A stretch of 64,000 bases of DNA from Devosia geojensis (GTDB lineage: Bacteria; Pseudomonadota; Alphaproteobacteria; Rhizobiales; Devosiaceae): contig NZ_JZEX01000147.1 of assembly GCF_000969415.1 (NCBI RefSeq), positions 1-64,000 of the forward strand, given 5' to 3'. Of the stretch, positions 1 through 64,000 are shown one piece after another. Under the pieces are notes generated by a model, which worked only from the letters and a program-made list of their open reading frames with translations, did not search any database and had not been told where the DNA came from. Each line of letters starts with the position of its first letter. Within the stretch, counting starts at the first letter, position 1. The position numbers and the translations under genes are program-made.

Positions 1-592
1 CCCCCGACCCCTCCCCTCAAGGGGGAGGGGAGGCAGTGCTCAACCCGTTGATCCGGCAGAGAAAGCGGGAACTTATCCCCGCACCCGCGCACCTGCCCCA
101 TACTCACTCCCACCTCCCGCACGACGCGGTGTCGACGAAACGCCGGCGGGAGGGTCCGGGTCAGCGGGGGTCGCCCTGCAGGGTCCCGAGCCGGAGCGAG
201 CCGGGCGGCTTACCTCCGCATCTGTTTTGCCGGGAGGCGGCTACGTAGCCATCCGCCCCCGCGCCCGTCACCCCCAGCTACGGGGGGCTGGCTCGTTAGT
301 GGGCCTGGCGGGTCAAGGCAGGTCGGAAAGCCCCTGGCGGTAATCCAACCGGCAAAGACCCACCATCCGGATGCGCGGGGCGGGCGAAAGCCTCCCGTTC
401 TTTTTTATCGATAGGTTCGAGGCCAAGTCCGCCCCGCGCCGTTAGCCCGCAGCAAGGCGGGAGACTTGAGGAGGAACCGTGAGGCCGCAGGGCCGGGCGG
501 GGCGCAGCCATGCCTATTTCTGCCCCACCCCTTGTGAGCAAAGCCCCTTGCGGCTATGGCAGGCTGACGCCCGGCGAGACAGGGAACCAGAG
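1..592. other. Gene-free, GC-rich, structured leader upstream of rpe
   Basis: No convincing protein gene is seen here; the short open frames have the Arg/Pro/His-rich composition of off-frame GC-rich DNA. The stretch has strong secondary-structure potential. An 11-bp perfect inverted repeat, GCGCGGGGCGG (373-383) with CCGCCCCGCGC (429-439), encloses a loop with a six-T run. Further GC-rich segments around 455-510 could pair with the same arms. It was compared by eye with remembered RNase P, tmRNA, SRP RNA, cobalamin, TPP and FMN riboswitch cores and none matched. It may be an uncharacterised non-coding RNA or a long rpe leader; strand is unknown. Confidence 0.3.
8..30. terminator. C/G hairpin at the window edge
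   Basis: CCCCTCCCC (8-16), loop TCAA, GGGGAGGGG (22-30): a perfect 9-bp stem without a clear U tract. From memory, stems of this composition are common intergenic repeats or terminators in Hyphomicrobiales genomes. It probably ends a gene lying left of the window. Confidence 0.4.
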
Positions 593-1273
593 ATGTCGCA
601 GCGACCGATCCGTATCGCGCCTTCCATCCTCTCGGCCGATTTCGCGCGCCTTGCCGAGGAAGTGCGCGCCATCGACGCGGCCGGCGCCGACGTCATCCAC
701 GTCGACATCATGGACGGGCATTTCGTTCCCAACATCAGCTTCGGTCCGACCGTCATGCAGTCGATCCGCAAGGCGACGGCCAAGCCCTTCGACGTCCACC
801 TGATGATCGCCCCCGTCGATCCCTACATCGCCGCCTTCGCCAGGGCGGGCGCCGACGGCATCACGGTCCATGCCGAGGCCGGCCCGCACCTGCATCGCTC
901 GATCCAGGCGATCAGGGCCGAAGGCAAGCGCGCCGGCGTCGCCGTCAATCCGGCGACCTCGGTCTCCGTCCTCGAGCACGTCATCGGCGACATCGACCTC
1001 GTCCTCGTCATGAGCGTCAACCCCGGCTTCGGCGGCCAGAGCTTCATCCCCGCCGCGCTCGAAAAGCTCCGCCAGGCCCGCGCCCTCATCGGCGCCCGGC
1101 CGATCGACCTCGAGGTCGATGGCGGCGTCGGTCCCGACAACGCCCGCGAGATCGCGGCCGCCGGCGCCGACCTGCTCGTTGCCGGCTCCTCGATCTTTGC
1201 CGGCAACGACCCCGCAACCTACGCCGCCCGCATCAAGGCCCTCCGCGATGCGGCGACGACGATCCGTGCTTAA
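593..1273 (+). CDS. rpe: Ribulose-phosphate 3-epimerase
   Basis: Interconverts D-ribulose 5-phosphate and D-xylulose 5-phosphate in the pentose phosphate pathway (cytosolic). The 226-residue product is a full-length TIM barrel. The first family signature [12 protein letters not shown] is at residues 36-47 and contains the metal/catalytic Asp. [10 protein letters not shown] is at 140-149, and VDGGV at 175-179 carries the second catalytic Asp. The ATG at 593 is chosen over upstream frame starts because the family begins just before APSILSAD and an AGGGA ribosome site lies at 581-585. It is followed 36 bases later by purB on the same strand, so the two may be cotranscribed; the reaction supplies pentose phosphate for purines. 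Confidence 0.96.
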
Positions 1274-1309
1274 AGCGGACTCAAACTCTCAACCAGCGAG
1301 CCTAACCTG

Positions 1310-2626
1310 ATGATTCCGCGCTACTCCCGCCCCGAAATGGTCGCCGTCTGGTCTGCGGAAACGCGCTTCCGCATCTGGTTCGAGATCGAGGCGCACGCGA
1401 CCACCGCTCTTGCCGAGCTCGGCGTCGTGCCGAAAGAGGCCGCCGAAGTGATCTGGGAAAAGGGCAGCAAGGCGACCTTCGACGTCGAGCGCATCGACGA
1501 GATCGAGCGCACGACCAAGCACGATGTCATCGCCTTCCTGACGCACCTCTCCGAGATCGTCGGACCGGAAGCCCGTTTCGTCCACCAGGGCATGACCTCG
1601 TCGGACGTGCTCGATACGACCCTTGCCGTGCAGCTGACCCGCGCCGCCGACATCCTGCTGGCCGATATCGATGCCCTCCTCGCCGCCCTCAAGCGCCGCG
1701 CCTTCGAGCACAAGGCGACCATCACCATCGGGCGCAGCCACGGCATCCATGCCGAGCCGACGACCTTCGGCGTCAAGCTCGCCGAGGCCTATGCCGAGTT
1801 CTCCCGCAACCGCACTCGCCTCGAAGCCGCCCGCGCCGATATCGCGACCTGCGCCATTTCCGGCGCCATCGGCACCTTCGCCAACATCGACCCTTACGTC
1901 GAGGAATACGTCGCCCAAAAGCTCGGCCTTTCGGTCGAGCCGGTCTCGACCCAGGTCATCCCGCGCGACCGCCACGCGATGTTCTTTGCAACGCTCGGCG
2001 TCATCGCCTCCTCCATCGAGCGCGTCGCCACCGAAATCCGCCACCTGCAGCGCACCGAGGTGCTGGAGGCCGAGGAATATTTCTCGCCCGGCCAGAAGGG
2101 CTCCTCGGCCATGCCCCACAAGCGCAATCCGGTGCTGACCGAGAACCTCACCGGCCTTGCCCGGCTCGTGCGCGGCATGGTCACCCCTGCCCTCGAGAAC
2201 GTCGCCCTCTGGCACGAGCGCGACATTTCGCACTCCTCGGTCGAGCGCATGATCGGCCCGGATGCCACGGTGACGCTCGACTTCGCCCTCGCCCGCCTCA
2301 CCGGCGTCATCGACAAGCTCCTCGTCTATCCCGAGAACATGCAGCGCAACCTCGACCTGCTCGGGGGCCTCCACAATTCCCAGCGCGTCCTGCTCGCTCT
2401 CACCCAGGCCGGCCTCTCGCGCGAGGCGAGCTATGCCGTCGTCCAGCGCAATGCCATGAAGGTCTGGGAAATGCGCGGCGACCGCACCGGCGTCTTCGCG
2501 CGCAACCTCAAGGACGATCCGGAAGTGATTCTGTCCGATGCGGAAATCGACGCCATGTTCGACGATGCCTATCATCTCAAGCACGTCGAGACGATCTTCC
2601 GCCGCGTGTTCGGGTCCGCGTCATGA
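1310..2626 (+). CDS. purB: Adenylosuccinate lyase
   Basis: Catalyses two purine steps: SAICAR to AICAR plus fumarate, and adenylosuccinate to AMP plus fumarate. The 438-residue product is normal family length. The fumarase/aspartase superfamily signature [10 protein letters not shown] lies near residue 265. TSSDVLDTT near residue 100 and [14 protein letters not shown] near 142 are other conserved family blocks, the latter carrying a catalytic His. Its stop overlaps the next start (ATGA, 2623-2626), so the downstream acetyltransferase is probably translationally coupled. Confidence 0.97.
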
Positions 2627-3033
2627 GCGCCATCGTCTACGCGCAGGAGCAGACGCTCGGCGCCGAGGACTATATTGCCGTCGTCGGATCGACCTACATG
2701 GCCGAGCGCCGGCCGGTCGGGAACGTCGAACGGGTCCGCCGGATCCTGACCGGCTCAAACATGATCGTGACGGCGCGTCAGGACGGCAAGATCGTGGGCG
2801 TGCTCCGCGGCATCTCCGACGGCGAATGGGTCTGCTACGTGGCGGACCTTGCGGTTCATCCCGAGCACCAGGGCAAGGGCATCGGCACCGGGCTCCTCAG
2901 GAAGTGCAAAGACCTTCTCGGCCCCGGCATGGGGATCGTGCTGGTCGCCTATCCCGAGGCGGTCGAGTACTACCGAAAGATCGGCATGGGCGAGATGCCG
3001 GCCTTCTATTTCGACCGCGAGATACGCACGTGA
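2623..3033 (+). CDS. GNAT family N-acetyltransferase
   Basis: A 136-residue single-domain GNAT protein. The acetyl-CoA pyrophosphate-binding motif A reads HPEHQGKGIGTGLL (about residues 82-95), preceded by beta-4 VCYVADLAV and followed by the typical YYRKIGM beta-6/7 segment. The substrate cannot be told from sequence. The ATG overlaps the purB stop by four bases, and the gene's own stop overlaps the GTG of the next gene, so it belongs to a tightly coupled run purB-GNAT-hydrolase-GNAT. A role in purine synthesis is not implied. Confidence 0.88.
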   Translation: MSAIVYAQEQTLGAEDYIAVVGSTYMAERRPVGNVERVRRILTGSNMIVTARQDGKIVGVLRGISDGEWVCYVADLAVHPEHQGKGIGTGLLRKCKDLLGPGMGIVLVAYPEAVEYYRKIGMGEMPAFYFDREIRT

Positions 3034-3581
3034 GAATTTCCGAAGCCGACATCCTCATCCTGCCGGGCCTCGGCAATTCCGGCTATGGCCACTGGCAGCG
3101 CCGCTGGGGCGAGCGGCTGCCCAATGCCCGCTTCGTCGATCAGGACGAGTGGGACGAGCCGCAGCTCGAGGATTGGGTCGACGCCATTCATCGCGAGATC
3201 CTGATGGCAACGCGTCCGGTCATCGTCATCGCCCATTCGCTCGCCGTGATCGCCCTCGCCCACACCGCGCAGCGCCTGGTCGATACCAAGGTGCGCGGCG
3301 CGTTCCTCGTTTCGGCTCCCGACATCGAGATGAACCGCGACGTGCCGCGCGAGACCGCCCCGTTCGCGCCGATCCCCCGCGATCCCTTCCCGTTCCCGTC
3401 CATGCTCGTCGCCTCGGCCACCGATCCCTATTGCAGCCTCGAGCGCGCCGCCGAGTTCGCCTCCTGCTGGGGCTCGGACTTCCACGTGGCGGGCGATGCC
3501 GGCCACATCAACCTCCAGTCGGGCCACGGCCCGTGGCCGGAGGGCCTCCTCATGTTCACCCGGCTGATGCAGCGGCTATGA
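3030..3581 (+). CDS. RBBP9/YdeN-type serine hydrolase
   Basis: A 183-residue small alpha/beta hydrolase of the RBBP9/YdeN family. The N-terminus ILPGLGNSGYGHWQ and the W-x-P-like DEWDEPQLEDWV block are family hallmarks. The nucleophile is the Ser in AHSLA (near residue 70); the usual final Gly of the elbow is Ala here. The acid is likely the Asp in SATDPYC and the base the His in DAGHIN. The start is GTG at 3030, sharing GTGA with the preceding GNAT stop; an ATG in this frame further upstream would run across the GNAT gene. The stop overlaps the next start as ATGA. Substrate unknown. Confidence 0.85.
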   Translation: MRISEADILILPGLGNSGYGHWQRRWGERLPNARFVDQDEWDEPQLEDWVDAIHREILMATRPVIVIAHSLAVIALAHTAQRLVDTKVRGAFLVSAPDIEMNRDVPRETAPFAPIPRDPFPFPSMLVASATDPYCSLERAAEFASCWGSDFHVAGDAGHINLQSGHGPWPEGLLMFTRLMQRL

Positions 3582-3997
3582 GCGAAGCCTATACCCTCGT
3601 CCCGGCCACTCCGGGCGTCGACGACTACCGCCGGCTGCGCGTCGAGGCGGGGCTCAGCCCCAAGTCCGAGGACTCGGCGCGCACGGGCCTGCCCAACACC
3701 TGGTTCGGCGTGACCGTCCTTTATGAAGGCCGCGCCATCGGCATGGGCCGCGTCATCGGCGATGGCGGCACCGCGTTCCAGATCGTCGACATCGCCGTCG
3801 AGCCGGCGCACCAGGGCAAGGGCCTCGGCAAGCGCATCATGGGCGCGCTGATGGACCATCTCCACGCCAATGCCCCGGCCGGCGCCTATGTCAGCCTCAT
3901 CGCCGACGGCGACGCGCGCCACCTCTATGCCAAATACGGCTTCGAGCCCGTCATGCCCGCTTCGATCGGAATGGCCACCCGCGCCGGGCGCGAATGA
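3578..3997 (+). CDS. GNAT family N-acetyltransferase
   Basis: A 139-residue GNAT protein. The acetyl-CoA motif VEPAHQGKGLGKRIM is near residues 72-86 and the C-terminal block HLYAKYGFEPV is typical of the family. It is the last gene of the coupled run after purB, followed directly by a hairpin terminator. It is only distantly similar to the GNAT two genes upstream, so this is a functional cluster rather than a recent duplication. Substrate unknown. Confidence 0.88.
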   Translation: MSEAYTLVPATPGVDDYRRLRVEAGLSPKSEDSARTGLPNTWFGVTVLYEGRAIGMGRVIGDGGTAFQIVDIAVEPAHQGKGLGKRIMGALMDHLHANAPAGAYVSLIADGDARHLYAKYGFEPVMPASIGMATRAGRE

Positions 3998-3998
3998 A

Positions 3999-4026
3999 AA
4001 GGCCGGCCCCAAGGACCGGCCTTCGA
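3999..4026. terminator. Bidirectional intrinsic terminator
   Basis: AAGGCCGG (3999-4006) pairs perfectly with CCGGCCTT (4016-4023). A-rich sequence precedes the stem and a short T stretch follows. It separates the plus-strand GNAT gene from the minus-strand zeta-subunit gene that ends at 4048. Confidence 0.75.
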
Positions 4027-4047
4027 AACGCGATCGCCGAACTGCAG

Positions 4048-4371
4048 TCAGCCCTCGGCCACCACCTGTTCGCGGGCGACCTCGGCGAGCTGATCCATCT
4101 TCGAGCGAATCGCCGCGTCATCGACGGCGACGCCCTTGGCCTTGAGGTCGGACGAGACCTTCTCGAACACGTCGCTGTCGCCCGGCTTGGCGAAATCGGC
4201 CGCCACCACTTCGGCGGCATAAGCGCTCGCCTCATCACCGGTCAGCCCCATCAGTTCGGCCGCCCAGATACCGAGCAGCTTGTTGCGCCGCGCTTCCGCC
4301 TTGAACAAAAGCTCCGCGTCCAGCGCGAACTTGGCTTCCTGGCCCTTCTTGCGATCTTCGAATCCCGACAC
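4048..4371 (-). CDS. F1-ATPase inhibitor zeta subunit (DUF1476)
   Basis: Matches the alphaproteobacterial ATPase inhibitor zeta subunit family, which binds F1 and blocks ATP hydrolysis. Diagnostic blocks are FEDRKKGQEAKFALDAEL near the N-terminus, ARRNKLLGIWAAELMGLTG, and the C-terminal helix with DAAIRSKMDQLAE. A GTG start at 4371 is preferred. It gives 107 residues, close to the family norm of about 105, and is preceded at the right spacing by GGGAGA. An ATG at 4413 would add 14 atypical residues (121 total). It diverges from purC, the usual neighbour in Rhizobiales from memory. Confidence 0.85.
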   Translation of the reverse strand: MSGFEDRKKGQEAKFALDAELLFKAEARRNKLLGIWAAELMGLTGDEASAYAAEVVAADFAKPGDSDVFEKVSSDLKAKGVAVDDAAIRSKMDQLAEVAREQVVAEG

Positions 4372-4457
4372 TCTGTCTCTCCCGTTAGCCGCTTGCCTGT
4401 CGGCTCTGGACATAGAGGGTTCGCCACCCCAAATCAACGCCACGCGAGATATCCACG

Positions 4458-4476
4458 ATGCCGCACCGTGCGGCAT
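4458..4476. promoter_or_regulatory. Perfect 9-1-9 palindrome between zeta-subunit gene and purC
   Basis: ATGCCGCACCGTGCGGCAT is a perfect inverted repeat with one central base. It sits in the 243-bp divergent intergenic region, 87 bases before the zeta GTG and 138 bases before purC. Its shape fits a dimeric regulator site (operator); no regulator is identified. Confidence 0.45.
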
Positions 4477-4614
4477 AATGGGCCCGATGGCGAGTCGCGC
4501 GGGCTCCGCCGGCCTGCGGGCCGCCCAGCGAAAGGACTTGCTTTTCTGTCCCGTTCTGGCGCATGAAGCGGCCCAATTCTCCAACACTCCCTTCATCGGT
4601 ATCGGCAGAGCACT

Positions 4615-5379
4615 ATGAACCGTCGTCGCAGAATCTATGAAGGCAAGGCCAAGATCCTATTCGAGGGTCCCGAGCCCGGCACCCTGGTTCAGTACTTCAA
4701 GGACGACGCCACCGCCGGCAACGGCGCCAAGCACGACGTCATCGACGGCAAGGGCGTGCTCAACAACCGTATTTCCGAGTTCATTTTCAGCAAGCTCAAC
4801 GGGCTCGGCATCCCGACTCATTTCATCCGCCGCATCAACATGCGCGAGCAGCTGATCAAGGAAGTCGAGATCATCCCGCTCGAGATCATCGTGCGCAACG
4901 TCGCCGCCGGTTCGCTGGTCAAACGCCTCGGCCTCGAGCCCGGCACGCAGCTGCCCCGCTCGATCATCGAGTTCTGCTACAAGGACGACGCCCTCAACGA
5001 TCCGATGGTTTCCGAAGAGCACATCACCGCCTTCGGCTGGGCGACGCCCCAGGAGCTCGACGACATCATGTCGCTCGCCATCCGCGTCAACGATTTCCTC
5101 TCCGGCCTGTTCATGGGCGTCGGCATCCAGCTCGTCGACTTCAAGATCGAGGTCGGCCGACTCTATGAGGGCGACATGATGCGCATCGTGCTCGCCGACG
5201 AGATCTCGCCGGACAACTGCCGCCTGTGGGACATCAAGACCCGCAACAAGCTCGACAAGGACCGCTTCCGCGAGGACCTCGGCGGCCTCGTCGATGCCTA
5301 TCGGGAGGTCGCCCAGCGCCTCGGCATCCTGGTGGAGGCCGAAAACGCCCTCACCACCGGTCCCCGTCTCGTCCAGTAG
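4615..5379 (+). CDS. purC: SAICAR synthetase
   Basis: Phosphoribosylaminoimidazole-succinocarboxamide synthase: ATP-dependent condensation of CAIR with aspartate. The 254-residue length is typical of the bacterial monofunctional enzyme. Family blocks include YEGKAKILF at the start, the DDATAGNG segment near residue 29, [13 protein letters not shown] near residue 86, and [12 protein letters not shown] near residue 193. The latter two are the family signatures. It is followed 15 bases later by purS, so they are cotranscribed. The ATG at 4615 matches the family N-terminus. Confidence 0.96.
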
Positions 5380-5394
5380 TATTTAAAGGCACCG

Positions 5395-5637
5395 ATGAAA
5401 GCGCGCGTCACCGTCACCCTCAAGACCGGCGTCCTCGATCCGCAGGGCCAGGCCATCGAAGGTTCCCTCAAGGGACTCGGCTTTTCCGGAGTGACATCCG
5501 TACGTCAGGGCAAGGTCTTCGACCTTGCTTTCGACGGCAGCAACGAAGAGGAGGCCCGCGCCTCGATCAGCGAAATGTGCGAGAAGCTTCTTGCCAACAC
5601 CGTGATCGAAAACTACGCGATCGAAATCCTCAATTAG
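5395..5637 (+). CDS. purS: FGAM synthase small subunit PurS
   Basis: An 80-residue PurS protein, the dimeric scaffold that bridges PurQ and small-type PurL in formylglycinamidine ribonucleotide synthase. It begins MKARVTVTLKTGVLDPQG and contains KGLGFSGVTSVRQGK and the C-terminal CEKLLANTVIENY, all characteristic. Its presence agrees with the small PurL and separate PurQ downstream. Unlike the common purS-purQ-purL order, a membrane acyltransferase gene and its terminator lie between purS and purQ. Confidence 0.95.
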   Translation: MKARVTVTLKTGVLDPQGQAIEGSLKGLGFSGVTSVRQGKVFDLAFDGSNEEEARASISEMCEKLLANTVIENYAIEILN

Positions 5638-5692
5638 TTAACTCCTTCGTGCCACACTGGAAACTCGCGCTGACTACGCGCCGGGACCTACG

Positions 5693-5776
5693 ATGCTGAC
5701 CAAAATCTCGCTTTCGGTTCTCTTCTTTGCTTCGATGTGCCTGCTCTTTGCAGCCTACGCTTCGGTGCCGACCTGA
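5693..5776 (+). CDS. Possible 27-residue single-span membrane micropeptide
   Basis: An ATG frame of 27 codons whose residues 5-24 form one uninterrupted hydrophobic segment (Ile, Leu, Phe, Val, Ala, Cys, Met) with a Lys just before it and a polar Pro-Thr end. A modest CGGGA precedes the ATG by about six bases. It lies alone between purS and the acyltransferase gene. Such very short hydrophobic frames can occur by chance, so this is only a candidate small membrane protein. Confidence 0.25.
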   Translation: MLTKISLSVLFFASMCLLFAAYASVPT

Positions 5777-5805
5777 GAGGCCGGCATTTGACTAAACCTT
5801 TATCG

Positions 5806-5822
5806 GTTAAGTATTTTTCTTA
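5806..5822. promoter_or_regulatory. Small AT-rich palindrome upstream of the acyltransferase gene
   Basis: TTAAGTATTTTTCTTAA is a perfect 5-7-5 inverted repeat in an otherwise GC-rich region, about 80 bases before the acyltransferase ATG. It is a candidate promoter or regulator site. The two TTAA blocks are nine bases apart, not the seven expected of CtrA. Confidence 0.25.
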
Positions 5823-5902
5823 ATCCTGCGCAAACTCACTTATCCACGTGCGGGCCAAACTCGGCTATCTAGGGCCGCAGGTTTGCAGGTGGAGTGTGGG
5901 GC

Positions 5903-6988
5903 ATGTCGGACAAGAGCCAGCGCCTGGATTGGGTGGATACGGCCAAGGGTCTCTCGATCCTTCTGGTCGTGATGATGCATTCCGCTTATGGCGTGGGTGA
6001 AGCCACCGGCGGCACGGGCGTCCTGCATTGGATCATCGCCTGGGCGACACCCTTCCGCATGCCCGAGTTCTTCCTGATCTCCGGCCTCTTCCTCGCCAGC
6101 GTCATCGGCCGCGACTGGCCGCGCTTCGCCGACCGTCGCGTCGTGCACTACCTCTATTTCTACGCCCTCTGGGCGGTCATCCACATCGTCTTCAAGGTCG
6201 GCCTCGGCGCCGGCGATCCGGCGACCGCCGCGAGCTATCTCGCCTGGGCGGTGATCCAGCCCTATGGCGTGTTGTGGTTCATCTACATGCTCGCCGTGTT
6301 CAGCGCCGCCACCAAGCTCGTCCATGACTGGCGCATACCGCACTGGGCCGTGCTCGCCGCCGGCGCCGTACTGCAGATCGCGCCTATCGAAACCGGCCTT
6401 TATGCCGTTGACCAGTTCGCCGAGTACTTCGTCTATTTCTATGCCGGCTACGCCCTCGCGCCGCTGATCTTCCGCCTCGCCGGCTGGGCGGCCGAGAATA
6501 TCGGCCTGGCCTGCATCGGGCTTGCGGCCTGGGCCGCCATCAATACCGGCCTCGTGTTCTCGCCCGGCTTTGCCGTGGAGCCGGCGGGCAGCGTCATGGG
6601 GATTGCGGGCCTGCCGGGCGTGCGGCTCGTGCTGGCGCTCGTCGGGTCCGTCGCGCTTTGCGTCATCGCCGTCCTGCTCTCGCGCCTGCCGTTCATGGAA
6701 TGGCTGCGCTGGCTCGGCGCCAGGTCCATTGTCGTCTATCTGGCCTTCGCCCTGCCCATGGCGGTCACGCGCGAAATACTGGTACGCCTCGGCGTCATCG
6801 ACGACACGAGCGTCCTCAGCATCCTCGTCATGGCGAGCGCCGTCATTAGCCCGCTGGTGCTCTATTGGCTCATCGAGCGCACCGGCTGGGGCCGCTTCCT
6901 CTTCGAGCGGCCGGCTTGGGCGCATATTCCGGGAACGCCGGGTTCCCGCAGCTACCCGGCAAATGCCGTCAAGACTCCGGCCGAATAG
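5903..6988 (+). CDS. Acyltransferase-3 family membrane protein
   Basis: A 361-residue integral membrane protein of the acyltransferase 3 family (PF01757-like). The N-terminus has the family pattern RLDWVDTAKGLSILLVV with a conserved MMHS His about residue 29. The second block, FRMPEFFLISGLF, matches the conserved F-x-M-P-x-F-F-x-x-S-G segment. Around ten hydrophobic spans follow. These enzymes usually move acyl groups onto cell-surface glycans, lipids or small molecules; the substrate here is unknown. ATG 5903 is preferred over GTG 5894 because AGGTGGAG at 5887-5893 is well spaced. The gene interrupts the purS-purQ order. Confidence 0.85.
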   Translation: MSDKSQRLDWVDTAKGLSILLVVMMHSAYGVGEATGGTGVLHWIIAWATPFRMPEFFLISGLFLASVIGRDWPRFADRRVVHYLYFYALWAVIHIVFKVGLGAGDPATAASYLAWAVIQPYGVLWFIYMLAVFSAATKLVHDWRIPHWAVLAAGAVLQIAPIETGLYAVDQFAEYFVYFYAGYALAPLIFRLAGWAAENIGLACIGLAAWAAINTGLVFSPGFAVEPAGSVMGIAGLPGVRLVLALVGSVALCVIAVLLSRLPFMEWLRWLGARSIVVYLAFALPMAVTREILVRLGVIDDTSVLSILVMASAVISPLVLYWLIERTGWGRFLFERPAWAHIPGTPGSRSYPANAVKTPAE

Positions 6989-7001
6989 AACCGGCAACAA
7001 T

Positions 7002-7035
7002 GGGCGAGATATTGCATCTCGCCCCTTGCCTTTTG
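7002..7035 (+). terminator. Intrinsic terminator after the acyltransferase gene
   Basis: GGGCGAGAT (7002-7010), loop ATTGC, ATCTCGCCC (7016-7024), then CTTGCCTTTTG. A strong perfect 9-bp stem with a T-rich tail. It implies that purQ, 56 bases further on, has its own promoter rather than reading through from purC-purS. Confidence 0.75.
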
Positions 7036-7090
7036 TGGCGACATCGCCAAGAAGACGGTCCTTGAGCCCTACATTCCAAGGACCAGTGCG

Positions 7091-7759
7091 ATGAAGTCCG
7101 CCGTCGTCGTGTTCCCCGGCCTCAATCGCGATTCCGACATGATCGCCGCCCTGACCAAGATCGGCGGCGTGAAGCCCGCCGTCGTCTGGCATCAGGACGA
7201 GACGATCCCGGACGTCGACCTCATCGTCATCCCCGGCGGCTTCTCCTATGGCGATTACCTTCGCGCCGGTGCTATCGCCGCCCGCTCGCCAATTATGGAT
7301 TTGATCCGCGACCGCGCCGCGCAGGGCGTCAAAGTGCTGGGCGTCTGCAACGGCTTCCAAATCCTCACCGAAGCCGGTCTGCTCCCCGGCGTCCTCATGC
7401 GCAACGCCTCGCTGCGGTTCGTCTGCCGGCAGGTCAAGCTCGAGGTCGCCAACGCCGACACCGCCTTCACCCGCGGCTACATCTCCGGCCAGGTCATCCG
7501 CTGCCCTGTCGCCCACCACGACGGCAACTACTTCGCCGATCCGGAAACCCTCGCGCGCGTCGAGGGCAACGGCCAGGTCGCCTTCCGCTACGCCGACGGC
7601 ACCAACCCCAACGGTTCGATCAACGACATCGCCGGTGTCTTCAACGAGACCAAGAACGTGCTGGGCCTGATGCCGCATCCGGAGAACCTTATCGAGAGCG
7701 CCCATGGCGGCAGCGACGGCCGCGCACTCTTTTCGGGTCTGCTCGAAGCGGCGGCATGA
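7091..7759 (+). CDS. purQ: FGAM synthase glutaminase subunit PurQ
   Basis: A 222-residue class I glutamine amidotransferase that hydrolyses glutamine and channels ammonia to PurL. The nucleophilic Cys is in GVCNGFQ (Cys86). [13 protein letters not shown] (49-61) forms the oxyanion/ammonia region typical of PurQ. MPHPE near residue 194 supplies the His and Glu of the triad. The stop overlaps the start of the next membrane protein gene (ATGA at 7756-7759). Confidence 0.96.
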
Positions 7760-8400
7760 CGATAGGCGTGCCGAAGCTCCTGACCTATCTCGGGCTCCTC
7801 GTCGGCGCCTTCGGCCTCGTGCTGCAATTCGCCATCAGCATCCCGTCCTATCTCGCCGCCGGCCGTTGGCTGCCGGACGCGCTCATTACCTTTTTCTCGT
7901 TCTATACGATCCTCACCAACATCGCCCTGGTGCTGATCTACCTGTCGCAGGTGACGGCGATCGGCTGGCTGCGCCCGTTCCGCAGCCCGGTCGTCCGCGC
8001 CATGATGGTCGCGGTGATGGTCCTTGTCTGCGGCTTCTACCATCTGCTGCTCGCCGATCTCTGGGACCCCGAGGGCCTTTTCCGCGTCGCCGACGTCACC
8101 CTCCACTATGTGACTCCCATCCTCTATCTCGTCTGGTGGCTTTTCGCGCATCGTCACGGCGAGCTCGGCTACACCGACATCCCGGCGATGCTGCTGCCCA
8201 CCCTCGTCTACTTCCTGTGGGTGCTGGCGCGCGGCGCGGTCGTTGGCGAATACCCCTACCCGGTCCTGGCGGCAAATGAGCTCGGCTACGGCGCCGTCGT
8301 CGTCAACGCTCTCTTCATCGCCGCTTTCCTCGCGGTCGGGTCCATGCTGGTCATCGCCGTTGACCGCCTGCTCGCCGGACGGCAGGCGATAGCCGAATGA
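7756..8400 (+). CDS. Pr6Pr family membrane protein
   Basis: A 214-residue protein with about six hydrophobic segments, matching the Pr6Pr (FAR-17a/AIG1-like) family. Features include [17 protein letters not shown] near residue 50, [16 protein letters not shown] near 93, and the [12 protein letters not shown] segment near 117 with the conserved His. The biochemical function of bacterial members is unknown. It is translationally coupled to purQ by a 4-base overlap and lies 55 bases before purL, so it is cotranscribed with FGAM synthase genes although nothing else connects it with purines. Confidence 0.8.
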
Positions 8401-8455
8401 CCAGCCACCTCCAGTTGAAGTACAATCCGGAACCGCCCCACGGAACCGCCACCCG

Positions 8456-10690
<2,235 letters not shown>

Positions 10691-10812
10691 GGACAACCGA
10701 GCTCGAAACGAGCGCGGCGGCGAATACTCATATCCTCGTCCCCCGCCAACGCCTTATCATCGCCCGAGTTTGGTGACGAAAAGAAGCGGCGGGGATTATT
10801 GTGGAGACGAGA

Positions 10813-11409
10813 ATGAAGTTTCGCCGTCGCATAGGCGGCGTCGTGCTGGCCGCCGCGCTCGCGGTGCCGGCTGCCGCCAATGCCCAGAGCCTCAACATCA
10901 CCCGCGGCATCTTCGACAACCAGCCCTATACCCTGATCTATCCCGGCGCCATGATCGCCTCCGGCGGCGGACCCGACCCGCTGACGATCAACCACCCGGA
11001 TGCCCCGCTCCAGTGCGAGCTCAACATCATCGCCATCGAAGCCACCGGCTGGACGCCGCAAGGCGCCCTCGAAAACTTCGATGCCGACTCGGCGGCCGAC
11101 AAATGGGCGGAAACCTTCCCCGGCTTCGCCATCACCGGAACCACGGTGCGCCCGTACCAGAACGGCGAGGCGCTGATCTATGAGGGCGAGAGCGAGGATT
11201 CGCCCATGGACGTTCCCATCACCCTCGTTCACGCCGAGGCGGTGGACGCCAGTCGCGGCTACGCGCTCGACTGCATCTATGCCACCGACGTGGCCGACAA
11301 CGCCCGACCGATCGTCGATTTCATCATCGCCAACTTCTCCACTCGCTCAGATGCAGAGTGCTGCATAGGCGCAGAGCCAGCCGAGGAGCCGCTCGCGCCT
11401 GCCCAATAG
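10813..11409 (+). CDS. Secreted protein of unknown function
   Basis: A 198-residue product with a clear Sec signal peptide: MKFRRRIGG, a hydrophobic core VVLAAALAVPAA, and a likely cut after NAQS near residue 26. The mature part contains four Cys residues, two adjacent in ECCIG near the C-terminus, so periplasmic disulfides are possible. The tail is Pro/Ala/Glu-rich. No known domain is recognised. ATG 10813 is preferred over GTG 10801 because GGAGACGAG precedes it at good spacing. It sits between purL and bolA, which are close neighbours in many Rhizobiales. Confidence 0.7.
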   Translation: MKFRRRIGGVVLAAALAVPAAANAQSLNITRGIFDNQPYTLIYPGAMIASGGGPDPLTINHPDAPLQCELNIIAIEATGWTPQGALENFDADSAADKWAETFPGFAITGTTVRPYQNGEALIYEGESEDSPMDVPITLVHAEAVDASRGYALDCIYATDVADNARPIVDFIIANFSTRSDAECCIGAEPAEEPLAPAQ

Positions 11410-11483
11410 CAAGCCTTTGTATTGAAGGTGGCCTGCCCGCATGCCATATCAATCGAGTGAATGCGGTTTGCAGGAGGTGAGCC

Positions 11484-11717
11484 ATGCCGATGGATGCGAG
11501 CGAAATCGAACGCCGGATCAAGTCCGCCCTCCCCGACGCCGAGATCGAGATTCGGGATCTCGCCGGTGACGGCGACCACTATGCCGCCTCGGTGAAGTCC
11601 GAGCAGTTCCGCGGCAAGTCGCGCGTGCAGCAGCACCAGCTCGTCTATGCGGCCCTCCAGGGCGACATGGGCGGCGCACTCCACGCCCTCGCCCTCCAGA
11701 CCAGCGCGCCCGATTGA
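11484..11717 (+). CDS. BolA family protein
   Basis: A 77-residue BolA-fold protein. It has the N-terminal helix ASEIERRIKSALPDAEIEI and the KSRVQQHQLVYAAL block, which corresponds to the conserved helix-turn/loop with the invariant His used with glutaredoxin to ligate a [2Fe-2S] cluster. A strong AGGAGGTGA ribosome site precedes ATG 11484. BolA and CGFS monothiol glutaredoxins act as a pair in iron homeostasis; grxD is 1.5 kb downstream on the same strand with three extra genes in between. Confidence 0.9.
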   Translation: MPMDASEIERRIKSALPDAEIEIRDLAGDGDHYAASVKSEQFRGKSRVQQHQLVYAALQGDMGGALHALALQTSAPD

Positions 11718-11721
11718 TCCG

Positions 11722-12045
11722 GTGTCTCTCAAGGACTCCCTCGACCTAATAAGGACCGTTCGTCCCGAAGCCGGGACGGCCATGCTCGATCACGAGATCA
11801 TGGCCGAACGCGCCTCCTCGCTCGGCGAGGCCGAGCGGCAGGTCATCAAGACCATCGCCGCCCTCGCCCCCGCCGCCGGCGATCGCGCAGTCAGGCTCGC
11901 CGAGGCACAGAAGGCCGTCTGGCAATACTTCGTCCAGCGCGAACTCTGCGGCTTCAGGCGCCACGCGGAGGTGATTCGGGACTTGAACATTCCGCCCGAA
12001 GTCCTGAACGGACTTGGCGCTTCCCACACGATCCGGCAGCGGTAG
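11722..12045 (+). CDS. DUF6665-like small protein
   Basis: A 107-residue acidic helical protein. The block LDHEIMAERASSLG, the A-x-x-A-V-W-x-Y-F-V-Q-R-E-L-C-G segment and a C-terminal NIPPEVLNGLG resemble the DUF6665 family as I recall it; function unknown. The start is uncertain. GTG 11722, five bases after the bolA stop, fits cotranscription. ATG 11782 would give 87 residues beginning MLDHEIM and also covers the conserved core. It is three bases upstream of the HAD gene. Confidence 0.6.
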   Translation: MSLKDSLDLIRTVRPEAGTAMLDHEIMAERASSLGEAERQVIKTIAALAPAAGDRAVRLAEAQKAVWQYFVQRELCGFRRHAEVIRDLNIPPEVLNGLGASHTIRQR

Positions 12046-12048
12046 CTC

Positions 12049-12720
12049 ATGACTCGAGCCATCCTTTTCGACGTCGACGGCGTCCTCGTGCATAGCCGTT
12101 TTCACCCGGATGCCAAGCGCCGCCGTCTTTGGGATGAGCACCTTCTCTCGGATCTCGGCGTGGATCCCGCGCGCCTCCAGGCCTTCTTCCGAACCGAATT
12201 CATGCCGGTCATCACGGGCCAGCACTCCCTCGTCGACGCACTGGATACGTTCCTGCCGACGGTCGGCTACACCGGCTCGACCCTGCGGTTCATCGAGTAC
12301 TGGCTCGAGCGCGACACTCACGTGAACTACGCCCTCATAGAGGAGGTCACGCGCCTGCACCGTTCGGCGGACGTGCGCGTGTTCGTTGCGACCAACCAGG
12401 AACACCTGCGCGCCGCCTATCTCTGGCGCGAGCTTCGCCTCGGGCATGTCTTCGACGACATGCTCTATGCCGCCCGCCTCGGCGCCGCCAAACCCGACCC
12501 GCTGTTCTATGAGCGGGCCGCCCGCCACCTGACGGCATGCGACGGTCCTCCTCTGCTCTTCGATGACTCAAGGGAAGTCGTCGAAGCGGCCCGCGCCTTC
12601 GGCTGGGACGCGGCGCTGTTCAACGACCTCGAAGACTTCACCACGCATCCCTGGATCGCCGCGAACCTGAGAGAATCCGGAAGTGCCCGCAATCGCGATA
12701 CGATCGTTCCGGCTGGCTGA
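12049..12720 (+). CDS. HAD superfamily hydrolase
   Basis: A 223-residue haloacid dehalogenase-like phosphatase. Motif I is FDVDGVLVHS (nucleophile Asp near residue 8). Motif II is VFVATNQ near residue 116, motif III Lys is in AAKPDP near 146, and motif IV is FDDSREVVEAA near 173. The helical cap between motifs I and II (about residues 18-90) places it with the beta-phosphoglucomutase/phosphoglycolate phosphatase-like members. Substrate unknown. It follows the DUF6665-like gene directly, and its 3' end overlaps the start of the frameshifted GNAT reading frame. Confidence 0.85.
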   Translation: MTRAILFDVDGVLVHSRFHPDAKRRRLWDEHLLSDLGVDPARLQAFFRTEFMPVITGQHSLVDALDTFLPTVGYTGSTLRFIEYWLERDTHVNYALIEEVTRLHRSADVRVFVATNQEHLRAAYLWRELRLGHVFDDMLYAARLGAAKPDPLFYERAARHLTACDGPPLLFDDSREVVEAARAFGWDAALFNDLEDFTTHPWIAANLRESGSARNRDTIVPAG

Positions 12721-13158
12721 CGGCGCGGCGCTCGCCGATCTGCACCGTGCGCGATCCTGGCGATACCGGAGCAATTCTACAGCTCCGCCCAACGGCAAAG
12801 TTGGGCGTACGGGCTGACGAACGAAGGCTATGCCAAGGCCGTGGCAGGCGGCGAAATCATCGAGGTTGCGGTGAACGGAAGTGATACCGCCATCGCATTC
12901 TGCGGACGAAAGAACGCGGAGGTGTGCGGCCTCTATGTCCACCCAGACCATCAGGGCAACGGCATCGGCCGCACGCTGCTGGAGCGCGCCGAGGCGGCGA
13001 TCATCGCGGCCGGGCACCGGCGCATCGCGATCCGGGCAAGCCTGTCGGCCGTGCCGTTCTACCGATCTTGCGGTTACGCTGAGATCGGCCGTACCGAGTT
13101 CACCAGCCGTGGCGGCCTCGTCATATCGGCCGCCAACCTCGAAAAGATCATCGCCTGA
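12683..13158 (+). pseudogene. GNAT acetyltransferase, frameshifted near 12747-12755
   Basis: Two reading frames together encode one GNAT protein. From GTG 12683 the first frame gives a typical N-terminus (IRSFRLADGAALADLHRA). The continuation AILAIPEQFYSSAQRQSWA and the acetyl-CoA motif VHPDHQGNGIGRTLL lie in another frame, which shares its phase with the upstream HAD gene and has no ATG, GTG or TTG until 12841. Removing two bases, or adding one, within GTGCGCG at 12747-12753 would join them. Either a sequencing or assembly error at a GC run, or a real inactivating mutation. The part from 12841 alone lacks the N-terminal third of the fold. Confidence 0.7.
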
Positions 13159-13252
13159 TGCCGATGGTACCCTCGACAGGCCGGCATCGCTGCACTATTT
13201 AGGACTGAACAGTGTCTGGCCCTTGACCCCGGACAATTGAAAGGCTCTTCCA

Positions 13253-13588
13253 ATGACCGACATCAATGCCTTCATTGACGAGAAGGTGAAGACCAACGAC
13301 GTGTTCCTCTTCATGAAGGGCACGCCGGATTTCCCGCAGTGCGGCTTCTCCGGCCAGGTCGTGCAGATCCTCAACTATCTCGGCGTCGAGTACGACAGCG
13401 CCAACGTTCTGGAGGATCCGGAACTGCGCGAAGGCATCAAGGCCTATTCCAACTGGCCGACCATTCCTCAGCTCTACGTCAAGGGCGAATTCGTCGGCGG
13501 GGCCGACATCGCCCGCGAGATGTTCCAGAGCGGCGAGCTGCAGAGCTTCCTCGAAGGCAAGGGCATCGCCGTCCGCCAGACGGCCTGA
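13253..13588 (+). CDS. grxD: Monothiol glutaredoxin, CGFS type
   Basis: A 111-residue Grx4-type protein that binds and transfers [2Fe-2S] clusters and partners BolA proteins. The active site is CGFS (Cys30), preceded by [10 protein letters not shown] and followed by the glutathione-binding WPTIPQLYV (residues 65-73) and GGADI (82-86). Length and start are typical. It is transcribed in the same direction as bolA and is followed by a strong terminator. Confidence 0.95.
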
Positions 13589-13608
13589 TCCCGGACCGTT
13601 CATTCCCA

Positions 13609-13640
13609 CGCCGCGCCTGCCGGGCGCGGCGTTGTCATTT
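13609..13640 (+). terminator. Intrinsic terminator after grxD
   Basis: CGCCGCGCC (13609-13617), short loop, GGCGCGGCG (13623-13631), then TTGTCATTT. It separates grxD from the convergent Dabb gene and may serve both strands. Confidence 0.75.
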
Positions 13641-13925
13641 GTGGGCCGGGAAATCCGCTGAAAGCCTCAGCTCGCGCATCGGGCGCACGCGGCGGGTCGT
13701 CTCGGCATAAGTCGGATGCGCCTTGTAGGCCTTCAGCGCAGCCTCGTCGGCGAACTCGGCATAGACGACGACGTCGACCTCGTTGGAAATCTGGTCGATC
13801 TTGGAATTCCGCGTCGTCTCGAAGCGGGAAACGCCCGGGATCGTACCGAGCGCCTCGAGTTCGCCGATCATGGTGTCGATCGTCGCCGGGTCCTTGGCGG
13901 TGAAGAAAACGATATGGCGGATCAA
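13635..13925 (-). CDS. Dabb (stress-responsive A/B barrel) family protein
   Basis: A 96-residue single-domain protein of the dimeric alpha/beta barrel class. It begins IRHIVFFTAKDPATID, has the central VDVVVYAEFADEAALKAYKAHP and a C-terminal VRPMRELRLS strand, all standard for Dabb domains. Start choice: TTG 13925 places the conserved H-I-V-F-F strand at residue 4, as in most family members. An ATG at 14057 would add 44 residues rich in Arg and Cys that look non-coding. Function of stand-alone bacterial Dabb proteins is generally unknown. Confidence 0.75.
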   Translation of the reverse strand: MIRHIVFFTAKDPATIDTMIGELEALGTIPGVSRFETTRNSKIDQISNEVDVVVYAEFADEAALKAYKAHPTYAETTRRVRPMRELRLSADFPAHK

Positions 13926-14111
13926 GGGACTTGCCGGAAATCGGTTGCAGTGGCTCCTTCTTGCGCCCCGCTGCGCCCGCGTCAATCGACAGCCACATCG
14001 CAGCCGCAATATGCCGCACCCATTCGCGTCCGTGATGGCTTCATCAGATAATTTCACTGTCGCTTATGGACCGCCGGGCGTAGACAGGACGTCCAGCTTC
14101 GGACGACGCCC

Positions 14112-15335
14112 ATGACCACGATCACTGCCACCCGCCAGCCGGCTATCCCGCTCGCGCTGATCATCATTGCCGGCTGCATCATCGCGGCCATTGGTTTCGG
14201 CACTCGTGGCGCCTTCGGCCTCTTCACCCTGCCCGTTACCGAAGACCTCGGCCTCACCCGCGAGCAGTGGGGCATGGCCATGGCCATCCAGAACCTCGCC
14301 TGGGGCATCGCCCAGCCCTTCGCCGGCGGGTTTGCCGATCGCTACGGCACCGGCCGGACCCTCGCGGTCGGCGGGCTCATCTATGCGGCTGGCGTGCTGT
14401 GGATGGCCTTTACCCCCAACGCCGAGATCATGTACCTGTCAGCCGGCATCGTTACCGGCGTCGGCATCGCCATCGCCTCCTTCGGCGTCGTCATGGCCGC
14501 CTTCGGCCGGGTCGTGCCGCCCGAGAAGCGCAGCTTCGTCTTCGGCATCGCGACCGCCGCCTCTTCGGCCGGCCAGTTCATATTCGCCCCCGTCGGCCAG
14601 GGCTTCATCTCCGCCTTCGGCTGGCAGATGGCCCTCGTCTACATCGCCTGCCTGCTGCTGCTCATCGTGCCGCTCTCGGCAGCCCTGCGCGGCCGCGCAG
14701 AGAGCGTTGCCGGCGAGGCGGACCTGCCGTTCATGGAAGCCCTGTCGAAGGCATGGGGCTATCGGTCCTACCGACTTCTCGTCATCGGCTTCTTCGTCTG
14801 CGGCTTCCACCTGGCGTTCATCAACGTCCACATGCCCGCCTATCTCGTCCAGTGCGGCCTGACGCCGGAGGTCGGCAGCTGGACCATCGCGGTCATCGGC
14901 CTCTTCAACATCGCCGGCTCACTGCTCTCCGGTTACCTGGGCGGACGCTTCCCCAAGCAGATCCTGCTCTCGGCCATCTATTTCTCCCGCGCCGTCGCCA
15001 TCGGGCTCTTCCTGCTGGTCCCCGTCAGCGAGTTCACCGCCTACGCCTTCGCCGCCGCCATGGGCCTCCTCTGGCTCTCGACGGTGCCGCTCACGGCCGG
15101 CCTCGTCGGCCTCTTCTTCGGAGCGCGCTATCTCGGCATGCTCTATGGCATCGCGTTCCTGTCGCATCAGGTGGGTTCGTTCGTCGGTGTCTGGCTCGGC
15201 GGCGTCGTCTACGACCAGACCGGCTCCTACAGCCTCGTCTGGTATCTCGGCATTCTGCTCGGCCTGGCTTCAGCGGCCGTGCACCTGCCGATCAACGAGC
15301 GCAGCGCGCCCAACTTCACGCTTAAAACCGCCTGA
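14112..15335 (+). CDS. MFS transporter, oxalate/formate or monocarboxylate-like
   Basis: A 407-residue major facilitator with 12 predicted spans. The loop 2-3 motif is GGFADRYGTGRTLAVGG (about residues 74-90). The long N-terminal span followed by GTRGAFGLFTLPVTEDLGLTREQW resembles the small-carboxylate (OFA/MCT-like) and YbfB-like groups. Short cytoplasmic loop between spans 6 and 7. The substrate cannot be fixed. It stands alone on the plus strand, divergent from the Dabb gene and 144 bases before another MFS gene of a different subfamily. Confidence 0.85.
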   Translation: MTTITATRQPAIPLALIIIAGCIIAAIGFGTRGAFGLFTLPVTEDLGLTREQWGMAMAIQNLAWGIAQPFAGGFADRYGTGRTLAVGGLIYAAGVLWMAFTPNAEIMYLSAGIVTGVGIAIASFGVVMAAFGRVVPPEKRSFVFGIATAASSAGQFIFAPVGQGFISAFGWQMALVYIACLLLLIVPLSAALRGRAESVAGEADLPFMEALSKAWGYRSYRLLVIGFFVCGFHLAFINVHMPAYLVQCGLTPEVGSWTIAVIGLFNIAGSLLSGYLGGRFPKQILLSAIYFSRAVAIGLFLLVPVSEFTAYAFAAAMGLLWLSTVPLTAGLVGLFFGARYLGMLYGIAFLSHQVGSFVGVWLGGVVYDQTGSYSLVWYLGILLGLASAAVHLPINERSAPNFTLKTA

Positions 15336-15479
15336 GTTCTCAAGGCGATGCGAGCAGAACCCGAATCGACCCGGCAAGATCGGGCCGATCCAAGACTTGC
15401 CAAATTCGGCTCACGGGTTCATGGTCGCGGCGCTTGATATTGCCGCACCTCCCGCCGGCCTTTCACCTTCGAGATAATA

Positions 15480-16733
15480 ATGTTCGATATGACCAAGCGG
15501 GCAATTTCCCGCCCGGAATTCATTGCTCTCATGGCAGCGCTGATGGCGCTGAATGCCCTTGCCATCGACGTCATGCTGCCGGCCCTCCCCTATATGGGCG
15601 AAGCGCTCGGCATCTCGTCCGAGAACGAGCGCCAGTTCGTCATTTCCGCCTACATGTTCGGCTTCGGCATCGCCCAGCTTGCGTTCGGCCCACTCTCCGA
15701 CAGGTTCGGGCGGCGCGCGCCCCTGCTCGTCGGCATGGCCATCTATATCGCTGCGGCGGTGGCGGCCGTCTTCGCGCCCGACTTCGGCGTGCTCCTCGCC
15801 TTCCGCTTCATTCAGGGACTGGGAGCGGCCTCGACCCGCGTCATCGCCACCTCGATCGTGCGCGACCGCTATTCCGGCCGCGCCATGGCCGAGGTCATGT
15901 CGCTCACCTTCATGGTGTTCATGGCCATTCCCGTCATCGCCCCCGGCATCGGGCAGATCCTGCTGCTGACGGGCCCCTGGCAGACGATCTTCCTGTTCAT
16001 GGGACTGCTCGCCATCGTGTTCGGCATCTGGGCGTTTTTCCGCCTGCCCGAGACGCTCGCGCCCGAGAACCGCCGCGCCCTGCGGCTCAGCGTCATCGCC
16101 GAGGGTTTCCGGCTGGTCTTCACCAATCGCGTGGCCTTCTCCTATGGCCTCGCGGGCATGTTCCTCTTTGCCGCCCTTTTCGGCTTCATCAGCACCAGCC
16201 AGCAGATCTATGTCGACATCTACGGGCTCGGCGTCTATTTCCCCGTTGCCTTCGCCGCCGTTGCGGTGCTGATGGCGATCTCCTCGTTCCTCAACTCGCG
16301 CATCGTCGCGCGCTTCGGCATGCGACGCCTCTCCCACTTCGCCGTGCTCGTCTACACCGGCGTCAGCATCGTCTGGGTGGTGCTGGCATTGGCCGGGTTC
16401 ATGCCGCTCTGGCTGTTCCTGCTGCTCCTTGCAACCGCGATGTTCATGTTCGGCTGGGCCGCCTCCAACATGAATTCGCTCTCCATGGAACCGCTGGGCG
16501 CCGTGGCGGGCACCGCCTCTTCGGTCTTCGGCTTCGTCCAGACCGTCGGCGGCGCCCTCATCGGCAGCTATATCGGCCAGCACTTCGACGGCACGGTGGT
16601 GCCGACGGCCATGGGCTATGCCTCGATGGGCGTGCTGGCGATCATCTGCATTCTCATCGCCGAGAAGGGCAAGCTCTTCGGCGTCGCGCCGCAATATGCC
16701 CACCCCGGCGATGTGGTCGCCGAAACGAAGTAA
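15480..16733 (+). CDS. Bcr/CflA-type drug efflux MFS transporter
   Basis: A 417-residue DHA1-type major facilitator. LNALAIDVMLPALPYMGEALG is the Bcr/CflA span 1 signature carrying the membrane Asp. The loop 2-3 motif is GPLSDRFGRRAPLLVG (about residues 71-86), and motif C-like GxxxGPGIG-type sequence is replaced by PVIAPGIGQ in span 5. Expected to export small hydrophobic compounds by proton antiport. It ends only three bases from the convergent clpP gene, so no intergenic terminator is possible between them. Confidence 0.85.
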   Translation: MFDMTKRAISRPEFIALMAALMALNALAIDVMLPALPYMGEALGISSENERQFVISAYMFGFGIAQLAFGPLSDRFGRRAPLLVGMAIYIAAAVAAVFAPDFGVLLAFRFIQGLGAASTRVIATSIVRDRYSGRAMAEVMSLTFMVFMAIPVIAPGIGQILLLTGPWQTIFLFMGLLAIVFGIWAFFRLPETLAPENRRALRLSVIAEGFRLVFTNRVAFSYGLAGMFLFAALFGFISTSQQIYVDIYGLGVYFPVAFAAVAVLMAISSFLNSRIVARFGMRRLSHFAVLVYTGVSIVWVVLALAGFMPLWLFLLLLATAMFMFGWAASNMNSLSMEPLGAVAGTASSVFGFVQTVGGALIGSYIGQHFDGTVVPTAMGYASMGVLAIICILIAEKGKLFGVAPQYAHPGDVVAETK

Positions 16734-16736
16734 TTC

Positions 16737-17366
16737 CTACTCGCTCTCGGGGGCGTCCGCGCCCCCGACCTGCGAGCGGTCGCTGAAGACCTGGTCGATC
16801 AATCCCCAGGTCTTCGCCTGTTCCGGCGTCATATAGTGGTCGCGCTCGAGCGTGCGCTCCACCTCTTCATACGTGCGCCCGCAATGCTTCACATAAGCCT
16901 CGATCACCCGATGCTTGAGCTGGCGCGAGTTCTCGGCATGGATGAGGATGTCCGTCACCTGCCCCTGATAGCCGCCCGAGGGCTGATGGACGAGGATCGT
17001 GGTGTTGGGCAGCGAGGCCCGCCGTCCGGGCGCACCGGCCATCAGCAGGAACGAGCCCATCGAGGCCGCCACGCCCATGCAGAGCGTCGCCACCGGCGCC
17101 TTGATGAACTGCATGGTGTCGTAGATCGCGAGGCCTGCCGTCACCACGCCTCCCGGCGAGTTGATATAGAGGGAGATCTCCTTCTTCGGATTCTCCGCCT
17201 CGAGAAACAGGAGCTGCGCGCAGATGAGCGCGGCCATGTTGTCCTCCACCTGCCCGTTGAGGAAGATGATCCGCTCCCGCAGCAGCCGCGAATAGATGTC
17301 GAACGAGCGCTCTCCGCGCGTCGATTGTTCGATGACGATAGGGACGAGTTGCATCGCGTCGCGCAT
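16737..17366 (-). CDS. clpP: ClpP family protease, divergent paralogue
   Basis: A 209-residue ClpP serine protease subunit. The catalytic Ser102 is in [10 protein letters not shown], His127 in [12 protein letters not shown], and the Asp lies in the [10 protein letters not shown] block. Compared with the canonical ClpP next to clpX, several highly conserved stretches differ. The active-site strand reads [10 protein letters not shown] instead of the usual LPNSRIMIHQ, and the segment [15 protein letters not shown] is unusual. No clpX, tig or lon is adjacent. Hyphomicrobiales commonly carry two or three ClpP paralogues; this is probably the accessory one. Strong GGAGG site before the ATG. Confidence 0.88.
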
Positions 17367-17429
17367 AGGCGAACCTCCGATCGGGTCTGTTGGCGAAATA
17401 GCCCGCTCGCTGCGGCAGGCCGGAAAGAC

Positions 17430-17807
17430 TTAAGCGGCCATCATCATGGGCACCTGCCCATTGTCATTGGCTGCACTCACCGGCACGCTATGCGTGAGGC
17501 GAAAGAGCGTCTGCTCGTCCGCGAGCGGATCGAGTTCGAAGGTGACGAGGCTGTCGCCCTCTGCCGCGCCCTTGCCGGACTCGCGCCAGCGATAGGTCAG
17601 CCGCCGGTTGGGTTCCTCGGCGACCAATGTCCAATCGATGCGCTCGGCGAGCCCTTCTTCCGCGCCGGAAAAGCTCATCGCCTCGCCCTCGATCGGCAGC
17701 AGCCACCGTTCCAGATATTCGGGGATGGTCAGCGCCCGCCACACCTTCTCGGGTGGCGCGTCGAGCACCGTTTCGAACACCATGGGTTCCTCGGTGACGT
17801 CGGTCAT
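17430..17807 (-). CDS. SRPBCC (AHSA1-like) domain protein
   Basis: A 125-residue START-like fold protein. VFETVLDAPPEKVWRALT at residues 9-26 is the classical first strand/helix, LERWLLP follows, and the RRLTYRWRES strand precedes the C-terminal helix. Start ATG 17807 shares ATGA with the upstream arsR-type stop and is preceded by AAGGAGA. ArsR plus SRPBCC pairs are a widespread two-gene module; the ligand is unknown. The last residues end abruptly in SAANDNGQVPMMMAA, slightly short of a full C-terminal helix. Confidence 0.87.
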   Translation of the reverse strand: MTDVTEEPMVFETVLDAPPEKVWRALTIPEYLERWLLPIEGEAMSFSGAEEGLAERIDWTLVAEEPNRRLTYRWRESGKGAAEGDSLVTFELDPLADEQTLFRLTHSVPVSAANDNGQVPMMMAA

Positions 17808-18118
17808 TGATCCATCTCCTTGATGAGGTTCCGCAGCCGCTCGATACGAGAAGGCCAGAAGGCGCGGTGGCGCGCCAGCCACTCGTGCAGCGGCGCGAGC
17901 CCTTCCGGATCGACGCTGTAGTTGACGTTGCGCCCCTCCCGCCGCTCGCGGATAAGCCCCGCTCCGCGCAGCGCCGCGATGTGCTGGGAAAGGGCCGGCT
18001 GCGAGATGACAAACCCCTCGCGCAGCGCCGTACCCGTCATCTCCCCCTGCGCCAGCCGCTCGAAGACGGCGCGGCGCGTGGGATCAGCCAGGACCTTGAA
18101 GATATCCGCTTCGTTCAT
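17804..18118 (-). CDS. ArsR family transcriptional regulator
   Basis: A 104-residue winged-helix repressor of the SdpR-like branch. KVLADPTRRAVFERLAQGEMTG is the N-terminal signature, the recognition helix is SQPALSQHIAALRGAGLI, and the wing is RREGRNVNYSVD. No Cys pair of the metal-sensing type (ELCVCDL) is present, so it is unlikely to sense metals through the classical alpha-3 site. Start ATG 18118 is chosen because upstream codons are Cys-rich repeats inside the operator region. It is coupled with the SRPBCC gene by a 4-base overlap. Confidence 0.9.
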   Translation of the reverse strand: MNEADIFKVLADPTRRAVFERLAQGEMTGTALREGFVISQPALSQHIAALRGAGLIRERREGRNVNYSVDPEGLAPLHEWLARHRAFWPSRIERLRNLIKEMDQ

Positions 18119-18125
18119 GCACACA

Positions 18126-18143
18126 CATAAGCACACGCTTATG
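18126..18143. promoter_or_regulatory. ArsR operator
   Basis: CATAAGC (18126-18132), ACAC, GCTTATG (18137-18143) is a perfect 7-4-7 palindrome starting eight bases upstream of the arsR-type ATG. Similar ATAAGC-N4-GCTTAT elements are typical of autoregulated ArsR/SRPBCC modules. It is the likely autoregulatory site covering the arsR-SRPBCC promoter. Confidence 0.7.
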
Positions 18144-18170
18144 AGTCATGCAAGCGGAGATCGGAATGGA

Positions 18171-18983
18171 TCAGAAGGTGAAAACCTCGCGCCGCAACGC
18201 TTGCCAGCTGGCTTCGTCCGGCGCGACGAGGAGGCCGCCGTCGCGATGCTGCGGCCCGTAAGGCGAACCATCGAACCGAGCGACATAAGCCCCGGCCTCG
18301 GCCACGATCAAGCAGCCGGCGAGATGATCCCAGGGCATCAGCTTGTTGTACATCAGGAAATGGAGGTGCCCGCCTGCCGCAAGGCGATACTCATGGCCCG
18401 CGCAGCGATAGTTCGCCGAGATGGCGACCTGGGCGAGATTGGCCATGATCCTGCGGCGCTGATCGACCGGCAGGAAGCTGGTCGAGGCGGCGCCGGTCAT
18501 TTCTGCGATCGGCAAAGGCGCTGCGAAACGCAGCCGATTCATGCGCCCGTCCGGAAATTTCTGCCAGGCCCCGGCGCCCTTCTCGGCCAGGATCCAGTCG
18601 TCGCCGAGCGGGTCGTAGATCACCCCGGCAACCGTCCGCCCGTTCTGCACCACCCCCGCCATCACCGCGAAAAGCGGCAGGCCCGAGGCGAAGTTGTAGG
18701 TGCCATCGACAGGATCGATGAAGATCGTGATGCCCTCTTCCACGGAGCTGTCGAGCAGCGCGGGATTGGCCGCCACCGCTTCCTCGCCGATCACCAGATG
18801 ATCGGGATTGTGAGCCTGGATCGCCGCGGTGATGGCGCGCTCGGCCGCCTCGTCGGCTTCCGTGACGAGGTCGGTAGCGCTCGACTTGGTGCGGATCGCG
18901 CCCTCGTCGAGCCGGCGGAAGCGCGGCATGATCTCGTCCTGCGCGGCCTGGCGCAGCACCTCGGCGAGCCGTTCGATGTTCAT
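18171..18983 (-). CDS. Inositol monophosphatase family phosphatase
   Basis: A 270-residue Mg-dependent, Li-sensitive type phosphatase. The metal-binding motifs are GEE (66-68), IDPVDGTYNF (89-98, metal Asp90 and Asp93) and WDHLAG near residue 214. KSSATDLVTEAD near residue 33 is the usual first-loop motif. Candidates are inositol monophosphatase, fructose-1,6-bisphosphatase-like or histidinol phosphatase (HisN) activity; sequence alone does not separate them. It lies 14 bases downstream of ttcA on the same strand, so probably one operon. Confidence 0.88.
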   Translation of the reverse strand: MNIERLAEVLRQAAQDEIMPRFRRLDEGAIRTKSSATDLVTEADEAAERAITAAIQAHNPDHLVIGEEAVAANPALLDSSVEEGITIFIDPVDGTYNFASGLPLFAVMAGVVQNGRTVAGVIYDPLGDDWILAEKGAGAWQKFPDGRMNRLRFAAPLPIAEMTGAASTSFLPVDQRRRIMANLAQVAISANYRCAGHEYRLAAGGHLHFLMYNKLMPWDHLAGCLIVAEAGAYVARFDGSPYGPQHRDGGLLVAPDEASWQALRREVFTF

Positions 18984-18997
18984 CGGGGAGTATCCTT

Positions 18998-19867
18998 TCA
19001 GTCGCCCGTGTTCCGCAGCCCCGCTAGGCCGGCGAAATCGAAGAGGCGGGGGTCCAGCATGTGGCTCGGATTGATGTTGCCGAGCGCGCGGATCATCACG
19101 TCCTTGCGGCCCGGCATCCGCTTCTCGATATCATTGAGCATCGCCTTCATCGCATTGCGCTCGAGACCCTCCTGCGAGCCGCAGAGGTCGCAAGGGATGA
19201 TCGGGAACGCCATCGCCTCGGCAAAGCGCGCCAGATCCTCCTCGGCGCAGTAGATGAGCGGCCGCAGTACCTCGACATCGCCCTCGTCATTGAGCAGGCG
19301 CGGCGGCATCGCCGCGAGCTTGCCGCCGTGGAAAAGGTTCATGAAGAACGTCTCGAGGCTGTCGTCGCGGTGGTGCCCCAGCACCAGCGCCGAGCAACCC
19401 TCCTCGCGCGCGATGCGATAGAGGTGCCCGCGCCGCAAGCGCGAGCAGAGCGAACAATAGGTCGCCCCCTCAGGCAGCTTGTCGGTGACGATGGAATAGG
19501 TGTCGCGGTATTCGATGCGATGCGGCACGCCGAGGCCGGTCAGGAACTCCGGCAGGATGTGCTTGGGAAAGTTCGGCTGTCCCTGGTCGAGGTTGCAGGC
19601 GAGCAATTCGACCGGCAGCAATCCGCGCCACTTGAGGTCGAGCAGCAGCGCCAGCAGCCCATAGCTGTCCTTGCCGCCCGAAAGCGCCACCAGCCAGCGC
19701 TCGCCGGGCTTGACCATGCCGAACTTGTCGATCGCCTCGCGCGTCAGGCGAATAAGACGCTTACGGAGTTTGTTGAACTCGACGCTGCGCGGTGCATCTG
19801 CGAAGATCGGGTGTGCGCCGGTCTCATGGTCTTCGTCCGGCCGAATATCGAGCGCGATCTCGTTCAT
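18998..19867 (-). CDS. ttcA: tRNA 2-thiocytidine(32) synthetase
   Basis: TtcA thiolates cytidine 32 in some tRNAs using an iron-sulfur cluster. The 289-residue protein has the PP-loop SGGKDS (63-68). The two Cys pairs are CSLC (138-141) and CDLC (226-229), of which three Cys residues ligate the [4Fe-4S] cluster. [19 protein letters not shown] near residue 164 is also diagnostic. The 5' neighbour is the divergent sbmA gene. Confidence 0.93.
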
Positions 19868-20028
19868 TGGGCTACTCCGCTTCCGCGACGCTGCTCATAG
19901 CCTCTTGCGGCGCCGAGGGGAAGCGCGGTTCCGTCCGGCAAACCTTACCAAGCTTTAACTTACCTTTCTTGCTTTGGCCGATTTGCGTCAGTTAGATGAC
20001 GCATTCCTGCGCACCCTGGAGTCTCGCG

Positions 20029-21417
20029 GTGTTTCGATCCTTCTTCCCCGTCCCCAAGCTCTTCTTCTCCTCGGCTGCGCTCTGGCTGCTTGCCTCGGTC
20101 CTGCTATGGTTCGCCATTGGCGAGCCGGTGCGATCGGTCATCAGCATAGACCGTTTCACCCATCCGGCCGTCGAAGCGCCGGTATCCGACCAGCCGACGA
20201 CAGCCGATCAGCCGGGGACGGACCCGGCGACCGGAGCCCAGCAGTCCAACCCCAACGCGCCGGCCACGACAGAGAGCGATGCCCCGGCCGCACCGGACCC
20301 GACGGCCGCTGCCGCCGAGGGAACGAGCCTCAACTTCCTGACGGCGGAACGTGTATGGCTGTATCAGTACGTGCTGATGACTGCCCTGATCTTCTGCGTG
20401 TTCTGGTACTTCTACAAACGCAACGAGTGGTATTGGTGGTCGGTGGTGGCCTCGACCCTCATCCTGCTGGTCATCTATTTCCAGGTGCAGGTGCAGGCTT
20501 TCGTCAACGAATGGTCGGGCTCGTTCTTCAACACCATCCAACTGGCGCTGACGCAACCCGGATCGGTGACGCCGGACCAGCTCTACGGTCTCACATGGAC
20601 CATCGTGCTCGTGACCATTCCCAACGTGCTGGTGGCGGTCGCACTCGCCTTCTTTACGTCGCACTACGTGTTCCGCTGGCGCAAGGCGATGAACTTCTAC
20701 TACATGGCCTACTGGCCCCAAATTCGCGGGACGGAAGGCGCGGCGCAACGTGTTCAGGAAGATACCATGCGGTTTGCCTCAATCATGGAGGACTTGGGCA
20801 CCGCATTCTTCGATTCACTGATCACCCTGGTCGTGTTCCTACCTCTGCTCTGGCAGCTCTCGTCCCATATCAGCGAACTACCGATCTTCGGGGCGACGCC
20901 CGGCGGACTGGTCTGGGTGGCACTTGTCGGTGCCGCCGCCGGGACGGCCCTGCTGGCGGTGGTGGGCATCAAGCTGCCTGGCTTGAACTTCGCCAACCAG
21001 CGCGTGGAGGCGGCCTACCGCAAGGAATTGGTCTTCGGTGAGGACCATGCCGACCGGGCCGCTCCGCCGACGATCCGCGAGCTCTTCGCGGGCGTGCAGC
21101 AGAACTATTTCCGCCTCTATTTCCACTACACCTATTTCAATCTCGCGCGTTACGGTTACACCAACATGGTTGGCTACGTACCGCTGCTGGTGATGGCGCC
21201 CTCCATTCTTGCCGGCACGCTGACCATGGGCCTCTACCAGCAAATCCAGATCGCCTTCGGACAGGTGTTCGGCTCGTTCCAGTTCTTCGCGCGCGCCTGG
21301 ACCGTGATCGTCGAACTGCAGTCGGTGGTCATGCGCCTGCGCAAGTTCGAGAGCTACATTCCGCGCGATCAGGAACCGATCAAGGAGAGCGTCAGCCACG
21401 CAACGCCGGCGCAGTAG
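20029..21417 (+). CDS. sbmA: SbmA/BacA peptide transporter with extra periplasmic insert
   Basis: An inner-membrane SbmA/BacA protein of about 462 residues. It imports peptides (microcins, proline-rich antimicrobial peptides, NCR peptides) by proton-motive force and in rhizobia affects very-long-chain fatty acid lipid A. Starting at GTG 20029 gives VFRSFFPVPKLFF, matching the family N-terminus. A TTG/ATG further up would add unrelated residues. Core motifs include YFQVQVQAFVNEW, RWRKAMNFYYMAYWPQIRGTEGAAQRVQEDTMRF (abbreviated; central conserved block) and LYQQIQIAFGQVFGSFQFF. Oddity: residues about 46-100, in the first periplasmic loop, are a Pro/Thr/Ala/Asp-rich low-complexity insert where rhizobial BacA has a short loop. 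Confidence 0.9.
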   Translation: MFRSFFPVPKLFFSSAALWLLASVLLWFAIGEPVRSVISIDRFTHPAVEAPVSDQPTTADQPGTDPATGAQQSNPNAPATTESDAPAAPDPTAAAAEGTSLNFLTAERVWLYQYVLMTALIFCVFWYFYKRNEWYWWSVVASTLILLVIYFQVQVQAFVNEWSGSFFNTIQLALTQPGSVTPDQLYGLTWTIVLVTIPNVLVAVALAFFTSHYVFRWRKAMNFYYMAYWPQIRGTEGAAQRVQEDTMRFASIMEDLGTAFFDSLITLVVFLPLLWQLSSHISELPIFGATPGGLVWVALVGAAAGTALLAVVGIKLPGLNFANQRVEAAYRKELVFGEDHADRAAPPTIRELFAGVQQNYFRLYFHYTYFNLARYGYTNMVGYVPLLVMAPSILAGTLTMGLYQQIQIAFGQVFGSFQFFARAWTVIVELQSVVMRLRKFESYIPRDQEPIKESVSHATPAQ

Positions 21418-21500
21418 CGCCGGCTGCGAGGCCAACCGCTACGCCATATCCCCCGCTTCGCAAAGTGGGGTGATGCCGCGATGAGATACCTCCCAAAGCA

Positions 21501-21535
21501 AAAGGGCCGCTCCGAGGAGCGGCCCTTTCTAATTC
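21501..21535. terminator. Bidirectional terminator between sbmA and rpsD
   Basis: AAAGGGCCGCTC (21501-21512), tetraloop CGAG, GAGCGGCCCTTT (21517-21528), then CTAATT. A 12-bp perfect stem with A/T ends on both sides, suited to stop both convergent genes. Confidence 0.85.
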
Positions 21536-21551
21536 CGTAGAACCGTTTCGC

Positions 21552-22169
21552 CTAGCGCGAGTAGAACTCGACGACGAGGTTCGGTTCCATCTGGACCGGG
21601 TATGGCACATCCGACAGAGCCGGAATGCGTGCGTAGGTCGCGGTCATCTTGTTGTGGTCGACCTCGATGTAGTCCGGCACGTCACGCTCGGCGAGCTGGG
21701 TCGCCTCGAGAACGATGGCCAGCTGCTTGGACTTCTCGCGAAGCTCGATCTTGTCGCCGACCTTGACCTGGTAGGACGGGATGTTGACCCGCTTGCCGTT
21801 GACCAGGATATGGCCGTGGCTGACGAACTGGCGCGCGGCGAACACGGTCGGCACGAACTTGGCGCGGTAGATCACCGCGTCGAGACGGCGCTCGAGCAGG
21901 CCGATCAGATTCTCGCCGGTGTCACCCTTGACGCGGGCGGCTTCCGTATAGAGGCGCTTGAACGCCTTCTCGGTGACCGAGCCGTAGTAGCCCTTGAGCT
22001 TCTGCTTGGCGCGCAGCTGCAGGCCGTAGTCGGAGAGCTTGCCCTTGCGGCGCTGGCCGTGCTGGCCGGGGCCATAGGCACGGTCGTTGAGCGGGCTCTT
22101 GGGGCGGCCCCAGATGTTTTCGCCCAAACGGCGGTCGATCTTGTGCTTGACTGAATGACGCTTCGACAT
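21552..22169 (-). CDS. rpsD: 30S ribosomal protein S4
   Basis: A primary 16S rRNA-binding protein of the small subunit body. The 205-residue length and [21 protein letters not shown] start are typical of alphaproteobacterial S4. The S4 RNA-binding domain occupies about residues 93-155 ([32 protein letters not shown] region). AAGGATACGC precedes the ATG at 22169. The gene stands alone rather than in the alpha operon with rpsM, rpsK and rpoA, as is usual in Rhizobiales. Confidence 0.97.
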
Positions 22170-22263
22170 CGCGTATCCTTCTTCAAAGTTGAATGGATCG
22201 CGCCCTCCTCTGCCGCCTTGCGGACGGCCGACAGATCCCAATACTCAGGAGATCCCGGGTGCG

Positions 22264-22288
22264 CCTATGGGCCAAAGGCCCGGATAGG
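22264..22288. terminator. Weak hairpin between MFS gene and rpsD
   Basis: CCTATGGGCC pairs with GGCCC-GG-ATAGG across a three-A loop (a two-base bulge on one side). It lies downstream of the minus-strand MFS gene start region and upstream of rpsD; there is no T run, so termination is uncertain. It could instead belong to the rpsD leader. Confidence 0.3.
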
Positions 22289-22336
22289 TGGCGGCGTGAT
22301 ACGCACGGTCTGTCACAAAGTCAAGCGAAACCGGCC

Positions 22337-23575
22337 TCAGGCCATGCGCTTGTCGAGCGCCCGCTGTTCGCGCAGGCCCGGGAATATCCGGCTCCAGATC
22401 ACCGCCACCGCAATCGCGCCGAACCCGCCGATGACGACGGCGGGCACCGGCCCGATGAAATGTGCGACGGTGCCGGCGCGGAACTCGCCGAGCTCGTTGG
22501 AGGCGCCGATGAAGACGCTGTTGACCGCGTTCACCCGCCCTCTCACTTCCTCTGGAGTCCAGAGTTGCATGATCGTCTCGCGGATGGTGACGCTCACCAT
22601 ATCGGAGGCGCCCACCAGCGCCAGCGCCGGCACGGAGATCCACATGGTCGTTGAGAACCCGAAGATCACCGTGAACGCACCAAAGAGCCCGACGAAGAGG
22701 AAGAGGAGCTTGCCTGCATGGTCGCGCACCGGATAGCGCGTCAGGAACAGCGCCATGAGGATTGCGCCGATCCCCGGCGCGGCGCGCAGCAGACCCAGTT
22801 CCTCCGGCCCCGCATGCAGGATGTCCTTGGCATAGATCGGCAACAGAGCCACCGCCCCGCCCATCAGCACGGCGAACATGTCGAGCGAGATGGCGCCCAG
22901 CACCACCTTGTTGGCGAAGATGTAGCGGAAGCCCGCCAGCATCGTCTCGAGGCTGGTAGCCTGGCGCGACTCGCGCTGGGCCGGCTTCGGGATCAGGGAA
23001 ACGCAGATGACCCCGGCAACGAGCAGCGCCGCCGCCGTGCCGAAGGCGATGGTCGGCGAAAGCCCATAGAGCAGTCCGCCGGCCGCCGGTCCGGTGATCG
23101 AGGCGAACTGCCATGCCGACGCGTTGACCGTGATGGCGTTGGCCAGCGCCTCCGGCGGCACGAGGTTCGGCGCCAGCGACTGCGCCGCCGGCCCCCAGAA
23201 TGCACGTGCGACACCGAGGGCTATGAGGATGCCGAAGATCGGCCAGACTTCATGCTCCTGCGCGTTGACGGTGAGCAGAAATCCGATGGCGCAGGCGAAT
23301 TCCACGACCAGGCAGATGCGCATGATCATGCGGCGGTTGAAGCGGTCGGCGGTCAATCCCGTCAACAGGATGAGGAGGAGCGCGGGCAGGAAGAGGCACA
23401 GCCCCACCAGCCCCAGCAGGAACGCGTTGCCCGTGACGTCGTAGATCTGCCAGGCAATGGACACGGACATGATCTGCACCGCGAAACTCACGGTGAGGGT
23501 CGTCAGCCAGAAGAAGCGAAAACCGACATAGCTGAACGCCTGGCGGCGCGAGTCGGCGGGGGTGTGACCGAGCAT
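22337..23575 (-). CDS. MFS exporter, EntS/MFS_3-like
   Basis: A 412-residue major facilitator of the MFS_3 (enterobactin exporter-like) group. Evidence: FAVQIMSVSIAWQIYDVTGNAFLLGLVGL in spans 1-2, the loop motif GLTADRFNRRMIMR (about residues 73-86), ARAFWGPAAQSLAPNLVPPEALANA near residue 124, and the TPEEVRGRVNAVNSVFIGASNELGEF segment near 350. These blocks are characteristic of this branch. Probably a small-molecule or siderophore exporter; substrate not evident. It is downstream of trmJ on the same strand with a 97-base gap. Confidence 0.85.
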   Translation of the reverse strand: MLGHTPADSRRQAFSYVGFRFFWLTTLTVSFAVQIMSVSIAWQIYDVTGNAFLLGLVGLCLFLPALLLILLTGLTADRFNRRMIMRICLVVEFACAIGFLLTVNAQEHEVWPIFGILIALGVARAFWGPAAQSLAPNLVPPEALANAITVNASAWQFASITGPAAGGLLYGLSPTIAFGTAAALLVAGVICVSLIPKPAQRESRQATSLETMLAGFRYIFANKVVLGAISLDMFAVLMGGAVALLPIYAKDILHAGPEELGLLRAAPGIGAILMALFLTRYPVRDHAGKLLFLFVGLFGAFTVIFGFSTTMWISVPALALVGASDMVSVTIRETIMQLWTPEEVRGRVNAVNSVFIGASNELGEFRAGTVAHFIGPVPAVVIGGFGAIAVAVIWSRIFPGLREQRALDKRMA

Positions 23576-23672
23576 GATGCGTCAATCGATGCCACGGCGC
23601 CGGTGCGGCGTCAAAGGCGATTTATGGCCAGATTGTCGGATTGCAGCGCAAAATGCGCTCGAACCTTTCGCT

Positions 23673-24467
23673 TTATTCCTCGCCCTTGTCGCGTTTGTTC
23701 CGATGCCGCTCGTGAGCACGATCGATCGAGGAGATGATGCCGCGGAACGTGCGCACCTCCTGACTGGTGAACTGCCCGCGCGACAGCATCGTCCTGAGGT
23801 TGTTGACCATGGCCGGACGCTTGTCCGGCGTGGTGAAGAACCCGGTCCTGTCGAGCGTCGATTCCAGGTGCTCGAACATGCCGACGACTTCCTCCTTGGG
23901 AGCCGGCTCGCCGATGTTCTCGCCGAACGGCAGCGTATCGGCGAGGCCGTTCTGGCGCCGCCATTCATAGGCGAGGATCAGCACGGCCTGGGCGATGTTG
24001 AGGGAAGCGAAAGCGGGTTCGACCGGCAAGGTGACGATGGCGTCCGAGAGCGCGACTTCCGGATTGAGCAATCCCCACTTCTCCCGCCCGAAGAGGATGC
24101 CGGCCTTCTGCCCGGACGCGATGTGGACCGAGAGATCGCGGCACGCCTCCTCCGGCCCGAGCACGGGCTTGCGCATGTCGCGGGAGCGGGCGGTGGTTGC
24201 GTGAACGAGCGAAAGGTCGGCGATGGCCTCTTCGACCGTCGCAAAGACCCGCACCCGCTCGATCACATGGTCGGCCTTGGAGGCGCTGGCGACCGCCTTC
24301 TCGTTGGGCCAGCCATCGCGCGGATTGACGAGCCGCAGGTCCCACAGCCCGAAATTGGCCATGGCGCGCGCGGCCGCGCCGATGTTCTCGCCCAGTTGCG
24401 GCTCGCATAGGATGATCGCCGGTGTGGGCCGGAATGTGAGTTGCCGTGAAGAGTCGGTGCCTGCCAT
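23673..24467 (-). CDS. trmJ: tRNA (Cm/Um32) 2'-O-methyltransferase TrmJ-like
   Basis: A SPOUT-fold methyltransferase of 264 residues. Motif 1 region is IILCEPQLGENIGAAARAMANFG (about residues 18-40). The SAM-binding knot is made by ILFGREKWGLLNPEVALSDAIVTLPVEP near residues 123-150 and the SLNIAQAVLILAYEW helix after it. The C-terminal extension with FEHLESTLDRTGFF is typical of TrmJ. One departure is GLLNPEVAL where the family usually has GLTNEEL. Shares the minus strand with GNAT genes. Confidence 0.9.
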   Translation of the reverse strand: MAGTDSSRQLTFRPTPAIILCEPQLGENIGAAARAMANFGLWDLRLVNPRDGWPNEKAVASASKADHVIERVRVFATVEEAIADLSLVHATTARSRDMRKPVLGPEEACRDLSVHIASGQKAGILFGREKWGLLNPEVALSDAIVTLPVEPAFASLNIAQAVLILAYEWRRQNGLADTLPFGENIGEPAPKEEVVGMFEHLESTLDRTGFFTTPDKRPAMVNNLRTMLSRGQFTSQEVRTFRGIISSIDRAHERHRNKRDKGEE

Positions 24468-24515
24468 CCCGCGCTCTTACTTCAAGTCGCGCGGCAATTG
24501 AAGCAGGCAACCCGT

Positions 24516-25112
24516 TCAAGCGACTCGCGGCCTTGCGTGCATCTCGCGAATCTTGCTCGAACGCCGCCATTCCCGATCGAGGATGGCGAAGTGCAATTCC
24601 TCGTCCCACTCGCCCTGGAAGAGCGCGTGCTCGCGGTAGTGCGCCTCGAGCCGCATGCCGAGCTTCTGCAGGAGCTTCGAGGCGCGATGATTGTGCCCGT
24701 CGCACCGCGCGAAGACCCGGTGGATCTTGAAGTGATCGAAGGCGAGATCGAGGATCGCCGTCGCCGCCTCCGCCGCGTAGCCGTTGCCGGCGTAGCGGGG
24801 GTTGATGGCGAAGCGCACCTCGCCCTGCCCGGCCGTCGCATCCGACCAGCGCAGGGAAATCTGGCCGAGCAGCTGCCCGTCCCCCCTGCGCACCATGGCA
24901 AGGCTCAGCGTATCGCCGGGCCGGTGCAGGCAGACCTGCGTGCGCATGAGATTGAGGCCCGTGGCCACGTCCGCCTTGTTCCAGACCGGCCACTCCAGGT
25001 AACGCTGCATTTCGGGAAGAAGCTGATAAGTACAGAGCGCGTCGTAGTCGCCACGCTCGAAGCTGCGAAGTAGCAGCCGGCTGGTTTCAATGGGTAAAGT
25101 AAGAGAGGACAT
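24516..25112 (-). CDS. RimJ/RimL-type GNAT acetyltransferase (copy 1)
   Basis: A 198-residue GNAT_3-type acetyltransferase. TSRLLLRSFERGDYDAL is the N-terminal signature, the acetyl-CoA motif is INPRYAGNGYAAEAA (near residue 104), and HRVFARCDGHNHRASKLLQKLGM is the classical RimL block. It shares REHALFxGEWDEE near its C-terminus with the next gene, which marks the two as paralogues from a tandem duplication. ATG 25112 is preferred to 25148 because TSRL then falls at its usual position. Substrate unknown (N-terminal amino acids, polyamines or antibiotics are possible). Confidence 0.88.
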   Translation of the reverse strand: MSSLTLPIETSRLLLRSFERGDYDALCTYQLLPEMQRYLEWPVWNKADVATGLNLMRTQVCLHRPGDTLSLAMVRRGDGQLLGQISLRWSDATAGQGEVRFAINPRYAGNGYAAEAATAILDLAFDHFKIHRVFARCDGHNHRASKLLQKLGMRLEAHYREHALFQGEWDEELHFAILDREWRRSSKIREMHARPRVA

Positions 25113-25236
25113 GGTCGCCGCGATCCCTCCGCTGCTCGCTGCAAACACTTAAGGAAAGGTAAAGCCCGAAACGTGACGCAAGTCCGGCAGGTTCCGCCGC
25201 GGTTGGTGGAATACTTTGCTCTTTTGAAGGCCTGTT

Positions 25237-25830
25237 TCAGCCGTTGCTGGCGATGCTGCCGACAAGCCCTTGCCGCGCCGCCCATTCCCTCTTGAGGATG
25301 GCGTAGATGAACTCCTCGTCCCATTCGCCCTTGAACAGGGCGTGCTCGCGGAAATGCGCCTCGCGCCGCATGCCGAGCCGCTCCATCAGCCGCGAGGAGG
25401 CGTCATTGCGCGCATCGCACCGGGCCATCACCCGGTGCATGTCGCCCGAGCAAAAGGCAAGATCGAGCAGGGCATGCGCGGCCTCGGTGGCGTAACCGAA
25501 ACCGTGCTGGTCCGGATGGAATATCCAGCCGATCTCCGCCTGACGCGCCTCGACGCTCCGCCAGATCAGCGACACTTCCCCGATAAGCAAGCCGCTCTCC
25601 CGCAGCGTCACCGCCAGCACGATCTTGTCGCCTTCGAGCTCGAAGGCGATCTGCCCGATGCGCTGCTGCACGGCCTCGGCGCACTCCTCACGGCTCAATG
25701 GCGGGTCGAAGAGGAACCGCGCCACGTCCTCGCGCCGCCGGTAATCGTGGACCGCGTCCACATCCCCCCGCGTGAAAGGCCGCAGCACGAGCCTTTCCGT
25801 CTCGAGTGGATAGTCCGGATGTAACGTCAT
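25237..25830 (-). CDS. RimJ/RimL-type GNAT acetyltransferase (copy 2)
   Basis: A 197-residue paralogue of the neighbouring GNAT. LETERLVLRPFTRGDVDAVHDY opens the domain, the acetyl-CoA motif is FHPDQHGFGYATEAA, and HRVMARCDARNDASSRLMERLGM plus REHALFKGEWDEEF close it. The start is ATG 25830, giving MTLHPDYPLETERL. A longer reading would run through low-quality sequence antisense to the GFA gene. It lies 124 bases upstream of copy 1 on the same strand and diverges from the GFA gene. Confidence 0.88.
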   Translation of the reverse strand: MTLHPDYPLETERLVLRPFTRGDVDAVHDYRRREDVARFLFDPPLSREECAEAVQQRIGQIAFELEGDKIVLAVTLRESGLLIGEVSLIWRSVEARQAEIGWIFHPDQHGFGYATEAAHALLDLAFCSGDMHRVMARCDARNDASSRLMERLGMRREAHFREHALFKGEWDEEFIYAILKREWAARQGLVGSIASNG

Positions 25831-25941
25831 TGGCCGCCCCGCCGGTTTGCGAAGCGCACTGTCGTCATCGCGACGGGCAAAATCAAGGCTCTTGGGTCTC
25901 GTGCTTGCCAGCCGCCACAGGCCCATGGCAGCTTCCCCCGC

Positions 25942-26385
25942 ATGGCCAGTGCCGCACACCCCGATATCGACCTGACGACGCAGTGCGATTGCGGCGCCAT
26001 CAAGCTCGCCGCTAAAGGCCAGGTCGTTTCCATGTTCCTCTGTGCCTGCAGGAACTGCCAGAAAGCGACGGGCACCGGCCATTCGACGGTAGTGCTGATG
26101 CCAGCCACGGCGATCAGCCTGACGGGCGCAACCAAACCCTATTCGCGGCCAGCCGATTCCGGAGCGACCTTCACGCGTCACTTCTGCCCCGGATGCGGCA
26201 CGACGCTCTATGCCCAGTCTTCGCGGGCACCGGCCCTGCGCATGCTGACGGCGGGCCTCTTCGCGGGACAGAATGATTGGTTCGTTCCCAACCAGCTGAT
26301 ATTCTCGCGCAGCCATCAGGCATGGGATCTCGTCGCCGATCACCTGCCCCGGCACACGACCTATCGACCCGAGCCGCAGCAATGA
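25942..26385 (+). CDS. GFA / CENP-V domain protein
   Basis: A 147-residue zinc-binding protein of the glutathione-dependent formaldehyde-activating enzyme (GFA) family. The Cys ligands are arranged as CDCGAI (C15, C17), CACRNCQKATG (C34, C36, C39) and HFCPGCGTTLYA, the standard pattern. Most stand-alone members have no demonstrated enzyme activity, so a formaldehyde role should not be assumed. The stop overlaps the start of the TfoX-N gene (ATGA). Confidence 0.9.
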   Translation: MASAAHPDIDLTTQCDCGAIKLAAKGQVVSMFLCACRNCQKATGTGHSTVVLMPATAISLTGATKPYSRPADSGATFTRHFCPGCGTTLYAQSSRAPALRMLTAGLFAGQNDWFVPNQLIFSRSHQAWDLVADHLPRHTTYRPEPQQ

Positions 26386-26717
26386 GCCAAGCCGCCGAAC
26401 ACCTCGCCGACCGCATCCGCCTGCTGCTCGGCGACCGCCCCGGCATTCGCGAGCAGAAGATGTTCGGCGGCGTCGCCTTCATGCTCAACGGCAACATGAT
26501 GGTCGGTCCGCTCAAGGACGGCGGACTTCTCGTGCGGGTGAGCAAGGAGAGCTATGAGCGCGTTCTTGCCCGTCCCGGAGCGAGCCCCATGACCATGACC
26601 GGCCGCACCATGTCGGGCTTCATTCAGGTCGAGGGCGATGCCGTCGAGGACGACGAGGACCTCTCCGAGTGGATCGCCATTGCCGAATCCTACGTGAAGA
26701 CGCTGCCGGCGAAATAG
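26382..26717 (+). CDS. TfoX N-terminal domain protein
   Basis: A 111-residue single-domain protein. LADRIRLLLGDRPGIREQKMFGGVAFMLNGNMMVG contains the RexKMFGGxxF pattern of TfoX-N (key residues near 25-40), followed by LLVRVSKESYERVLA and MSGFIQV. Full TfoX (Sxy) also has a C-terminal domain that is absent here. No competence function is implied; such proteins are common and uncharacterised in Rhizobiales. Coupled by a 4-base overlap with the GFA gene. Confidence 0.85.
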   Translation: MSQAAEHLADRIRLLLGDRPGIREQKMFGGVAFMLNGNMMVGPLKDGGLLVRVSKESYERVLARPGASPMTMTGRTMSGFIQVEGDAVEDDEDLSEWIAIAESYVKTLPAK

Positions 26718-26720
26718 ATC

Positions 26721-28001
26721 TCAAGCCCTGCCGAACACGAGCGTTGCGTTGACCCCACCGAAGCCGAACGCGTTCGAGAGGACATAGTCGAGCGCCTTGG
26801 TCTTCGGCGTCTTCGGCACCAGGTCGAAGGCCGCGGCCACGGGGTCGGGCTCGTCCAGGTTGAGCGTTGCCGGCAGAGTATCGTTGATGAGTGCGAGGAC
26901 CGAGAAGATCGCCTCGATTCCTCCCGCTGCGCCCAGCATATGGCCGGTAGAGGACTTGGTGGAGGATATCGCGAGCGTTTTGCCCCGCTCGCCGAACACC
27001 GCCGAAATTCCGGCGATCTCCGCCGCATCGCCGACTTCGGTGGACGTCGCATGCGCGTTCACATAGCCGATGTCGTCGGGCGTGACCCCGGCCATGGCGA
27101 TCGCCTTGCGCATGGCCGATTGGGCGCCGGCGCCCGTCGGCTCGCCCGCCGTCAGGTGATACGCATCGGCGGATGTACCGTAGCCGGCCAGCACCGCCAG
27201 CGGCGTTGCGCCACGCGCCCGGGCATGGCTCAGCTTCTCGATGACGAGAACCGCCGCGCCCTCGGCAAGTACGAAGCCGGCGCGCTGCATATCGAACGGC
27301 CGCGAGGCACGCTCGGGCTCGTCGTTGAAGCTGGTGTTGAGTGCACGCGCCGCCGAGAACCCGGCGATCGAGACCGGATCGACCGAGCCTTCCGCCCCAC
27401 CCACCACGGCCACCTCGGCTTCTCCGGTGAGGATCATCCGCATGCCATCGCCGATCGCCTGTGCCGAGGCCGCGCAGGCCGTGACCGGCGTGCCTATCGG
27501 CCCCCTGAAGCCGTAGCGGATCGAGATCCAGCCGGCCGCGAGATTGGCGAGGAAAGCCGGCACGGTGAATGGCGAGAGCCGGCGTGGCCCTTTGTGCTCG
27601 ACCGTATAGGCCGCCTCGACCAGCAGGGGCTCTCCGCCGACGCCGGAGGCGATGATCGTCGCCGTCGCCTGCTGCTCCTCTTCCGTCTTCGGTTCCCAGC
27701 CGGACTGCGCGATCGCTTCCTGTGCGGCGATGAGCCCATATTGGATGAAGCGGTCCATCTTCTTGATGTCCTTGGGATCGATCGCGGCGAGCGGATCGAA
27801 CCCTTCTGGATCATCGGATTTTTCGGGGACCAGTCCCGCAATCTTGCAGGCAAAGTCGGTCACGTCGAAGCGGGTGTTGGGCCGCACGCCGCTCTCGCCC
27901 GCCAGAAGCCGGCGCCAGTTGGTCGCGACACCGACACCCAGAGGGGTGACGGCGCCCATGCCGGTCACGACGATGGGGTCGGCAGGATCGGGCTTCAACA
28001 T
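26721..28001 (-). CDS. Beta-ketoacyl-ACP synthase II (FabF-like), MarR-controlled
   Basis: A 426-residue KAS II-type condensing enzyme for fatty-acyl elongation. The active-site Cys176 is in TPVTACAASAQAIG, the two catalytic His residues in NAHATSTEVGD and STGHMLGAAGGIEA, and GFGGVNATLVF closes the protein as in FabF. No acpP, fabD or fabG is adjacent, unlike a housekeeping fabF, and 62 bases separate it from a MarR gene upstream. Both genes are preceded by nearly identical 15-base motifs. It therefore looks like a specialised, regulated second KAS. Start ATG 28001 has AAGGAGA ahead. Confidence 0.9.
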   Translation of the reverse strand: MLKPDPADPIVVTGMGAVTPLGVGVATNWRRLLAGESGVRPNTRFDVTDFACKIAGLVPEKSDDPEGFDPLAAIDPKDIKKMDRFIQYGLIAAQEAIAQSGWEPKTEEEQQATATIIASGVGGEPLLVEAAYTVEHKGPRRLSPFTVPAFLANLAAGWISIRYGFRGPIGTPVTACAASAQAIGDGMRMILTGEAEVAVVGGAEGSVDPVSIAGFSAARALNTSFNDEPERASRPFDMQRAGFVLAEGAAVLVIEKLSHARARGATPLAVLAGYGTSADAYHLTAGEPTGAGAQSAMRKAIAMAGVTPDDIGYVNAHATSTEVGDAAEIAGISAVFGERGKTLAISSTKSSTGHMLGAAGGIEAIFSVLALINDTLPATLNLDEPDPVAAAFDLVPKTPKTKALDYVLSNAFGFGGVNATLVFGRA

Positions 28002-28019
28002 GATCGGGTCTCCTTGGTG

Positions 28020-28035
28020 TATATGCACGTATGTC
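28020..28035. promoter_or_regulatory. Predicted MarR operator upstream of the FabF-like gene
   Basis: ATATGCACGTATGTC at 28021-28035 is identical in 14 of 15 positions to the site before the marR-type gene (28513-28527). It lies 20 bases upstream of the FabF-like ATG, where a bound repressor would block transcription or initiation. Confidence 0.6.
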
Positions 28036-28063
28036 GCAACGATTGCCCGGCGGTCGGGCAGGC

Positions 28064-28492
28064 TCACGTCAGCTTGGCCATCTGGCGCAGGGCGGCAAGC
28101 ACGTCCGCGAAATCGGGATCGCGCAGGGTCGCGCGCAACTCGGCCTGCCCCTTGCGCCATTCGGGTAGGATATCGTCCACGAGCTTTCGCCCTTCGTCGC
28201 TGAGCATCGACAATCGGGTGTTGGCGTGGAGGCCCTCGCCCGGGGCGAGGGCCTTCACGAGCCCCTTGCGTTCGAGAACGTCGAGATTGCGGGAAAGCGT
28301 CGTTCGATCCATGGCAAGGCTGTTCGCCATCTCGGTGACCGATCTGCCCGATTGCAGCAGCAATGCACCCAGAATGTTGAACTGCGCGGCCGTCACGCCG
28401 AACGGGCGCAGCTTGCGGTCTGCCCGGCGGGTCACGGCCCGCGCCGCCATCCGCGTGTTGAGCACCAGACACTGCATGAAATCATCCTGCAT
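28064..28492 (-). CDS. MarR family transcriptional regulator
   Basis: A 142-residue winged-helix regulator. The fold core is VTAAQFNILGALLLQSGRSVTEMANSLAMDRTTLSRNLDVLERKGLV (residues about 33-79, recognition helix MDRTTLSRNLDVLE), with a wing KALAPGEGLHANTRLSM. There are Cys and Met residues at the N-terminus (single Cys8) but no obvious paired redox Cys. It is upstream of the FabF-like gene on the same strand, and matching motifs before each gene indicate that it represses both itself and the synthase. The inducing ligand is unknown. Confidence 0.88.
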   Translation of the reverse strand: MQDDFMQCLVLNTRMAARAVTRRADRKLRPFGVTAAQFNILGALLLQSGRSVTEMANSLAMDRTTLSRNLDVLERKGLVKALAPGEGLHANTRLSMLSDEGRKLVDDILPEWRKGQAELRATLRDPDFADVLAALRQMAKLT

Positions 28493-28508
28493 GGGGCGCG
28501 AATAGACC

Positions 28509-28527
28509 GTGCATATGCACGCATGTC
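28509..28527. promoter_or_regulatory. Predicted MarR operator upstream of the marR-type gene
   Basis: GTGCATATGCAC (28509-28520) is a perfect 12-base palindrome. It overlaps the 15-base motif ATATGCACGCATGTC (28513-28527) shared with the FabF-like upstream region. It begins 17 bases upstream of the marR-type ATG, in the expected core-promoter position. Confidence 0.6.
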
Positions 28528-28647
28528 AATCACCACGCGAGAGGGCAAGCCCCCTTGCCGAGTCCGGCTTTGCGCTTTCCGGTGCCAATGCTATAGGGGC
28601 GCGAACCGGCCGCTTGGCCGCCAGATGTCCTTCGAGGGAGTTTTTCT

Positions 28648-29859
28648 ATGAGCAAGATCAAAGTCGCCAACCCCGTCGTCGACCTCGACGGCGACGAGAT
28701 GACCAGGATCATCTGGCAGGCGATCAAGGACAAGCTCATCACCCCCTATCTCGACCTGCCGATCGAGTACTACGACCTCTCTGTGGAGAACCGCGACGCC
28801 ACCGACGACCAGGTGACGGTCGATGCGGCCAACGCCATCAAGAAGCACGGCGTCGGCATCAAGTGCGCGACGATCACTCCCGACGAGGCGCGTGTCGAGG
28901 AATTCGGCCTCAAGAAGATGTGGAAGTCGCCCAACGGCACCATCCGCAACATCCTCGGCGGCGTGATCTTCCGCGAGCCCATCATTTGCAAGAACGTGCC
29001 GCGCCTCGTGCCCGGCTGGACACAGCCGATCATCGTCGGTCGCCACGCCTTCGGCGACCAGTACCGCGCCACCGACTTCCGCTTCCCCGGCAAGGGGACA
29101 CTCACCATCAAGTTCACCGGCGAAGACGGCACCGTCATCGAGCACGAGGTGTTCCAGTCGCCGGGCTCGGGCGTCGCCATGGGAATGTACAACCTCGACG
29201 ACTCCATCCGCGAGTTCGCCCAGGCCTCGATGAACTACGCCCTCAACCGCGGCGTGCCCTGCTACCTCTCGACCAAGAACACCATCCTCAAGGCCTATGA
29301 CGGCCGCTTCAAGGACATCTTCCAGGAGGTCTACGAAGCCGAGTTCAAGCAGAAGTTCGAAGAAAAGAAGATCTGGTACGAGCACCGCCTGATCGACGAT
29401 ATGGTGGCATCGGCCCTCAAGTGGTCCGGCGGCTATGTTTGGGCGTGCAAGAACTACGACGGCGACGTGCAGTCCGACACCGTGGCGCAAGGCTTCGGTT
29501 CGCTCGGTCTCATGACCTCCGTGCTGATGACGCCCGACGGCAAGATCGTCGAGGCCGAGGCCGCCCACGGCACCGTCACCCGCCACTACCGCCAGCACCA
29601 GCAGGGCAAGGAGACCTCGACCAACTCCACCGCCTCGATCTTCGCCTGGACCCGCGGCCTCGCCCACCGCGCCAAGCTGGACAACAATGCCGAACTGGCC
29701 AAGTTCGCCGCCACCCTCGAGAAGGTCACCGTCGACACCATCGAGGAAGGCAAGATGACCAAGGACCTCTCGCTCCTCGTCGGGCCCGACCAGCCATGGC
29801 TGTCGACCCTCGGCTTCCTCGACGCGATCGACGCCAATCTGCAGAAGGCGATGGCCTGA
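28648..29859 (+). CDS. icd: Isocitrate dehydrogenase (NADP+)
   Basis: Citric acid cycle enzyme converting isocitrate to 2-oxoglutarate. The 403-residue dimeric, eukaryote-like NADP type seen in alphaproteobacteria. Evidence: [12 protein letters not shown] near the start, [26 protein letters not shown] around residue 72, [21 protein letters not shown] near 273, and the NADP-site region [12 protein letters not shown] near 305. The ATG at 28648 follows GAGGGAG. Followed by a strong terminator. Confidence 0.97.
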
Positions 29860-29882
29860 TTGGTCCCCGGATCGCACGCTTC

Positions 29883-29915
29883 AACGGCGCCCTAGTGGGC
29901 GCCGTTTCGTTTTGG
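29883..29915 (+). terminator. Intrinsic terminator after icd
   Basis: AACGGCGCCC (29883-29892), loop TAGT, GGGCGCCGTT (29897-29906), then TCGTTTTGG. A perfect 10-bp stem with a T-rich tail. Confidence 0.85.
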
Positions 29916-30054
29916 CCGTCCCGCGACCGGTCGGCGAATTCGGGAGTTTCGTCGGCGCTGTAGGCCGCTCGTCGCATAAGTCACGCCATGGCCTTGCCAA
30001 CGCCGCTCTGAGCTTACAACTTTGGCGGGTCCCCCTCGGGAGGAGAACTGCACC

Positions 30055-30789
30055 ATGCGCCTCGCTACCACGCTCGCTCTTGCTGCCCTGTCCTTCGCGA
30101 CGACAATTGGCGCAGCCGCGGCCGAGACCCGGAACTACGATCTCGAGCCCTTTCAGGCCATCGACATCTCCACGGGCATCGATGCCCGCGTCACCATCGG
30201 CGAGCCGCAGGAAGTGCGCGTCGAAACGGGCAACGTCGAGGTGTTCGGCAAGCTCTCAGTCGAGGTGAATGGCGGCAAGCTTTCCGCCCGCATGGACTCG
30301 GACTTCTTCGATTTCATCATGAGCGGCGGCCTGCTCGGCATGCTAGTCAATGGCCGGCCGAACGTGACCATCCACATTACCGTGCCGACGCTCGAGGATA
30401 TCCAGGCCAGCTCCGGCGCCGACATCACCGCCAACAGCATCTCCGGCGACCGACTGAAGCTCGGAGCCTCGAGTGGCTCGGACATCTCGGCGACCAACCT
30501 TGCCGCCGGCCACATTTCGGCTAATGCCTCGAGCGGCGCGTCGCTCGTCCTCACCGGCGCCTGCGAAAACCTGGAGGTTGATGCGTCCTCGGGCAGTTCC
30601 CTGGAAGCTGAGGAACTCGTTTGCAAAAGCATCGAAGCCAACGCTTCCTCCGGCGCATCCATCGAAGTGCATGCGACCGAACGTGCGCGGGCCGAAGCCT
30701 CGAGCGGCGGCAATATCCGCATTCACGGCAATCCGCCCGACACGGATTTCGGCAACTCGAGCGGTGGAGACGTCGAACTCGAAGACTGA
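30055..30789 (+). CDS. Secreted GIN-domain (DUF2807) protein with seven SSG repeats
   Basis: A 244-residue protein with a Sec signal peptide (cut after AAAA near residue 24) and a putative auto-transporter adhesin head GIN domain (DUF2807). YDLEPFQAIDISTGIDARVTIGEPQEVRVE is the usual opening. Seven copies of an A/N-S-S-G turn (QASSGAD, GASSGSD, NASSGAS, DASSGSS, NASSGAS, EASSGGN, GNSSGGD) recur about every 18-20 residues, as expected for a right-handed beta-solenoid. Two isolated Cys residues (ACEN, LVCK) could pair. Strong GGGAGGAGA before the ATG at 30055. Periplasmic or surface location; function unknown. Confidence 0.85.
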   Translation: MRLATTLALAALSFATTIGAAAAETRNYDLEPFQAIDISTGIDARVTIGEPQEVRVETGNVEVFGKLSVEVNGGKLSARMDSDFFDFIMSGGLLGMLVNGRPNVTIHITVPTLEDIQASSGADITANSISGDRLKLGASSGSDISATNLAAGHISANASSGASLVLTGACENLEVDASSGSSLEAEELVCKSIEANASSGASIEVHATERARAEASSGGNIRIHGNPPDTDFGNSSGGDVELED

Positions 30790-30874
30790 AGGCTCGATTC
30801 CGTGAACCCCTGACGGTCGGCTTTATGCCAGAATCGTTGTCGAATCTGCCGTCGATTCTGGTTTGGGGAGCCTT

Positions 30875-31858
30875 ATGAAGAAATTGGCGTTGCGCGCCCT
30901 TCTCGCGCTGATCGTTTTCGTTGCCGCCGTCTATGTGTTCAACGCCTCCTGGCGTGTCGCTCCGCCCGCCGATCCGCAGATCACCCTCATCTCCCATCGC
31001 GGCGTGCATCAGACCTTCCATCGCGAGAACATCGCCAGCGACACCTGCACGGCCGAACGCATCTATCCGCCGACCCACGACTATATCGAGAACACCGTCA
31101 CCTCCATGCAGGCCGCCTTCGCCGCCGGCGCCGACATCGTCGAGCTCGACGTCCATCCGACCACCGATGGGCACTTCGCGGTTATGCACGACTGGACGGT
31201 GGATTGCCGAACCGAAGGCACGGGCGAAACCCGCAGCCACGACATGGCCTACCTCAAGACCCTCGATATCGGTTACGGCTACACCGCCGACGACGGCGCG
31301 ACCTACCCGCTTCGCGGCAAGGGGGTCGGCCAGATGCCCGAGCTGACCGAAGTGTTCGAGGCGTTGCCGCAAGGCCGCTTCCTCGTCAACTTCAAGAGCC
31401 GCGAGGCGCGCGAGGGCGACATGCTGGCCGAAATGCTGGCCACCCACCCGCAATGGCGCGCCAATGTCTGGGGCGCCTATGGCGGCGATGAACCGACCTT
31501 CCGCGCCGCCGGGCTGATCGACGGCCTCGCCGTCTGGTCGCGCCGGGGCCTCGTCGACTGCCTGCTGCAATATGAGGGCCTGGGCTGGACCGGCTACATG
31601 CCGGATGCCTGCCGCAACACCAAGGTGATGGTGCCGCTGAACGTCGCACCGTTCCTCTGGGGCTGGCCGAACCTCTTCCTCGAGCGGCTGCGCGATGCCG
31701 GCAGCGAGGTCATCCTCCTCGGCCCGTACGATGCCGGCGACCCCGGCACGGCGGGCATCGATACGCTTGAGCAGCTCGCCGAAGTACCCGAGAGCTTTTC
31801 CGGCTACGTCTGGACCAACAGGATCGAGATCATAGGTCCGGCACTGGCCGCCAGATAG
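30875..31858 (+). CDS. Glycerophosphodiester phosphodiesterase family protein
   Basis: A 327-residue GDPD-type enzyme with an N-terminal hydrophobic anchor (residues about 7-23), so the catalytic domain is probably periplasmic. The catalytic HRG is at 41-43, the metal-binding ELDVH at 90-94 and the second catalytic His in VMHDW near 104. A long insertion with two Cys residues follows HRG (TCTAERIYPPTHDYIENT). Expected to hydrolyse glycerophosphodiesters to glycerol 3-phosphate and an alcohol. ATG 30875 follows GGGGAG at good spacing; an upstream GTG at 30863 is less likely. Confidence 0.87.
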   Translation: MKKLALRALLALIVFVAAVYVFNASWRVAPPADPQITLISHRGVHQTFHRENIASDTCTAERIYPPTHDYIENTVTSMQAAFAAGADIVELDVHPTTDGHFAVMHDWTVDCRTEGTGETRSHDMAYLKTLDIGYGYTADDGATYPLRGKGVGQMPELTEVFEALPQGRFLVNFKSREAREGDMLAEMLATHPQWRANVWGAYGGDEPTFRAAGLIDGLAVWSRRGLVDCLLQYEGLGWTGYMPDACRNTKVMVPLNVAPFLWGWPNLFLERLRDAGSEVILLGPYDAGDPGTAGIDTLEQLAEVPESFSGYVWTNRIEIIGPALAAR

Positions 31859-31960
31859 CCGGCTGGACGGGAAATTCCCGTCGACGGTCTGCGCGGTTAC
31901 CCATATTGTCGACCGGACCGAGGCCGGCGCCCGCCACGCCTCCCACATCCTGGATGCAAC

Positions 31961-32893
31961 ATGCCGGTCGGCGTTTTCTTCGCGCTCGTCGCCTATTCGA
32001 TCTATTCGTGCGGAGACGCCATCGTCAAAAGCTTCGGCCCGTCGCTGAGCGTCTTCGAGATCGGCTTCTTCATCGCCGCCTTCTCGCTGCTGCCGGCGCT
32101 TTTCGCCAAGCCGAAGGGCGAGCGCTGGCGCGACGCCTTCAAGCTTCGCCATCCGCTCCTCGTGCACCTGCGCTCCTTCAGCGGCGTCGCCTCCTCAGTG
32201 CTGGTGACCTACGCCTTCGTCACCATTCCCTTCGCCGAGACCTATTCCCTGGTTTTCCTGATGCCGGTGTTCATCACCATCTTCTCGGTGATCCTCTTGA
32301 AGGAGCACGTCGGCGCAATGCGCTGGCTGCTGCTGTTCATCGGGTTTGCCGGCGTGCTGCTCGTCGTGCGGCCGGGCTTTCGCGAGCTGGAGCTCGGGCA
32401 CCTGGCGGCCGTCCTTTGCCCGTTCTTCGGCGCCATCACCACCACGGTGCTGCGCGTCATCGCGGGCGACGAGAAGCGCGTGACGCTGATCGCCCTGCCC
32501 GCCCTCTACGTCCTCGTCGTGAACGCGGTGCTGATGATCCCTGAATTCGTCGTACCGACGCCCCAGCAGTTCGCCTTGCTCGCCGTCGGCGGCAGCTTCA
32601 TCGGCATCGGACATATCCTTCTCATCGCCGCCACCCGCAATGCCCCTGCAAGCCAGGTCGCGCCCGTACAATACGTGCAGATCGTCTGGGCCATCGGGCT
32701 CGGCGCCCTGTTCTTCTCCGAGGTTCCGGACTTCGTCGCCCTCATCGGCCTGGCTCTCGTGGTCGCGTCCGGCCTCGTCAACATCGTTCTCGACGGCGCC
32801 CGTGCGCGCATCGCCAGCCGCTTTGCCGAATATCGCGCCCGCAAGGACAGCGCCAACCCGCCAGTCTCGGAAGTACGCGGCCCTCAGGTATAG
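31961..32893 (+). CDS. EamA-type (DMT) transporter, copy 1
   Basis: A 310-residue drug/metabolite transporter with ten spans and two EamA repeats. Each half shows the family pattern; the junction VLLVVRPGFRELELGHLAAVLCPFFGAITTTVLR near residue 125 is characteristic of S-adenosylmethionine/RhaT-like Rhizobiales members. Substrate unknown. The cytoplasmic tail is charged. The gene and its neighbour at 33003 are clearly paralogous (SVFEIxFF near residue 30 and VLLVVRPGFRxLELGHLAA near 125 in both). Confidence 0.88.
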   Translation: MPVGVFFALVAYSIYSCGDAIVKSFGPSLSVFEIGFFIAAFSLLPALFAKPKGERWRDAFKLRHPLLVHLRSFSGVASSVLVTYAFVTIPFAETYSLVFLMPVFITIFSVILLKEHVGAMRWLLLFIGFAGVLLVVRPGFRELELGHLAAVLCPFFGAITTTVLRVIAGDEKRVTLIALPALYVLVVNAVLMIPEFVVPTPQQFALLAVGGSFIGIGHILLIAATRNAPASQVAPVQYVQIVWAIGLGALFFSEVPDFVALIGLALVVASGLVNIVLDGARARIASRFAEYRARKDSANPPVSEVRGPQV

Positions 32894-33002
32894 ATCGCCG
32901 CGGCTTCGGCATTTGCCGCATGACGGCCGGGGGGCGGACTTGTATGGTAACCGGGTTGCCCACCGAGTCTTTTCAGACCTTCTCATTTTCGGATACCGCC
33001 AG

Positions 33003-33887
33003 ATGCCGCTCGGCGTCGTTCTTGCCTTCCTGGCCTACGCCAGCTTTTCCATGGGCGATGCCCTGATCAAGGGCCTGGGGCCTCACCTCTCCGTCTTCGA
33101 GATCGCGTTCTTCACCACCGGGTTCTCGATCATCCCCGCCATCATCGCCAATCGCGGCGAGCGTTGGCGCGAGATGTTCAAGATGAAGCACCCCTACCTG
33201 CTGCAGCTGCGGTGCGTCACCGCCATTCTCGGCAGCGCCTGCGTCATCTACGCCTTCACCCACATCGCCTTCGCTGAAGTCTATGCCATCACCTTCACCA
33301 CGCCCGTCTTCGTGACGCTGCTTTCCGTATTTCTTCTCAAGGAAAGCGTCTCGCGGCTGCGTTGGATCCTGTTGCTCATCGGGTTTATCGGCGTGTTGCT
33401 CGTGGTCCGTCCCGGTTTTCGCGCCCTCGAGCTCGGACACCTCGCGGCCCTTGCTTGCGCGTGCCTGGGCTCGGTCACGACGACCATCCTGCGCCACATC
33501 GCGCCGCACGAGAAACGTGTCAGCCTCGTCGGCGTGGTTGTGCTCTATTCGGTGGTCTTCAACGGCATACTGATGCTGCCGACCTTTGTGGTGCCGACCC
33601 TCGAACAGATGGGCATGTTCATGCTCGTCGGCGGCGTGGGTGGCGTCGGCGGCCTCCTGCTCATCGCCGCCGCCCGCCGGGTGCCGGCCAATCTCGTCGC
33701 GCCGGTGCAATACAGCCAGTTGATCTGGGCCATCATCTTCGGCGCGCTCTTCTATTCGGAGTTCCCCGACGGGCTGGCGATCGTCGGCCTCCTGATCGTG
33801 GTTGGCGCGGGCCTGCTCAACGTCCTCGTCGAGAAGCGGCCGATCCGCTGGAAACCGCGCGTCTTCTTCTATCGCAGCGGGCTTTAG
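33003..33887 (+). CDS. EamA-type (DMT) transporter, copy 2
   Basis: A 294-residue paralogue of the preceding gene, collinear over the full length: SMGDALIKGLGPHLSVFEIAFF at the start, VLLVVRPGFRALELGHLAAL in the middle, and VPANLVAPVQYSQLIWAIIFGALFYSE near residue 240. About half of the aligned residues look identical by eye, so this is an old tandem duplication. Start ATG 33003; a 121-codon upstream extension in frame overlaps copy 1 and is rejected. Confidence 0.88.
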   Translation: MPLGVVLAFLAYASFSMGDALIKGLGPHLSVFEIAFFTTGFSIIPAIIANRGERWREMFKMKHPYLLQLRCVTAILGSACVIYAFTHIAFAEVYAITFTTPVFVTLLSVFLLKESVSRLRWILLLIGFIGVLLVVRPGFRALELGHLAALACACLGSVTTTILRHIAPHEKRVSLVGVVVLYSVVFNGILMLPTFVVPTLEQMGMFMLVGGVGGVGGLLLIAAARRVPANLVAPVQYSQLIWAIIFGALFYSEFPDGLAIVGLLIVVGAGLLNVLVEKRPIRWKPRVFFYRSGL

Positions 33888-33978
33888 CGCCGGCTCGGTG
33901 TGTCCAAATCGCATCGGCGGAGGCCGACATGCTCCCGCTGTCCGATGCGGTATTGACCGGCTCGCGAAAACACGCCTT

Positions 33979-33996
33979 ATTGACGCATACGTCAAT
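33979..33996. promoter_or_regulatory. 7-4-7 palindrome upstream of the FadL-like gene
   Basis: ATTGACG-CATA-CGTCAAT is a perfect inverted repeat about 94 bases before the FadL-like ATG. It is a typical dimer operator shape and lies in the only 200-base gap in this stretch. A fatty-acid-responsive or TetR-type repressor is possible, but not shown. Confidence 0.45.
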
Positions 33997-34089
33997 CGTG
34001 GAACCTATCGAGGAATGGTTTCGCGATTCACGCCTCGGGCCGCGTTGGAGGTATGCTGCTCGTGGGTCGATTCTGGGGAGGCTTTTCAG

Positions 34090-35205
34090 ATGACGATACG
34101 TAGGCGCCTTGGTGGTGCGGCAGGGGCAATGGTGCTGGGTATTTTCCTGGTCGGCGGGGCGCATGCCGCCGGGCTCGAGGCCAACGGTTACGACTGGGAG
34201 CTGCTCTTCGATCCGGCGACCTATACCGCCCGCGGCACGGTCGCCTATGTCAACATCGAACACGATCACTCCAATCCCGTCGTCTTTCCGGACGGCCGGA
34301 CCGTGGTCGAGACCAAGGACCAGATCTACTACAACTTCGGCATCAAGGGTGATCTCGGGCCGAACGCGAGCTGCCTGGTGTCCGCGCAGAATCCGTGGGG
34401 CACCGAGGTCGAGCGCGATCTGATCTATGCAGCTCTTACCAGCAGGGCCGTCACCGAGAAGCTGACCTCCACCGATCTGGGCCTCACCTGCGCCTACGGC
34501 ATCGAGATGGGCCCGGGCGTCATCAGCCTGATCGGCGGTGTCTCGGCCCAGTACATCAAGTATGAAGCCGACCTGCCGACGCCCATGCTGACCACCGCGC
34601 CGCTCGAGATCGACGGGTGGGGTCTCGGCTGGCGCGCGGGCCTCGCTTACGAAATCCCCGAATACGCGCTGCGCGTCAGCGCCATCTACAACGCGGCGAT
34701 CGACTATGAATTCGAAGGCACCGCCTTCGGCTTCCCGGCGACTGCCGAGGAGACGACGCCGCAATCGGTCGAGATCAACGCGCAGACCGGCATCGCGCCC
34801 GGCTGGCTCGCCCTCGCCAATGTCAAGTGGACCGACTGGTCGGTGCTGCAGGCGCTCGACGTCGATACCGTCCTTGGCCCGATCAGCTCCGAGCTCGCCT
34901 ATCGCGACTCGTGGATGCTGAGCGCCGGCGTCGGTCACCAGATCAACGAACAGATCAGCCTCGTCGGCATGCTGACCTGGGACCAGGGCGCCTCCAAGCC
35001 GGTTTCCGGCGACCTCTACGAGGCCAGCGCGTCGATGGACCGCTGGGGCCTCTCGCTCGGGGGTCTCTTCAACGTCAACGAGGCGGTGCAGTTTTCGGGC
35101 GGCGTCTCCGTCAGCACGCTCGCCGATGGCTCGAACCTCGGCGGCGAAAGCTGGGACGACAGCTACATCTTCGCCCTCAGCGGAGGCCTCAAGGGCTCGT
35201 TCTAG
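34090..35205 (+). CDS. FadL-like outer membrane protein
   Basis: A 371-residue outer membrane beta-barrel protein of the long-chain fatty acid transport (FadL/TodX/Toluene_X) family. The N-terminal signal peptide ends at AHAAG near residue 25. It then shows alternating polar/aromatic strands, WGLGWRAGLAYEIPEYALRVSAIY near residue 178, and a C-terminal strand ending in Phe (KGSF), which fits barrel assembly. Probably takes up hydrophobic compounds. Start ATG 34090 has GGGGAGG ahead. A hairpin-rich non-coding stretch follows. It differs from classical FadL in lacking an obvious N-terminal hatch NPA motif, so the substrate is uncertain. Confidence 0.8.
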   Translation: MTIRRRLGGAAGAMVLGIFLVGGAHAAGLEANGYDWELLFDPATYTARGTVAYVNIEHDHSNPVVFPDGRTVVETKDQIYYNFGIKGDLGPNASCLVSAQNPWGTEVERDLIYAALTSRAVTEKLTSTDLGLTCAYGIEMGPGVISLIGGVSAQYIKYEADLPTPMLTTAPLEIDGWGLGWRAGLAYEIPEYALRVSAIYNAAIDYEFEGTAFGFPATAEETTPQSVEINAQTGIAPGWLALANVKWTDWSVLQALDVDTVLGPISSELAYRDSWMLSAGVGHQINEQISLVGMLTWDQGASKPVSGDLYEASASMDRWGLSLGGLFNVNEAVQFSGGVSVSTLADGSNLGGESWDDSYIFALSGGLKGSF

Positions 35206-35260
35206 GGCCGTTCACCGTTTCTTTGAAACGCTGAACGATCTCCAACTCTCTGTTTTGTCA

Positions 35261-35303
35261 CGTTTCCGAACCGGAAAAGTGGTGTCCACTTTTCCTGGAA
35301 ACG
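35261..35303. repeat. REP-like extragenic palindrome
   Basis: CGTTTCC...GGAAAAGTGG-TGT-CCACTTTTCC...GGAAACG: an inner perfect 10-bp stem with an outer 7-bp stem and small internal loop. The layout and the phrase around GGAAAAGTGG / CCACTTTTCC resemble the dispersed intergenic palindromes of Mesorhizobium and Devosia-like genomes (from memory). Only one copy is seen in this window. Confidence 0.55.
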
Positions 35304-35360
35304 CTCTAGGGCCTTCACTGAAGCGGTAGGCGGCTACGGCCTGAACGCGACGTACATGGA

Positions 35361-35390
35361 CCGGAAGGCTGACCTTGGCCTTCCGGTGTT
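35361..35390 (+). terminator. Terminator downstream of the FadL-like gene
   Basis: CCGGAAGGC (35361-35369), 8-base loop, GCCTTCCGG (35378-35386), then TGTTG. Perfect 9-bp stem, weak T tail. Confidence 0.55.
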
Positions 35391-35413
35391 GCTATCGGCG
35401 ACACTGCGGTCTT

Positions 35414-35444
35414 CGCACAAAAAAGGCGCCGGTCACCCGGCGCC
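35414..35444 (-). terminator. recA intrinsic terminator
   Basis: Read on the minus strand: GGCGCCGG (35444-35437), loop GTGA, CCGGCGCC (35432-35425), then seven T residues. A textbook intrinsic terminator 28 bases after the recA stop. Confidence 0.85.
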
Positions 35445-35471
35445 TCGCAAAAATCCCTGCATGGGACAGGA

Positions 35472-36542
35472 TCAGTCCTCCTCGGCGTCCTCAGGCCCCT
35501 CGACGGCAAGCAGCGCGTCGCTGAGAAGGCCGGCGCTCTCGCGGATGCCCTGCTCGATGACGTTGGCGATCTCCGGATTGTCCCTGAGGAACTGCTTGGA
35601 GTTGTCGCGGCCCTGCCCCAGGCGCTGACTGTCATAGGAGAACCATGCGCCGGATTTCTCGACGATCCCGCTCTTGACGCCGAGGTCGATGAGCTCGCCG
35701 GACTTTGAGATGCCCTCGCCGTACATGATATCGAACTCGACCTGGCGGAACGGGGGAGCGAGCTTGTTCTTGACCACCTTGACGCGCGTCTGGTTGCCGA
35801 CGATCTCCTCGCGGTCCTTGATCGACCCGATGCGACGGATGTCGAGGCGCACCGAAGCGTAGAACTTGAGGGCATTGCCGCCCGTGGTCGTCTCGGGCGA
35901 ACCGAACATCACCCCGATCTTCATGCGGATCTGGTTGATGAAAATGACCATGCACTTCGACTTGGAAATCGAGGCGGTGAGCTTGCGCATCGCCTGGCTC
36001 ATCAGGCGCGCCTGGAGCCCGGGCAAGGCATCGCCCATTTCGCCCTCGAGCTCGGCGCGCGGGGTGAGCGCGGCGACCGAATCGACCACCAGGACGTCGA
36101 TGGCGCCGGAGCGCACCAGAGTGTCGGTGATCTCGAGCGCCTGCTCGCCGGCATCCGGCTGCGAGATCAGCAGGTCATCGATGTTGACGCCGAGCTTGCG
36201 GGCGTAGACCGGGTCCAGCGCATGCTCGGCATCGACGAACGCGCAGATGCCGCCGCTTTTCTGCGCCTCGGCGATGACGTGCAGCGCCAGCGTTGTCTTG
36301 CCCGAGCTTTCCGGCCCGAAGATCTCGACGATACGGCCCTTGGGGAGGCCCCCGATGCCGAGCGCGATGTCGAGGCCGAGCGAGCCCGTCGAGATCGATT
36401 CGACCTCGATGGCGGTGTTCTCGCCCAGGCGCATGATCGAGCCTTTGCCGAAATTGCGCTCAATCTGGCTCAGCGCTGCCGCCAGAGCCTTATCCTTATC
36501 CATGGAACCCCCTTCGATAACGCGAAGCGGTGAATTGCTCAT
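35472..36542 (-). CDS. recA: Recombinase RecA
   Basis: Homologous recombination and SOS co-protease of 356 residues. Walker A is GPESSGKTT (76-84), Walker B ends in VLVVDS, the L1/L2 region contains the [21 protein letters not shown] block (key MKIGVMFG and GNALKF), and the acidic C-terminus EGPEDAEED is typical. ATG 36542 follows AAGGAGA. A LexA-type box lies 83 bases upstream. It is downstream of ribB and a kinase gene on the same strand but with its own promoter. Confidence 0.98.
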
Positions 36543-36624
36543 CGTTCATCTCCTTATTTCACGCTCGAAGGGCCCACGCAACGCGCGAAGCAGATCCTCT
36601 TCGTGCCCCCAATGTGCTTAGTTT

Positions 36625-36640
36625 GTTCTCATTTTGTTTC
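36625..36640. promoter_or_regulatory. LexA (SOS) box before recA
   Basis: GTTC-TCATTTT-GTTT(C) matches the alphaproteobacterial LexA operator, the direct repeat GTTC-N7-GTTC, at seven of eight fixed positions, with a T-rich spacer. It is 83 bases upstream of recA and oriented toward it; SOS control of recA is therefore expected. Confidence 0.65.
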
Positions 36641-36678
36641 GAATCTGTCAATGGGGAAAGTGAATTCGCAGCGAAAGT

Positions 36679-37191
36679 TCAACCACGTGCGGCAAGCGCC
36701 GCGAGGAACGATTCGAGCTGCCGGGGCGATTCGAACCGAAGAAGGTTTCCGGCAAATCCGGACATCGCCTCGAGGTCGCGGTTTCGATGTGTGCGCCGAT
36801 AGTCGAGGACAAACCGGAAGAAGGGCCAATCCAGTCGTTCCAGGCAGCCGTCGCCGAGCTCGCCGCCCCGTCGGCCACCCAGACCGCCGAGCGTTCTGCG
36901 CAGGACCCGCGAGGCGCAGACGAACGTCGAAAAATCGAGATGGAGCAATGTGTCGGCGGCGGAGAGGCGCGGCGCGAATGTGCTGCCGTAGTTGCCGTCC
37001 ATGATCCAGCGCGGCTGGCTGGCAAGCTCCTCGACCCTGGCGCGCCACGCCTGCGGATCGGGCCGCACCCAGCCGGGAAGCCAGTAGTGCCGGTCGAGAT
37101 GGATGACAGGCAGGCCGGTGATCTCGGCGAGCCGCCGCGCCGCCATGGACTTGCCGGCCCCCGGACACCCCACGATCATGACCCGCCGCAT
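36679..37191 (-). CDS. P-loop kinase, topology-modulation (FlaR)-like
   Basis: A 170-residue adenylate kinase-like P-loop protein. Walker A is GCPGAGKS (residues 8-15), followed by LPVIHLDRHYWLPGWVRP and the WIMDGNY segment, which are typical of the DNA topology modulation/FlaR-like group in many bacteria. Its real substrate is unknown; the FlaR label comes from archaeal homologues and should not be taken as flagellar function. It begins five bases after the ribB stop, so it is cotranscribed with ribB. Confidence 0.8.
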   Translation of the reverse strand: MRRVMIVGCPGAGKSMAARRLAEITGLPVIHLDRHYWLPGWVRPDPQAWRARVEELASQPRWIMDGNYGSTFAPRLSAADTLLHLDFSTFVCASRVLRRTLGGLGGRRGGELGDGCLERLDWPFFRFVLDYRRTHRNRDLEAMSGFAGNLLRFESPRQLESFLAALAARG

Positions 37192-37196
37192 TGGCC

Positions 37197-38321
37197 TCAG
37201 CCCAGCCGGATCGTCTCGGCGATCTCGATGCCGAAGCCGCCGAGGCCGACATACTGCCGCCCGGACGAGGTCATGACGGCGATGGAGGTGACGCCGAGAT
37301 CGCGCAGGATCTGCGCGCCGAGCCCGACCTCGCGCCAGCCGGCCATGCGCTTCAAGGCGCTCTCGTGCCGCTCCTCTCCCTCCGCCGTCAGCGGCTGCGG
37401 CGGGCGGCGCCCGTCCGGCTCGGCGACCAGCGCCTCAGCGCCGCGCAGCAGGAGGATCACGCCGGAACGGCCGCGCGCGCGGATTTCGGCGACGGCGCGG
37501 GCGACAGGGTCCGGTTCGCCGCTGCTGCGTCCGAGAAGATCGCGCAGCGGCTGCTCGCGGATGATGCGGCAGGGCACGGCCGATTGGCCGGCGACTTCGC
37601 CGATGACGAGAGCCACCTGCTGCACGGCGTCGAACGCGGTCTCGTAGGCATAGGCCTCAGCCTGCATGCCGGCGACCGTCGCCGGCACCACCGCCACGCG
37701 CTTGAGGAACGTCTCATGGTGCAGCCGGTAGGCGATGAGGTCTTCGATCGAGACGATCCTGAGGCGATGCTCGCGCGCGAAGGCGACGAGCTCGGGCAGG
37801 CGCTTGACCGTGCCGTCGTCGTTGACCACCTCGGCGAGGACGCCGGCGGGCTCGAGGCCGGCGAGGCGGGCAAGGTCGACCGCCGCTTCGGTGTGGCCGG
37901 ATCGGGCCAGCACCCCGCCCTCGCGCGCGATCAGCGGGAAGATGTGGCCTGGGCGCAGGAAATCGGACGCTGCCGCGTTGCCGCCGGCGAGCGCGCGGAT
38001 GGTGGCGGCCCGTTCGCTGGCGGCGATACCCGTCGTCATGCCGACCTTGTAGTCGACGGTGACGGTGAAGGCGGTGCGGAAAGGATCGAGATTGTTGGCG
38101 ACCATCGGCGCAAGGTCGAGCGCTTGCGCCCGCTCTCCCGGCATCGGCACGCAGATGATGCCGCTGGTGTGACGGATCATGAAGGCGATCTGTTCGGGCG
38201 TCGCCTTGCCCGCCGCCATGATGAGATCGCCCTCGTTCTCGCGGTCGGTATCGTCGACGACCACCACCAGCTCGCCCGCCGCGATGGCGGTGATGGCCGA
38301 TTCGATGCTGTCCAGTTCCAT
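37197..38321 (-). CDS. ribB: DHBP synthase RibB fused to a degenerate RibA-like domain
   Basis: 3,4-Dihydroxy-2-butanone 4-phosphate synthase for riboflavin. The N-terminal domain is intact: DDTDRENEGDL (23-33), TSGIICVPM near residue 53, TTGIAASERAATIRAL near 96, and HIFPLIAREGGVLARSGHTEAAVDLARLAG near 125. The 374-residue length is that of RibBA fusions. However, the C-terminal part (about 205-374) lacks the GTP cyclohydrolase II zinc cluster (C-x10-C-x-C), with a single Cys in AVPCRII, so only RibB activity is expected. ATG 38321 with AGGA ahead is preferred over a start at 38402. No FMN riboswitch consensus is seen upstream. Confidence 0.9.
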   Translation of the reverse strand: MELDSIESAITAIAAGELVVVVDDTDRENEGDLIMAAGKATPEQIAFMIRHTSGIICVPMPGERAQALDLAPMVANNLDPFRTAFTVTVDYKVGMTTGIAASERAATIRALAGGNAAASDFLRPGHIFPLIAREGGVLARSGHTEAAVDLARLAGLEPAGVLAEVVNDDGTVKRLPELVAFAREHRLRIVSIEDLIAYRLHHETFLKRVAVVPATVAGMQAEAYAYETAFDAVQQVALVIGEVAGQSAVPCRIIREQPLRDLLGRSSGEPDPVARAVAEIRARGRSGVILLLRGAEALVAEPDGRRPPQPLTAEGEERHESALKRMAGWREVGLGAQILRDLGVTSIAVMTSSGRQYVGLGGFGIEIAETIRLG

Positions 38322-38522
38322 GGTCCTGCCTGTCTCGGGCGGCTGCTTCCGCTCGGCCAGCGGTATAGGCCGGCGGCCGAGTCGGAACAATCGTATCGGC
38401 AAAACTGATAAAGACCAAAATTTGCGTAGAAGTCGCCCGGAGGGGCTGGACGAGCGGACTGTCCTCGCGTTCTATGCGCCGCGAAACTTCAAGCTCCGCA
38501 TGAATGAAAGGGAGGCGCGGCG

Positions 38523-39518
38523 GTGAACATCTTCCAGTTTCGCGATGTGGGCGGCGCACGGGCCGTGGGCGTTGTCGAGGACGGCACGGCACGGCGTGTA
38601 AACGGGGCCGAAAGCGTCTATCACCTCGCCATGGCCGCCATCGCGGAAGGTGAAACGCTGACGGCGATCGTCGCCGATCACGGGCTCGGCGAAAGCCTCG
38701 ATCACGCGGCGATCCTGGCCGAAGGGCGCATGCTCGCACCCATCGATCATCCCGATCCCGCCCATCTCTATGTGACCGGCACCGGCCTGACCCACCTGGG
38801 CTCCGCCGCCACGCGCGACGCCATGCACAAGGAAGCCGCGAGCGGCGCCGGCGAGACGCTGACCGATTCCATGAAGATGTTCCGCATGGGCCTCGAGGGC
38901 GGCAAGCCGAAGCCCGGCGAGACCGGCGTGCAGCCGGAGTGGTTCTACAAGGGCAACGGCTATACCGTCGTCGCGCCTGGCCAGCCGATCCCCTCCCCCG
39001 CCTTCGCCAGGGACGCGGGCGAGGAGCCCGAGATCGCCGGCATCTACGTCATCGACGCGGACGGGCAGCCGCGGCGGCTGGGGTTCGCCATCGCCAACGA
39101 GTTCTCCGACCACGTGACGGAGCGGGTCAACTATCTCTATCTCGCCCACTCCAAGCTGCGCGCCTGCTCCTTCGGGCCGGAACTGCGCATTGGCGACCTG
39201 CCGGCGCACATCGAGGGCACCTCGCGCATCCTGCGCGGCGGCAAGGCGATCTGGGAGAAGCCATTCCTCTCGGGTGAGGACAACATGAGCCACACCATCG
39301 CCAACCTCGAGTACCACCACTTCAAGTACGATCTCTTCCGCACCCCCGGGGACGTGCATGTCCATATGTTCGGCACCGCGACGCTGAGCTTCGCCGACGG
39401 GGTGAAGACCCTGGAAGGCGACGTCTTCGAGATCAGCGAAGACCAGTTCGGGCTGCCCCTGCGCAACCCGGTGCATATCGAGGCCGACCGGCCGCCGAAG
39501 CTGACGGCGCTCTACTAG
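38523..39518 (+). CDS. AraD1/GguC family protein
   Basis: A 331-residue member of the FAH-like AraD1 (GguC) family. IDHPDPAHLYVTGTGLTHLGSA near residue 74, the acidic GVQPEWFYKGNG block near 140, and the C-terminal DVHVHMFGTATLSFADG near 278 match. Related enzymes dehydrate sugar acids such as L-arabinonate; GguC is linked with sugar uptake in Agrobacterium. No sugar ABC transporter genes are adjacent. GTG start at 38523, preceded by GGGAGGCG. It ends one base before the convergent DUF883-type gene. Confidence 0.85.
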   Translation: MNIFQFRDVGGARAVGVVEDGTARRVNGAESVYHLAMAAIAEGETLTAIVADHGLGESLDHAAILAEGRMLAPIDHPDPAHLYVTGTGLTHLGSAATRDAMHKEAASGAGETLTDSMKMFRMGLEGGKPKPGETGVQPEWFYKGNGYTVVAPGQPIPSPAFARDAGEEPEIAGIYVIDADGQPRRLGFAIANEFSDHVTERVNYLYLAHSKLRACSFGPELRIGDLPAHIEGTSRILRGGKAIWEKPFLSGEDNMSHTIANLEYHHFKYDLFRTPGDVHVHMFGTATLSFADGVKTLEGDVFEISEDQFGLPLRNPVHIEADRPPKLTALY

Positions 39519-39519
39519 C

Positions 39520-39846
39520 TTAGAACCAGCGGCGGTCGCGCTCGTGGATGGCGTTGACCGCCACTAGGAAGCCGAGCGCAAAGCCGGCCGCCGCGATGCC
39601 GGCAAAAAGGGTGGCGGCCGTCACCGGGTGTTCCTGCGCGGCCTTGGCCACGTCCGTCGCCTCACGCCGCACGCGGGTCGCCGCGCCTTGCGCCGAATGG
39701 ACGATTCCGCTGGCCGCGCCGGCGGCTCCTGAGCGGATATCATCGAAATCGGCTCCATGGCTGGCGGCGAAGCGGGCGACACGCGCGACCTGCTCGCGCA
39801 GCTCGTCGATCTGATGCTCAAGGGAGGGGTGAGGTTCCATCGCCAT
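39520..39846 (-). CDS. DUF883-like (ElaB/YqjD type) membrane protein
   Basis: A 108-residue small protein. An amphipathic helical N-terminal part (HQIDELREQVARVARFAASHG) is followed by Ala-rich helix and a C-terminal membrane span (PVTAATLFAGIAAAGFALGFLVA) ending in Arg-rich residues. This is the layout of C-tail anchored, ribosome-associated ElaB/YqjD-type proteins, although it is not a close match. ATG 39846 is chosen because GGAGG stands nine bases before it; MEVE at 39858 is an alternative. Upstream sequence in this frame is non-coding. Confidence 0.75.
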   Translation of the reverse strand: MAMEPHPSLEHQIDELREQVARVARFAASHGADFDDIRSGAAGAASGIVHSAQGAATRVRREATDVAKAAQEHPVTAATLFAGIAAAGFALGFLVAVNAIHERDRRWF

Positions 39847-39984
39847 TTCGACCTCCATGGGCTGGGGAATGGGAAGAAACCCCCGCGGCGCGGATTTCGT
39901 TCCGCCCGCACCGCGACCCACTGTCAAAATCGCGACAGAACCGCGCGATAGGCTATCCGGACCGGCCGGCAGAGCGCGAAATGC

Positions 39985-41322
39985 TTGATTCTTAAGCCTC
40001 GAAGCTCCAACCTGCCGCCGCCGGAGCGTTCTGGCGATCCGGGCGCCGCGCGCCCGCAACTGAAGGCAGCCCGCCCCTTGCACGACGATCATTCCCACAG
40101 CCGCCAGCGCGAACCCCGGCTCCTTGGCGTGTCGACCCCCGCCCGAGCCGCGATCATTCCGCCGCTGTCGGCTGCGCGCTGGCTGATCCTGCTGATCCTT
40201 GCCGCCTGTGTCTACTTCTTCCACGGCTTCCTCGTGCCGGTGCTCGCCGCCCTCATCATAGGCTTTGCCAGCTGGCCGGCCTACCGGCACGTGCTCGCCT
40301 GGTTCAACGGCAACAGGACGCTCGCCGCCTCGTTCATGATCGCCATCATCGTCGCCTTCCTCGTGCTGCCGATGCTGTTTGCCATCTCCTTTGCCGTGCG
40401 CGAGGTGCAAGCCATCCTGCACTGGGCGGTCGAAGCCAACGAAACCGGCGCGCCCGCACCGGAGTGGTTCATCACCATGCCGCTTGCCGGTGAATGGATG
40501 GTCGAGCAGTGGAACCGCTATGTCGGCGAGCCCGGCGCGCTCGGCGCCATGGCGCAGGCGGTGGGCGGGGCCAACATCGCCAACATCTACCGCTCCGTCC
40601 TCGCCTTCGGCACCGGCACGCTCGGGTTCCTGCTGAACCTGCTCTTCATGATCATCGCCCTGCTTTTCGTCTACCGCGACGGAGCGGGGTTCGCCGCGCA
40701 GCTCGACCGGTTCGGCGAACGGATATTCCCCATGCGCTGGAACCGCATCTCGCGGGTGGTGCCCGCCACCATCGCCTCGACGGTCACGGGCATGTCCATC
40801 ATCGCTATCGGCGAGGGTATCGTGCTCGGCATCGCTTACTGGCTGGCCGGCGCACCCTCCCCTGTCACGCTCGGCATCATCACCGCGGTTGCCGCCATGA
40901 TCCCCGGCGGCGCGCCGCTGTCCTTCACGCTGGTCTCGGCTTATCTCGTCGCCAGCGGCTCCGTCTTCCAGGGTCTGGCCTTGCTGACCTGGGGTTCGGT
41001 CGAGCTCTTCATCGTCGACAAGACGCTGCGCCCCAAGCTCGTCGGCGGGCCCATCAAGCTGCCTTTCCTGCCGACGTTCTTCGGCCTCATCGGCGGGGTC
41101 AAGACCATGGGCTTCGTGGGCCTCTTCCTTGGGCCCGTGCTGATGGCGCTTCTCGTATCCATCTGGCGCGAATGGGTGCGCGACCTCGATGCGAGCGAGG
41201 TGGAAGCGCGCGAGGCCGAGATCGCGGGCACCGCGGCGCCCGCCGAGATCGCCCCGCCTGCCCCGCGCCCGAAAACGGAGGACGAGGCTGGCATCCCGGC
41301 ATCGGCCAAGCCCGCCGAGTGA
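39985..41322 (+). CDS. AI-2E family (PerM/YdiK-like) permease
   Basis: A protein of up to 445 residues with about eight spans, of the AI-2E/PerM family. The core from PPLSAARWLILLILAACVYFF to the conserved ITAVAAMIPGGAPLSFTLVS and PKLVGGPIKLPFLPTFFGLIGGVKTMGFVGLFLGPVLMALL is typical. Members include AI-2 exporters and Na+/H+ antiporters, and function here is not known. The start is uncertain. TTG 39985 gives a 60-residue polar N-terminus; GTG 40129 (VSTPARAAI) would begin just before span 1. The tail is Pro/Ala/Glu-rich. Confidence 0.8.
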   Translation: MILKPRSSNLPPPERSGDPGAARPQLKAARPLHDDHSHSRQREPRLLGVSTPARAAIIPPLSAARWLILLILAACVYFFHGFLVPVLAALIIGFASWPAYRHVLAWFNGNRTLAASFMIAIIVAFLVLPMLFAISFAVREVQAILHWAVEANETGAPAPEWFITMPLAGEWMVEQWNRYVGEPGALGAMAQAVGGANIANIYRSVLAFGTGTLGFLLNLLFMIIALLFVYRDGAGFAAQLDRFGERIFPMRWNRISRVVPATIASTVTGMSIIAIGEGIVLGIAYWLAGAPSPVTLGIITAVAAMIPGGAPLSFTLVSAYLVASGSVFQGLALLTWGSVELFIVDKTLRPKLVGGPIKLPFLPTFFGLIGGVKTMGFVGLFLGPVLMALLVSIWREWVRDLDASEVEAREAEIAGTAAPAEIAPPAPRPKTEDEAGIPASAKPAE

Positions 41323-41392
41323 TAACGGCACGCCGCCCCTTTACCCCGCGCAACTAACATGTCAGTTATCCCCGGCAATCCGGAGGAGTGAC

Positions 41393-42418
41393 ATGAGCAG
41401 CGTCATCACATTCGAGAAACGCGGGGTCGGACAGACGGGCCTCGAGGTAACGACGCTCGGCCTCGGTGGCGCGAGCCTTGCCGGCATCTTCACCGGCGTT
41501 GCCGAGGAGGTGGCGCGCGCCACCATCAACCACGCTCATGAGGTCGGCATCACCTATTTCGACACCGCCCCGCAATATGGCTACGGCCGCTCCGAGCACC
41601 TGATGGGCAATGCGCTACGCGGCAAGCGCGAGGGCACGGTGCTCTCCACCAAGGTCGGGCGGCTGTTGAAGCCGATCAAGGACGGCTGGACAAGCCCGCA
41701 CAACTGGGTCGATCCCCTGCCCTTCGACCAGGTCTACGACTACACCTATGACGGCATCATGCGCTCGTTCGAGGACAGCCTGCAACGGCTCGGCCTCAAT
41801 GCCGTCGACATCCTCTATGTCCACGATATCGGCGTTGCGACGCATGGCGAGGAGGAAAACAAGCGGCTCTGGGCCCAGCTCGCCGGCGGCGGCTACAAGG
41901 CGCTGCGGGAGCTGCGCGACGGCGGCACGGTCAGGGCTATCGGCCTCGGCGTCAACGAGTGGGAAGTGCTGATGGACGCCTTCGCCCTCGGCGACTGGGA
42001 CGTGTTCCTGCTCGCCGGCCGCTACACGCTTCTCGAGCAGACCTCGCTCGACCCGTTCATGACGACCTGCCTGAAGCGCGGCGCCTCGGTGGTCGTCGGC
42101 GGTCCGTTCAACTCGGGCATCCTCGTCGGCGGCTCCACCTGGAACTACGCCAAGGCGCCGGAAGACGTGGTCAAGCGGGTCAACGCGATCGAGGCGGTGT
42201 GCAAGGAGTTCAACGTCCCCCTGCCCGCCGCCGCCCTGCAGTTCCCGCTGACCCATCCCGCGGTGTGCAACGTGCTGCCCGGCCCGCGCACTCCCGAGGA
42301 ACTCGACGGCATCCTCGCCTGGTGGAGAACGCCCATTCCCGATGCGCTGTGGACAATGCTTGCGGAGAAGGGCCTGCTGGCGAAGGGGACGCCGGTGCCC
42401 GGTGGGGTGGCGGGGTAA
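41393..42418 (+). CDS. Aldo/keto reductase
   Basis: A 341-residue NADP-dependent aldo/keto reductase, like the D-threo-aldose/L-fucose/pyridoxal dehydrogenase group. The catalytic tetrad is visible: Asp57 in YFDTAPQYGYG, Tyr62, Lys87 in LSTKVGR, and His in ILYVHDIG near residue 143. The last portion has SGILVGGSTWNYAKAP and the LPGPRTPEEL block. Excellent GGAGGAGTG ribosome site before ATG 41393. The substrate is not defined. The stop is 14 bases from the left end of a palindromic repeat element. Confidence 0.9.
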   Translation: MSSVITFEKRGVGQTGLEVTTLGLGGASLAGIFTGVAEEVARATINHAHEVGITYFDTAPQYGYGRSEHLMGNALRGKREGTVLSTKVGRLLKPIKDGWTSPHNWVDPLPFDQVYDYTYDGIMRSFEDSLQRLGLNAVDILYVHDIGVATHGEEENKRLWAQLAGGGYKALRELRDGGTVRAIGLGVNEWEVLMDAFALGDWDVFLLAGRYTLLEQTSLDPFMTTCLKRGASVVVGGPFNSGILVGGSTWNYAKAPEDVVKRVNAIEAVCKEFNVPLPAAALQFPLTHPAVCNVLPGPRTPEELDGILAWWRTPIPDALWTMLAEKGLLAKGTPVPGGVAG

Positions 42419-42431
42419 GAAGAGCCCGCCC

Positions 42432-42577
42432 TAGGTTGTGTGGACAGTTAGGTGATGGCGGCCTGCAAAGGGCGGTTTTCTGCGCTTCCAGTGCTCACGT
42501 ACCCCAACGTACGCTGCGCGCCGGTTCTCAAAACCACCCTTTTCGGCTCACCCTGACCTAACTGTCCACACAACCTA
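42432..42577. mobile_element. MITE-like palindromic element, possibly TA-flanked
   Basis: 146-bp element with perfect 22-bp terminal inverted repeats (TAGGTTGTGTGGACA... at 42432-42453 and its complement at 42556-42577). The interior is also imperfectly self-complementary (AAAGGGCGGTTTT near 42470 pairs with AAAACCACCCTTT near 42530). No coding capacity. The ends begin with TA, so a TA target duplication, as in IS630/Tc1-type MITEs, is possible. The right end supplies the stop codon of cckA. Alternatively a large bidirectional terminator. Confidence 0.6.
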
Positions 42578-45127
42578 ACCCTCGCCATCCCCTCGGCCCA
42601 ATACGTCCTTCACCTTGGTGTTGATCTGGTCGAGCGTATAGGGCTTGGGCAGGAAATCGACGCTGCGGTCGTCCTCGATGTCGCGGCGCACGCTGTCCTC
42701 GGCATAGCCGGAAACGAAGATCATCTTGAATTCGCCCATGCGCTCGCGCAGGTGCTTCAGGAGCGTCGGCCCGTCCATCTCGGGCATCACGACGTCCGAG
42801 ATGATGAGGTCGACATTGAAGTCGATGTCCTCGAGCACCTCCAGCGCCTCTTCGCCGCTGCTGGCTTCGAATACCTCGTAACCCGTGACCCGGAGCGCGC
42901 GGGCCGAGAAGGAGCGCACGCTCTCCTCGTCCTCGACCAATAGGATGCGCTCGTGGCCCGTCAGGTCCTTGACCGGGGCAGCCGCCTTGCCTGCGGCTTC
43001 CGTTGTCACCTCGCCATGACGCGGCAGGAAGATCTTGAAGGTCGTTCCGACGCCGACGGTCGAGACCGGATAGATGAACCCCTCGGTCTGCTTGACGATG
43101 CCGTAGACGGTGGAAAGCCCCAGGCCCGTGCCCTTGCCCAGTTCCTTGGTGGTGAAGAACGGCTCGAAAATCTTCTCGAGCACTTCCTGCGGCATGCCGG
43201 TGCCGGTGTCCTGCACTTCGATTAGCACGTAGTCGGCCGGCACGAACCCCTCGAAGTTGAGGCTCGATGCCTCGCCCTCGGTTATGTTGCTGGTGCGGAT
43301 GGTGATCGTGCCGCCATTGGGCATGGCGTCGCGCGCGTTGACCACGAGGTTGACCATCACCTGCTCGAGCTGCACCAGGTCCGCGCGCACCGTCCAGATG
43401 TCGCGGCCGTGCTCGACCTTGAGCGAGATGTGGTCGCCGATCATGCGCTTGAGGAGCACCGCCAGATCGTCGACGATGAGGGGCAGCTCGAGGACCTGCG
43501 GGCGCATGGTCTGCTGGCGCGAGAACGCGAGGAGCTGGCGGGTGAGCCCCGCGGCGCGGTTGGCGTTCTGCTTGATCTGCATCAGTTCGCCGAAGGACGG
43601 GTCCCCCGGCTTGTGCTTGAGCAGCAGCAGGTCCGAAAAGCCGATGATGGCCGTGAGCAGGTTGTTGAAATCGTGCGCCACACCGCCGGCGAGCTGGCCG
43701 ATCGCCTGCATCTTCTGGCTTTGGGCGAACTGCGCCTCGAGCTTCCTCTGCTCGGTCATGTCGAGGGCGTAGACGTTGACGTTCTCGGGCGAGTTGGCGC
43801 CGGTTTCCGAACCCGACACATAGAGGCGCACGGCGTGCTCGCCCTCGGCGTTGAGGAAGGCGTCGACCGGTTCGATCTCCGACTTGTGCGCGCTGGCATC
43901 CGCAATGGCGCGGGCGAATTTCTCCCGCGCGGATTCGGCGATGAGCTCGGCCATGGGATGGAGCTCGAGGCTCTTTTCCTCCCCCGACCAGCGGAAGATG
44001 CGCCCGAACGGCGCGTTGGTGCGCACGATCCGACCCGTGTCGTCGAGGGTCGCGATGGCGAAGGGCGTGTCGTTGAAGAAGCGCGAGAAGCGCACTTCGG
44101 CAACCCGCAATTCCTCCTCGCTGTCGGGAGCATTGGTCTGGTCGAGGACCAGCGTGCGCGTTTCGCCGAGCTCTCCGTCCGCCAGCCGCGCCGCGCGATG
44201 CAGCAGGCGCACCGGAAAGGTCGTGCCGTTGCGGCGCACGAAGTCGATGTCGATGATCTCGGTGCGGATCTCCCCGTCGCCGCGCCCGCGCATGAGCAGC
44301 GTCGCGCCGTCGCCGCGCACGATGTCGGTGAGACCGAGATGCCCCGAATTGAACTCGGCAAGGTCGTAGCCGAGCCAATCCGCGAGCGTCGAGTTGAGAT
44401 ATTGGATGCGCCCTTCCGCATCGGCCGAGAAGAACCCGGCAGGCGCATGGTCGAGATAGTCGATGGCGCGCTGCAAATCGCGGAAGGCGACCTCGATGTT
44501 CTCCTTGTCGCGGGTGATGTCCTCGACCGACCAGGCGACCGTCGCCCGCTTGAACTCGTCGCTCTCAGGAAGCGGCCGCACCGAGACGCGGTACCAGTAG
44601 GCGCGCATCGGGTCGGTCTGCGCGCCGCCCAGTCCGCCCACGATACGGATGTCCTCGACGGCGCTGCGCCCGTCCTTGGCGGCGCGCGAGAGCCGATAGA
44701 TGGCCTCGCCCGCCTCCGCTTGGCCCGCAAAGAGTCGCGGCACGCCGACCGGCACGCCGTTGGCGAACCCTCCGGCAAACGCGCCGTACTGCGCGTTGAC
44801 ATAGACAATCCGCCCGTCCCGGTCCGTCACCAGCGCTCCGTAAGGCAGGCTGTCGACCATGGCGCGCGCGAGCGTGCGCCCCTCCTCACCATTGCCGAAG
44901 CGGAAAAGGCCGGAGGCGAGCGCGAAGAGGCAGAAGACCCCGACGACGGCGAAGAGCCCGACCAGGGTCATCACCACATCGACCGGAATGCTCTCGCCGA
45001 ATATGGCGAAGGCAACCGCTCCGGCGATCAGCACGGCGGCAAGTGCCGCTACCCGCCACAGCCCGCTGCCCCGCCCCCGCGACACCAGCGGATCGGGGTA
45101 GTTATCCTCGTCGAGCGTCGATGCCAT
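42575..45127 (-). CDS. cckA: Cell-cycle hybrid histidine kinase CckA
   Basis: An 850-residue membrane hybrid kinase that, through ChpT, phosphorylates CtrA and CpdR in alphaproteobacteria. N-terminal two spans (about residues 25-70), then PAS domains about 90-430. The DHp block [20 protein letters not shown] carries His485, the ATPase has [18 protein letters not shown] and [14 protein letters not shown], and a C-terminal receiver has Asp778 in [13 protein letters not shown] and FVSGYAEDS. Close agreement with CckA in the HisKA and receiver blocks. It lies downstream of flhB. The stop TAG comes from the neighbouring repeat element, leaving a short DGEG tail after the expected KVKDVL end. Confidence 0.92.
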
Positions 45128-45275
45128 GGGTTCCTTGTCGCTCCAGTGGCCGTTAGGCGGGTCGAATCGGGCGCCCCAACGTTCCCTAGCAAATGGGCTG
45201 CGGGCTTGGGAGAGTTTACCCTTTCTTTACCCCGCGCGCCGACCGCTTTTCCACCCCATGGAGCGGTTTTCGCCC

Positions 45276-46373
45276 TCAAGCCGGGCCCGGCCCGCGAGCC
45301 TTCCAGCCCGCGCCCTGCTTCAGGCGCATCACGAAGCCGATGATCTCGGCCACCGCCTTGAAATGCTCGGCGGGGATGGTGTCGTCGACCTCGACGCTCT
45401 TGAAGAGCGCCCGGGCGAGCGGCGGGTTCTCGATTATGGGCACATCGTGCTCTTCCGCCTTGGCGCGAATGCGCAACGCAACCGCGTCGGCACCCTTGGC
45501 GACGCATGTGGGCGCGCGCATCGAAGTGTCGTATTTGAGCGCCACGGCGAAGTGCGTCGGGTTGGTGATGACGACCATCGCGTTGGGCACCGCAGCCATC
45601 ATGCGCTGGCGCGCCCGCTCCTGCCGCAGCTGGCGGATGCGGCCCTTGACCTTGGGGTCGCCCTCCATCTGCTTGTACTCGTCGCGGGTCTCCTGCAGCG
45701 TCATCATCTGCTTCTTCCACCACTTGTTGCGCTGGTAGAGGAAGTCGGCGCCCGCAACCACCGTGACGATCAAAAGCGCCGCAATGAAGATCCTGATGCC
45801 GAGCGCCTGGAAGTCGGCCAGGATCAGCATCGGATCGGCCGTTATCATGGTGTCGAGCCGGTCGCGCTCCGGCCAGACGGCGAGGAACACCGCCACGCCG
45901 ACCACGAGGATCTTGATCAGCCCCTTGAGGAAGTTGACCAGCGCCTCGCCCGAGAACAGGCGCTTCGCTCCCTGCAGCGGCGAGATCTTGGAGAGCTTGG
46001 GCATGATCGGCTCATGCGAGAGGAGCGGCCGATGCTGCACGAGGTTGGCCACCACCGCGCACGCCGAAAGCACCGCCAGCGGCACCAGGGCGATGGAAAG
46101 GATGGAAAAGGCGAGATCGTTGAAGAACGCGCCGAGCGCCGGCCCGCCGATCTCGAACCTGTCGGCATTGGCTATCAGGTCGCGCATTTCGAGCATCAGC
46201 GCGGCGCTGGTGCCGGGCGCCATCATGGCAAAGATTGCCGCCGACCCCAGAAGCATGAACCAGGTGACGACCTCCTGGCTCTTGGCGACGTCACCCTTCT
46301 TGTGCGCGTCGTCGAGCTTCTTCTGGGAAGGATCTTCGGTCTTGCTGGATTGTTCCGGGGCTTCGTCCGACAT
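45276..46373 (-). CDS. flhB: Flagellar export gate protein FlhB
   Basis: Inner-membrane component of the flagellar type III export gate that switches substrate specificity. 365 residues: N-terminal polar segment (SDEAPEQSSKTEDPSQKKL), four spans, and the cytoplasmic domain with autocleavage site NPTH at 271-274 (cleavage between Asn271 and Pro272). Three bases after fliR, so translationally linked. The C-terminal tail is short and ends in Pro-Ala. cckA follows after 148 bases. Confidence 0.96.
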   Translation of the reverse strand: MSDEAPEQSSKTEDPSQKKLDDAHKKGDVAKSQEVVTWFMLLGSAAIFAMMAPGTSAALMLEMRDLIANADRFEIGGPALGAFFNDLAFSILSIALVPLAVLSACAVVANLVQHRPLLSHEPIMPKLSKISPLQGAKRLFSGEALVNFLKGLIKILVVGVAVFLAVWPERDRLDTMITADPMLILADFQALGIRIFIAALLIVTVVAGADFLYQRNKWWKKQMMTLQETRDEYKQMEGDPKVKGRIRQLRQERARQRMMAAVPNAMVVITNPTHFAVALKYDTSMRAPTCVAKGADAVALRIRAKAEEHDVPIIENPPLARALFKSVEVDDTIPAEHFKAVAEIIGFVMRLKQGAGWKARGPGPA

Positions 46374-46376
46374 GCT

Positions 46377-47144
46377 CTAGCCCCGCAGCATCGCGAAATG
46401 GTTCTCGAAGGCGGTGAGATACCAGCCCATCATCATGACGAGCAGCAGCGCCAGCAGGATGAGTCCGGCCAGGATATTGGCAGGCATAAGGATGAAGAAC
46501 ACCTGCAGCTGCGGCATCAGCCGCGCGAGGATCCCCGCGCCGAGATTGAAGACGAGGCCGTAGACGATGAATGGCGCCGACATCTGCACGCCGATGGTGA
46601 AGGCTGAGGCGACCGTGCGCAATGCCAGCTCTGAAGCGTCGGTCAGCATCAGGTCGCCGGTCGGGTCGAACGTCACGTAGCTGTCGTAGAGGGCGGCCAG
46701 CGCCATGTGGTGCAGGTCCGTCGCGAAGATGAGGGCGATGCCGAGGAAAGAGAGGAAGCTGCCGAACACGGCACCCTGCGCTCCCCCCTGGGTCGGATCG
46801 GCCGCCTGCGCCACGCTGAGGCCGGACTGGAAGGCGACAATGGCGCCGGCGACCTGCGTGGCGGCCACCAGCAACCGGCTGATCGCCCCCAGCACCAGGC
46901 CTACCGCCAGCTCGCGCACCAGCAGGATCAGCATGCCCTCGATGCCCGCCGGAAGCGTCGGCAGATGATCGAACAGCAGCGGATAGAGCACGACCGTCAA
47001 CGTCAGCGCGAAGGTGAGCCGAAGGCGCGCCGGAATGGCGTTCTCGCCAAGTGCGGGCACCAGCATCAGGAAAGCCCCGATGCGGGCGAAGAGCAGAAGA
47101 TAGAGGTAGGCCGCCTGCGGCAGCCAATCGAGCGCGATGGTCAT
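46377..47144 (-). CDS. fliR: Flagellar export gate protein FliR
   Basis: A 255-residue polytopic subunit of the FliPQR export channel. Evidence: ARIGAFLMLVPALGENAIPARLRL near residue 20, LVRELAVGLVLGAISRLLVAATQVAGAIVAFQSGLSVA near residue 74 (the conserved block), and AFFILMPANILAG-type C-terminal region. The order fliQ-fliR-flhB is the standard bacterial arrangement. The start ATG 47144 is 16 bases after the fliQ stop. Confidence 0.94.
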   Translation of the reverse strand: MTIALDWLPQAAYLYLLLFARIGAFLMLVPALGENAIPARLRLTFALTLTVVLYPLLFDHLPTLPAGIEGMLILLVRELAVGLVLGAISRLLVAATQVAGAIVAFQSGLSVAQAADPTQGGAQGAVFGSFLSFLGIALIFATDLHHMALAALYDSYVTFDPTGDLMLTDASELALRTVASAFTIGVQMSAPFIVYGLVFNLGAGILARLMPQLQVFFILMPANILAGLILLALLLVMMMGWYLTAFENHFAMLRG

Positions 47145-47160
47145 CGTCGCCCGGCCATCG

Positions 47161-47427
47161 CTAGCCGCCGACGATGATCATGTCGATGATGCGGTTCATG
47201 TACCCGGACATGGTGGCCCCGAGGAACGGCAACGCGATGAGCATGGTCACGAAGATGGCGATGATCTTGGGAACGAACACCAGCGTCATTTCCTGAATCT
47301 GCGTCAGCGCCTGGAACAGCGCGATGACGACGCCGACGACAAGCCCCACCAGCATCATCGGTAGCGACGCGATGATCAGCACCCAGACGCCCTCGCGGGC
47401 GATATCGAGGACTTCGGCGCCGGTCAT
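47161..47427 (-). CDS. fliQ: Flagellar export gate protein FliQ
   Basis: An 88-residue two-span protein of the export gate. MTGAEVLDIAREGVWVLIIASLPMMLVGLVVGVVIALFQALTQIQEMTL (key L-V-G-L-V-V-G and Q-I-Q-E-M-T-L) matches family FliQ/SpaQ. Coupled to fliR. Spaced 119 bases from fliE, in which a short T-poor non-coding stretch lies and no strong promoter is seen. Confidence 0.95.
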   Translation of the reverse strand: MTGAEVLDIAREGVWVLIIASLPMMLVGLVVGVVIALFQALTQIQEMTLVFVPKIIAIFVTMLIALPFLGATMSGYMNRIIDMIIVGG

Positions 47428-47546
47428 GTCGAATGTCGCGGGATCATGGCAGGGAAACTAGCTGAGTCTCGGCAAACCAGGGAGAAAGATTACAACCCCC
47501 TTCCGGCTGGAAGGAGGCTGCAGGAAGGCGCGGCTCTGCGGAGGCC

Positions 47547-47897
47547 TCAAATCGGCATCTGCATGATCTGCTCGTAGGCGGAGATCACCCGGTCACGCAC
47601 CGTGACCATCGTCTCGATGGCGACCTCGGTCTGCGAGATGGCGGTCACCATGTCGATGGTGCTGGCCTTGCCGCTCACGGTGTCGAGCGCCACCTGCTCG
47701 GACGCGTTGCCCTGGCCGATAACGCCACGCACGCTCTCGGCGAGCATCGAGGCGAAGTCCGTCCCCGGGGCCGATGGCGACGTGACATCGAACGGCATGG
47801 CCGCGGCGGTGAGATCGGTCTGCGGCTTGACGGCCTTGGCCAGGAGGTTGGCGACGTTGCCGTAGGCATTCGTCGCATTGAGAGCGGTAGTGGTCAT
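47547..47897 (-). CDS. fliE: Flagellar hook-basal body protein FliE
   Basis: MS-ring to rod junction protein exported early. The 116-residue product has the C-terminal conserved block ASTIDMVTAISQTEVAIETMVTVRDRVISAYEQIMQMPI, with the family's E-x-x-x-x-x-x-V-R-x-K/R-x-x-x-A-Y-x-x-I-M-x-M-x-I. It follows flgC by 27 bases. Confidence 0.94.
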   Translation of the reverse strand: MTTTALNATNAYGNVANLLAKAVKPQTDLTAAAMPFDVTSPSAPGTDFASMLAESVRGVIGQGNASEQVALDTVSGKASTIDMVTAISQTEVAIETMVTVRDRVISAYEQIMQMPI

Positions 47898-47924
47898 TGC
47901 CTGAACTTCCTAATGAAAATCTGG

Positions 47925-48338
47925 TTAGCGGCGCAGGATATCGAGCGTCTGGCCCAGCATCTGCCGGGTGACGGAAACGACGTTGAGGTTGGCTTCGTAG
48001 GTGCGCTGGGCTTCGCGCATGTCCATGGCTTCGATCAGCGTGTCGACATTGGGGTACCGTACGTACCCGGTTTCGTCGGCGGCCGGATGCCCGGGTTCGT
48101 AGCGCGTGGTGAAGGCGCTCATGTCGTAGGCGAGCCGGCCGACGGAAACCTTGGTCGCTTCGAGTTGCCGGTCATATTCGGCCCGGAACGTCGGCACCCG
48201 GCGGCGGTACGGATCTTCTTCCGGCGTCTTGCCGACCGAATCGGCGTTGGCAATGTTCTCGGCGATCACACGCATGCGCGCCGATTGCGCATGCAGCCCC
48301 GTGGCCGCGATCTTCAATGAAGTGGAAAAATCGGTCAT
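47925..48338 (-). CDS. flgC: Flagellar basal-body rod protein FlgC
   Basis: Proximal rod protein of 137 residues. Rod signature SLKIAATGLHAQSARMRVIAENIANADS (residues about 6-33) and the C-terminal LIEAMDMREAQRTYEANLNVVSVTRQMLGQTLDILR are canonical. 14 bases downstream of flgB. Confidence 0.96.
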   Translation of the reverse strand: MTDFSTSLKIAATGLHAQSARMRVIAENIANADSVGKTPEEDPYRRRVPTFRAEYDRQLEATKVSVGRLAYDMSAFTTRYEPGHPAADETGYVRYPNVDTLIEAMDMREAQRTYEANLNVVSVTRQMLGQTLDILRR

Positions 48339-48352
48339 GGCTCGAAAGTGTC

Positions 48353-48748
48353 CTATGCCTGCCGCCCGAGCGCGGTGCGCAGGATGCGGACGGATTTCTG
48401 GTAGAGCGTGGTCGCCGCCTGGTAGTCCATCATGTTGGTGGTCATCTTCATCATCTCGTCCTCGAGGGTGACGCCGTTGCCCGAGGGCGTGATCTCGAAG
48501 CTGGCCATGCGCTGCGCGCCATGGGCGCCCGGGCTCGCGGAATTCGCCGCGATGTGACGGGGCTGGGTGGTGGCGGTGGAAATTCCGGCCCGCGAGCTGG
48601 CGCGCGGGTCATCGAGATCGAACGCCTTGAGGTCGCGCCCGCGATAACCGGGCGTCTCCGCATTGGCGACATTTTCGGCCAATAGGCTCTGACGAGCCTG
48701 ATGCCAGCGCATCTTCTCGCCAAGCGTCGTGAATATGGAAAGCTTCAT
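48353..48748 (-). CDS. flgB: Flagellar basal-body rod protein FlgB
   Basis: Proximal rod protein of 131 residues, first gene of the flgB-flgC-fliE-fliQ-fliR-flhB run. LGEKMRWHQARQSLLAENVANAETPGYRGRDLKAF contains the rod motif, and the C-terminus has the usual MDYQAATTLYQKSVRILRTAL helix. ATG 48748 is preferred to GTG 48757. The flgB promoter region carries a CtrA-type box at 48815-48829. Confidence 0.94.
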   Translation of the reverse strand: MKLSIFTTLGEKMRWHQARQSLLAENVANAETPGYRGRDLKAFDLDDPRASSRAGISTATTQPRHIAANSASPGAHGAQRMASFEITPSGNGVTLEDEMMKMTTNMMDYQAATTLYQKSVRILRTALGRQA

Positions 48749-48814
48749 TAAATCCACAGCCGCACCCCTGCTGTTTCTATCCGAGCAACTAGGAAAAATC
48801 TGCCGTGCGGGTGG

Positions 48815-48829
48815 TTAATGGAGTGTTAA
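48815..48829. promoter_or_regulatory. CtrA binding site (perfect TTAA-N7-TTAA)
   Basis: TTAA-TGGAGTG-TTAA, followed by C. It matches the CtrA core exactly, is 67 bases upstream of flgB and lies between two flagellar operons. CtrA activates flagellar class II genes in Caulobacter, and cckA, its upstream kinase, is 3.7 kb away in this same cluster. Confidence 0.7.
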
Positions 48830-48844
48830 CAACACTGCTTTACG

Positions 48845-48861
48845 GTGGCAGAAGTCTCGCA
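48845..48861 (+). promoter_or_regulatory. Sigma-54 type -24/-12 promoter toward fliO
   Basis: GTGGCAGAAGTCTCGCA has the obligatory GG and GC separated by exactly 10 bases, plus TGGCA in the -24 block. The -12 block is CGCA rather than TTGCA, so it is an imperfect match. It points to fliO-fliP, whose starts are about 115-170 bases downstream. Confidence 0.45.
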
Positions 48862-49011
48862 ATTTGCATTTCGCGGCGCTTAAGATAGGCAATATATGCC
48901 CACGACCGAGGCCAAAGGGGCGTGCATGACCAGAATTTCCGGCGATTCCGGTAGGTCCGGGAAGCTGCAGATGGCGTGCGGCGGGCCAAGCGATTCTATG
49001 AGGTGCGACTC

Positions 49012-49698
49012 GTGCAGTTCCTGACCAGCCTGTTCGGCGGTTCCGGCAATATGTGGCTGACGGCGTTGTTTGCGCTCGGCGTCGTCATCATTCTCATCTT
49101 CATCGTCATGTGGATCCTGCGGATCATCGCCGGCGGCAATGGCTCGGCCACCCGCGGACGCAACCGGCGCCTGTCGGTGGTCGATTCGCTCGCCCTCGAC
49201 CAGAAGCGACAGTTGCTGGTCGTGCGCCGCGACAATGTCGAGCACCTGATCCTCACTGGCGGCCCGACCGACATCGTCGTCGAGACCGGCATTCCGGTCC
49301 CCGAGCAGCCCGCTCGTCCCGTGCCGCAGCGCCGCAACATGTTCGGCAAGCCCGCCGAGCCGCAGGCGCCGACTATCGCCCCCGCCGCGCCGGTGGCTCC
49401 GGCGGTCGCGGTCGAGCCTGTTGCGACGGTTGCCGCTCCCGCGCCGGTCGAGCCGCCCTCCTCCAATGTCTCCCCGCTCGACAAGATGCGCTCCGCCGCC
49501 GGCGGCCGCCGCAACGGCAAGCTGCGGCATCCGGGCCTTAGGGAAGACGCCCCCCGTCCACAGGAAGAGACGGTGGATGGGGCGCTCCCCGCCCGCGACT
49601 CAGCTAAGGAGTCGGATGGCGACAACGGGGGCGGACGGACCGGCAGTGACGACGAGGCTCAGGCAAAGGCCGAAGGGCGCGCCGGCGACGGCAACTGA
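49012..49698 (+). CDS. fliO: FliO-like flagellar biosynthesis protein
   Basis: A 228-residue FliO-type protein. One span near the N-terminus (WLTALFALGVVIILIFIVMWILRI), then the FliO domain with RRLSVVDSLALDQKRQLLVVRRDNVEHLILTGGPTDIVVETGI, followed by a long Pro/Ala-rich cytoplasmic tail and a polar C-terminus. FliO stabilises FliP during assembly of the export gate. Start GTG 49012 is inferred from GAGGT nine bases ahead; a GTG at 48976 would add 12 residues. The 3' end overlaps fliP by 83 bases. Confidence 0.8.
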   Translation: MQFLTSLFGGSGNMWLTALFALGVVIILIFIVMWILRIIAGGNGSATRGRNRRLSVVDSLALDQKRQLLVVRRDNVEHLILTGGPTDIVVETGIPVPEQPARPVPQRRNMFGKPAEPQAPTIAPAAPVAPAVAVEPVATVAAPAPVEPPSSNVSPLDKMRSAAGGRRNGKLRHPGLREDAPRPQEETVDGALPARDSAKESDGDNGGGRTGSDDEAQAKAEGRAGDGN

Positions 49699-50446
49699 CG
49701 CGGGCGCCCGCCGCAGGCGGGTCATCGCCTTTTGCGCGTTGGTCGCCGCCCTCGTCATTCCATCCGTCGCCTTCGGACAGAACCTCTCCATCGACTTCGG
49801 CGACGACGCGACGCTGACCGAGCGCGCCGTCCAGCTCATCGGCCTCATCACCGTTCTCTCGCTGGCCCCGTCGCTGCTGGTGATGGTCACGAGCTTCACG
49901 CGTATCGTGGTGGTGCTCTCGCTGCTGCGTACCGCCATCGGCCTGCAGACGGCGCCGCCCAACTCGGTGATGGTCTCGCTTGCGCTCTTTCTCACCTTCT
50001 TCGTGATGGCGCCGACCTTCCAGCAATCCTACGACCAGGGCATCGCCCCGCTGATGGCCGGCCAGATCGAGACGACGGAAGCCTTCGGGCGCGCCGCGGC
50101 GCCCATACATGAGTTCATGCGCGCCAATGTGCGCGAGCAGGATCTCACCCTCTTCTACGACCTGACGGAAGCGACGCCCCCCGATGATCCCGAGGCGATC
50201 CCGCTGCAGCTCCTGATCCCCGCCTTCATGATCTCGGAGCTGCGCCGGGCCTTCGAAATCGGATTCCTGCTGTTCCTGCCCTTCGTCATCATCGACATGG
50301 TCGTTGCCTCCGTGCTGATGTCGATGGGCATGATGATGCTGCCGCCGGTGGTGATCTCGCTGCCGTTCAAGCTGATCTTCTTCGTACTCGTCGACGGCTG
50401 GTACCTGGTCGCCGGCTCGCTGGTGAGAAGCTTCACCTCGGGATAG
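49616..50446 (+). CDS. fliP: Flagellar export gate protein FliP
   Basis: A 276-residue FliP with a cleavable signal peptide (RRRRVIAFCALVAALVIPSVAFGQ). Core blocks: LAPSLLVMVTSFTRIVVVLSLLRTAIG, QTAPPNSVMVSLALFLTFFVMAPTF, LLIPAFMISELRRAFEIGFLLFLPFVIIDMVVASVLMSMGMMMLPPVVISLPFKLIFFVLVDGWYLVAGSLV, which are nearly invariant. ATG 49616 is preferred because AAGGAG lies at 49606-49610. It begins inside fliO in another frame, so the two are tightly coupled. It ends two bases from the convergent TPR gene. Confidence 0.95.
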   Translation: MATTGADGPAVTTRLRQRPKGAPATATDAGARRRRVIAFCALVAALVIPSVAFGQNLSIDFGDDATLTERAVQLIGLITVLSLAPSLLVMVTSFTRIVVVLSLLRTAIGLQTAPPNSVMVSLALFLTFFVMAPTFQQSYDQGIAPLMAGQIETTEAFGRAAAPIHEFMRANVREQDLTLFYDLTEATPPDDPEAIPLQLLIPAFMISELRRAFEIGFLLFLPFVIIDMVVASVLMSMGMMMLPPVVISLPFKLIFFVLVDGWYLVAGSLVRSFTSG

Positions 50447-50448
50447 GC

Positions 50449-53400
50449 CTATCGGCTCGCCACCGTCGCCTGCGTCTGGCTGGCTTCCAGCGGCGTCAGG
50501 GCTCCATCGGCGCCATAGGCGTCGCGATAGGAGGCGAGAAAGGCATTGAGGCTGTCGATGGCGGCGATTTCGCGCGCAACCTGACGGAACTCGTTGCTCG
50601 ATGGCTCAAGCGTGGCGGTCACGTAGTCGAACATCGCCCATTCCGGCGAGACCGACATGCGTTCGACGAACTTGTCACGCAGCCGCGACACGCCGAAGCG
50701 GTCGCCCGCCAGCACGAAGCCGACCGCCGCCTTGACGACGTTCATGCGCGCCGCCTGGTTGAAGGCCGCCAGCTCCATACCCGAATACATCGCCTCCAGC
50801 ATTTCGGCCGCCATGGCGTAACGCCCCGCTTTCCAGTGCGCATCGATCCGCATGAGCGAGACATCCCTGCCGCTCATGTCGCTGAGCATGTCGAGCGCGA
50901 GTTCCTGCCGGCCCACTTCGATCAGCGCCCGCGCCTCCAGCACCCGCCGCTGGCGGGCGAGCGTCGTGCCGATCTCGGGCAGGCGCGTATCGGCCAACAC
51001 CCGCAGAGCCTGTTGCGGCTTGCGATCGGCGAGATGGATGACGGCAAGGTCTGCCGCAAGTTGACTGCGCGCCACGCCCTTGAGGCGGTTCTCGAGCTGG
51101 TAATCCAGCAACTCTGCCGCCTGCGCGAGCAGGTCGACCTGCACGAGTCGGCGGGCAAGATTGCGGATCATCTCGTCGCCGCGCGCGCCGGGCGGGGTCA
51201 GTTGCCGGAAATCATAATAGAGACCGAGCGCATCGACAGGCTCGAGAGTGTCCGCTCGTCCGTTGAGGAAGAGGTCGGCAAAAACCTTCTGTGCATCCGC
51301 GTGCATGGCATTGATCGCGGCGTTGTCGGCAAAGCTCGCCGAGGCCTGCCGCACCGTTTCGAAGCCCAGGCGATAGGCGCCATCGCGGAAGTAAAGCTCG
51401 GCCAGCATCTTCTGCATGTCGGCCTCGAGCGCATCGCCGCGCCAGAGCATCGCCTCGGCGGCCAGCGTCTCGGTGGCCTTGTTCATGTCGAGATTGCCGG
51501 CCGCATCGAGCAGGCGCAGCGTGCGGTAGACCGCTTCCGCCCGCGTCGGCCTGATGTCTGCGGCGATCACCTGCCCGTAGATGTCGATGGCCTCTTCCGG
51601 GCGCCCTTCGAGCTCGGCGAGCCGCCCCTGAAGGAGGTGATAGAGGCTCACCTGCCCAAGATCGAGCGCGGCGAAGTCGATCCCGGTAAAGAGGCGCTTG
51701 GCCATCTCGGCATCGCCGGTCTCGATCGCGGCGCGCAGGGCAGAGAGCTTGAAACGCAGTTGCACCCACACCGGATAGCTGTCGAGCACCGGCTCGGCGG
51801 CCCTAGCGTCCTCGCGCGCGCCGCGGAAATCGGAGGTTTCGGCACGGGCGATGGCGCGCCAGAGCATGGAATCGACATCGGCCGAAAGCAGCGGCGATTG
51901 CAGGATGGCGATGGCCTCGCGCGGACGTCCGGCAAGCGTATTGCCGATCGCCTGCGCCATGCGGATCTTGCGCAATTCCTCGTCGTTCGACGGATCCGCC
52001 CCGAGCACCCGCAGCACACCCAGCGCTTCGTGGGCGAAGCGGTTGGCGAGGTAGAACTGCGCGAGATTGAACCGCGCCGTCTCGCGCGCCTCGCCCTCGC
52101 TCTGGGCCGCCTGCCGCATCAGGTCCTCGCGGGTCTGCGACAGCACGCCCGCATCCGGCTGAGCCGGCCGGCGCAGGTCGATGAAGGCTGCCCGTGTCTC
52201 GCCGCGCCCGAAGAACGTCTCGCGGCGCACCTGGTCGAGCGAGGAAACGGTGAGTCCACCTTCGGCGCTGATGACCGCGAGCCGATCCTCCAGGCGCACC
52301 TCGACGCCCGGATGTTCCGGGCGGACGACGAGCCCGTGGACGCTGCGCAGCGCATCGAAATCGACATAGTCGAACGTGCGGGTGATCCCGCGCGCCGGCG
52401 GATAGGCGGTGACGACGCGCAGCGTGTCGCCCACCTGCGGATCGCGGAACTCGTGCACGCGCACCGGGCGCGCCATGTCCGCGGTCATCTCGTAGAGATC
52501 GGACGCCCCGAGTCGCCGCTCAAAGGTCACCGGCTCGGTCGGCGCCAACACCATATCCCCGAGCGAGAGCACCCATGCCCTACCCTCGGACCCGAGCGTC
52601 GCCAACCTGTCCCGCGCGAGCGCAATGCGCACGACCTGTGTGTCGCCGGCTGGCGTCACCTCGAAGGTGCTGGCGACATCGTCGAGCCTGGCGGCATCTT
52701 GCGGAGCCGCGATGGCGGCCCCGGTGTCGAACAGCATCCACAGCGAGTCACCGCGCCGGAACACGGCCGCCGGCACCTCTTCCTCGAAGGGAAAGACGAC
52801 CCGGACCGTATTGCCCTGGGTGGTGACGAACGGGGTCACCGGCGCCAGGGGCTCGGCGCGCAACATCGCGGTCGCCGGCTCCGCAGAAGTTTCGGCCGCC
52901 GCCTGCTCGACGGAGTCGGTCTCGGCCTCCGCCGCCAGCTCTTCGACGGCGATCTGCGGCAGCGCCGTGCCGGCAAGGTCGATGTCGAGCAGAAACTCGC
53001 GCGGGGAATTCTCGAAGAAACGCGGCGTGACGCCCTCGGCCAGCTTGAGACTCACGACCGCCCCGTCTGGCGTCTTTTCGGATGCAAGCGAAGCGAGTTC
53101 GGGTGGCAGGTCCACCGCAAGATCACGCAGATCCACGTCCACCGGCCACTCGAAGGCGATGCTGGCCTGGTCTTCCACCTGCTCGTAGCTGGCGGTCGTG
53201 TCGACGCTCCAGTTGAAGTGCAGGCGCAGGAACGTCGGGTTGCGCCCGATGCGCACCTCGGCCTGCGGATCGAGCTCGGCGACGTCGCGCTGTTTCCTCC
53301 GCCGCTCGGCCTCGATGGCGGCAAGCCGGGCGCGCTCGGCGAGTTCGTCGATCACCTCCTGCGGCAGACCCGGCGGCAGGCCCTGCCAGGAGAGAGGCAG

Positions 53401-53781
53401 GAGGTCGATGAACAGCCTCTCGCCCGCCTCGATGCTGTTGAAATTGAGATTGCGCCGCAGCGCGAACCGCACGCCCCCAAGATCGGGATCGACCCGGGCT
53501 ATGGAGACGTATTCGGGCAGCGCCAGATCGACGGCCGGCATCTGGACGCTGACCTCGTCGTTCTCGAATTCGATCGAGAGGACGCCGTTGTCCATCCACA
53601 CTTTGTGAGCAGGCAGCGTATCGCGTTCCGGGAAGCTGAGGACGAGGCGCCCGAAGCCCTCTTCCTGCGTGACGAAGAGCTGCGCGCGCTCCAGCGCGAG
53701 CGCCGAAGCCGGCAAGGCCACGAGCACCACGGCCGCACCAGCCGCGACCTTTCTCAAAGCAGACTTGAACACAGCCCCCAC
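50449..53781 (-). CDS. Large secreted TPR protein of unknown function in the flagellar cluster
   Basis: A 1110-residue protein with a Sec signal peptide (VFKSALRKVAAGAAVVLVALPASALA, cut near residue 30). Residues about 32-300 form two beta-rich repeats of the type LERAQLFVTQEEGFGRLVLSFPE and PTFLRLHFNWSVD, resembling AMIN/FimV-like modules with the phrase FENSPREFLLDID. A second beta-rich region spans 320-540. The C-terminal half (about 545-1100) is alpha-helical with TPR-like motifs (for example GRLAELEGRPEEAIDIYGQVIAADIRPTRAEA near 720). No enzyme motif or lipobox. Not a known flagellar protein. The start is GTG 53781 with AGGCGGG ahead; GTG 53772 is an alternative. A CtrA-like box is upstream. 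Confidence 0.85.
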   Translation of the reverse strand: MGAVFKSALRKVAAGAAVVLVALPASALALERAQLFVTQEEGFGRLVLSFPERDTLPAHKVWMDNGVLSIEFENDEVSVQMPAVDLALPEYVSIARVDPDLGGVRFALRRNLNFNSIEAGERLFIDLLPLSWQGLPPGLPQEVIDELAERARLAAIEAERRRKQRDVAELDPQAEVRIGRNPTFLRLHFNWSVDTTASYEQVEDQASIAFEWPVDVDLRDLAVDLPPELASLASEKTPDGAVVSLKLAEGVTPRFFENSPREFLLDIDLAGTALPQIAVEELAAEAETDSVEQAAAETSAEPATAMLRAEPLAPVTPFVTTQGNTVRVVFPFEEEVPAAVFRRGDSLWMLFDTGAAIAAPQDAARLDDVASTFEVTPAGDTQVVRIALARDRLATLGSEGRAWVLSLGDMVLAPTEPVTFERRLGASDLYEMTADMARPVRVHEFRDPQVGDTLRVVTAYPPARGITRTFDYVDFDALRSVHGLVVRPEHPGVEVRLEDRLAVISAEGGLTVSSLDQVRRETFFGRGETRAAFIDLRRPAQPDAGVLSQTREDLMRQAAQSEGEARETARFNLAQFYLANRFAHEALGVLRVLGADPSNDEELRKIRMAQAIGNTLAGRPREAIAILQSPLLSADVDSMLWRAIARAETSDFRGAREDARAAEPVLDSYPVWVQLRFKLSALRAAIETGDAEMAKRLFTGIDFAALDLGQVSLYHLLQGRLAELEGRPEEAIDIYGQVIAADIRPTRAEAVYRTLRLLDAAGNLDMNKATETLAAEAMLWRGDALEADMQKMLAELYFRDGAYRLGFETVRQASASFADNAAINAMHADAQKVFADLFLNGRADTLEPVDALGLYYDFRQLTPPGARGDEMIRNLARRLVQVDLLAQAAELLDYQLENRLKGVARSQLAADLAVIHLADRKPQQALRVLADTRLPEIGTTLARQRRVLEARALIEVGRQELALDMLSDMSGRDVSLMRIDAHWKAGRYAMAAEMLEAMYSGMELAAFNQAARMNVVKAAVGFVLAGDRFGVSRLRDKFVERMSVSPEWAMFDYVTATLEPSSNEFRQVAREIAAIDSLNAFLASYRDAYGADGALTPLEASQTQATVASR

Positions 53782-53886
53782 GGCCCGCCCGCCTAACGCT
53801 ACTCAGGGCGTTCTTTCGCAACGGTCGAGCCGTCGCCGATCGAAAACGCGTGTTACACCAAACGGGTGGAACCTAGCCGAGGCGCC

Positions 53887-53901
53887 TTAACGCGCGATTA
53901 C
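53887..53901. promoter_or_regulatory. CtrA-like box upstream of the TPR protein gene
   Basis: TTAA-CGCGCGA-TTAC: half-sites correctly spaced by seven bases, one mismatch in the second half. It lies 106 bases upstream of the TPR gene start and between it and the phosphoesterase gene, where no other promoter is evident. Confidence 0.4.
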
Positions 53902-53910
53902 TCGTAGTGC

Positions 53911-54738
53911 TCAAGCCGGCTCGCTCGCCTTCTCGCGCGTTCGCCATTGCCCCTCCAGCCAGTCGCGCACGACAATGGTGATCTCGTCCGGCGAGATATC
54001 GACGATGTTGTAGGAATTCGGCTCGCCGCGCAGACGCGTGGAAATGGCCGAGGAGGCCTGCGCCACGAGAATCGGCGCCCGTGCCGCCTGGCGCAGGCCT
54101 GTTGGCGCGCCGACCGTCACCGGGTGCGTCGGTTCGTGGAGCCGCACATAGGATAGGTGAAAGTGCCCCGAAAGGACGAGCCGCACGCCGAGATCGGCAA
54201 AGCACCGCAGCGCCTCGTCGGCGCGTTTGACCAGCTTGGTGCGCTGCACCATCGGCTCGGTGGGAAAGAGCAGCGGATGGTGGGCGACGACCACGCGGAT
54301 CGAGTCCGGCGCGGCGCGCGAGAACCGCTGTTCCAGATGCTCCAGCTGGTCGCGCGAGATCGAGCCGTGTCCCCAGTTCCAGTCGAGCCGCATCCGGCGC
54401 GACGTCTTCATACCGGCTAGAGCCACTCCCTGCATCTCGAGGAACGGCTCGACGTCCTGCGCGATATATTTGCGATAGAGCCCATAAGGGTCGAGGAAGC
54501 GCCTGAAGATGTTGACCGCCGGCACGTCATGGTTGCCGGGCACGGCAAAGACCGGCGCATGGAGCGTATCGAGGAACGCGCGGGCCTGAGCGAACTCGGC
54601 GCTGCTGCCGACCTGGGTGAAATCGCCGGAAACGGCGATGAGGTCGGCGTTCTGTCCGGCGATGTCCGTGGCGAGGCTGCCCGAGGCGCCGGCGTCGTGG
54701 CGACCGAAGTGGAGATCGGAGAGATGAACGATCCTCAT
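53911..54738 (-). CDS. Metallophosphoesterase
   Basis: A 275-residue calcineurin-like phosphoesterase. Metal motifs: [11 protein letters not shown] (D8, H10), [18 protein letters not shown] (Asn, His, Asp), VVVAHHPLL, and [13 protein letters not shown] near the C-terminus. Closest to CpdA-like and DNA-repair Mre11-like enzymes; the substrate (cAMP, phospholipid, nucleotide) is unknown. ATG 54738 overlaps the lipid kinase stop by four bases, so the two are coupled. An upstream in-frame reading is antisense-like and rejected. Confidence 0.87.
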
Positions 54739-55676
54739 GCCGCCGAAGTCCCTTCCATGGGGGTCTGGGATGACGTCTGTGCCGGCATGACCATGGTCAA
54801 CGCCAGGGGGCGCACTTTGAAAACGAGCGGTGTCTCGATATTGGCGAGCTCGCCATCGAGCATCACCTTCACCGTCGGCTTCCTGGTGTCGACGGTGACC
54901 TCGCGCACATGCTCGATCCGCAGCGCATCGTCCTGCCGCCACCGCCCGAGGAACATGCCGAGCGTCAGGCGAATGAGGTCCGCGCCGGAGAGGTGCCGGA
55001 CGACGTAGAGCGTCAGCGTGCCGCTGTCGAGCCGATCGCGCGAGAACATGCGGCCGAACCCTTCGCTGAACTCGCTGCATACCACCGCGAAGGCCTGCGC
55101 CCGCTCGACGCGCGCCTCCCCCTCATCCGGGTTGATGGCGAGCGCCATGCGCCGGCTGCGCGCCAGCCGCCGCGCGAAGAACCGCGAGAAGCCGATGAAC
55201 TCGAGGAGACCGAAATGCCCACGCACCTTCTCGCGCGCCGCCGCGATCCCGGCGACGAAGCCGACGGCCGCCATGTGCAGGAACAGCCGACCGTTGACCT
55301 CGCCGATGTCGATGGGCCGCAACTCGCCGTCGGCGATGCCGGCCACCGCCTCCTCCAGGGTCAGCGGCAGACCGAGATCGCGCGCCACAGCGTTGACGGT
55401 TCCAAGCGGCAATACGGCAAGCGCCTTGTCCGTGCCGGCGAGGGCTCCTGCGAGCGCCGCGATGGTGCCGTCGCCACCTCCCGCAACGATGACATCCGCA
55501 TCGCTTTCGAGCGCCCGTTTCACGCGCTCGTCGAGAGAGACATCGGGGTCGGAATCGACCGTCACATCAAGCCCGCGATCGGCGAAGACCGCCTCCAGGG
55601 TCTGTGATGTGACGCCTGTTGCGCTGGCTGTCCCGGCGCTGGCGTTGAGGATGACGTGGTAGGAAAGCTTGGGCAC
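54735..55676 (-). CDS. Diacylglycerol kinase family lipid kinase
   Basis: A 313-residue DgkB/YegS-like lipid kinase. The catalytic motif GGGDGT is at 66-71, preceded by NASAGTASA and followed by [18 protein letters not shown] (the G-T-x-N-x-x-A-R block). Phosphorylates diacylglycerol or a related lipid in the inner leaflet. GTG start 55676. Overlaps the phosphoesterase start by four bases, suggesting a lipid-phosphate kinase/phosphatase pair; the phosphoesterase fold, however, is of the nucleotide type, so the pairing is only suggestive. Confidence 0.88.
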
Positions 55677-55755
55677 GGACGCATCTCGCAGGCAATGGTA
55701 GGCCCTGCGATAACGGGCGGGAAGGCGGTTGGTTCACCTTCCCCGCCTCACCCCT

Positions 55756-56586
55756 TCACTGCCCTACGATCTGCGGCAACGCCGCGAAGTCGTCCGGCGT
55801 CATCTGGTCGGCGGGCTCGTCACGCGTGGCGGCAAGGCGCACCGTCAGCTCCTGGGCCCGGGTCGGATTCATCGCCGCCAGGATCGGCGCCATCCTGCGC
55901 GGCGCCATCGCTCGCGAGACCTGCAGCAGCACGTCGATGTCGAGCTCGTTGAAGATCGTCGCCGCATCGCGGGGGCGCATGGTCTCGTACATGGCGACGA
56001 TACCGGTGACCAGTTCCTCCTCGGCCGCCCTGCGCGCCTCGACGAGCGAAGCGATCTGGGCTTCCAGCGCCTCCATCGTGGCCGCGCGTTCCTCGATCCG
56101 CTTTTCGGCGGCCTCGATCAGGTCGGCCCGCATCTCGAGCTCGGCCGCATAGGCGTCGAGCTCGGTGCGGCGCTCGGCCAGCCGTTCCAGGAGGCTGCGC
56201 TCCGTCGCCCCGCCACCCATGGCATCGAGCGGTTCGGGCTGTTCATCCGCGACAACCTGAGGCGAGGCCGCATGCCCGGCTTCGATGGCATTGGCCCCGA
56301 TGGACTCTCCCGCCTCCTCGCCGCCCTCGGCAAGCCCATGCGTTCCCGCGATATCGGTCGGATCGACAGTCGGCGCGCGGTCGGCAAGCGTTGGCGATGA
56401 ATCCTCGGCTGTCGGATCGATGAGTTGCAAGGCGCCGGCATTGCCTGCCGGCTCGGGTCCGGCAGCTGCGGCCTCGCTGACGCCTGTCAGCACGTAGCCG
56501 CCCTGCGTCATCAGGCCGATGGACTTGAACGTCAGCAATGCGGCGGTCGCACAGACGACGACCGGCAGGAGGCGAATGGTCCTCAC
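55756..56586 (-). CDS. motE: Flagellar motor protein MotE (MgtE-N-like domain)
   Basis: A 276-residue protein of the Rhizobiales MotE type, a periplasmic motor chaperone for MotC in Sinorhizobium meliloti. N-terminal hydrophobic signal or anchor (IRLLPVVVCATAALLTFKSIGL), acidic linker 50-120, a coiled coil about 125-190 (LLERLAERRTELDAYAAELEMRADLI), and a C-terminal MgtE-N-like helical domain (YETMRPRDAATIFNELDIDVLLQVSRAMAPRRMAPILAAMNPTRAQELT). GTG 56586 overlaps the previous stop (GTGA). Forms the last gene of fliL-fliM-DUF6468-motE. Confidence 0.85.
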   Translation of the reverse strand: MRTIRLLPVVVCATAALLTFKSIGLMTQGGYVLTGVSEAAAAGPEPAGNAGALQLIDPTAEDSSPTLADRAPTVDPTDIAGTHGLAEGGEEAGESIGANAIEAGHAASPQVVADEQPEPLDAMGGGATERSLLERLAERRTELDAYAAELEMRADLIEAAEKRIEERAATMEALEAQIASLVEARRAAEEELVTGIVAMYETMRPRDAATIFNELDIDVLLQVSRAMAPRRMAPILAAMNPTRAQELTVRLAATRDEPADQMTPDDFAALPQIVGQ

Positions 56587-57014
56587 GCCGCGTTCCCCCG
56601 CTCGCGGGCATGGGCCGCGAGCCTATCAAGCGCCTGCTGCACCTTGTTGGACTCGCTGACCGGCTCGATGGAGCCGCCTTCGCGCACCGCCCGGGCAATC
56701 CGCGAGATGCGCTCGACGAGCGCGCTGCCCGAATTGACGTGGTTGGCGAGTTCGATACCGAACCGCTCGGCCTCGTCCAGCCGCGCGGTGAGCATGGTGT
56801 CTGCCTCGACCGCGGATTGCTTCAATTCCTTGATCGCCTGGTTGGCCAGATGCGTCGCGCCCACCAGATCCGCGATCATCTGCTTGAGCATATCGCGATC
56901 CGCATGCAGGCGTTTCAGCCGCGCATTGAGCACCACGCAATAGCCGATGGTGAGCGCCAGGAGCAGGGCCACGGCTCCTTCGATCAGGAGCCCGAGAGGA
57001 AGTTGCTGCATCAT
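56583..57014 (-). CDS. DUF6468 protein of the fliM operon
   Basis: A 143-residue single-span protein, with a hydrophobic N-terminus (GLLIEGAVALLLALTIGYCVVL) followed by a coiled-coil domain (LKRLHADRDMLKQMIADLVGATHLANQAIKELK...). The product resembles DUF6468 proteins that sit beside fliM and motE in Rhizobiales; its role is unknown, and a motor assembly or stator-related function is plausible from position. The start ATGATG overlaps the fliM stop (57011-57014); either ATG may be used. Confidence 0.75.
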   Translation of the reverse strand: MMQQLPLGLLIEGAVALLLALTIGYCVVLNARLKRLHADRDMLKQMIADLVGATHLANQAIKELKQSAVEADTMLTARLDEAERFGIELANHVNSGSALVERISRIARAVREGGSIEPVSESNKVQQALDRLAAHARERGNAA

Positions 57015-58183
57015 TTGCCGTCCATTGACTCGTCGATCGCCTCGAAGGCCGCCATGGTGACCTTGGGTGGATTGAGCGGGCGCACCACCCGCACCGAAAC
57101 ATTCTTGCCGATATGGCCCATGATGGCCTGCGTCAGTTCCACCGAGCCGCAACGCAGTTGCACGGGGTCGGCCGGCGCGCGTTCGAACATCACCGTGTCC
57201 CCTTCCTTGAGGAACATGATGCGTTTCAGCGGCAGGTCCTGCTCGTGGAGCACTGCGTCGATCTCGACCTCGGCCTGGTAGATCTCGGTGGCCAGGTGCC
57301 CTTCCCAGATCGGGTCGCGGCCGAACTTTTCACCCATGAACATCTGCAGGAGCTGTTCACGGATCGGCTCGATGGTCGCGTAGGGCAGCAGAATCTCGAT
57401 CTTGCCGCCGCGATCGTCCATCTCGATGCGCAATTCGATGAGAATCGCCGCATTCGCAGGCCGCGAGATGGCGGCAAAGCGCGGATTGGTCTCCATGCGC
57501 TCGAGCTTGAAGTTGACCTGCGTCACCGGCTCGAACGCGCGGTGCGTGTCATCGAGGATCACCTCGATCAACCGGCGCGCCAGCGTCATCTCGATGGTCG
57601 TATAAGGCCGCCCTTCCACCCGGATCGCCCCACCCGTGCGCCGGCCGCCGAGCAGCACGTCGATCATCGAGTAGATGAGATTGGAGTCGATGGTCAGCAG
57701 CCCGTAGTTGTCCCATTCTTCGGCCTTGATGACCGAGAGGATGGCGGGCAGCGGGATCGAGTTGAGATAGTCGCCGAAACGGACAGACGAGATCGATTCC
57801 ATCGACACTTCGACATTGTCCGAAGTGAAGTTACGCAAACTCGTCGTCGCCAGCCGCACCAGCCGATCGAAGACGATCTCCAGCATCGGCAGGCGCTCGT
57901 AGGAAACGAGCGCCGAGTTGATCAGCGCCTGCACGCCCGTCAGCTCGACGTTGCCGCCGGCGTTGGGATCGAACCCGAGGAGGCTGTCGATCTCGTCCTG
58001 GTTGAGCACCCGGCCGCCCGCCTCGCCCTCGGTGCCGGCCGGGTCGGCCTCCAGCATCGCCGCCCACTCGGCAGCGGCCGCGGCAGCGCGCTCGTCGTCG
58101 CTCATCGCCTTGCCGGAGATATCGTCGAGGGCGTCGAGCCCCCAGTCCTCGCTCAGCTTGTCCTGTTCACCGGGTCCGGGCAT
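57011..58183 (-). CDS. fliM: Flagellar switch protein FliM with N-terminal extension
   Basis: C-ring switch component that binds CheY-P. The FliM core begins at VLNQDEIDSLLGFDPNAGG, residues 59-77, whereas in most FliM this EIDxLL CheY-binding motif is at residue 5-15. About 58 acidic, Ala-rich residues (DEERAAAAAAEWAAMLEADPAG) precede it. The middle domain has NSALVSYERLPMLEIVFDRLVRLATTSLRNFTSDNVEV and the C-terminal SpoA domain has PVQLRCGSVELTQAIMGHIGKNVSVRVV. Start: GTG 58186 or ATG 58183, the latter chosen; the stop overlaps the DUF6468 start. Confidence 0.95.
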   Translation of the reverse strand: MPGPGEQDKLSEDWGLDALDDISGKAMSDDERAAAAAAEWAAMLEADPAGTEGEAGGRVLNQDEIDSLLGFDPNAGGNVELTGVQALINSALVSYERLPMLEIVFDRLVRLATTSLRNFTSDNVEVSMESISSVRFGDYLNSIPLPAILSVIKAEEWDNYGLLTIDSNLIYSMIDVLLGGRRTGGAIRVEGRPYTTIEMTLARRLIEVILDDTHRAFEPVTQVNFKLERMETNPRFAAISRPANAAILIELRIEMDDRGGKIEILLPYATIEPIREQLLQMFMGEKFGRDPIWEGHLATEIYQAEVEIDAVLHEQDLPLKRIMFLKEGDTVMFERAPADPVQLRCGSVELTQAIMGHIGKNVSVRVVRPLNPPKVTMAAFEAIDESMDGK

Positions 58184-58677
58184 CACTGCACCAGCAATTC
58201 TTTAAAGAGCACGCTCTCAGCCCGCGAAGGATAGATGGCGACATTGACGCGCCGCAGCAGCTCTTCCTTCATCCGGTAGACGCCGGCCGAACCTTCGAGG
58301 TCGCTCTTGCGCAGCTCGCGCAGATAGACCTGGAAGGCATCGATGACCTTGGCGAGACGGGGCTGGATGTCGAGCATCATCTGCTCGTTGGCGACTTCCA
58401 GCGCCACCGTGACGCGCAGGAACGACTGCCCCTCGCCCTCGTCGTTGAGGTTCACCGTCATCGTCGGCAGGTTGAAGATGAAGGTTTCGACCGGTGCAAT
58501 CACGCCACCTTCGGCGACCGACTGCTGCTGGCTCGAAGAGAGATAGAAGTAGAGCCCGGCGCCACCGGCCAGGATCACGGCCAGTGCCGCGCCGCCAATG
58601 ATGAGCAACAAGCGGCCACGCCCGCCCTTGGCAGGCACCTGGCCGGCGCCCTCTTGAATTTCTGCATCAGCGGCCAT
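58183..58677 (-). CDS. fliL: Flagellar basal body protein FliL
   Basis: A 164-residue inner-membrane motor protein. A short cytoplasmic N-terminus, one span (RLLLIIGGAALAVILAGGAGLYFYL, residues about 22-46), and a periplasmic stomatin-like domain with ETFIFNLPTMTVNLNDEGEGQSFLRVTVALEV and QPRLAKVIDAFQVYLRELRKSDLEGSAGVYRMKEELLRRVN. FliL supports stator function and fliM is cotranscribed, as in Caulobacter. A CtrA-like box lies 61 bases upstream. Confidence 0.95.
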   Translation of the reverse strand: MAADAEIQEGAGQVPAKGGRGRLLLIIGGAALAVILAGGAGLYFYLSSSQQQSVAEGGVIAPVETFIFNLPTMTVNLNDEGEGQSFLRVTVALEVANEQMMLDIQPRLAKVIDAFQVYLRELRKSDLEGSAGVYRMKEELLRRVNVAIYPSRAESVLFKELLVQ

Positions 58678-58737
58678 GCCCCCAAACCCCGTCTTTCCCG
58701 ACGATTCCGAACCCGCGACCAGCTAAGCGGTCGATGG

Positions 58738-58752
58738 TTAACGAATGGTTAC
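58738..58752. promoter_or_regulatory. CtrA-like box before fliL
   Basis: TTAA-CGAATGG-TTAC: correctly spaced half-sites, one mismatch in the second. Position 61 bases upstream of the fliL start matches a CtrA-activated promoter. The Caulobacter fliLM promoter is a known CtrA target. Confidence 0.55.
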
Positions 58753-58767
58753 GAAGTGCCCCTCATG

Positions 58768-58782
58768 CGGCAATTTTTGCCG
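58768..58782. promoter_or_regulatory. Ftr-like palindrome (candidate FlbD enhancer)
   Basis: CGGCAA-TTT-TTGCCG, a perfect 6-3-6 palindrome about 90 bases upstream of the sigma-54 element of flgF. It resembles the Caulobacter ftr elements (CGGC...GCCG) that bind FlbD, as I remember them; no flbD gene lies in this window. Confidence 0.5.
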
Positions 58783-58870
58783 GGCAGCTTTTTCCCGGCA
58801 CAACCGCCCTATCCCGGCAATTCCTGCACCTACCCACAGCTAACCCACTGATTTTACTTAATTCAGCGCC

Positions 58871-58887
58871 TTGGCATGGTTTCTGCA
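58871..58887 (+). promoter_or_regulatory. Sigma-54 -24/-12 promoter of flgF-flgG-flgA-flgH
   Basis: TTGGCATGGTTTCTGCA matches the consensus YTGGCACGRNNNTTGCW at all but two defined positions (T for C, C for T). GG and GC are 10 bases apart. It lies about 90 bases before the flgF ATG, in the plus direction. Confidence 0.75.
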
Positions 58888-58976
58888 AAGTAAATGGCGA
58901 GCCCGCCAGCTTGGGGAAGCGGGAGGGCTCGGGGACCAGGCAAGCGGCAATGTTTGCCACATAACGGGGATCTCGC

Positions 58977-59717
58977 ATGATCGAGAATGCGCAGCTCATC
59001 AGCCTGTCGCGCCAGATTGCGCTTCGACGGCAGATGGATGTGGTGGCCAACAACATGGCCAACATCAACACCACCGGTTTCAAGGGCGAACAGATCCTGT
59101 TCGAGGAGTACATGATGCCCGGCGCCAGCCACCGGGACTTCATGCGCCCCGACCAGCCGCTCTCTTACGTGCAGGACTGGGCGACGCGCCATGACCTTGC
59201 CGCCGGCGCCATCACGCAGACCGGCAGCGAGCTTGACGTGGCGCTGATGGGCGAAGGCTTCCTCGCCGTCGAGACGCCCGCCGGCGAACGCTGGACCCGC
59301 GCCGGCTCGCTGCAGGTCGACGCCGCCGGGCGCCTTGTCGACACCTCCGGCAACCCGATCCTCGGCGAAGGCGGACCCATCGTCTTCCAGCCGGAAGAGA
59401 CCGGCATCGTCATCGCCGAGGACGGCACCGTTTCGACCAGCGAAGGCCTCAAGGGCCGGCTGCGCATCGTCGAGTTCGACAATCCCCAGCAATTGACCCG
59501 CGAGGGCTCCAACCTCTTCGCCGGTGGCACGCCGGTAGAGGCGCAGAATACGCGCGTCATTCAAGGCGCCGTCGAGCGCTCCAACGTCTCGGGCGTCACC
59601 GGCATGGCCCAGATGATCCGCGTGCAGCGGGCCTACGAATCCCTCGTCAAGCTGATGGGCGACCAGGACGACCTGCGCCGCGCCGCCATCCAGCGTCTCG
59701 GCGACGCGAACGCATAA
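58977..59717 (+). CDS. flgF: Flagellar basal-body rod protein FlgF
   Basis: A 246-residue proximal rod protein. N-terminal rod motif LRRQMDVVANNMANINTTGFKGE (about residues 17-39), a middle domain, then C-terminal helix with VSGVTGMAQMIRVQRAYESLVKLM. The start at 58977 matches the family. First gene of the flgF-flgG-flgA-flgH operon; 12 bases to flgG. Confidence 0.96.
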   Translation: MIENAQLISLSRQIALRRQMDVVANNMANINTTGFKGEQILFEEYMMPGASHRDFMRPDQPLSYVQDWATRHDLAAGAITQTGSELDVALMGEGFLAVETPAGERWTRAGSLQVDAAGRLVDTSGNPILGEGGPIVFQPEETGIVIAEDGTVSTSEGLKGRLRIVEFDNPQQLTREGSNLFAGGTPVEAQNTRVIQGAVERSNVSGVTGMAQMIRVQRAYESLVKLMGDQDDLRRAAIQRLGDANA

Positions 59718-59729
59718 AGGAGAACCCAC

Positions 59730-60515
59730 ATGAAAGCGCTCTATATCGCATCGACTGGCATGAGTGCCCAGGAACGCAATGTGGAGGTCATCTCCAACAA
59801 CATCGCCAACATGCGCACCACGGGCTTCAAGCGGCAACGCGCCGAGTTCCAGGACCTGCTCTACCAGCAGATCCGCCGCGCCGGCTCGCAGACTTCGGAC
59901 GAAGGCACGATGCTTCCCGCCGGGCTCGAGATCGGCTCGGGCGTGCGCACTGTCGCCACCCCGCGCATCATGAGCCAGGGCTCGGTCGTCGCGACCGAAA
60001 AGGAGCTTGATCTTGCCGTGCGCGGCGAAGGCTTCTTCGTCGTCGAGATGCCGGACGGCACCGCCGCCTATACCCGCGACGGCGCCTTCGAGCGCGACGA
60101 CCAGGGGCGGCTGGTCAACTCCAGCGGCTATCCCGTGCAGCCCGGCATCACCATCCCGCAGGATGCGGTGTCGGTCTCCGTCTCCGCCGACGGTCTCGTC
60201 CAGGCCTATATCGGCAACGATGCGTTCCCGACCCAGCTCGGGCAGCTTCAGCTCGCGCGTTTCGTCAACAAGGCCGGCCTCGCCTCCATCGGCGACAATC
60301 TCTTCAACGCGACCGCCGCCAGTGGCGAGGCCCAGATCGGCCTGCCCAAGGCCAATGGCACCGGCGACCTGCTGCAGGGATACCTCGAGCAGGCCAACGT
60401 CAACTCCGTCACCGAAATCGCAGACCTCATCGCCGCCCAGCGCGCCTACGAGATGAACGCCCGTGTCATCTCCGGGGCCGACGAGATGCTGCGTTCGGCA
60501 ACGCAGATGAGTTGA
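59730..60515 (+). CDS. flgG: Flagellar distal rod protein FlgG
   Basis: Distal rod subunit, 261 residues. N-terminal MSAQERNVEVISNNIANMRTTGFKRQRAEFQDLLYQ is diagnostic, and the C-terminal LEQANVNSVTEIADLIAAQRAYEMNARVISGADEML is also. AAGGAGA precedes the ATG. Followed 12 bases later by flgA. Confidence 0.97.
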   Translation: MKALYIASTGMSAQERNVEVISNNIANMRTTGFKRQRAEFQDLLYQQIRRAGSQTSDEGTMLPAGLEIGSGVRTVATPRIMSQGSVVATEKELDLAVRGEGFFVVEMPDGTAAYTRDGAFERDDQGRLVNSSGYPVQPGITIPQDAVSVSVSADGLVQAYIGNDAFPTQLGQLQLARFVNKAGLASIGDNLFNATAASGEAQIGLPKANGTGDLLQGYLEQANVNSVTEIADLIAAQRAYEMNARVISGADEMLRSATQMS

Positions 60516-60527
60516 GGAGACTGACAG

Positions 60528-61475
60528 ATGATCGCCCGCCCGCTCATTGCCATCGCCGCCGCCGTCCTGATGGCCGGCACCGCCGCCGCCGCGCCGACGC
60601 TCAAGGCCGACGTCACGGTCTCGGGCGCCATCGTCACCATCGGCGACATGTTCGAGGATGCCGGCACCTTGGCCGAAACGCCGCTCTTTCGTGCCCCGCA
60701 GCCGGGCACGGTCGGCACCGTGCCCCTGAAGGACATAGAAGCTGCCGCAACCCGCGCCGGACTTGCCGAATTCGCCAGCGAAGGGCTTTCGTCCGTGCGG
60801 GTGGCCCGCCCCGGCGTGATGGTCGGCAAGGACGATCTGGTGCGGCTGATCGAGACCGATCTTGCCGCCCGCGGCGTTCTCGCCGACGGCATGTCGACGC
60901 AGACGCTCTTCTCCCGGGATTTCGCTCCCCTCACCGCCGCCGCCGTTGCCGAGCCGGTCAATCTTGTCGCGTTGCGGTACCTGCCCGGCACCGGAGGCTT
61001 CACGGCACGGTTTGCCGTCGCCGGCCTCGACCACACCGTCGACGTTTCCGGCACGATCGATCTGATGATCGAGATGCCGCACCTCGCCGCCGCGATGCCG
61101 GCTGGCTCGGTGCTTCGCCCCGAGCACATCGTCATGCGGCCGATGCCGCTGCGCCAGGCCGACGCCATGGGCTTCGCCAGTCCGTCCGCGCTCGTCGGCA
61201 AGGCTCTGAAGCGCCAGAGCCGCGAGGGCATGGCGCTCAAGGCCACCGACGTCGCCGAACCGCAGGTGATCGCCCGCAACGAGATGGTGACCATCTATTT
61301 CCGTTCCGGCCCCATGACGTTGACCGTCAAGGGCCAGGCGCTGAACGCCGCCGCGCGGGGTGAACCCGTGGACGTGATCAACCTGATGTCGAAGCGTGTC
61401 GTTTCCACCACCGCCATTGCTTCCGGCGCGGTCGAGGTGACCGCCGCCGGCCCCATCAATCTCGCTGGCCTCTGA
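60528..61475 (+). CDS. flgA: P-ring assembly chaperone FlgA
   Basis: A 315-residue periplasmic chaperone with a Sec signal peptide (IARPLIAIAAAVLMAGTAAA). The SAF-like C-terminal domain has PAGSVLRPEHIVMRPMPLRQADAMGFASPSALVGKALKRQSREGMALKATDV and ARGEPVDVINLMSKRVVSTT, typical of FlgA. Rhizobiales FlgA is longer than the 220-residue enteric form. The usual partner flgI is not in this window. Confidence 0.93.
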   Translation: MIARPLIAIAAAVLMAGTAAAAPTLKADVTVSGAIVTIGDMFEDAGTLAETPLFRAPQPGTVGTVPLKDIEAAATRAGLAEFASEGLSSVRVARPGVMVGKDDLVRLIETDLAARGVLADGMSTQTLFSRDFAPLTAAAVAEPVNLVALRYLPGTGGFTARFAVAGLDHTVDVSGTIDLMIEMPHLAAAMPAGSVLRPEHIVMRPMPLRQADAMGFASPSALVGKALKRQSREGMALKATDVAEPQVIARNEMVTIYFRSGPMTLTVKGQALNAAARGEPVDVINLMSKRVVSTTAIASGAVEVTAAGPINLAGL

Positions 61476-61496
61476 CCGGTTTCGGGAGACTTTCTG

Positions 61497-62234
61497 ATGC
61501 ACCCCTTCAAGATTGCCACGCTCCTCGCCGCCACCCTGGTTCTCGCCGGCTGCAACACCACCGACCGGCTCGCCAGCATCGGCCAGGCTCCGCCGCTCAA
61601 TCCGATCATCGACCCGACGACGGTCGCCGGCTACCAGCCGGTGCGCCTGCCGATGCCCGAGCCCTCGCCCGACACCTACCAGGCGAACTCGCTCTACCGC
61701 ACCTCGGCGCGCGGCTTCTTCAAGGATGAGCGTGCCCACAAAGTCGGCGACATCCTCACCGTCCTCGTCACCATCGACGACCGCGCCAGGATCGCCAATC
61801 AGACCGCCCGCAGCCGCTCGTCGAGCAATTCGGCCGGCATGGGCGGCATCTTCGGCAGCGCCGTGACCAACATCTCGGGCGGAGCGATCAACCCGGCCGA
61901 CGCCATCGACCTGACGTCAGGCACGAGCGACAACGGCAACGGCTCTGTCAACCGCTCCGAGAACCTCGAGACGTCCGTCGCCGCCGTCGTCACGCAGGTG
62001 CTGCCCAACGGCAACCTCGTCATCGAAGGGCGCCAGGAAGTGCGCGTCAACTTCGAGGTGCGCGACCTCATCGTCGCCGGCATCGTGCGTCCCTCGGACA
62101 TCCAGGCCAACAACACGATCCCCTCGAGCAAGATTGCCGAGGCGCGCATCTCCTACGGCGGGCGCGGGCAGATCACCGACGTGCAGCAGCCGCGCTACGG
62201 TCAGCAAGTGCTCGACGCCATCCTGCCCTTCTAG
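61497..62234 (+). CDS. flgH: Flagellar L-ring lipoprotein FlgH
   Basis: Outer-membrane lipoprotein of the L ring, 245 residues. Signal II: MHPFKIATLLAATLVLAGC with lipidated Cys19. SLYRTSARGFFKDERAHKVGDILTVLVTIDDRARIANQT and the C-terminal VLPNGNLVIEGRQEVRVNFEVRDLIVAGIVRPSDIQANNTIPSSKIAEARISYGGRGQITD are standard. Last gene of the operon, followed by hairpins. Confidence 0.96.
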   Translation: MHPFKIATLLAATLVLAGCNTTDRLASIGQAPPLNPIIDPTTVAGYQPVRLPMPEPSPDTYQANSLYRTSARGFFKDERAHKVGDILTVLVTIDDRARIANQTARSRSSSNSAGMGGIFGSAVTNISGGAINPADAIDLTSGTSDNGNGSVNRSENLETSVAAVVTQVLPNGNLVIEGRQEVRVNFEVRDLIVAGIVRPSDIQANNTIPSSKIAEARISYGGRGQITDVQQPRYGQQVLDAILPF

Positions 62235-62247
62235 AACCACCAGCTTG

Positions 62248-62281
62248 CCCGCCGCGCACTCCCCCATCATGGCGCGGCGGG
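62248..62281 (+). terminator. Hairpin downstream of flgH
   Basis: CCCGCCGCGC (62248-62257), 14-base loop, GCGCGGCGGG (62272-62281). A 10-bp stem 14 bases after the flgH stop; no T tract, so efficiency uncertain. Confidence 0.5.
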
Positions 62282-62320
62282 TGATCGAGGCCGCCTCCCA
62301 GAACAGGACCGGCCACTTCG

Positions 62321-62358
62321 AGGGCGCAGTCTCCCCGGCTGCGCCCTTTCCCTTTCGT
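62321..62358 (+). terminator. Intrinsic terminator before the small membrane protein gene
   Basis: AGGGCGCAG (62321-62329), loop TCTCCCCGG, CTGCGCCCT (62339-62347), then TTCCCTTTCG. Perfect 9-bp stem with a T/C-rich tail; a second stop for the flgFGAH transcript. Confidence 0.65.
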
Positions 62359-62417
62359 GGGGAACGATCCTGTCGCACCACGTGTTGCCCAAGCGAGGGC
62401 CAACGCGGAGAACTAGC

Positions 62418-62585
62418 ATGGATACGGCCGGCAGCATGGCCATAGGCATGGCGGTGGGCATCGGCGTCGGAGCCGTTATCGGCGCCGCCCTCGACAACAC
62501 GGCCCTGGGCATAGGCATCGGAATTGCCATCGGCGCGGCGCTCGGGGCAACCTGGCGCACCTATCGCGGCGGTCGAAGAGACTGA
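62418..62585 (+). CDS. Small glycine-zipper membrane protein
   Basis: A 55-residue protein composed almost entirely of two Gly-x3-Gly-rich hydrophobic stretches (AIGMAVGIGVGAVIGAALD and LGIGIGIAIGAALGATW) with a basic C-terminus (YRGGRRD). Glycine-zipper segments can pack tightly or oligomerise in membranes. ATG 62418 has GGAGAA ahead. No known family is recognised. It could be a small membrane peptide of the flagellar-adjacent region, an unrelated stress protein or a toxin-like peptide; there is no evidence for any of these. Confidence 0.55.
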   Translation: MDTAGSMAIGMAVGIGVGAVIGAALDNTALGIGIGIAIGAALGATWRTYRGGRRD

Positions 62586-62666
62586 ACCTGCCCAACGCTT
62601 TGCCCCCTTCCATCTCCGGCCCGGCTGTGGAACTTAGGTGACCATACCGATCCGGAGCGTTCCTTC

Positions 62667-64000
62667 ATGTCCTTCCAAAAACTCGACGCCCTCGGCCGCA
62701 AGCTCGAAGCGCTGGAGCATGCGCTGGCGATCCTCGGCGCCGACGAGGCGACCCACATGGCCGTCGGCGGCGGCGAGAAGCGCGCCGAGGCGATGGCCAA
62801 CCTCGCCGGCATGTACCACGCGCAATCGACCGCACCCGAGATCCGCGACTGGCTCGAGGCAGCCAAGGCCGAGGGCCTCTCCGAGGATCAGCGCCTGGCC
62901 CTCGGGGAGTTCGAGCGCGTCTACGTCAACGCCACATGCCTCCCGACCGAGTTCGTCGAGCGGCGCACCGCCGCCACCATGCGTTCCGAGCAGCTCTGGC
63001 GCGAATTGCGCCCGACCGGCGACTGGGACGCGTTCCTGCCTGCCCTAGAGGGCGTCGTGGCGCTGGTGCGTGAGGAAGCACAATTGCGCGCTGATGCGCT
63101 TGGCCTTGCGCCCTATGACGCGCTGATGGAGCAGTACGATCCCGGCAACCGCACCGCCGAGCTCGACAAGGTCTTTGCCGACCTCAAGGCTTTCCTCACC
63201 GATTTCGTGCCGCAAGCGCTCGGCGTTCAAGAAAAGCGCCTCGCCGACCGGCCGCTGAAACCCCTCACCGGCCCCTACCCGATCGAGAAGCAGCGCGAGC
63301 TGGGGCTCGCCGCCATGCGGGCCGCCGGTTTCGACTTCACCCACGGCAGCCTCGCCGTCTCGCACCACCCGTTCTGCGGGGGCGTGCCGACCGATGTGCG
63401 CATGACGACACGCTACCGCACCGACGAGTTCCTCTCGTCCCTCATGGGCGTGCTGCACGAAACCGGCCACGCGCTCTACGAGCAGGGCCTGCCGAAGGAT
63501 TGGTCGCACTGGCCTCTGGGCAAGGCGCGCGGCATGGGCATCCACGAAAGCCAGAGCCTCTTCGTCGAGATGCAGGTGGCACGCAGCCCCGAGTTCTGGC
63601 AGTTCGCCCTGCCGCTGGTGCACCTGCACCTGGGCGAGGACGCGATCCCCGGATGGGAGGTCGAGGACGTTCTGGCCAAGGTCAACTTCGTCGAGCGCGG
63701 CTATATCCGCGTTGATGCCGACGAAGTGACCTACCCGCTCCACGTCATCCTGCGTTACGAGCTCGAGCAGGATCTCGTCTCGGGCAAGCTGGAGGTCAGC
63801 CAGATTCCCGAAGCCTGGGACGCCAAGATGACCCAATATCTCGGCATCTCGACCATCAATGACCCCAAGGACGGTCCGATGCAGGACGTACATTGGCCGG
63901 CTGGCATCTTCGGATACTTCCCGAGCTATACGCTCGGCGCCATGATCGCGGCGCAGCAATGGGCCGCGCTCGAAAAGGACATCCCCGACGCCCGTGGACA
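62667..64000 (+). CDS. Carboxypeptidase Taq (M32 metallopeptidase), 3' end outside window
   Basis: Start of an M32 metallocarboxypeptidase; 444 complete codons are present and the frame is still open at the right edge (family length is about 500 residues). The zinc motif HETGH lies near residue 267, preceded by HPFCGGVPTDVRMTTRYRTDEFLSSLMGVL and followed by the GIHESQSLFVEMQ block, as in the family. Hydrolyses C-terminal residues from peptides in the cytosol. The ATG at 62667 fits the family N-terminus (SFQKLDALGRKLEALEHALAILGADEATHM). Confidence 0.92.
   Translation, partial: MSFQKLDALGRKLEALEHALAILGADEATHMAVGGGEKRAEAMANLAGMYHAQSTAPEIRDWLEAAKAEGLSEDQRLALGEFERVYVNATCLPTEFVERRTAATMRSEQLWRELRPTGDWDAFLPALEGVVALVREEAQLRADALGLAPYDALMEQYDPGNRTAELDKVFADLKAFLTDFVPQALGVQEKRLADRPLKPLTGPYPIEKQRELGLAAMRAAGFDFTHGSLAVSHHPFCGGVPTDVRMTTRYRTDEFLSSLMGVLHETGHALYEQGLPKDWSHWPLGKARGMGIHESQSLFVEMQVARSPEFWQFALPLVHLHLGEDAIPGWEVEDVLAKVNFVERGYIRVDADEVTYPLHVILRYELEQDLVSGKLEVSQIPEAWDAKMTQYLGISTINDPKDGPMQDVHWPAGIFGYFPSYTLGAMIAAQQWAALEKDIPDARG

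Follow-up and report, generated by a model that had tools for sequence, protein, structure and literature searches.

The closest proposed counterparts come from Caulobacter and Cereibacter. In Caulobacter, deletion of CC_2058 (FssB, also CCNA_02137; listed as UniProt Q9A6M9 in PMC10954123) paralysed the flagellum and filaments were still made, and suppressors of a mutant in the related fssA mapped to motA and the MotB plug (PMC7885107). In Cereibacter, MotK was described as a periplasmic protein that localised to the pole and bound MotE and MotB, and the motK mutant assembled filaments yet its flagella were paralysed (PMC10954123). According to the same paper, BLAST detects no similarity of MotK to the proteins of Caulobacteraceae, and the fla2 genes of Cereibacter are under CtrA (PMC10954123).

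The E-ring was first observed in 1979, in Caulobacter, where its periplasmic partner has been assigned on the basis of structural resemblance (PMC13023049, PMC11870540). PflA-like spokes are described in the same two sources. Two further proteins have been presented in related terms, namely rhizobial MotC, a periplasmic motility protein and MotE partner, and the Borrelia collar protein FlcB, which is rich in TPRs and pairs with FlbB, a homologue of MotE (PMC13023049).

An exported protein encoded downstream of motE in Devosia

The window analysed here is a stretch of 64,000 nucleotides from Devosia geojensis. Positions 50449 to 53781 of its minus strand hold a single open frame, which runs from a GTG start at 53781 to a stop at 50449 and encodes 1110 amino acids. 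Near-full-length matches without stops were found in 23 of 24 same-genus genomes; in the 24th, which is 62% complete, the match was split over two contigs. Residues 1 to 29 (53695 to 53781, minus strand) were recognized by eye as a signal peptide, based on a hydrophobic run followed by ALA at residues 27 to 29, and the cleavage site was likewise placed by eye. This is the sole hydrophobic segment of the protein, which contains no Cys. With the 1110-residue protein as query, the Pfam profile search yielded only a sub-threshold TPR_7 match, the NCBIfam profile search yielded nothing above cut-off, and phmmer found no match among PDB sequences. A preliminary description of this DNA had given the same coordinates and length, a signal peptide and an absence of enzyme motifs. 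All of these were upheld (no enzyme family scored above cut-off in Pfam or NCBIfam), and the minus strand and single frame were confirmed.

Upstream on the minus strand lie a fliL-like ORF that was named by its position before fliM (58183 to 58677), fliM itself (57011 to 58186, a profile match), the DUF6468 gene of the fliL-fliM operon (listed as 56583 to 57152, with a true start that is perhaps further in), and a gene for a MotE or E-ring-type protein, the proposed partner (55756 to 56586). The MotE product has an MgtE_N match and a weak FlbB collar match below cut-off, and its 276 amino acids are close to the 264 amino acids given for Caulobacter CC_2059 (PMC13023049). In relatives, the gene order is fliM, DUF6468, motE and then the 1110-residue family gene: motE adjoined the family gene in 76 of 80 named loci, and FliM was present in 75. 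Of the four loci without MotE, three end just upstream of the family gene and the fourth is L113. In the window, motE and the family gene are separated by a two-gene unit consisting of a diacylglycerol-kinase-like lipid kinase gene (54735 to 55676, minus strand) and a metallophosphoesterase gene (53911 to 54741, minus strand; the ORF extends to 55080, and the start at 54741 was set from the domain boundary). On the other side, the family gene and fliP are convergent, as previously noted, with 2 bp between the ORF ends. A convergent fliP was kept in 69 of the 80 named relatives. Of the 11 loci without it, at least 9 extend 1.8 kb or more downstream, which makes fliP a common neighbour and not a universal one. 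The motB gene of this genome is on another contig.

Four beta-sandwiches and a TPR superhelix

The AlphaFold2 model was confident (pLDDT 87.9) and contained four beta-sandwich domains followed by a TPR superhelix, all encoded on the minus strand. The first two sandwiches are AMIN-like (residues 31 to 129 and 174 to 268, encoded at 53395 to 53691 and 52978 to 53262), and a long connecting helix is modelled between them (residues 141 to 170, 53272 to 53361). Sandwiches 3 (residues 318 to 408, 52558 to 52830) and 4 (residues 420 to 506, 52264 to 52524) are predicted from the model and had no confident fold match, the structural comparison giving nothing notable (6mv2, Z 5.0). Model and fold matches agree on a TPR-like superhelix at residues 540 to 1092 (50506 to 52164). 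Thus, the long TPR-like half that had been proposed was confirmed, as was the AMIN likeness, which belongs to sandwiches 1 and 2; the count of two beta-rich regions was too low. An alignment of 49 family sequences defined a WRG[DGNT] motif at residues 780 to 783 (51433 to 51444), with WRG present in all 49. The most conserved stretch was residues 841 to 960 (50902 to 51261), with a mean majority-residue share of 0.73 compared to 0.33 to 0.57 in other regions.

The AMIN assignment came from structural alignment of the N-terminus. Sandwich 1 matched AmiC (4bin, Z 11.8, rmsd 2.5, 103 residues aligned) and sandwich 2 matched PilQ (4aqz, Z 10.8; 4av2, Z 10.7); AmiC and PilQ AMIN domains occupied the range from Z 10.7 to 11.8, and scores fell to 6.9 from rank 6. 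Foldseek matches of the N-terminus alone were weak (best 3jc8, PilQ, E 1.4e-4; AmiC, E 0.21). These PilQ and AmiC folds, together with PilF among the TPR rows (2fi7, Z 13.7) and a weak profile match to LpoA (E 0.018 to 0.022), are what one might expect of a general envelope TPR/AMIN protein, such as a PilF/PilQ- or LpoA-like factor, whose position among flagellar genes is incidental. The distribution of the family, given below, makes this explanation highly improbable.

When the whole model was compared to 350,542 PDB chains with Foldseek, rank 1 was 9hmf_K (E 7.6e-10; next match, E 1.0e-6). This is a chain of the Campylobacter flagellar scaffold, and its 773 residues correspond to PflA 16 to 788, the length of mature PflA. 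The match is local (TM 0.16 to 0.21, rmsd 26.6), and neither 9hmf/PflA nor FlcB was among the best 50 VIA-align rows of the whole model. Those 50 rows were varied TPR proteins (Z at most 19.9), mostly aligned to residues 541 to 900; they show that the model contains a TPR superhelix and are uninformative on function. A profile search of PDB sequences listed 29 matches, the best being EMC2 and designed TPR proteins, which we read as generic TPR matches, and PflA was not among the 29. TPR repeats inflate both fold and profile matches, and the sequence of PflA is described as not conserved (PMC11870540).

Comparison with FssB, MotK, PflA and MotC

The preliminary description held that no known flagellar part fits a protein of this size and layout and proposed an undescribed component. 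Neither statement was supported by the comparison with published systems: a signal peptide, AMIN-like start, TPR region and place after motE have been published for FssB, and a very similar layout is reported for MotK and the PflA-like spokes. FssB is described as having a Sec signal, an AMIN-like N-terminus and a TPR region, and its gene adjoins the motE homologue CC_2059, just as the Devosia family gene follows motE in relatives; in the window, the two-gene unit intervenes. MotK of the Cereibacter sphaeroides Fla2 system is likewise periplasmic, with an AMIN-like N-terminus and a motE neighbourhood, but it has about 650 amino acids (judged from a 2,163-bp clone), compared to 1110 in Devosia (PMC10954123). 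FssB and MotK were likened to the Devosia protein by description and gene position and not letter by letter, and the best 80 matches of the genome scan were relatives closer than Caulobacter. A 601-amino-acid relative from Salipiger (Rhodobacterales) was joined to the Devosia family by a profile match to the TPR half only (probability 98.2%, E 4.4e-14).

PflA of Campylobacter jejuni is described as an N-terminal beta-sandwich resembling AMIN, a linker and a C-terminal TPR superhelix (PMC11870540); it has one AMIN-type domain, whereas the Devosia protein has four sandwiches. Membership of rhizobial MotC in the same family found no support: hhalign gave a probability of 1.9% with one MotC-type protein, a value that is no proof of independent origin. 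The test protein came from a same-order genome (G025, L166 8679-9893, 404 amino acids), is encoded beside motB, and matched the NCBIfam MotC models at E 1.5e-38 and 5.5e-24, below their cut-offs.

The family accompanies fliM in Alphaproteobacteria

Family presence was scored as a profile match with an E value of 0.001 or lower in 289 alphaproteobacterial genomes. The family was present in 146 of 160 genomes with FliM versus 12 of 129 genomes without FliM. Among the 131 genomes for which both matches were listed, the family gene and fliM were on one contig in 103; 102 of these pairs were at most 12 kb apart and 101 were on the same strand. Eleven of the 146 co-occurrences were weak (E above 1e-50, the weakest 8.9e-9). 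Flagellar membership had been proposed earlier, to be abandoned if homologues lay mostly away from flagellar genes, and the result went the opposite way. These counts argue against an incidental flagellar position, as do the synteny of the locus in Hyphomicrobiales and the flagellar clusters on three plasmids from three other orders.

The exceptions were of two kinds. Fourteen genomes had FliM and lacked the family, and MotB was found in 10 of them. Four loci from this group were read and contained MotA of 252 to 257 amino acids and MotB of 384 to 413 amino acids; no large periplasmic gene was seen near their stator genes (ORFs of at least 120 amino acids on the stator strand, about 5 kb), and we read these four as a different flagellar type. 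The 12 genomes with the family and without FliM comprised seven strong cases, five of them in genomes less than 90% complete, and five weak matches (1.3e-14 to 8.4e-4) that we read as generic TPR matches. Among same-order relatives without the protein, in a set that included the 24 same-genus genomes, seven of eight also lacked a MotB plug match.

Among 249 genomes sampled from the phylum, all matches below 1e-100 fell in Alphaproteobacteria. Seven genomes of other classes gave weak TPR-type matches only (4.7e-7 to 7.7e-4), and four positive alphaproteobacterial genomes were equally weak (9.6e-7 to 1.1e-4). Seventeen same-order genomes of this sample lacked the family, and the one checked for MotB (G110) has none. 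The family also matched 13 plasmid records, and the three inspected (Azospirillum, Erythrobacter and Salipiger) all lay in flagellar clusters. These three relatives represent three other orders, and their alignments are confined to the TPR half; the one from Erythrobacter is only 548 amino acids long, and the Azospirillum homologue adjoins motA-motB.

A conserved CtrA-like box upstream of the family gene

A CtrA-like box had been noted at 53887, and the analysis bore this out. Positions 53887 to 53901 read TTAA-N7-TTAC (GTAA-N7-TTAA on the strand of the gene), with one mismatch to TTAA-N7-TTAA, about 105 to 120 bp upstream of the GTG start. A box with at most one mismatch occurred within 350 bp upstream of the gene in 73 of 77 homologous loci (five were exact). 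Shuffled sequences gave a chance expectation of about 3.2 in 77 loci, and the box is therefore conserved beyond chance. For other genes of the same loci, the counts were 0/74 (DUF6468), 0/56 (motE), 0/61 (flgC), 0/60 (fliE), 0/57 (flhB), 0/31 (fliP), 1/73 (fliM), 5/60 (fliQ), 4/59 (fliR) and 5/49 (cckA). The contrast with DUF6468 and motE supports the earlier suggestion of CtrA control, which is now probable on sequence grounds, and the control may be direct.

Proposed role in the flagellar motor

We consider it likely that the 1110-residue protein is the Devosia MotE partner of the FssB/MotK type and forms a PflA-like spoke that supports the stators. This explanation is based on the architecture, the class-wide linkage to fliM and motE, the AMIN fold, the top Foldseek match and the gene's own CtrA-like box. 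The protein would be an exported, soluble periplasmic component of the motor and a counterpart of FssB and MotK. Its N-terminal AMIN-type sandwiches would anchor it to peptidoglycan or neighbouring scaffold proteins, and its TPR superhelix would extend inward, like a PflA spoke, and touch both MotB and the E-ring that MotE forms around the MS-ring, a contact that may allow stators to be recruited or kept active. By analogy with its counterparts, the protein may act as they do and take this orientation. The periplasmic motor scaffold of the preliminary description is thus supported by the architecture and the relatives.

It is less probable, and on balance unlikely, that the protein, while still part of the periplasmic motor, mainly activates or stabilises stators (the role proposed for MotK/MotE) and does not form a structural spoke. 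Such a role would accord with the Azospirillum homologue beside motA-motB, with the Caulobacter fssA suppressors in motA and the MotB plug (PMC7885107), and with the reports from Cereibacter that MotK is a MotB2-binding protein whose localisation depends on MotA2/MotB2 (PMC10954123). However, AMIN domains, a long TPR superhelix and the PflA chain at Foldseek rank 1 speak for a scaffold, and both roles may coexist.

The AMIN-type N-terminus and TPR half would also suit a scaffold that, like FimV or TipN, marks the pole or serves assembly there, and so places or builds the flagellum and does not turn it; polar assembly had been suggested earlier. This is quite improbable because the counterpart mutants, motK and fssB, still build filaments and are paralysed (PMC10954123, PMC7885107). 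Moreover, family members accompany fliM and motE, one plasmid carries a member next to motAB within a flagellar cluster, and no FimV or LysM family was among the Pfam and NCBIfam matches listed at E values of 1 or lower.

If the protein is indeed a spoke of the FssB/MotK type, an apparently unknown 1110-residue protein becomes a testable motor part, and not an unknown one, since earlier work has shown the proposed Caulobacter and Cereibacter counterparts to be necessary for flagellar rotation. The family could warrant its own Pfam or NCBIfam entry, as no existing model reached its cut-off and 11 of the 13 plasmid records call the member a hypothetical protein (one has tetratricopeptide repeat protein and one has no annotation). 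We tentatively suggest that there could be one sequence-coherent, Alphaproteobacteria-wide stator-scaffold family, in which a TPR spoke carries two AMIN domains and another two beta domains, and that in Hyphomicrobiales its gene has its own conserved CtrA-type promoter and does not simply end the fliL-fliM-motE operon. In most of the flagellated alphaproteobacteria sampled, the presumed partner of MotE belongs to one family that a sequence profile can recognise. From the conserved promoter box we suggest a spoke-specific regulatory step; if this is true, the spoke could be made separately from MotE and could time the motor's ability to rotate.

Structure of the predicted protein

The gene at positions 50449-53781 (minus strand) was read from a GTG start codon and encoded a protein of 1110 residues. 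A GTG followed by a signal-peptide-like stretch was also available at the corresponding position in many relatives, whose start codons were chosen by a script rule. Residues 1-29 resembled a Sec signal peptide when judged by eye, and the protein contained no hydrophobic stretch beyond these residues and no cysteine. The computed mass of the mature protein was about 119 kDa, with a pI of 4.8. Searches against Pfam, NCBIfam, and PDB sequences yielded no family above the cut-off.

An AlphaFold2 model of the whole protein, built with 49 sequences, had a pLDDT of 87.9 and a pTM of 0.51; therefore, the domains were considered reliable, but their mutual placement was not. The model consisted of four beta-sandwiches arranged as two blocks, followed by a TPR superhelix. 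A separate N-terminal model (residues 28-512) had a pLDDT of 91.1. When this model was compared with known structures using VIA-align, it matched AMIN proteins: AmiC over residues 28-143 (4bin; Z 11.8, rmsd 2.5) and PilQ over residues ~171-272 (4aqz, Z 10.8; 4av2, Z 10.7). Z was 11.1 for 5h3k, an uncharacterized Synechocystis protein, and 12.6 for the PilQ model in 3jc8, whose rmsd was 19.6; Z fell to 6.9 at the sixth row. Foldseek matches to the N-terminal model were weaker (3jc8, the best, E 1.4e-4; AmiC, E 0.21). Beta-sandwiches 3 and 4 had no known relative in the fold comparisons that were run.

With the whole model, the first-ranked Foldseek match was 9hmf_K, a chain of the Campylobacter jejuni motor scaffold (E 7.6e-10; rank 2, E 1.0e-6). 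We took chain K to be PflA because its 773 residues equal the span of the PflA 16-788 construct in the accessible text of PMC11870540. Because the TM-scores were low (0.16-0.21), the match represented a chain-wide local resemblance rather than a superposition.

Proposed counterparts in the literature

The accessible parts of several papers describe proteins of this kind. Caulobacter CC_2058 (fssB) has a secretion signal and a TPR region; its deletion leaves filaments in place, abolishes swimming like a motB mutation, and suppresses hyperadhesion in a flgH mutant, which concerns mechanical signalling (PMC7885107). In Cereibacter, MotK and MotE are periplasmic, bind one another and MotB2, localize to the flagellated pole, and are required for rotation; CC_2058, whose N-terminus is AMIN-like, was suggested to be a distant MotK (PMC10954123). 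FlgY and FlbB, of which MotE is a homologue, form the E-ring, and CC_2058, MotK, and MotC were grouped with PflA on structural grounds (PMC11870540, PMC13023049). PflA forms a spoke of TPRs and carries a beta-sandwich at its N-terminus (PMC12222027). By these descriptions, our protein resembles CC_2058 and MotK. The proposal that it is a periplasmic scaffold is upheld by its proposed counterparts CC_2058, MotK, and PflA, but the same work, as far as its accessible text goes, already covers this kind of protein, and the label of an undescribed component has to be dropped.

Distribution and linkage to flagellar genes

Among the best 80 of at least 500 confirmed relatives, the closest named one was from Devosia nitrariae (74% identity); the matches listed next came from many Devosia, then Pelagibacterium, Maritalea, Roseibium, Stappia, and other Hyphomicrobiales. 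The gene was single copy in its own genome, and homologues were found in 24/24 same-genus genomes searched and in 8 of 16 other same-order genomes. Seven of the eight same-order genomes without a homologue also lacked a MotB plug match. Among 249 genomes sampled from the phylum, strong family hits were confined to Alphaproteobacteria, and the family was absent from 17 same-order genomes. One same-genus genome (G003) carried, besides a full-length copy, a second homologue (~34% identity; L028, 1019-4681) adjoining a MotE-like gene on a 4.8-kb contig, which may be foreign, given the 5% contamination of this genome.

At E <= 0.001, 158 of 289 alphaproteobacterial genomes had a match to the family profile and 160 had one to FliM. 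Both occurred in 146 genomes, the family alone in 12, FliM alone in 14, and neither in 117 (Fisher p ~1e-49, ignoring relatedness among genomes). Of the co-occurrences, 11/146 involved weak family hits (E > 1e-50; weakest, 8.9e-9). The 12 family-only genomes comprised seven strong hits, five of them in genomes less than 90% complete, and five weak hits.

The preliminary description had placed the protein in the flagellar system, and we looked for homologues away from flagellar genes. Both coordinates were among the matches listed for 131 of the 146 genomes: 28 pairs were on different contigs and 103 on the same contig. Within the latter group, 102 homologues were within 12 kb of FliM (median over all 103, 3.75 kb), 101 were on the same strand, and the single distant exception was 1 Mb away. 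This linkage bears out flagellar membership.

Thirteen plasmid records also contained a family match. The three examined (Azospirillum brasilense, Erythrobacter aureus, and Salipiger) were each a flagellar cluster, and their homologues were supported by profile comparison (99.7, 99.9, and 98.2%), over the TPR half only. The A. brasilense homologue adjoined motA-motB, and the E. aureus homologue accompanied fliL-fliM-DUF6468 and an MgtE_N protein. Five consecutive RebB-type R-body genes were located near motA-motB and TPR genes on A. brasilense plasmid p4 (L146, 16348-18093).

Gene neighbourhood and an inserted gene pair

The gene order in relatives was fliM, DUF6468, motE, and the homologue, followed by fliP and fliO on the opposite strand and, beyond fliO, by flgB, flgC, fliE, fliQ, fliR, flhB, and cckA. 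In 80 named loci, MotE was detected in 76, FliM in 75, DUF6468 in 75, and FliP in 69. All five loci without FliM and three of the four without MotE ended just upstream; the fourth in which MotE was not detected was L113. At least 9 of the 11 loci without FliP had at least 1.8 kb of downstream sequence, so the convergent arrangement with fliP noted earlier is common among relatives but not universal.

The window's MotE (55756-56586, minus strand) has 276 residues, a length near that of Caulobacter CC_2059 (264) and above those of S. meliloti and C. sphaeroides MotE (179-185), according to the accessible literature. It weakly matched the spirochaete collar protein FlbB (E 1.4e-6, below the cut-off). 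The DUF6468 gene (56583-57152), which adjoins fliM/motE in 75/80 related loci and to which Pfam assigns no function, possibly encodes a further accessory motor part.

Between motE and our gene, inside the flagellar operon, were genes for a lipid kinase (DAGK) and a metallophosphoesterase (53911-55676). Among the loci examined, only the window and D. nitrariae (L036) had the pair at this spot. Because 14 of 25 other same-genus genomes had the two genes side by side at another site, we infer that the pair was relocated into the flagellar operon in the lineage of the window and D. nitrariae.

CtrA-type boxes

At one mismatch, CtrA-type boxes were rare in the window, which contained five (0.9 expected; five reached in 1 of 100 shuffles), three of them at flagellar promoters. 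An exact TTAA-N7-TTAA box (48815-48829) was located between the divergent flgB and fliO, a one-mismatch box (58738-58752) immediately before the fliL-like ORF with which the fliM-motE operon begins, and the third (53887) before our gene. This last box, suggested previously, proved to be conserved: of 77 loci, 73 had a box upstream of the homologue (exact in 5; ~3.2 expected from shuffles), although the loci are related and the counts are not independent. In the same loci, no box preceded DUF6468 (0/74), motE (0/56), flgC (0/61), fliE (0/60), flhB (0/57), or fliP (0/31), and few preceded fliM (1/73), fliQ (5/60), fliR (4/59), or cckA (5/49). The positive controls flgB (62/62) and fliO (59/61) had boxes, which were exact in 60/62 and 56/61 related loci, respectively. 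The contrast between the homologue and its neighbours was clear. Since the DAGK/metallophosphoesterase pair sits upstream of the box, the box stayed with our gene. CtrA probably binds there.

Relationship to MotC and possible role

One same-order genome that lacked the family (G025) carried a MotC-type gene after motB (L166, 8679-9893), as if MotC replaced the family there. In a profile comparison, this MotC-type protein, the one used, had no detectable similarity to the family. Therefore, MotC may be highly diverged, or the MotE partner in some rhizobia may be a different one. Judging from sequence, the protein described here may act as a spoke, or it may be chiefly a stator activator.
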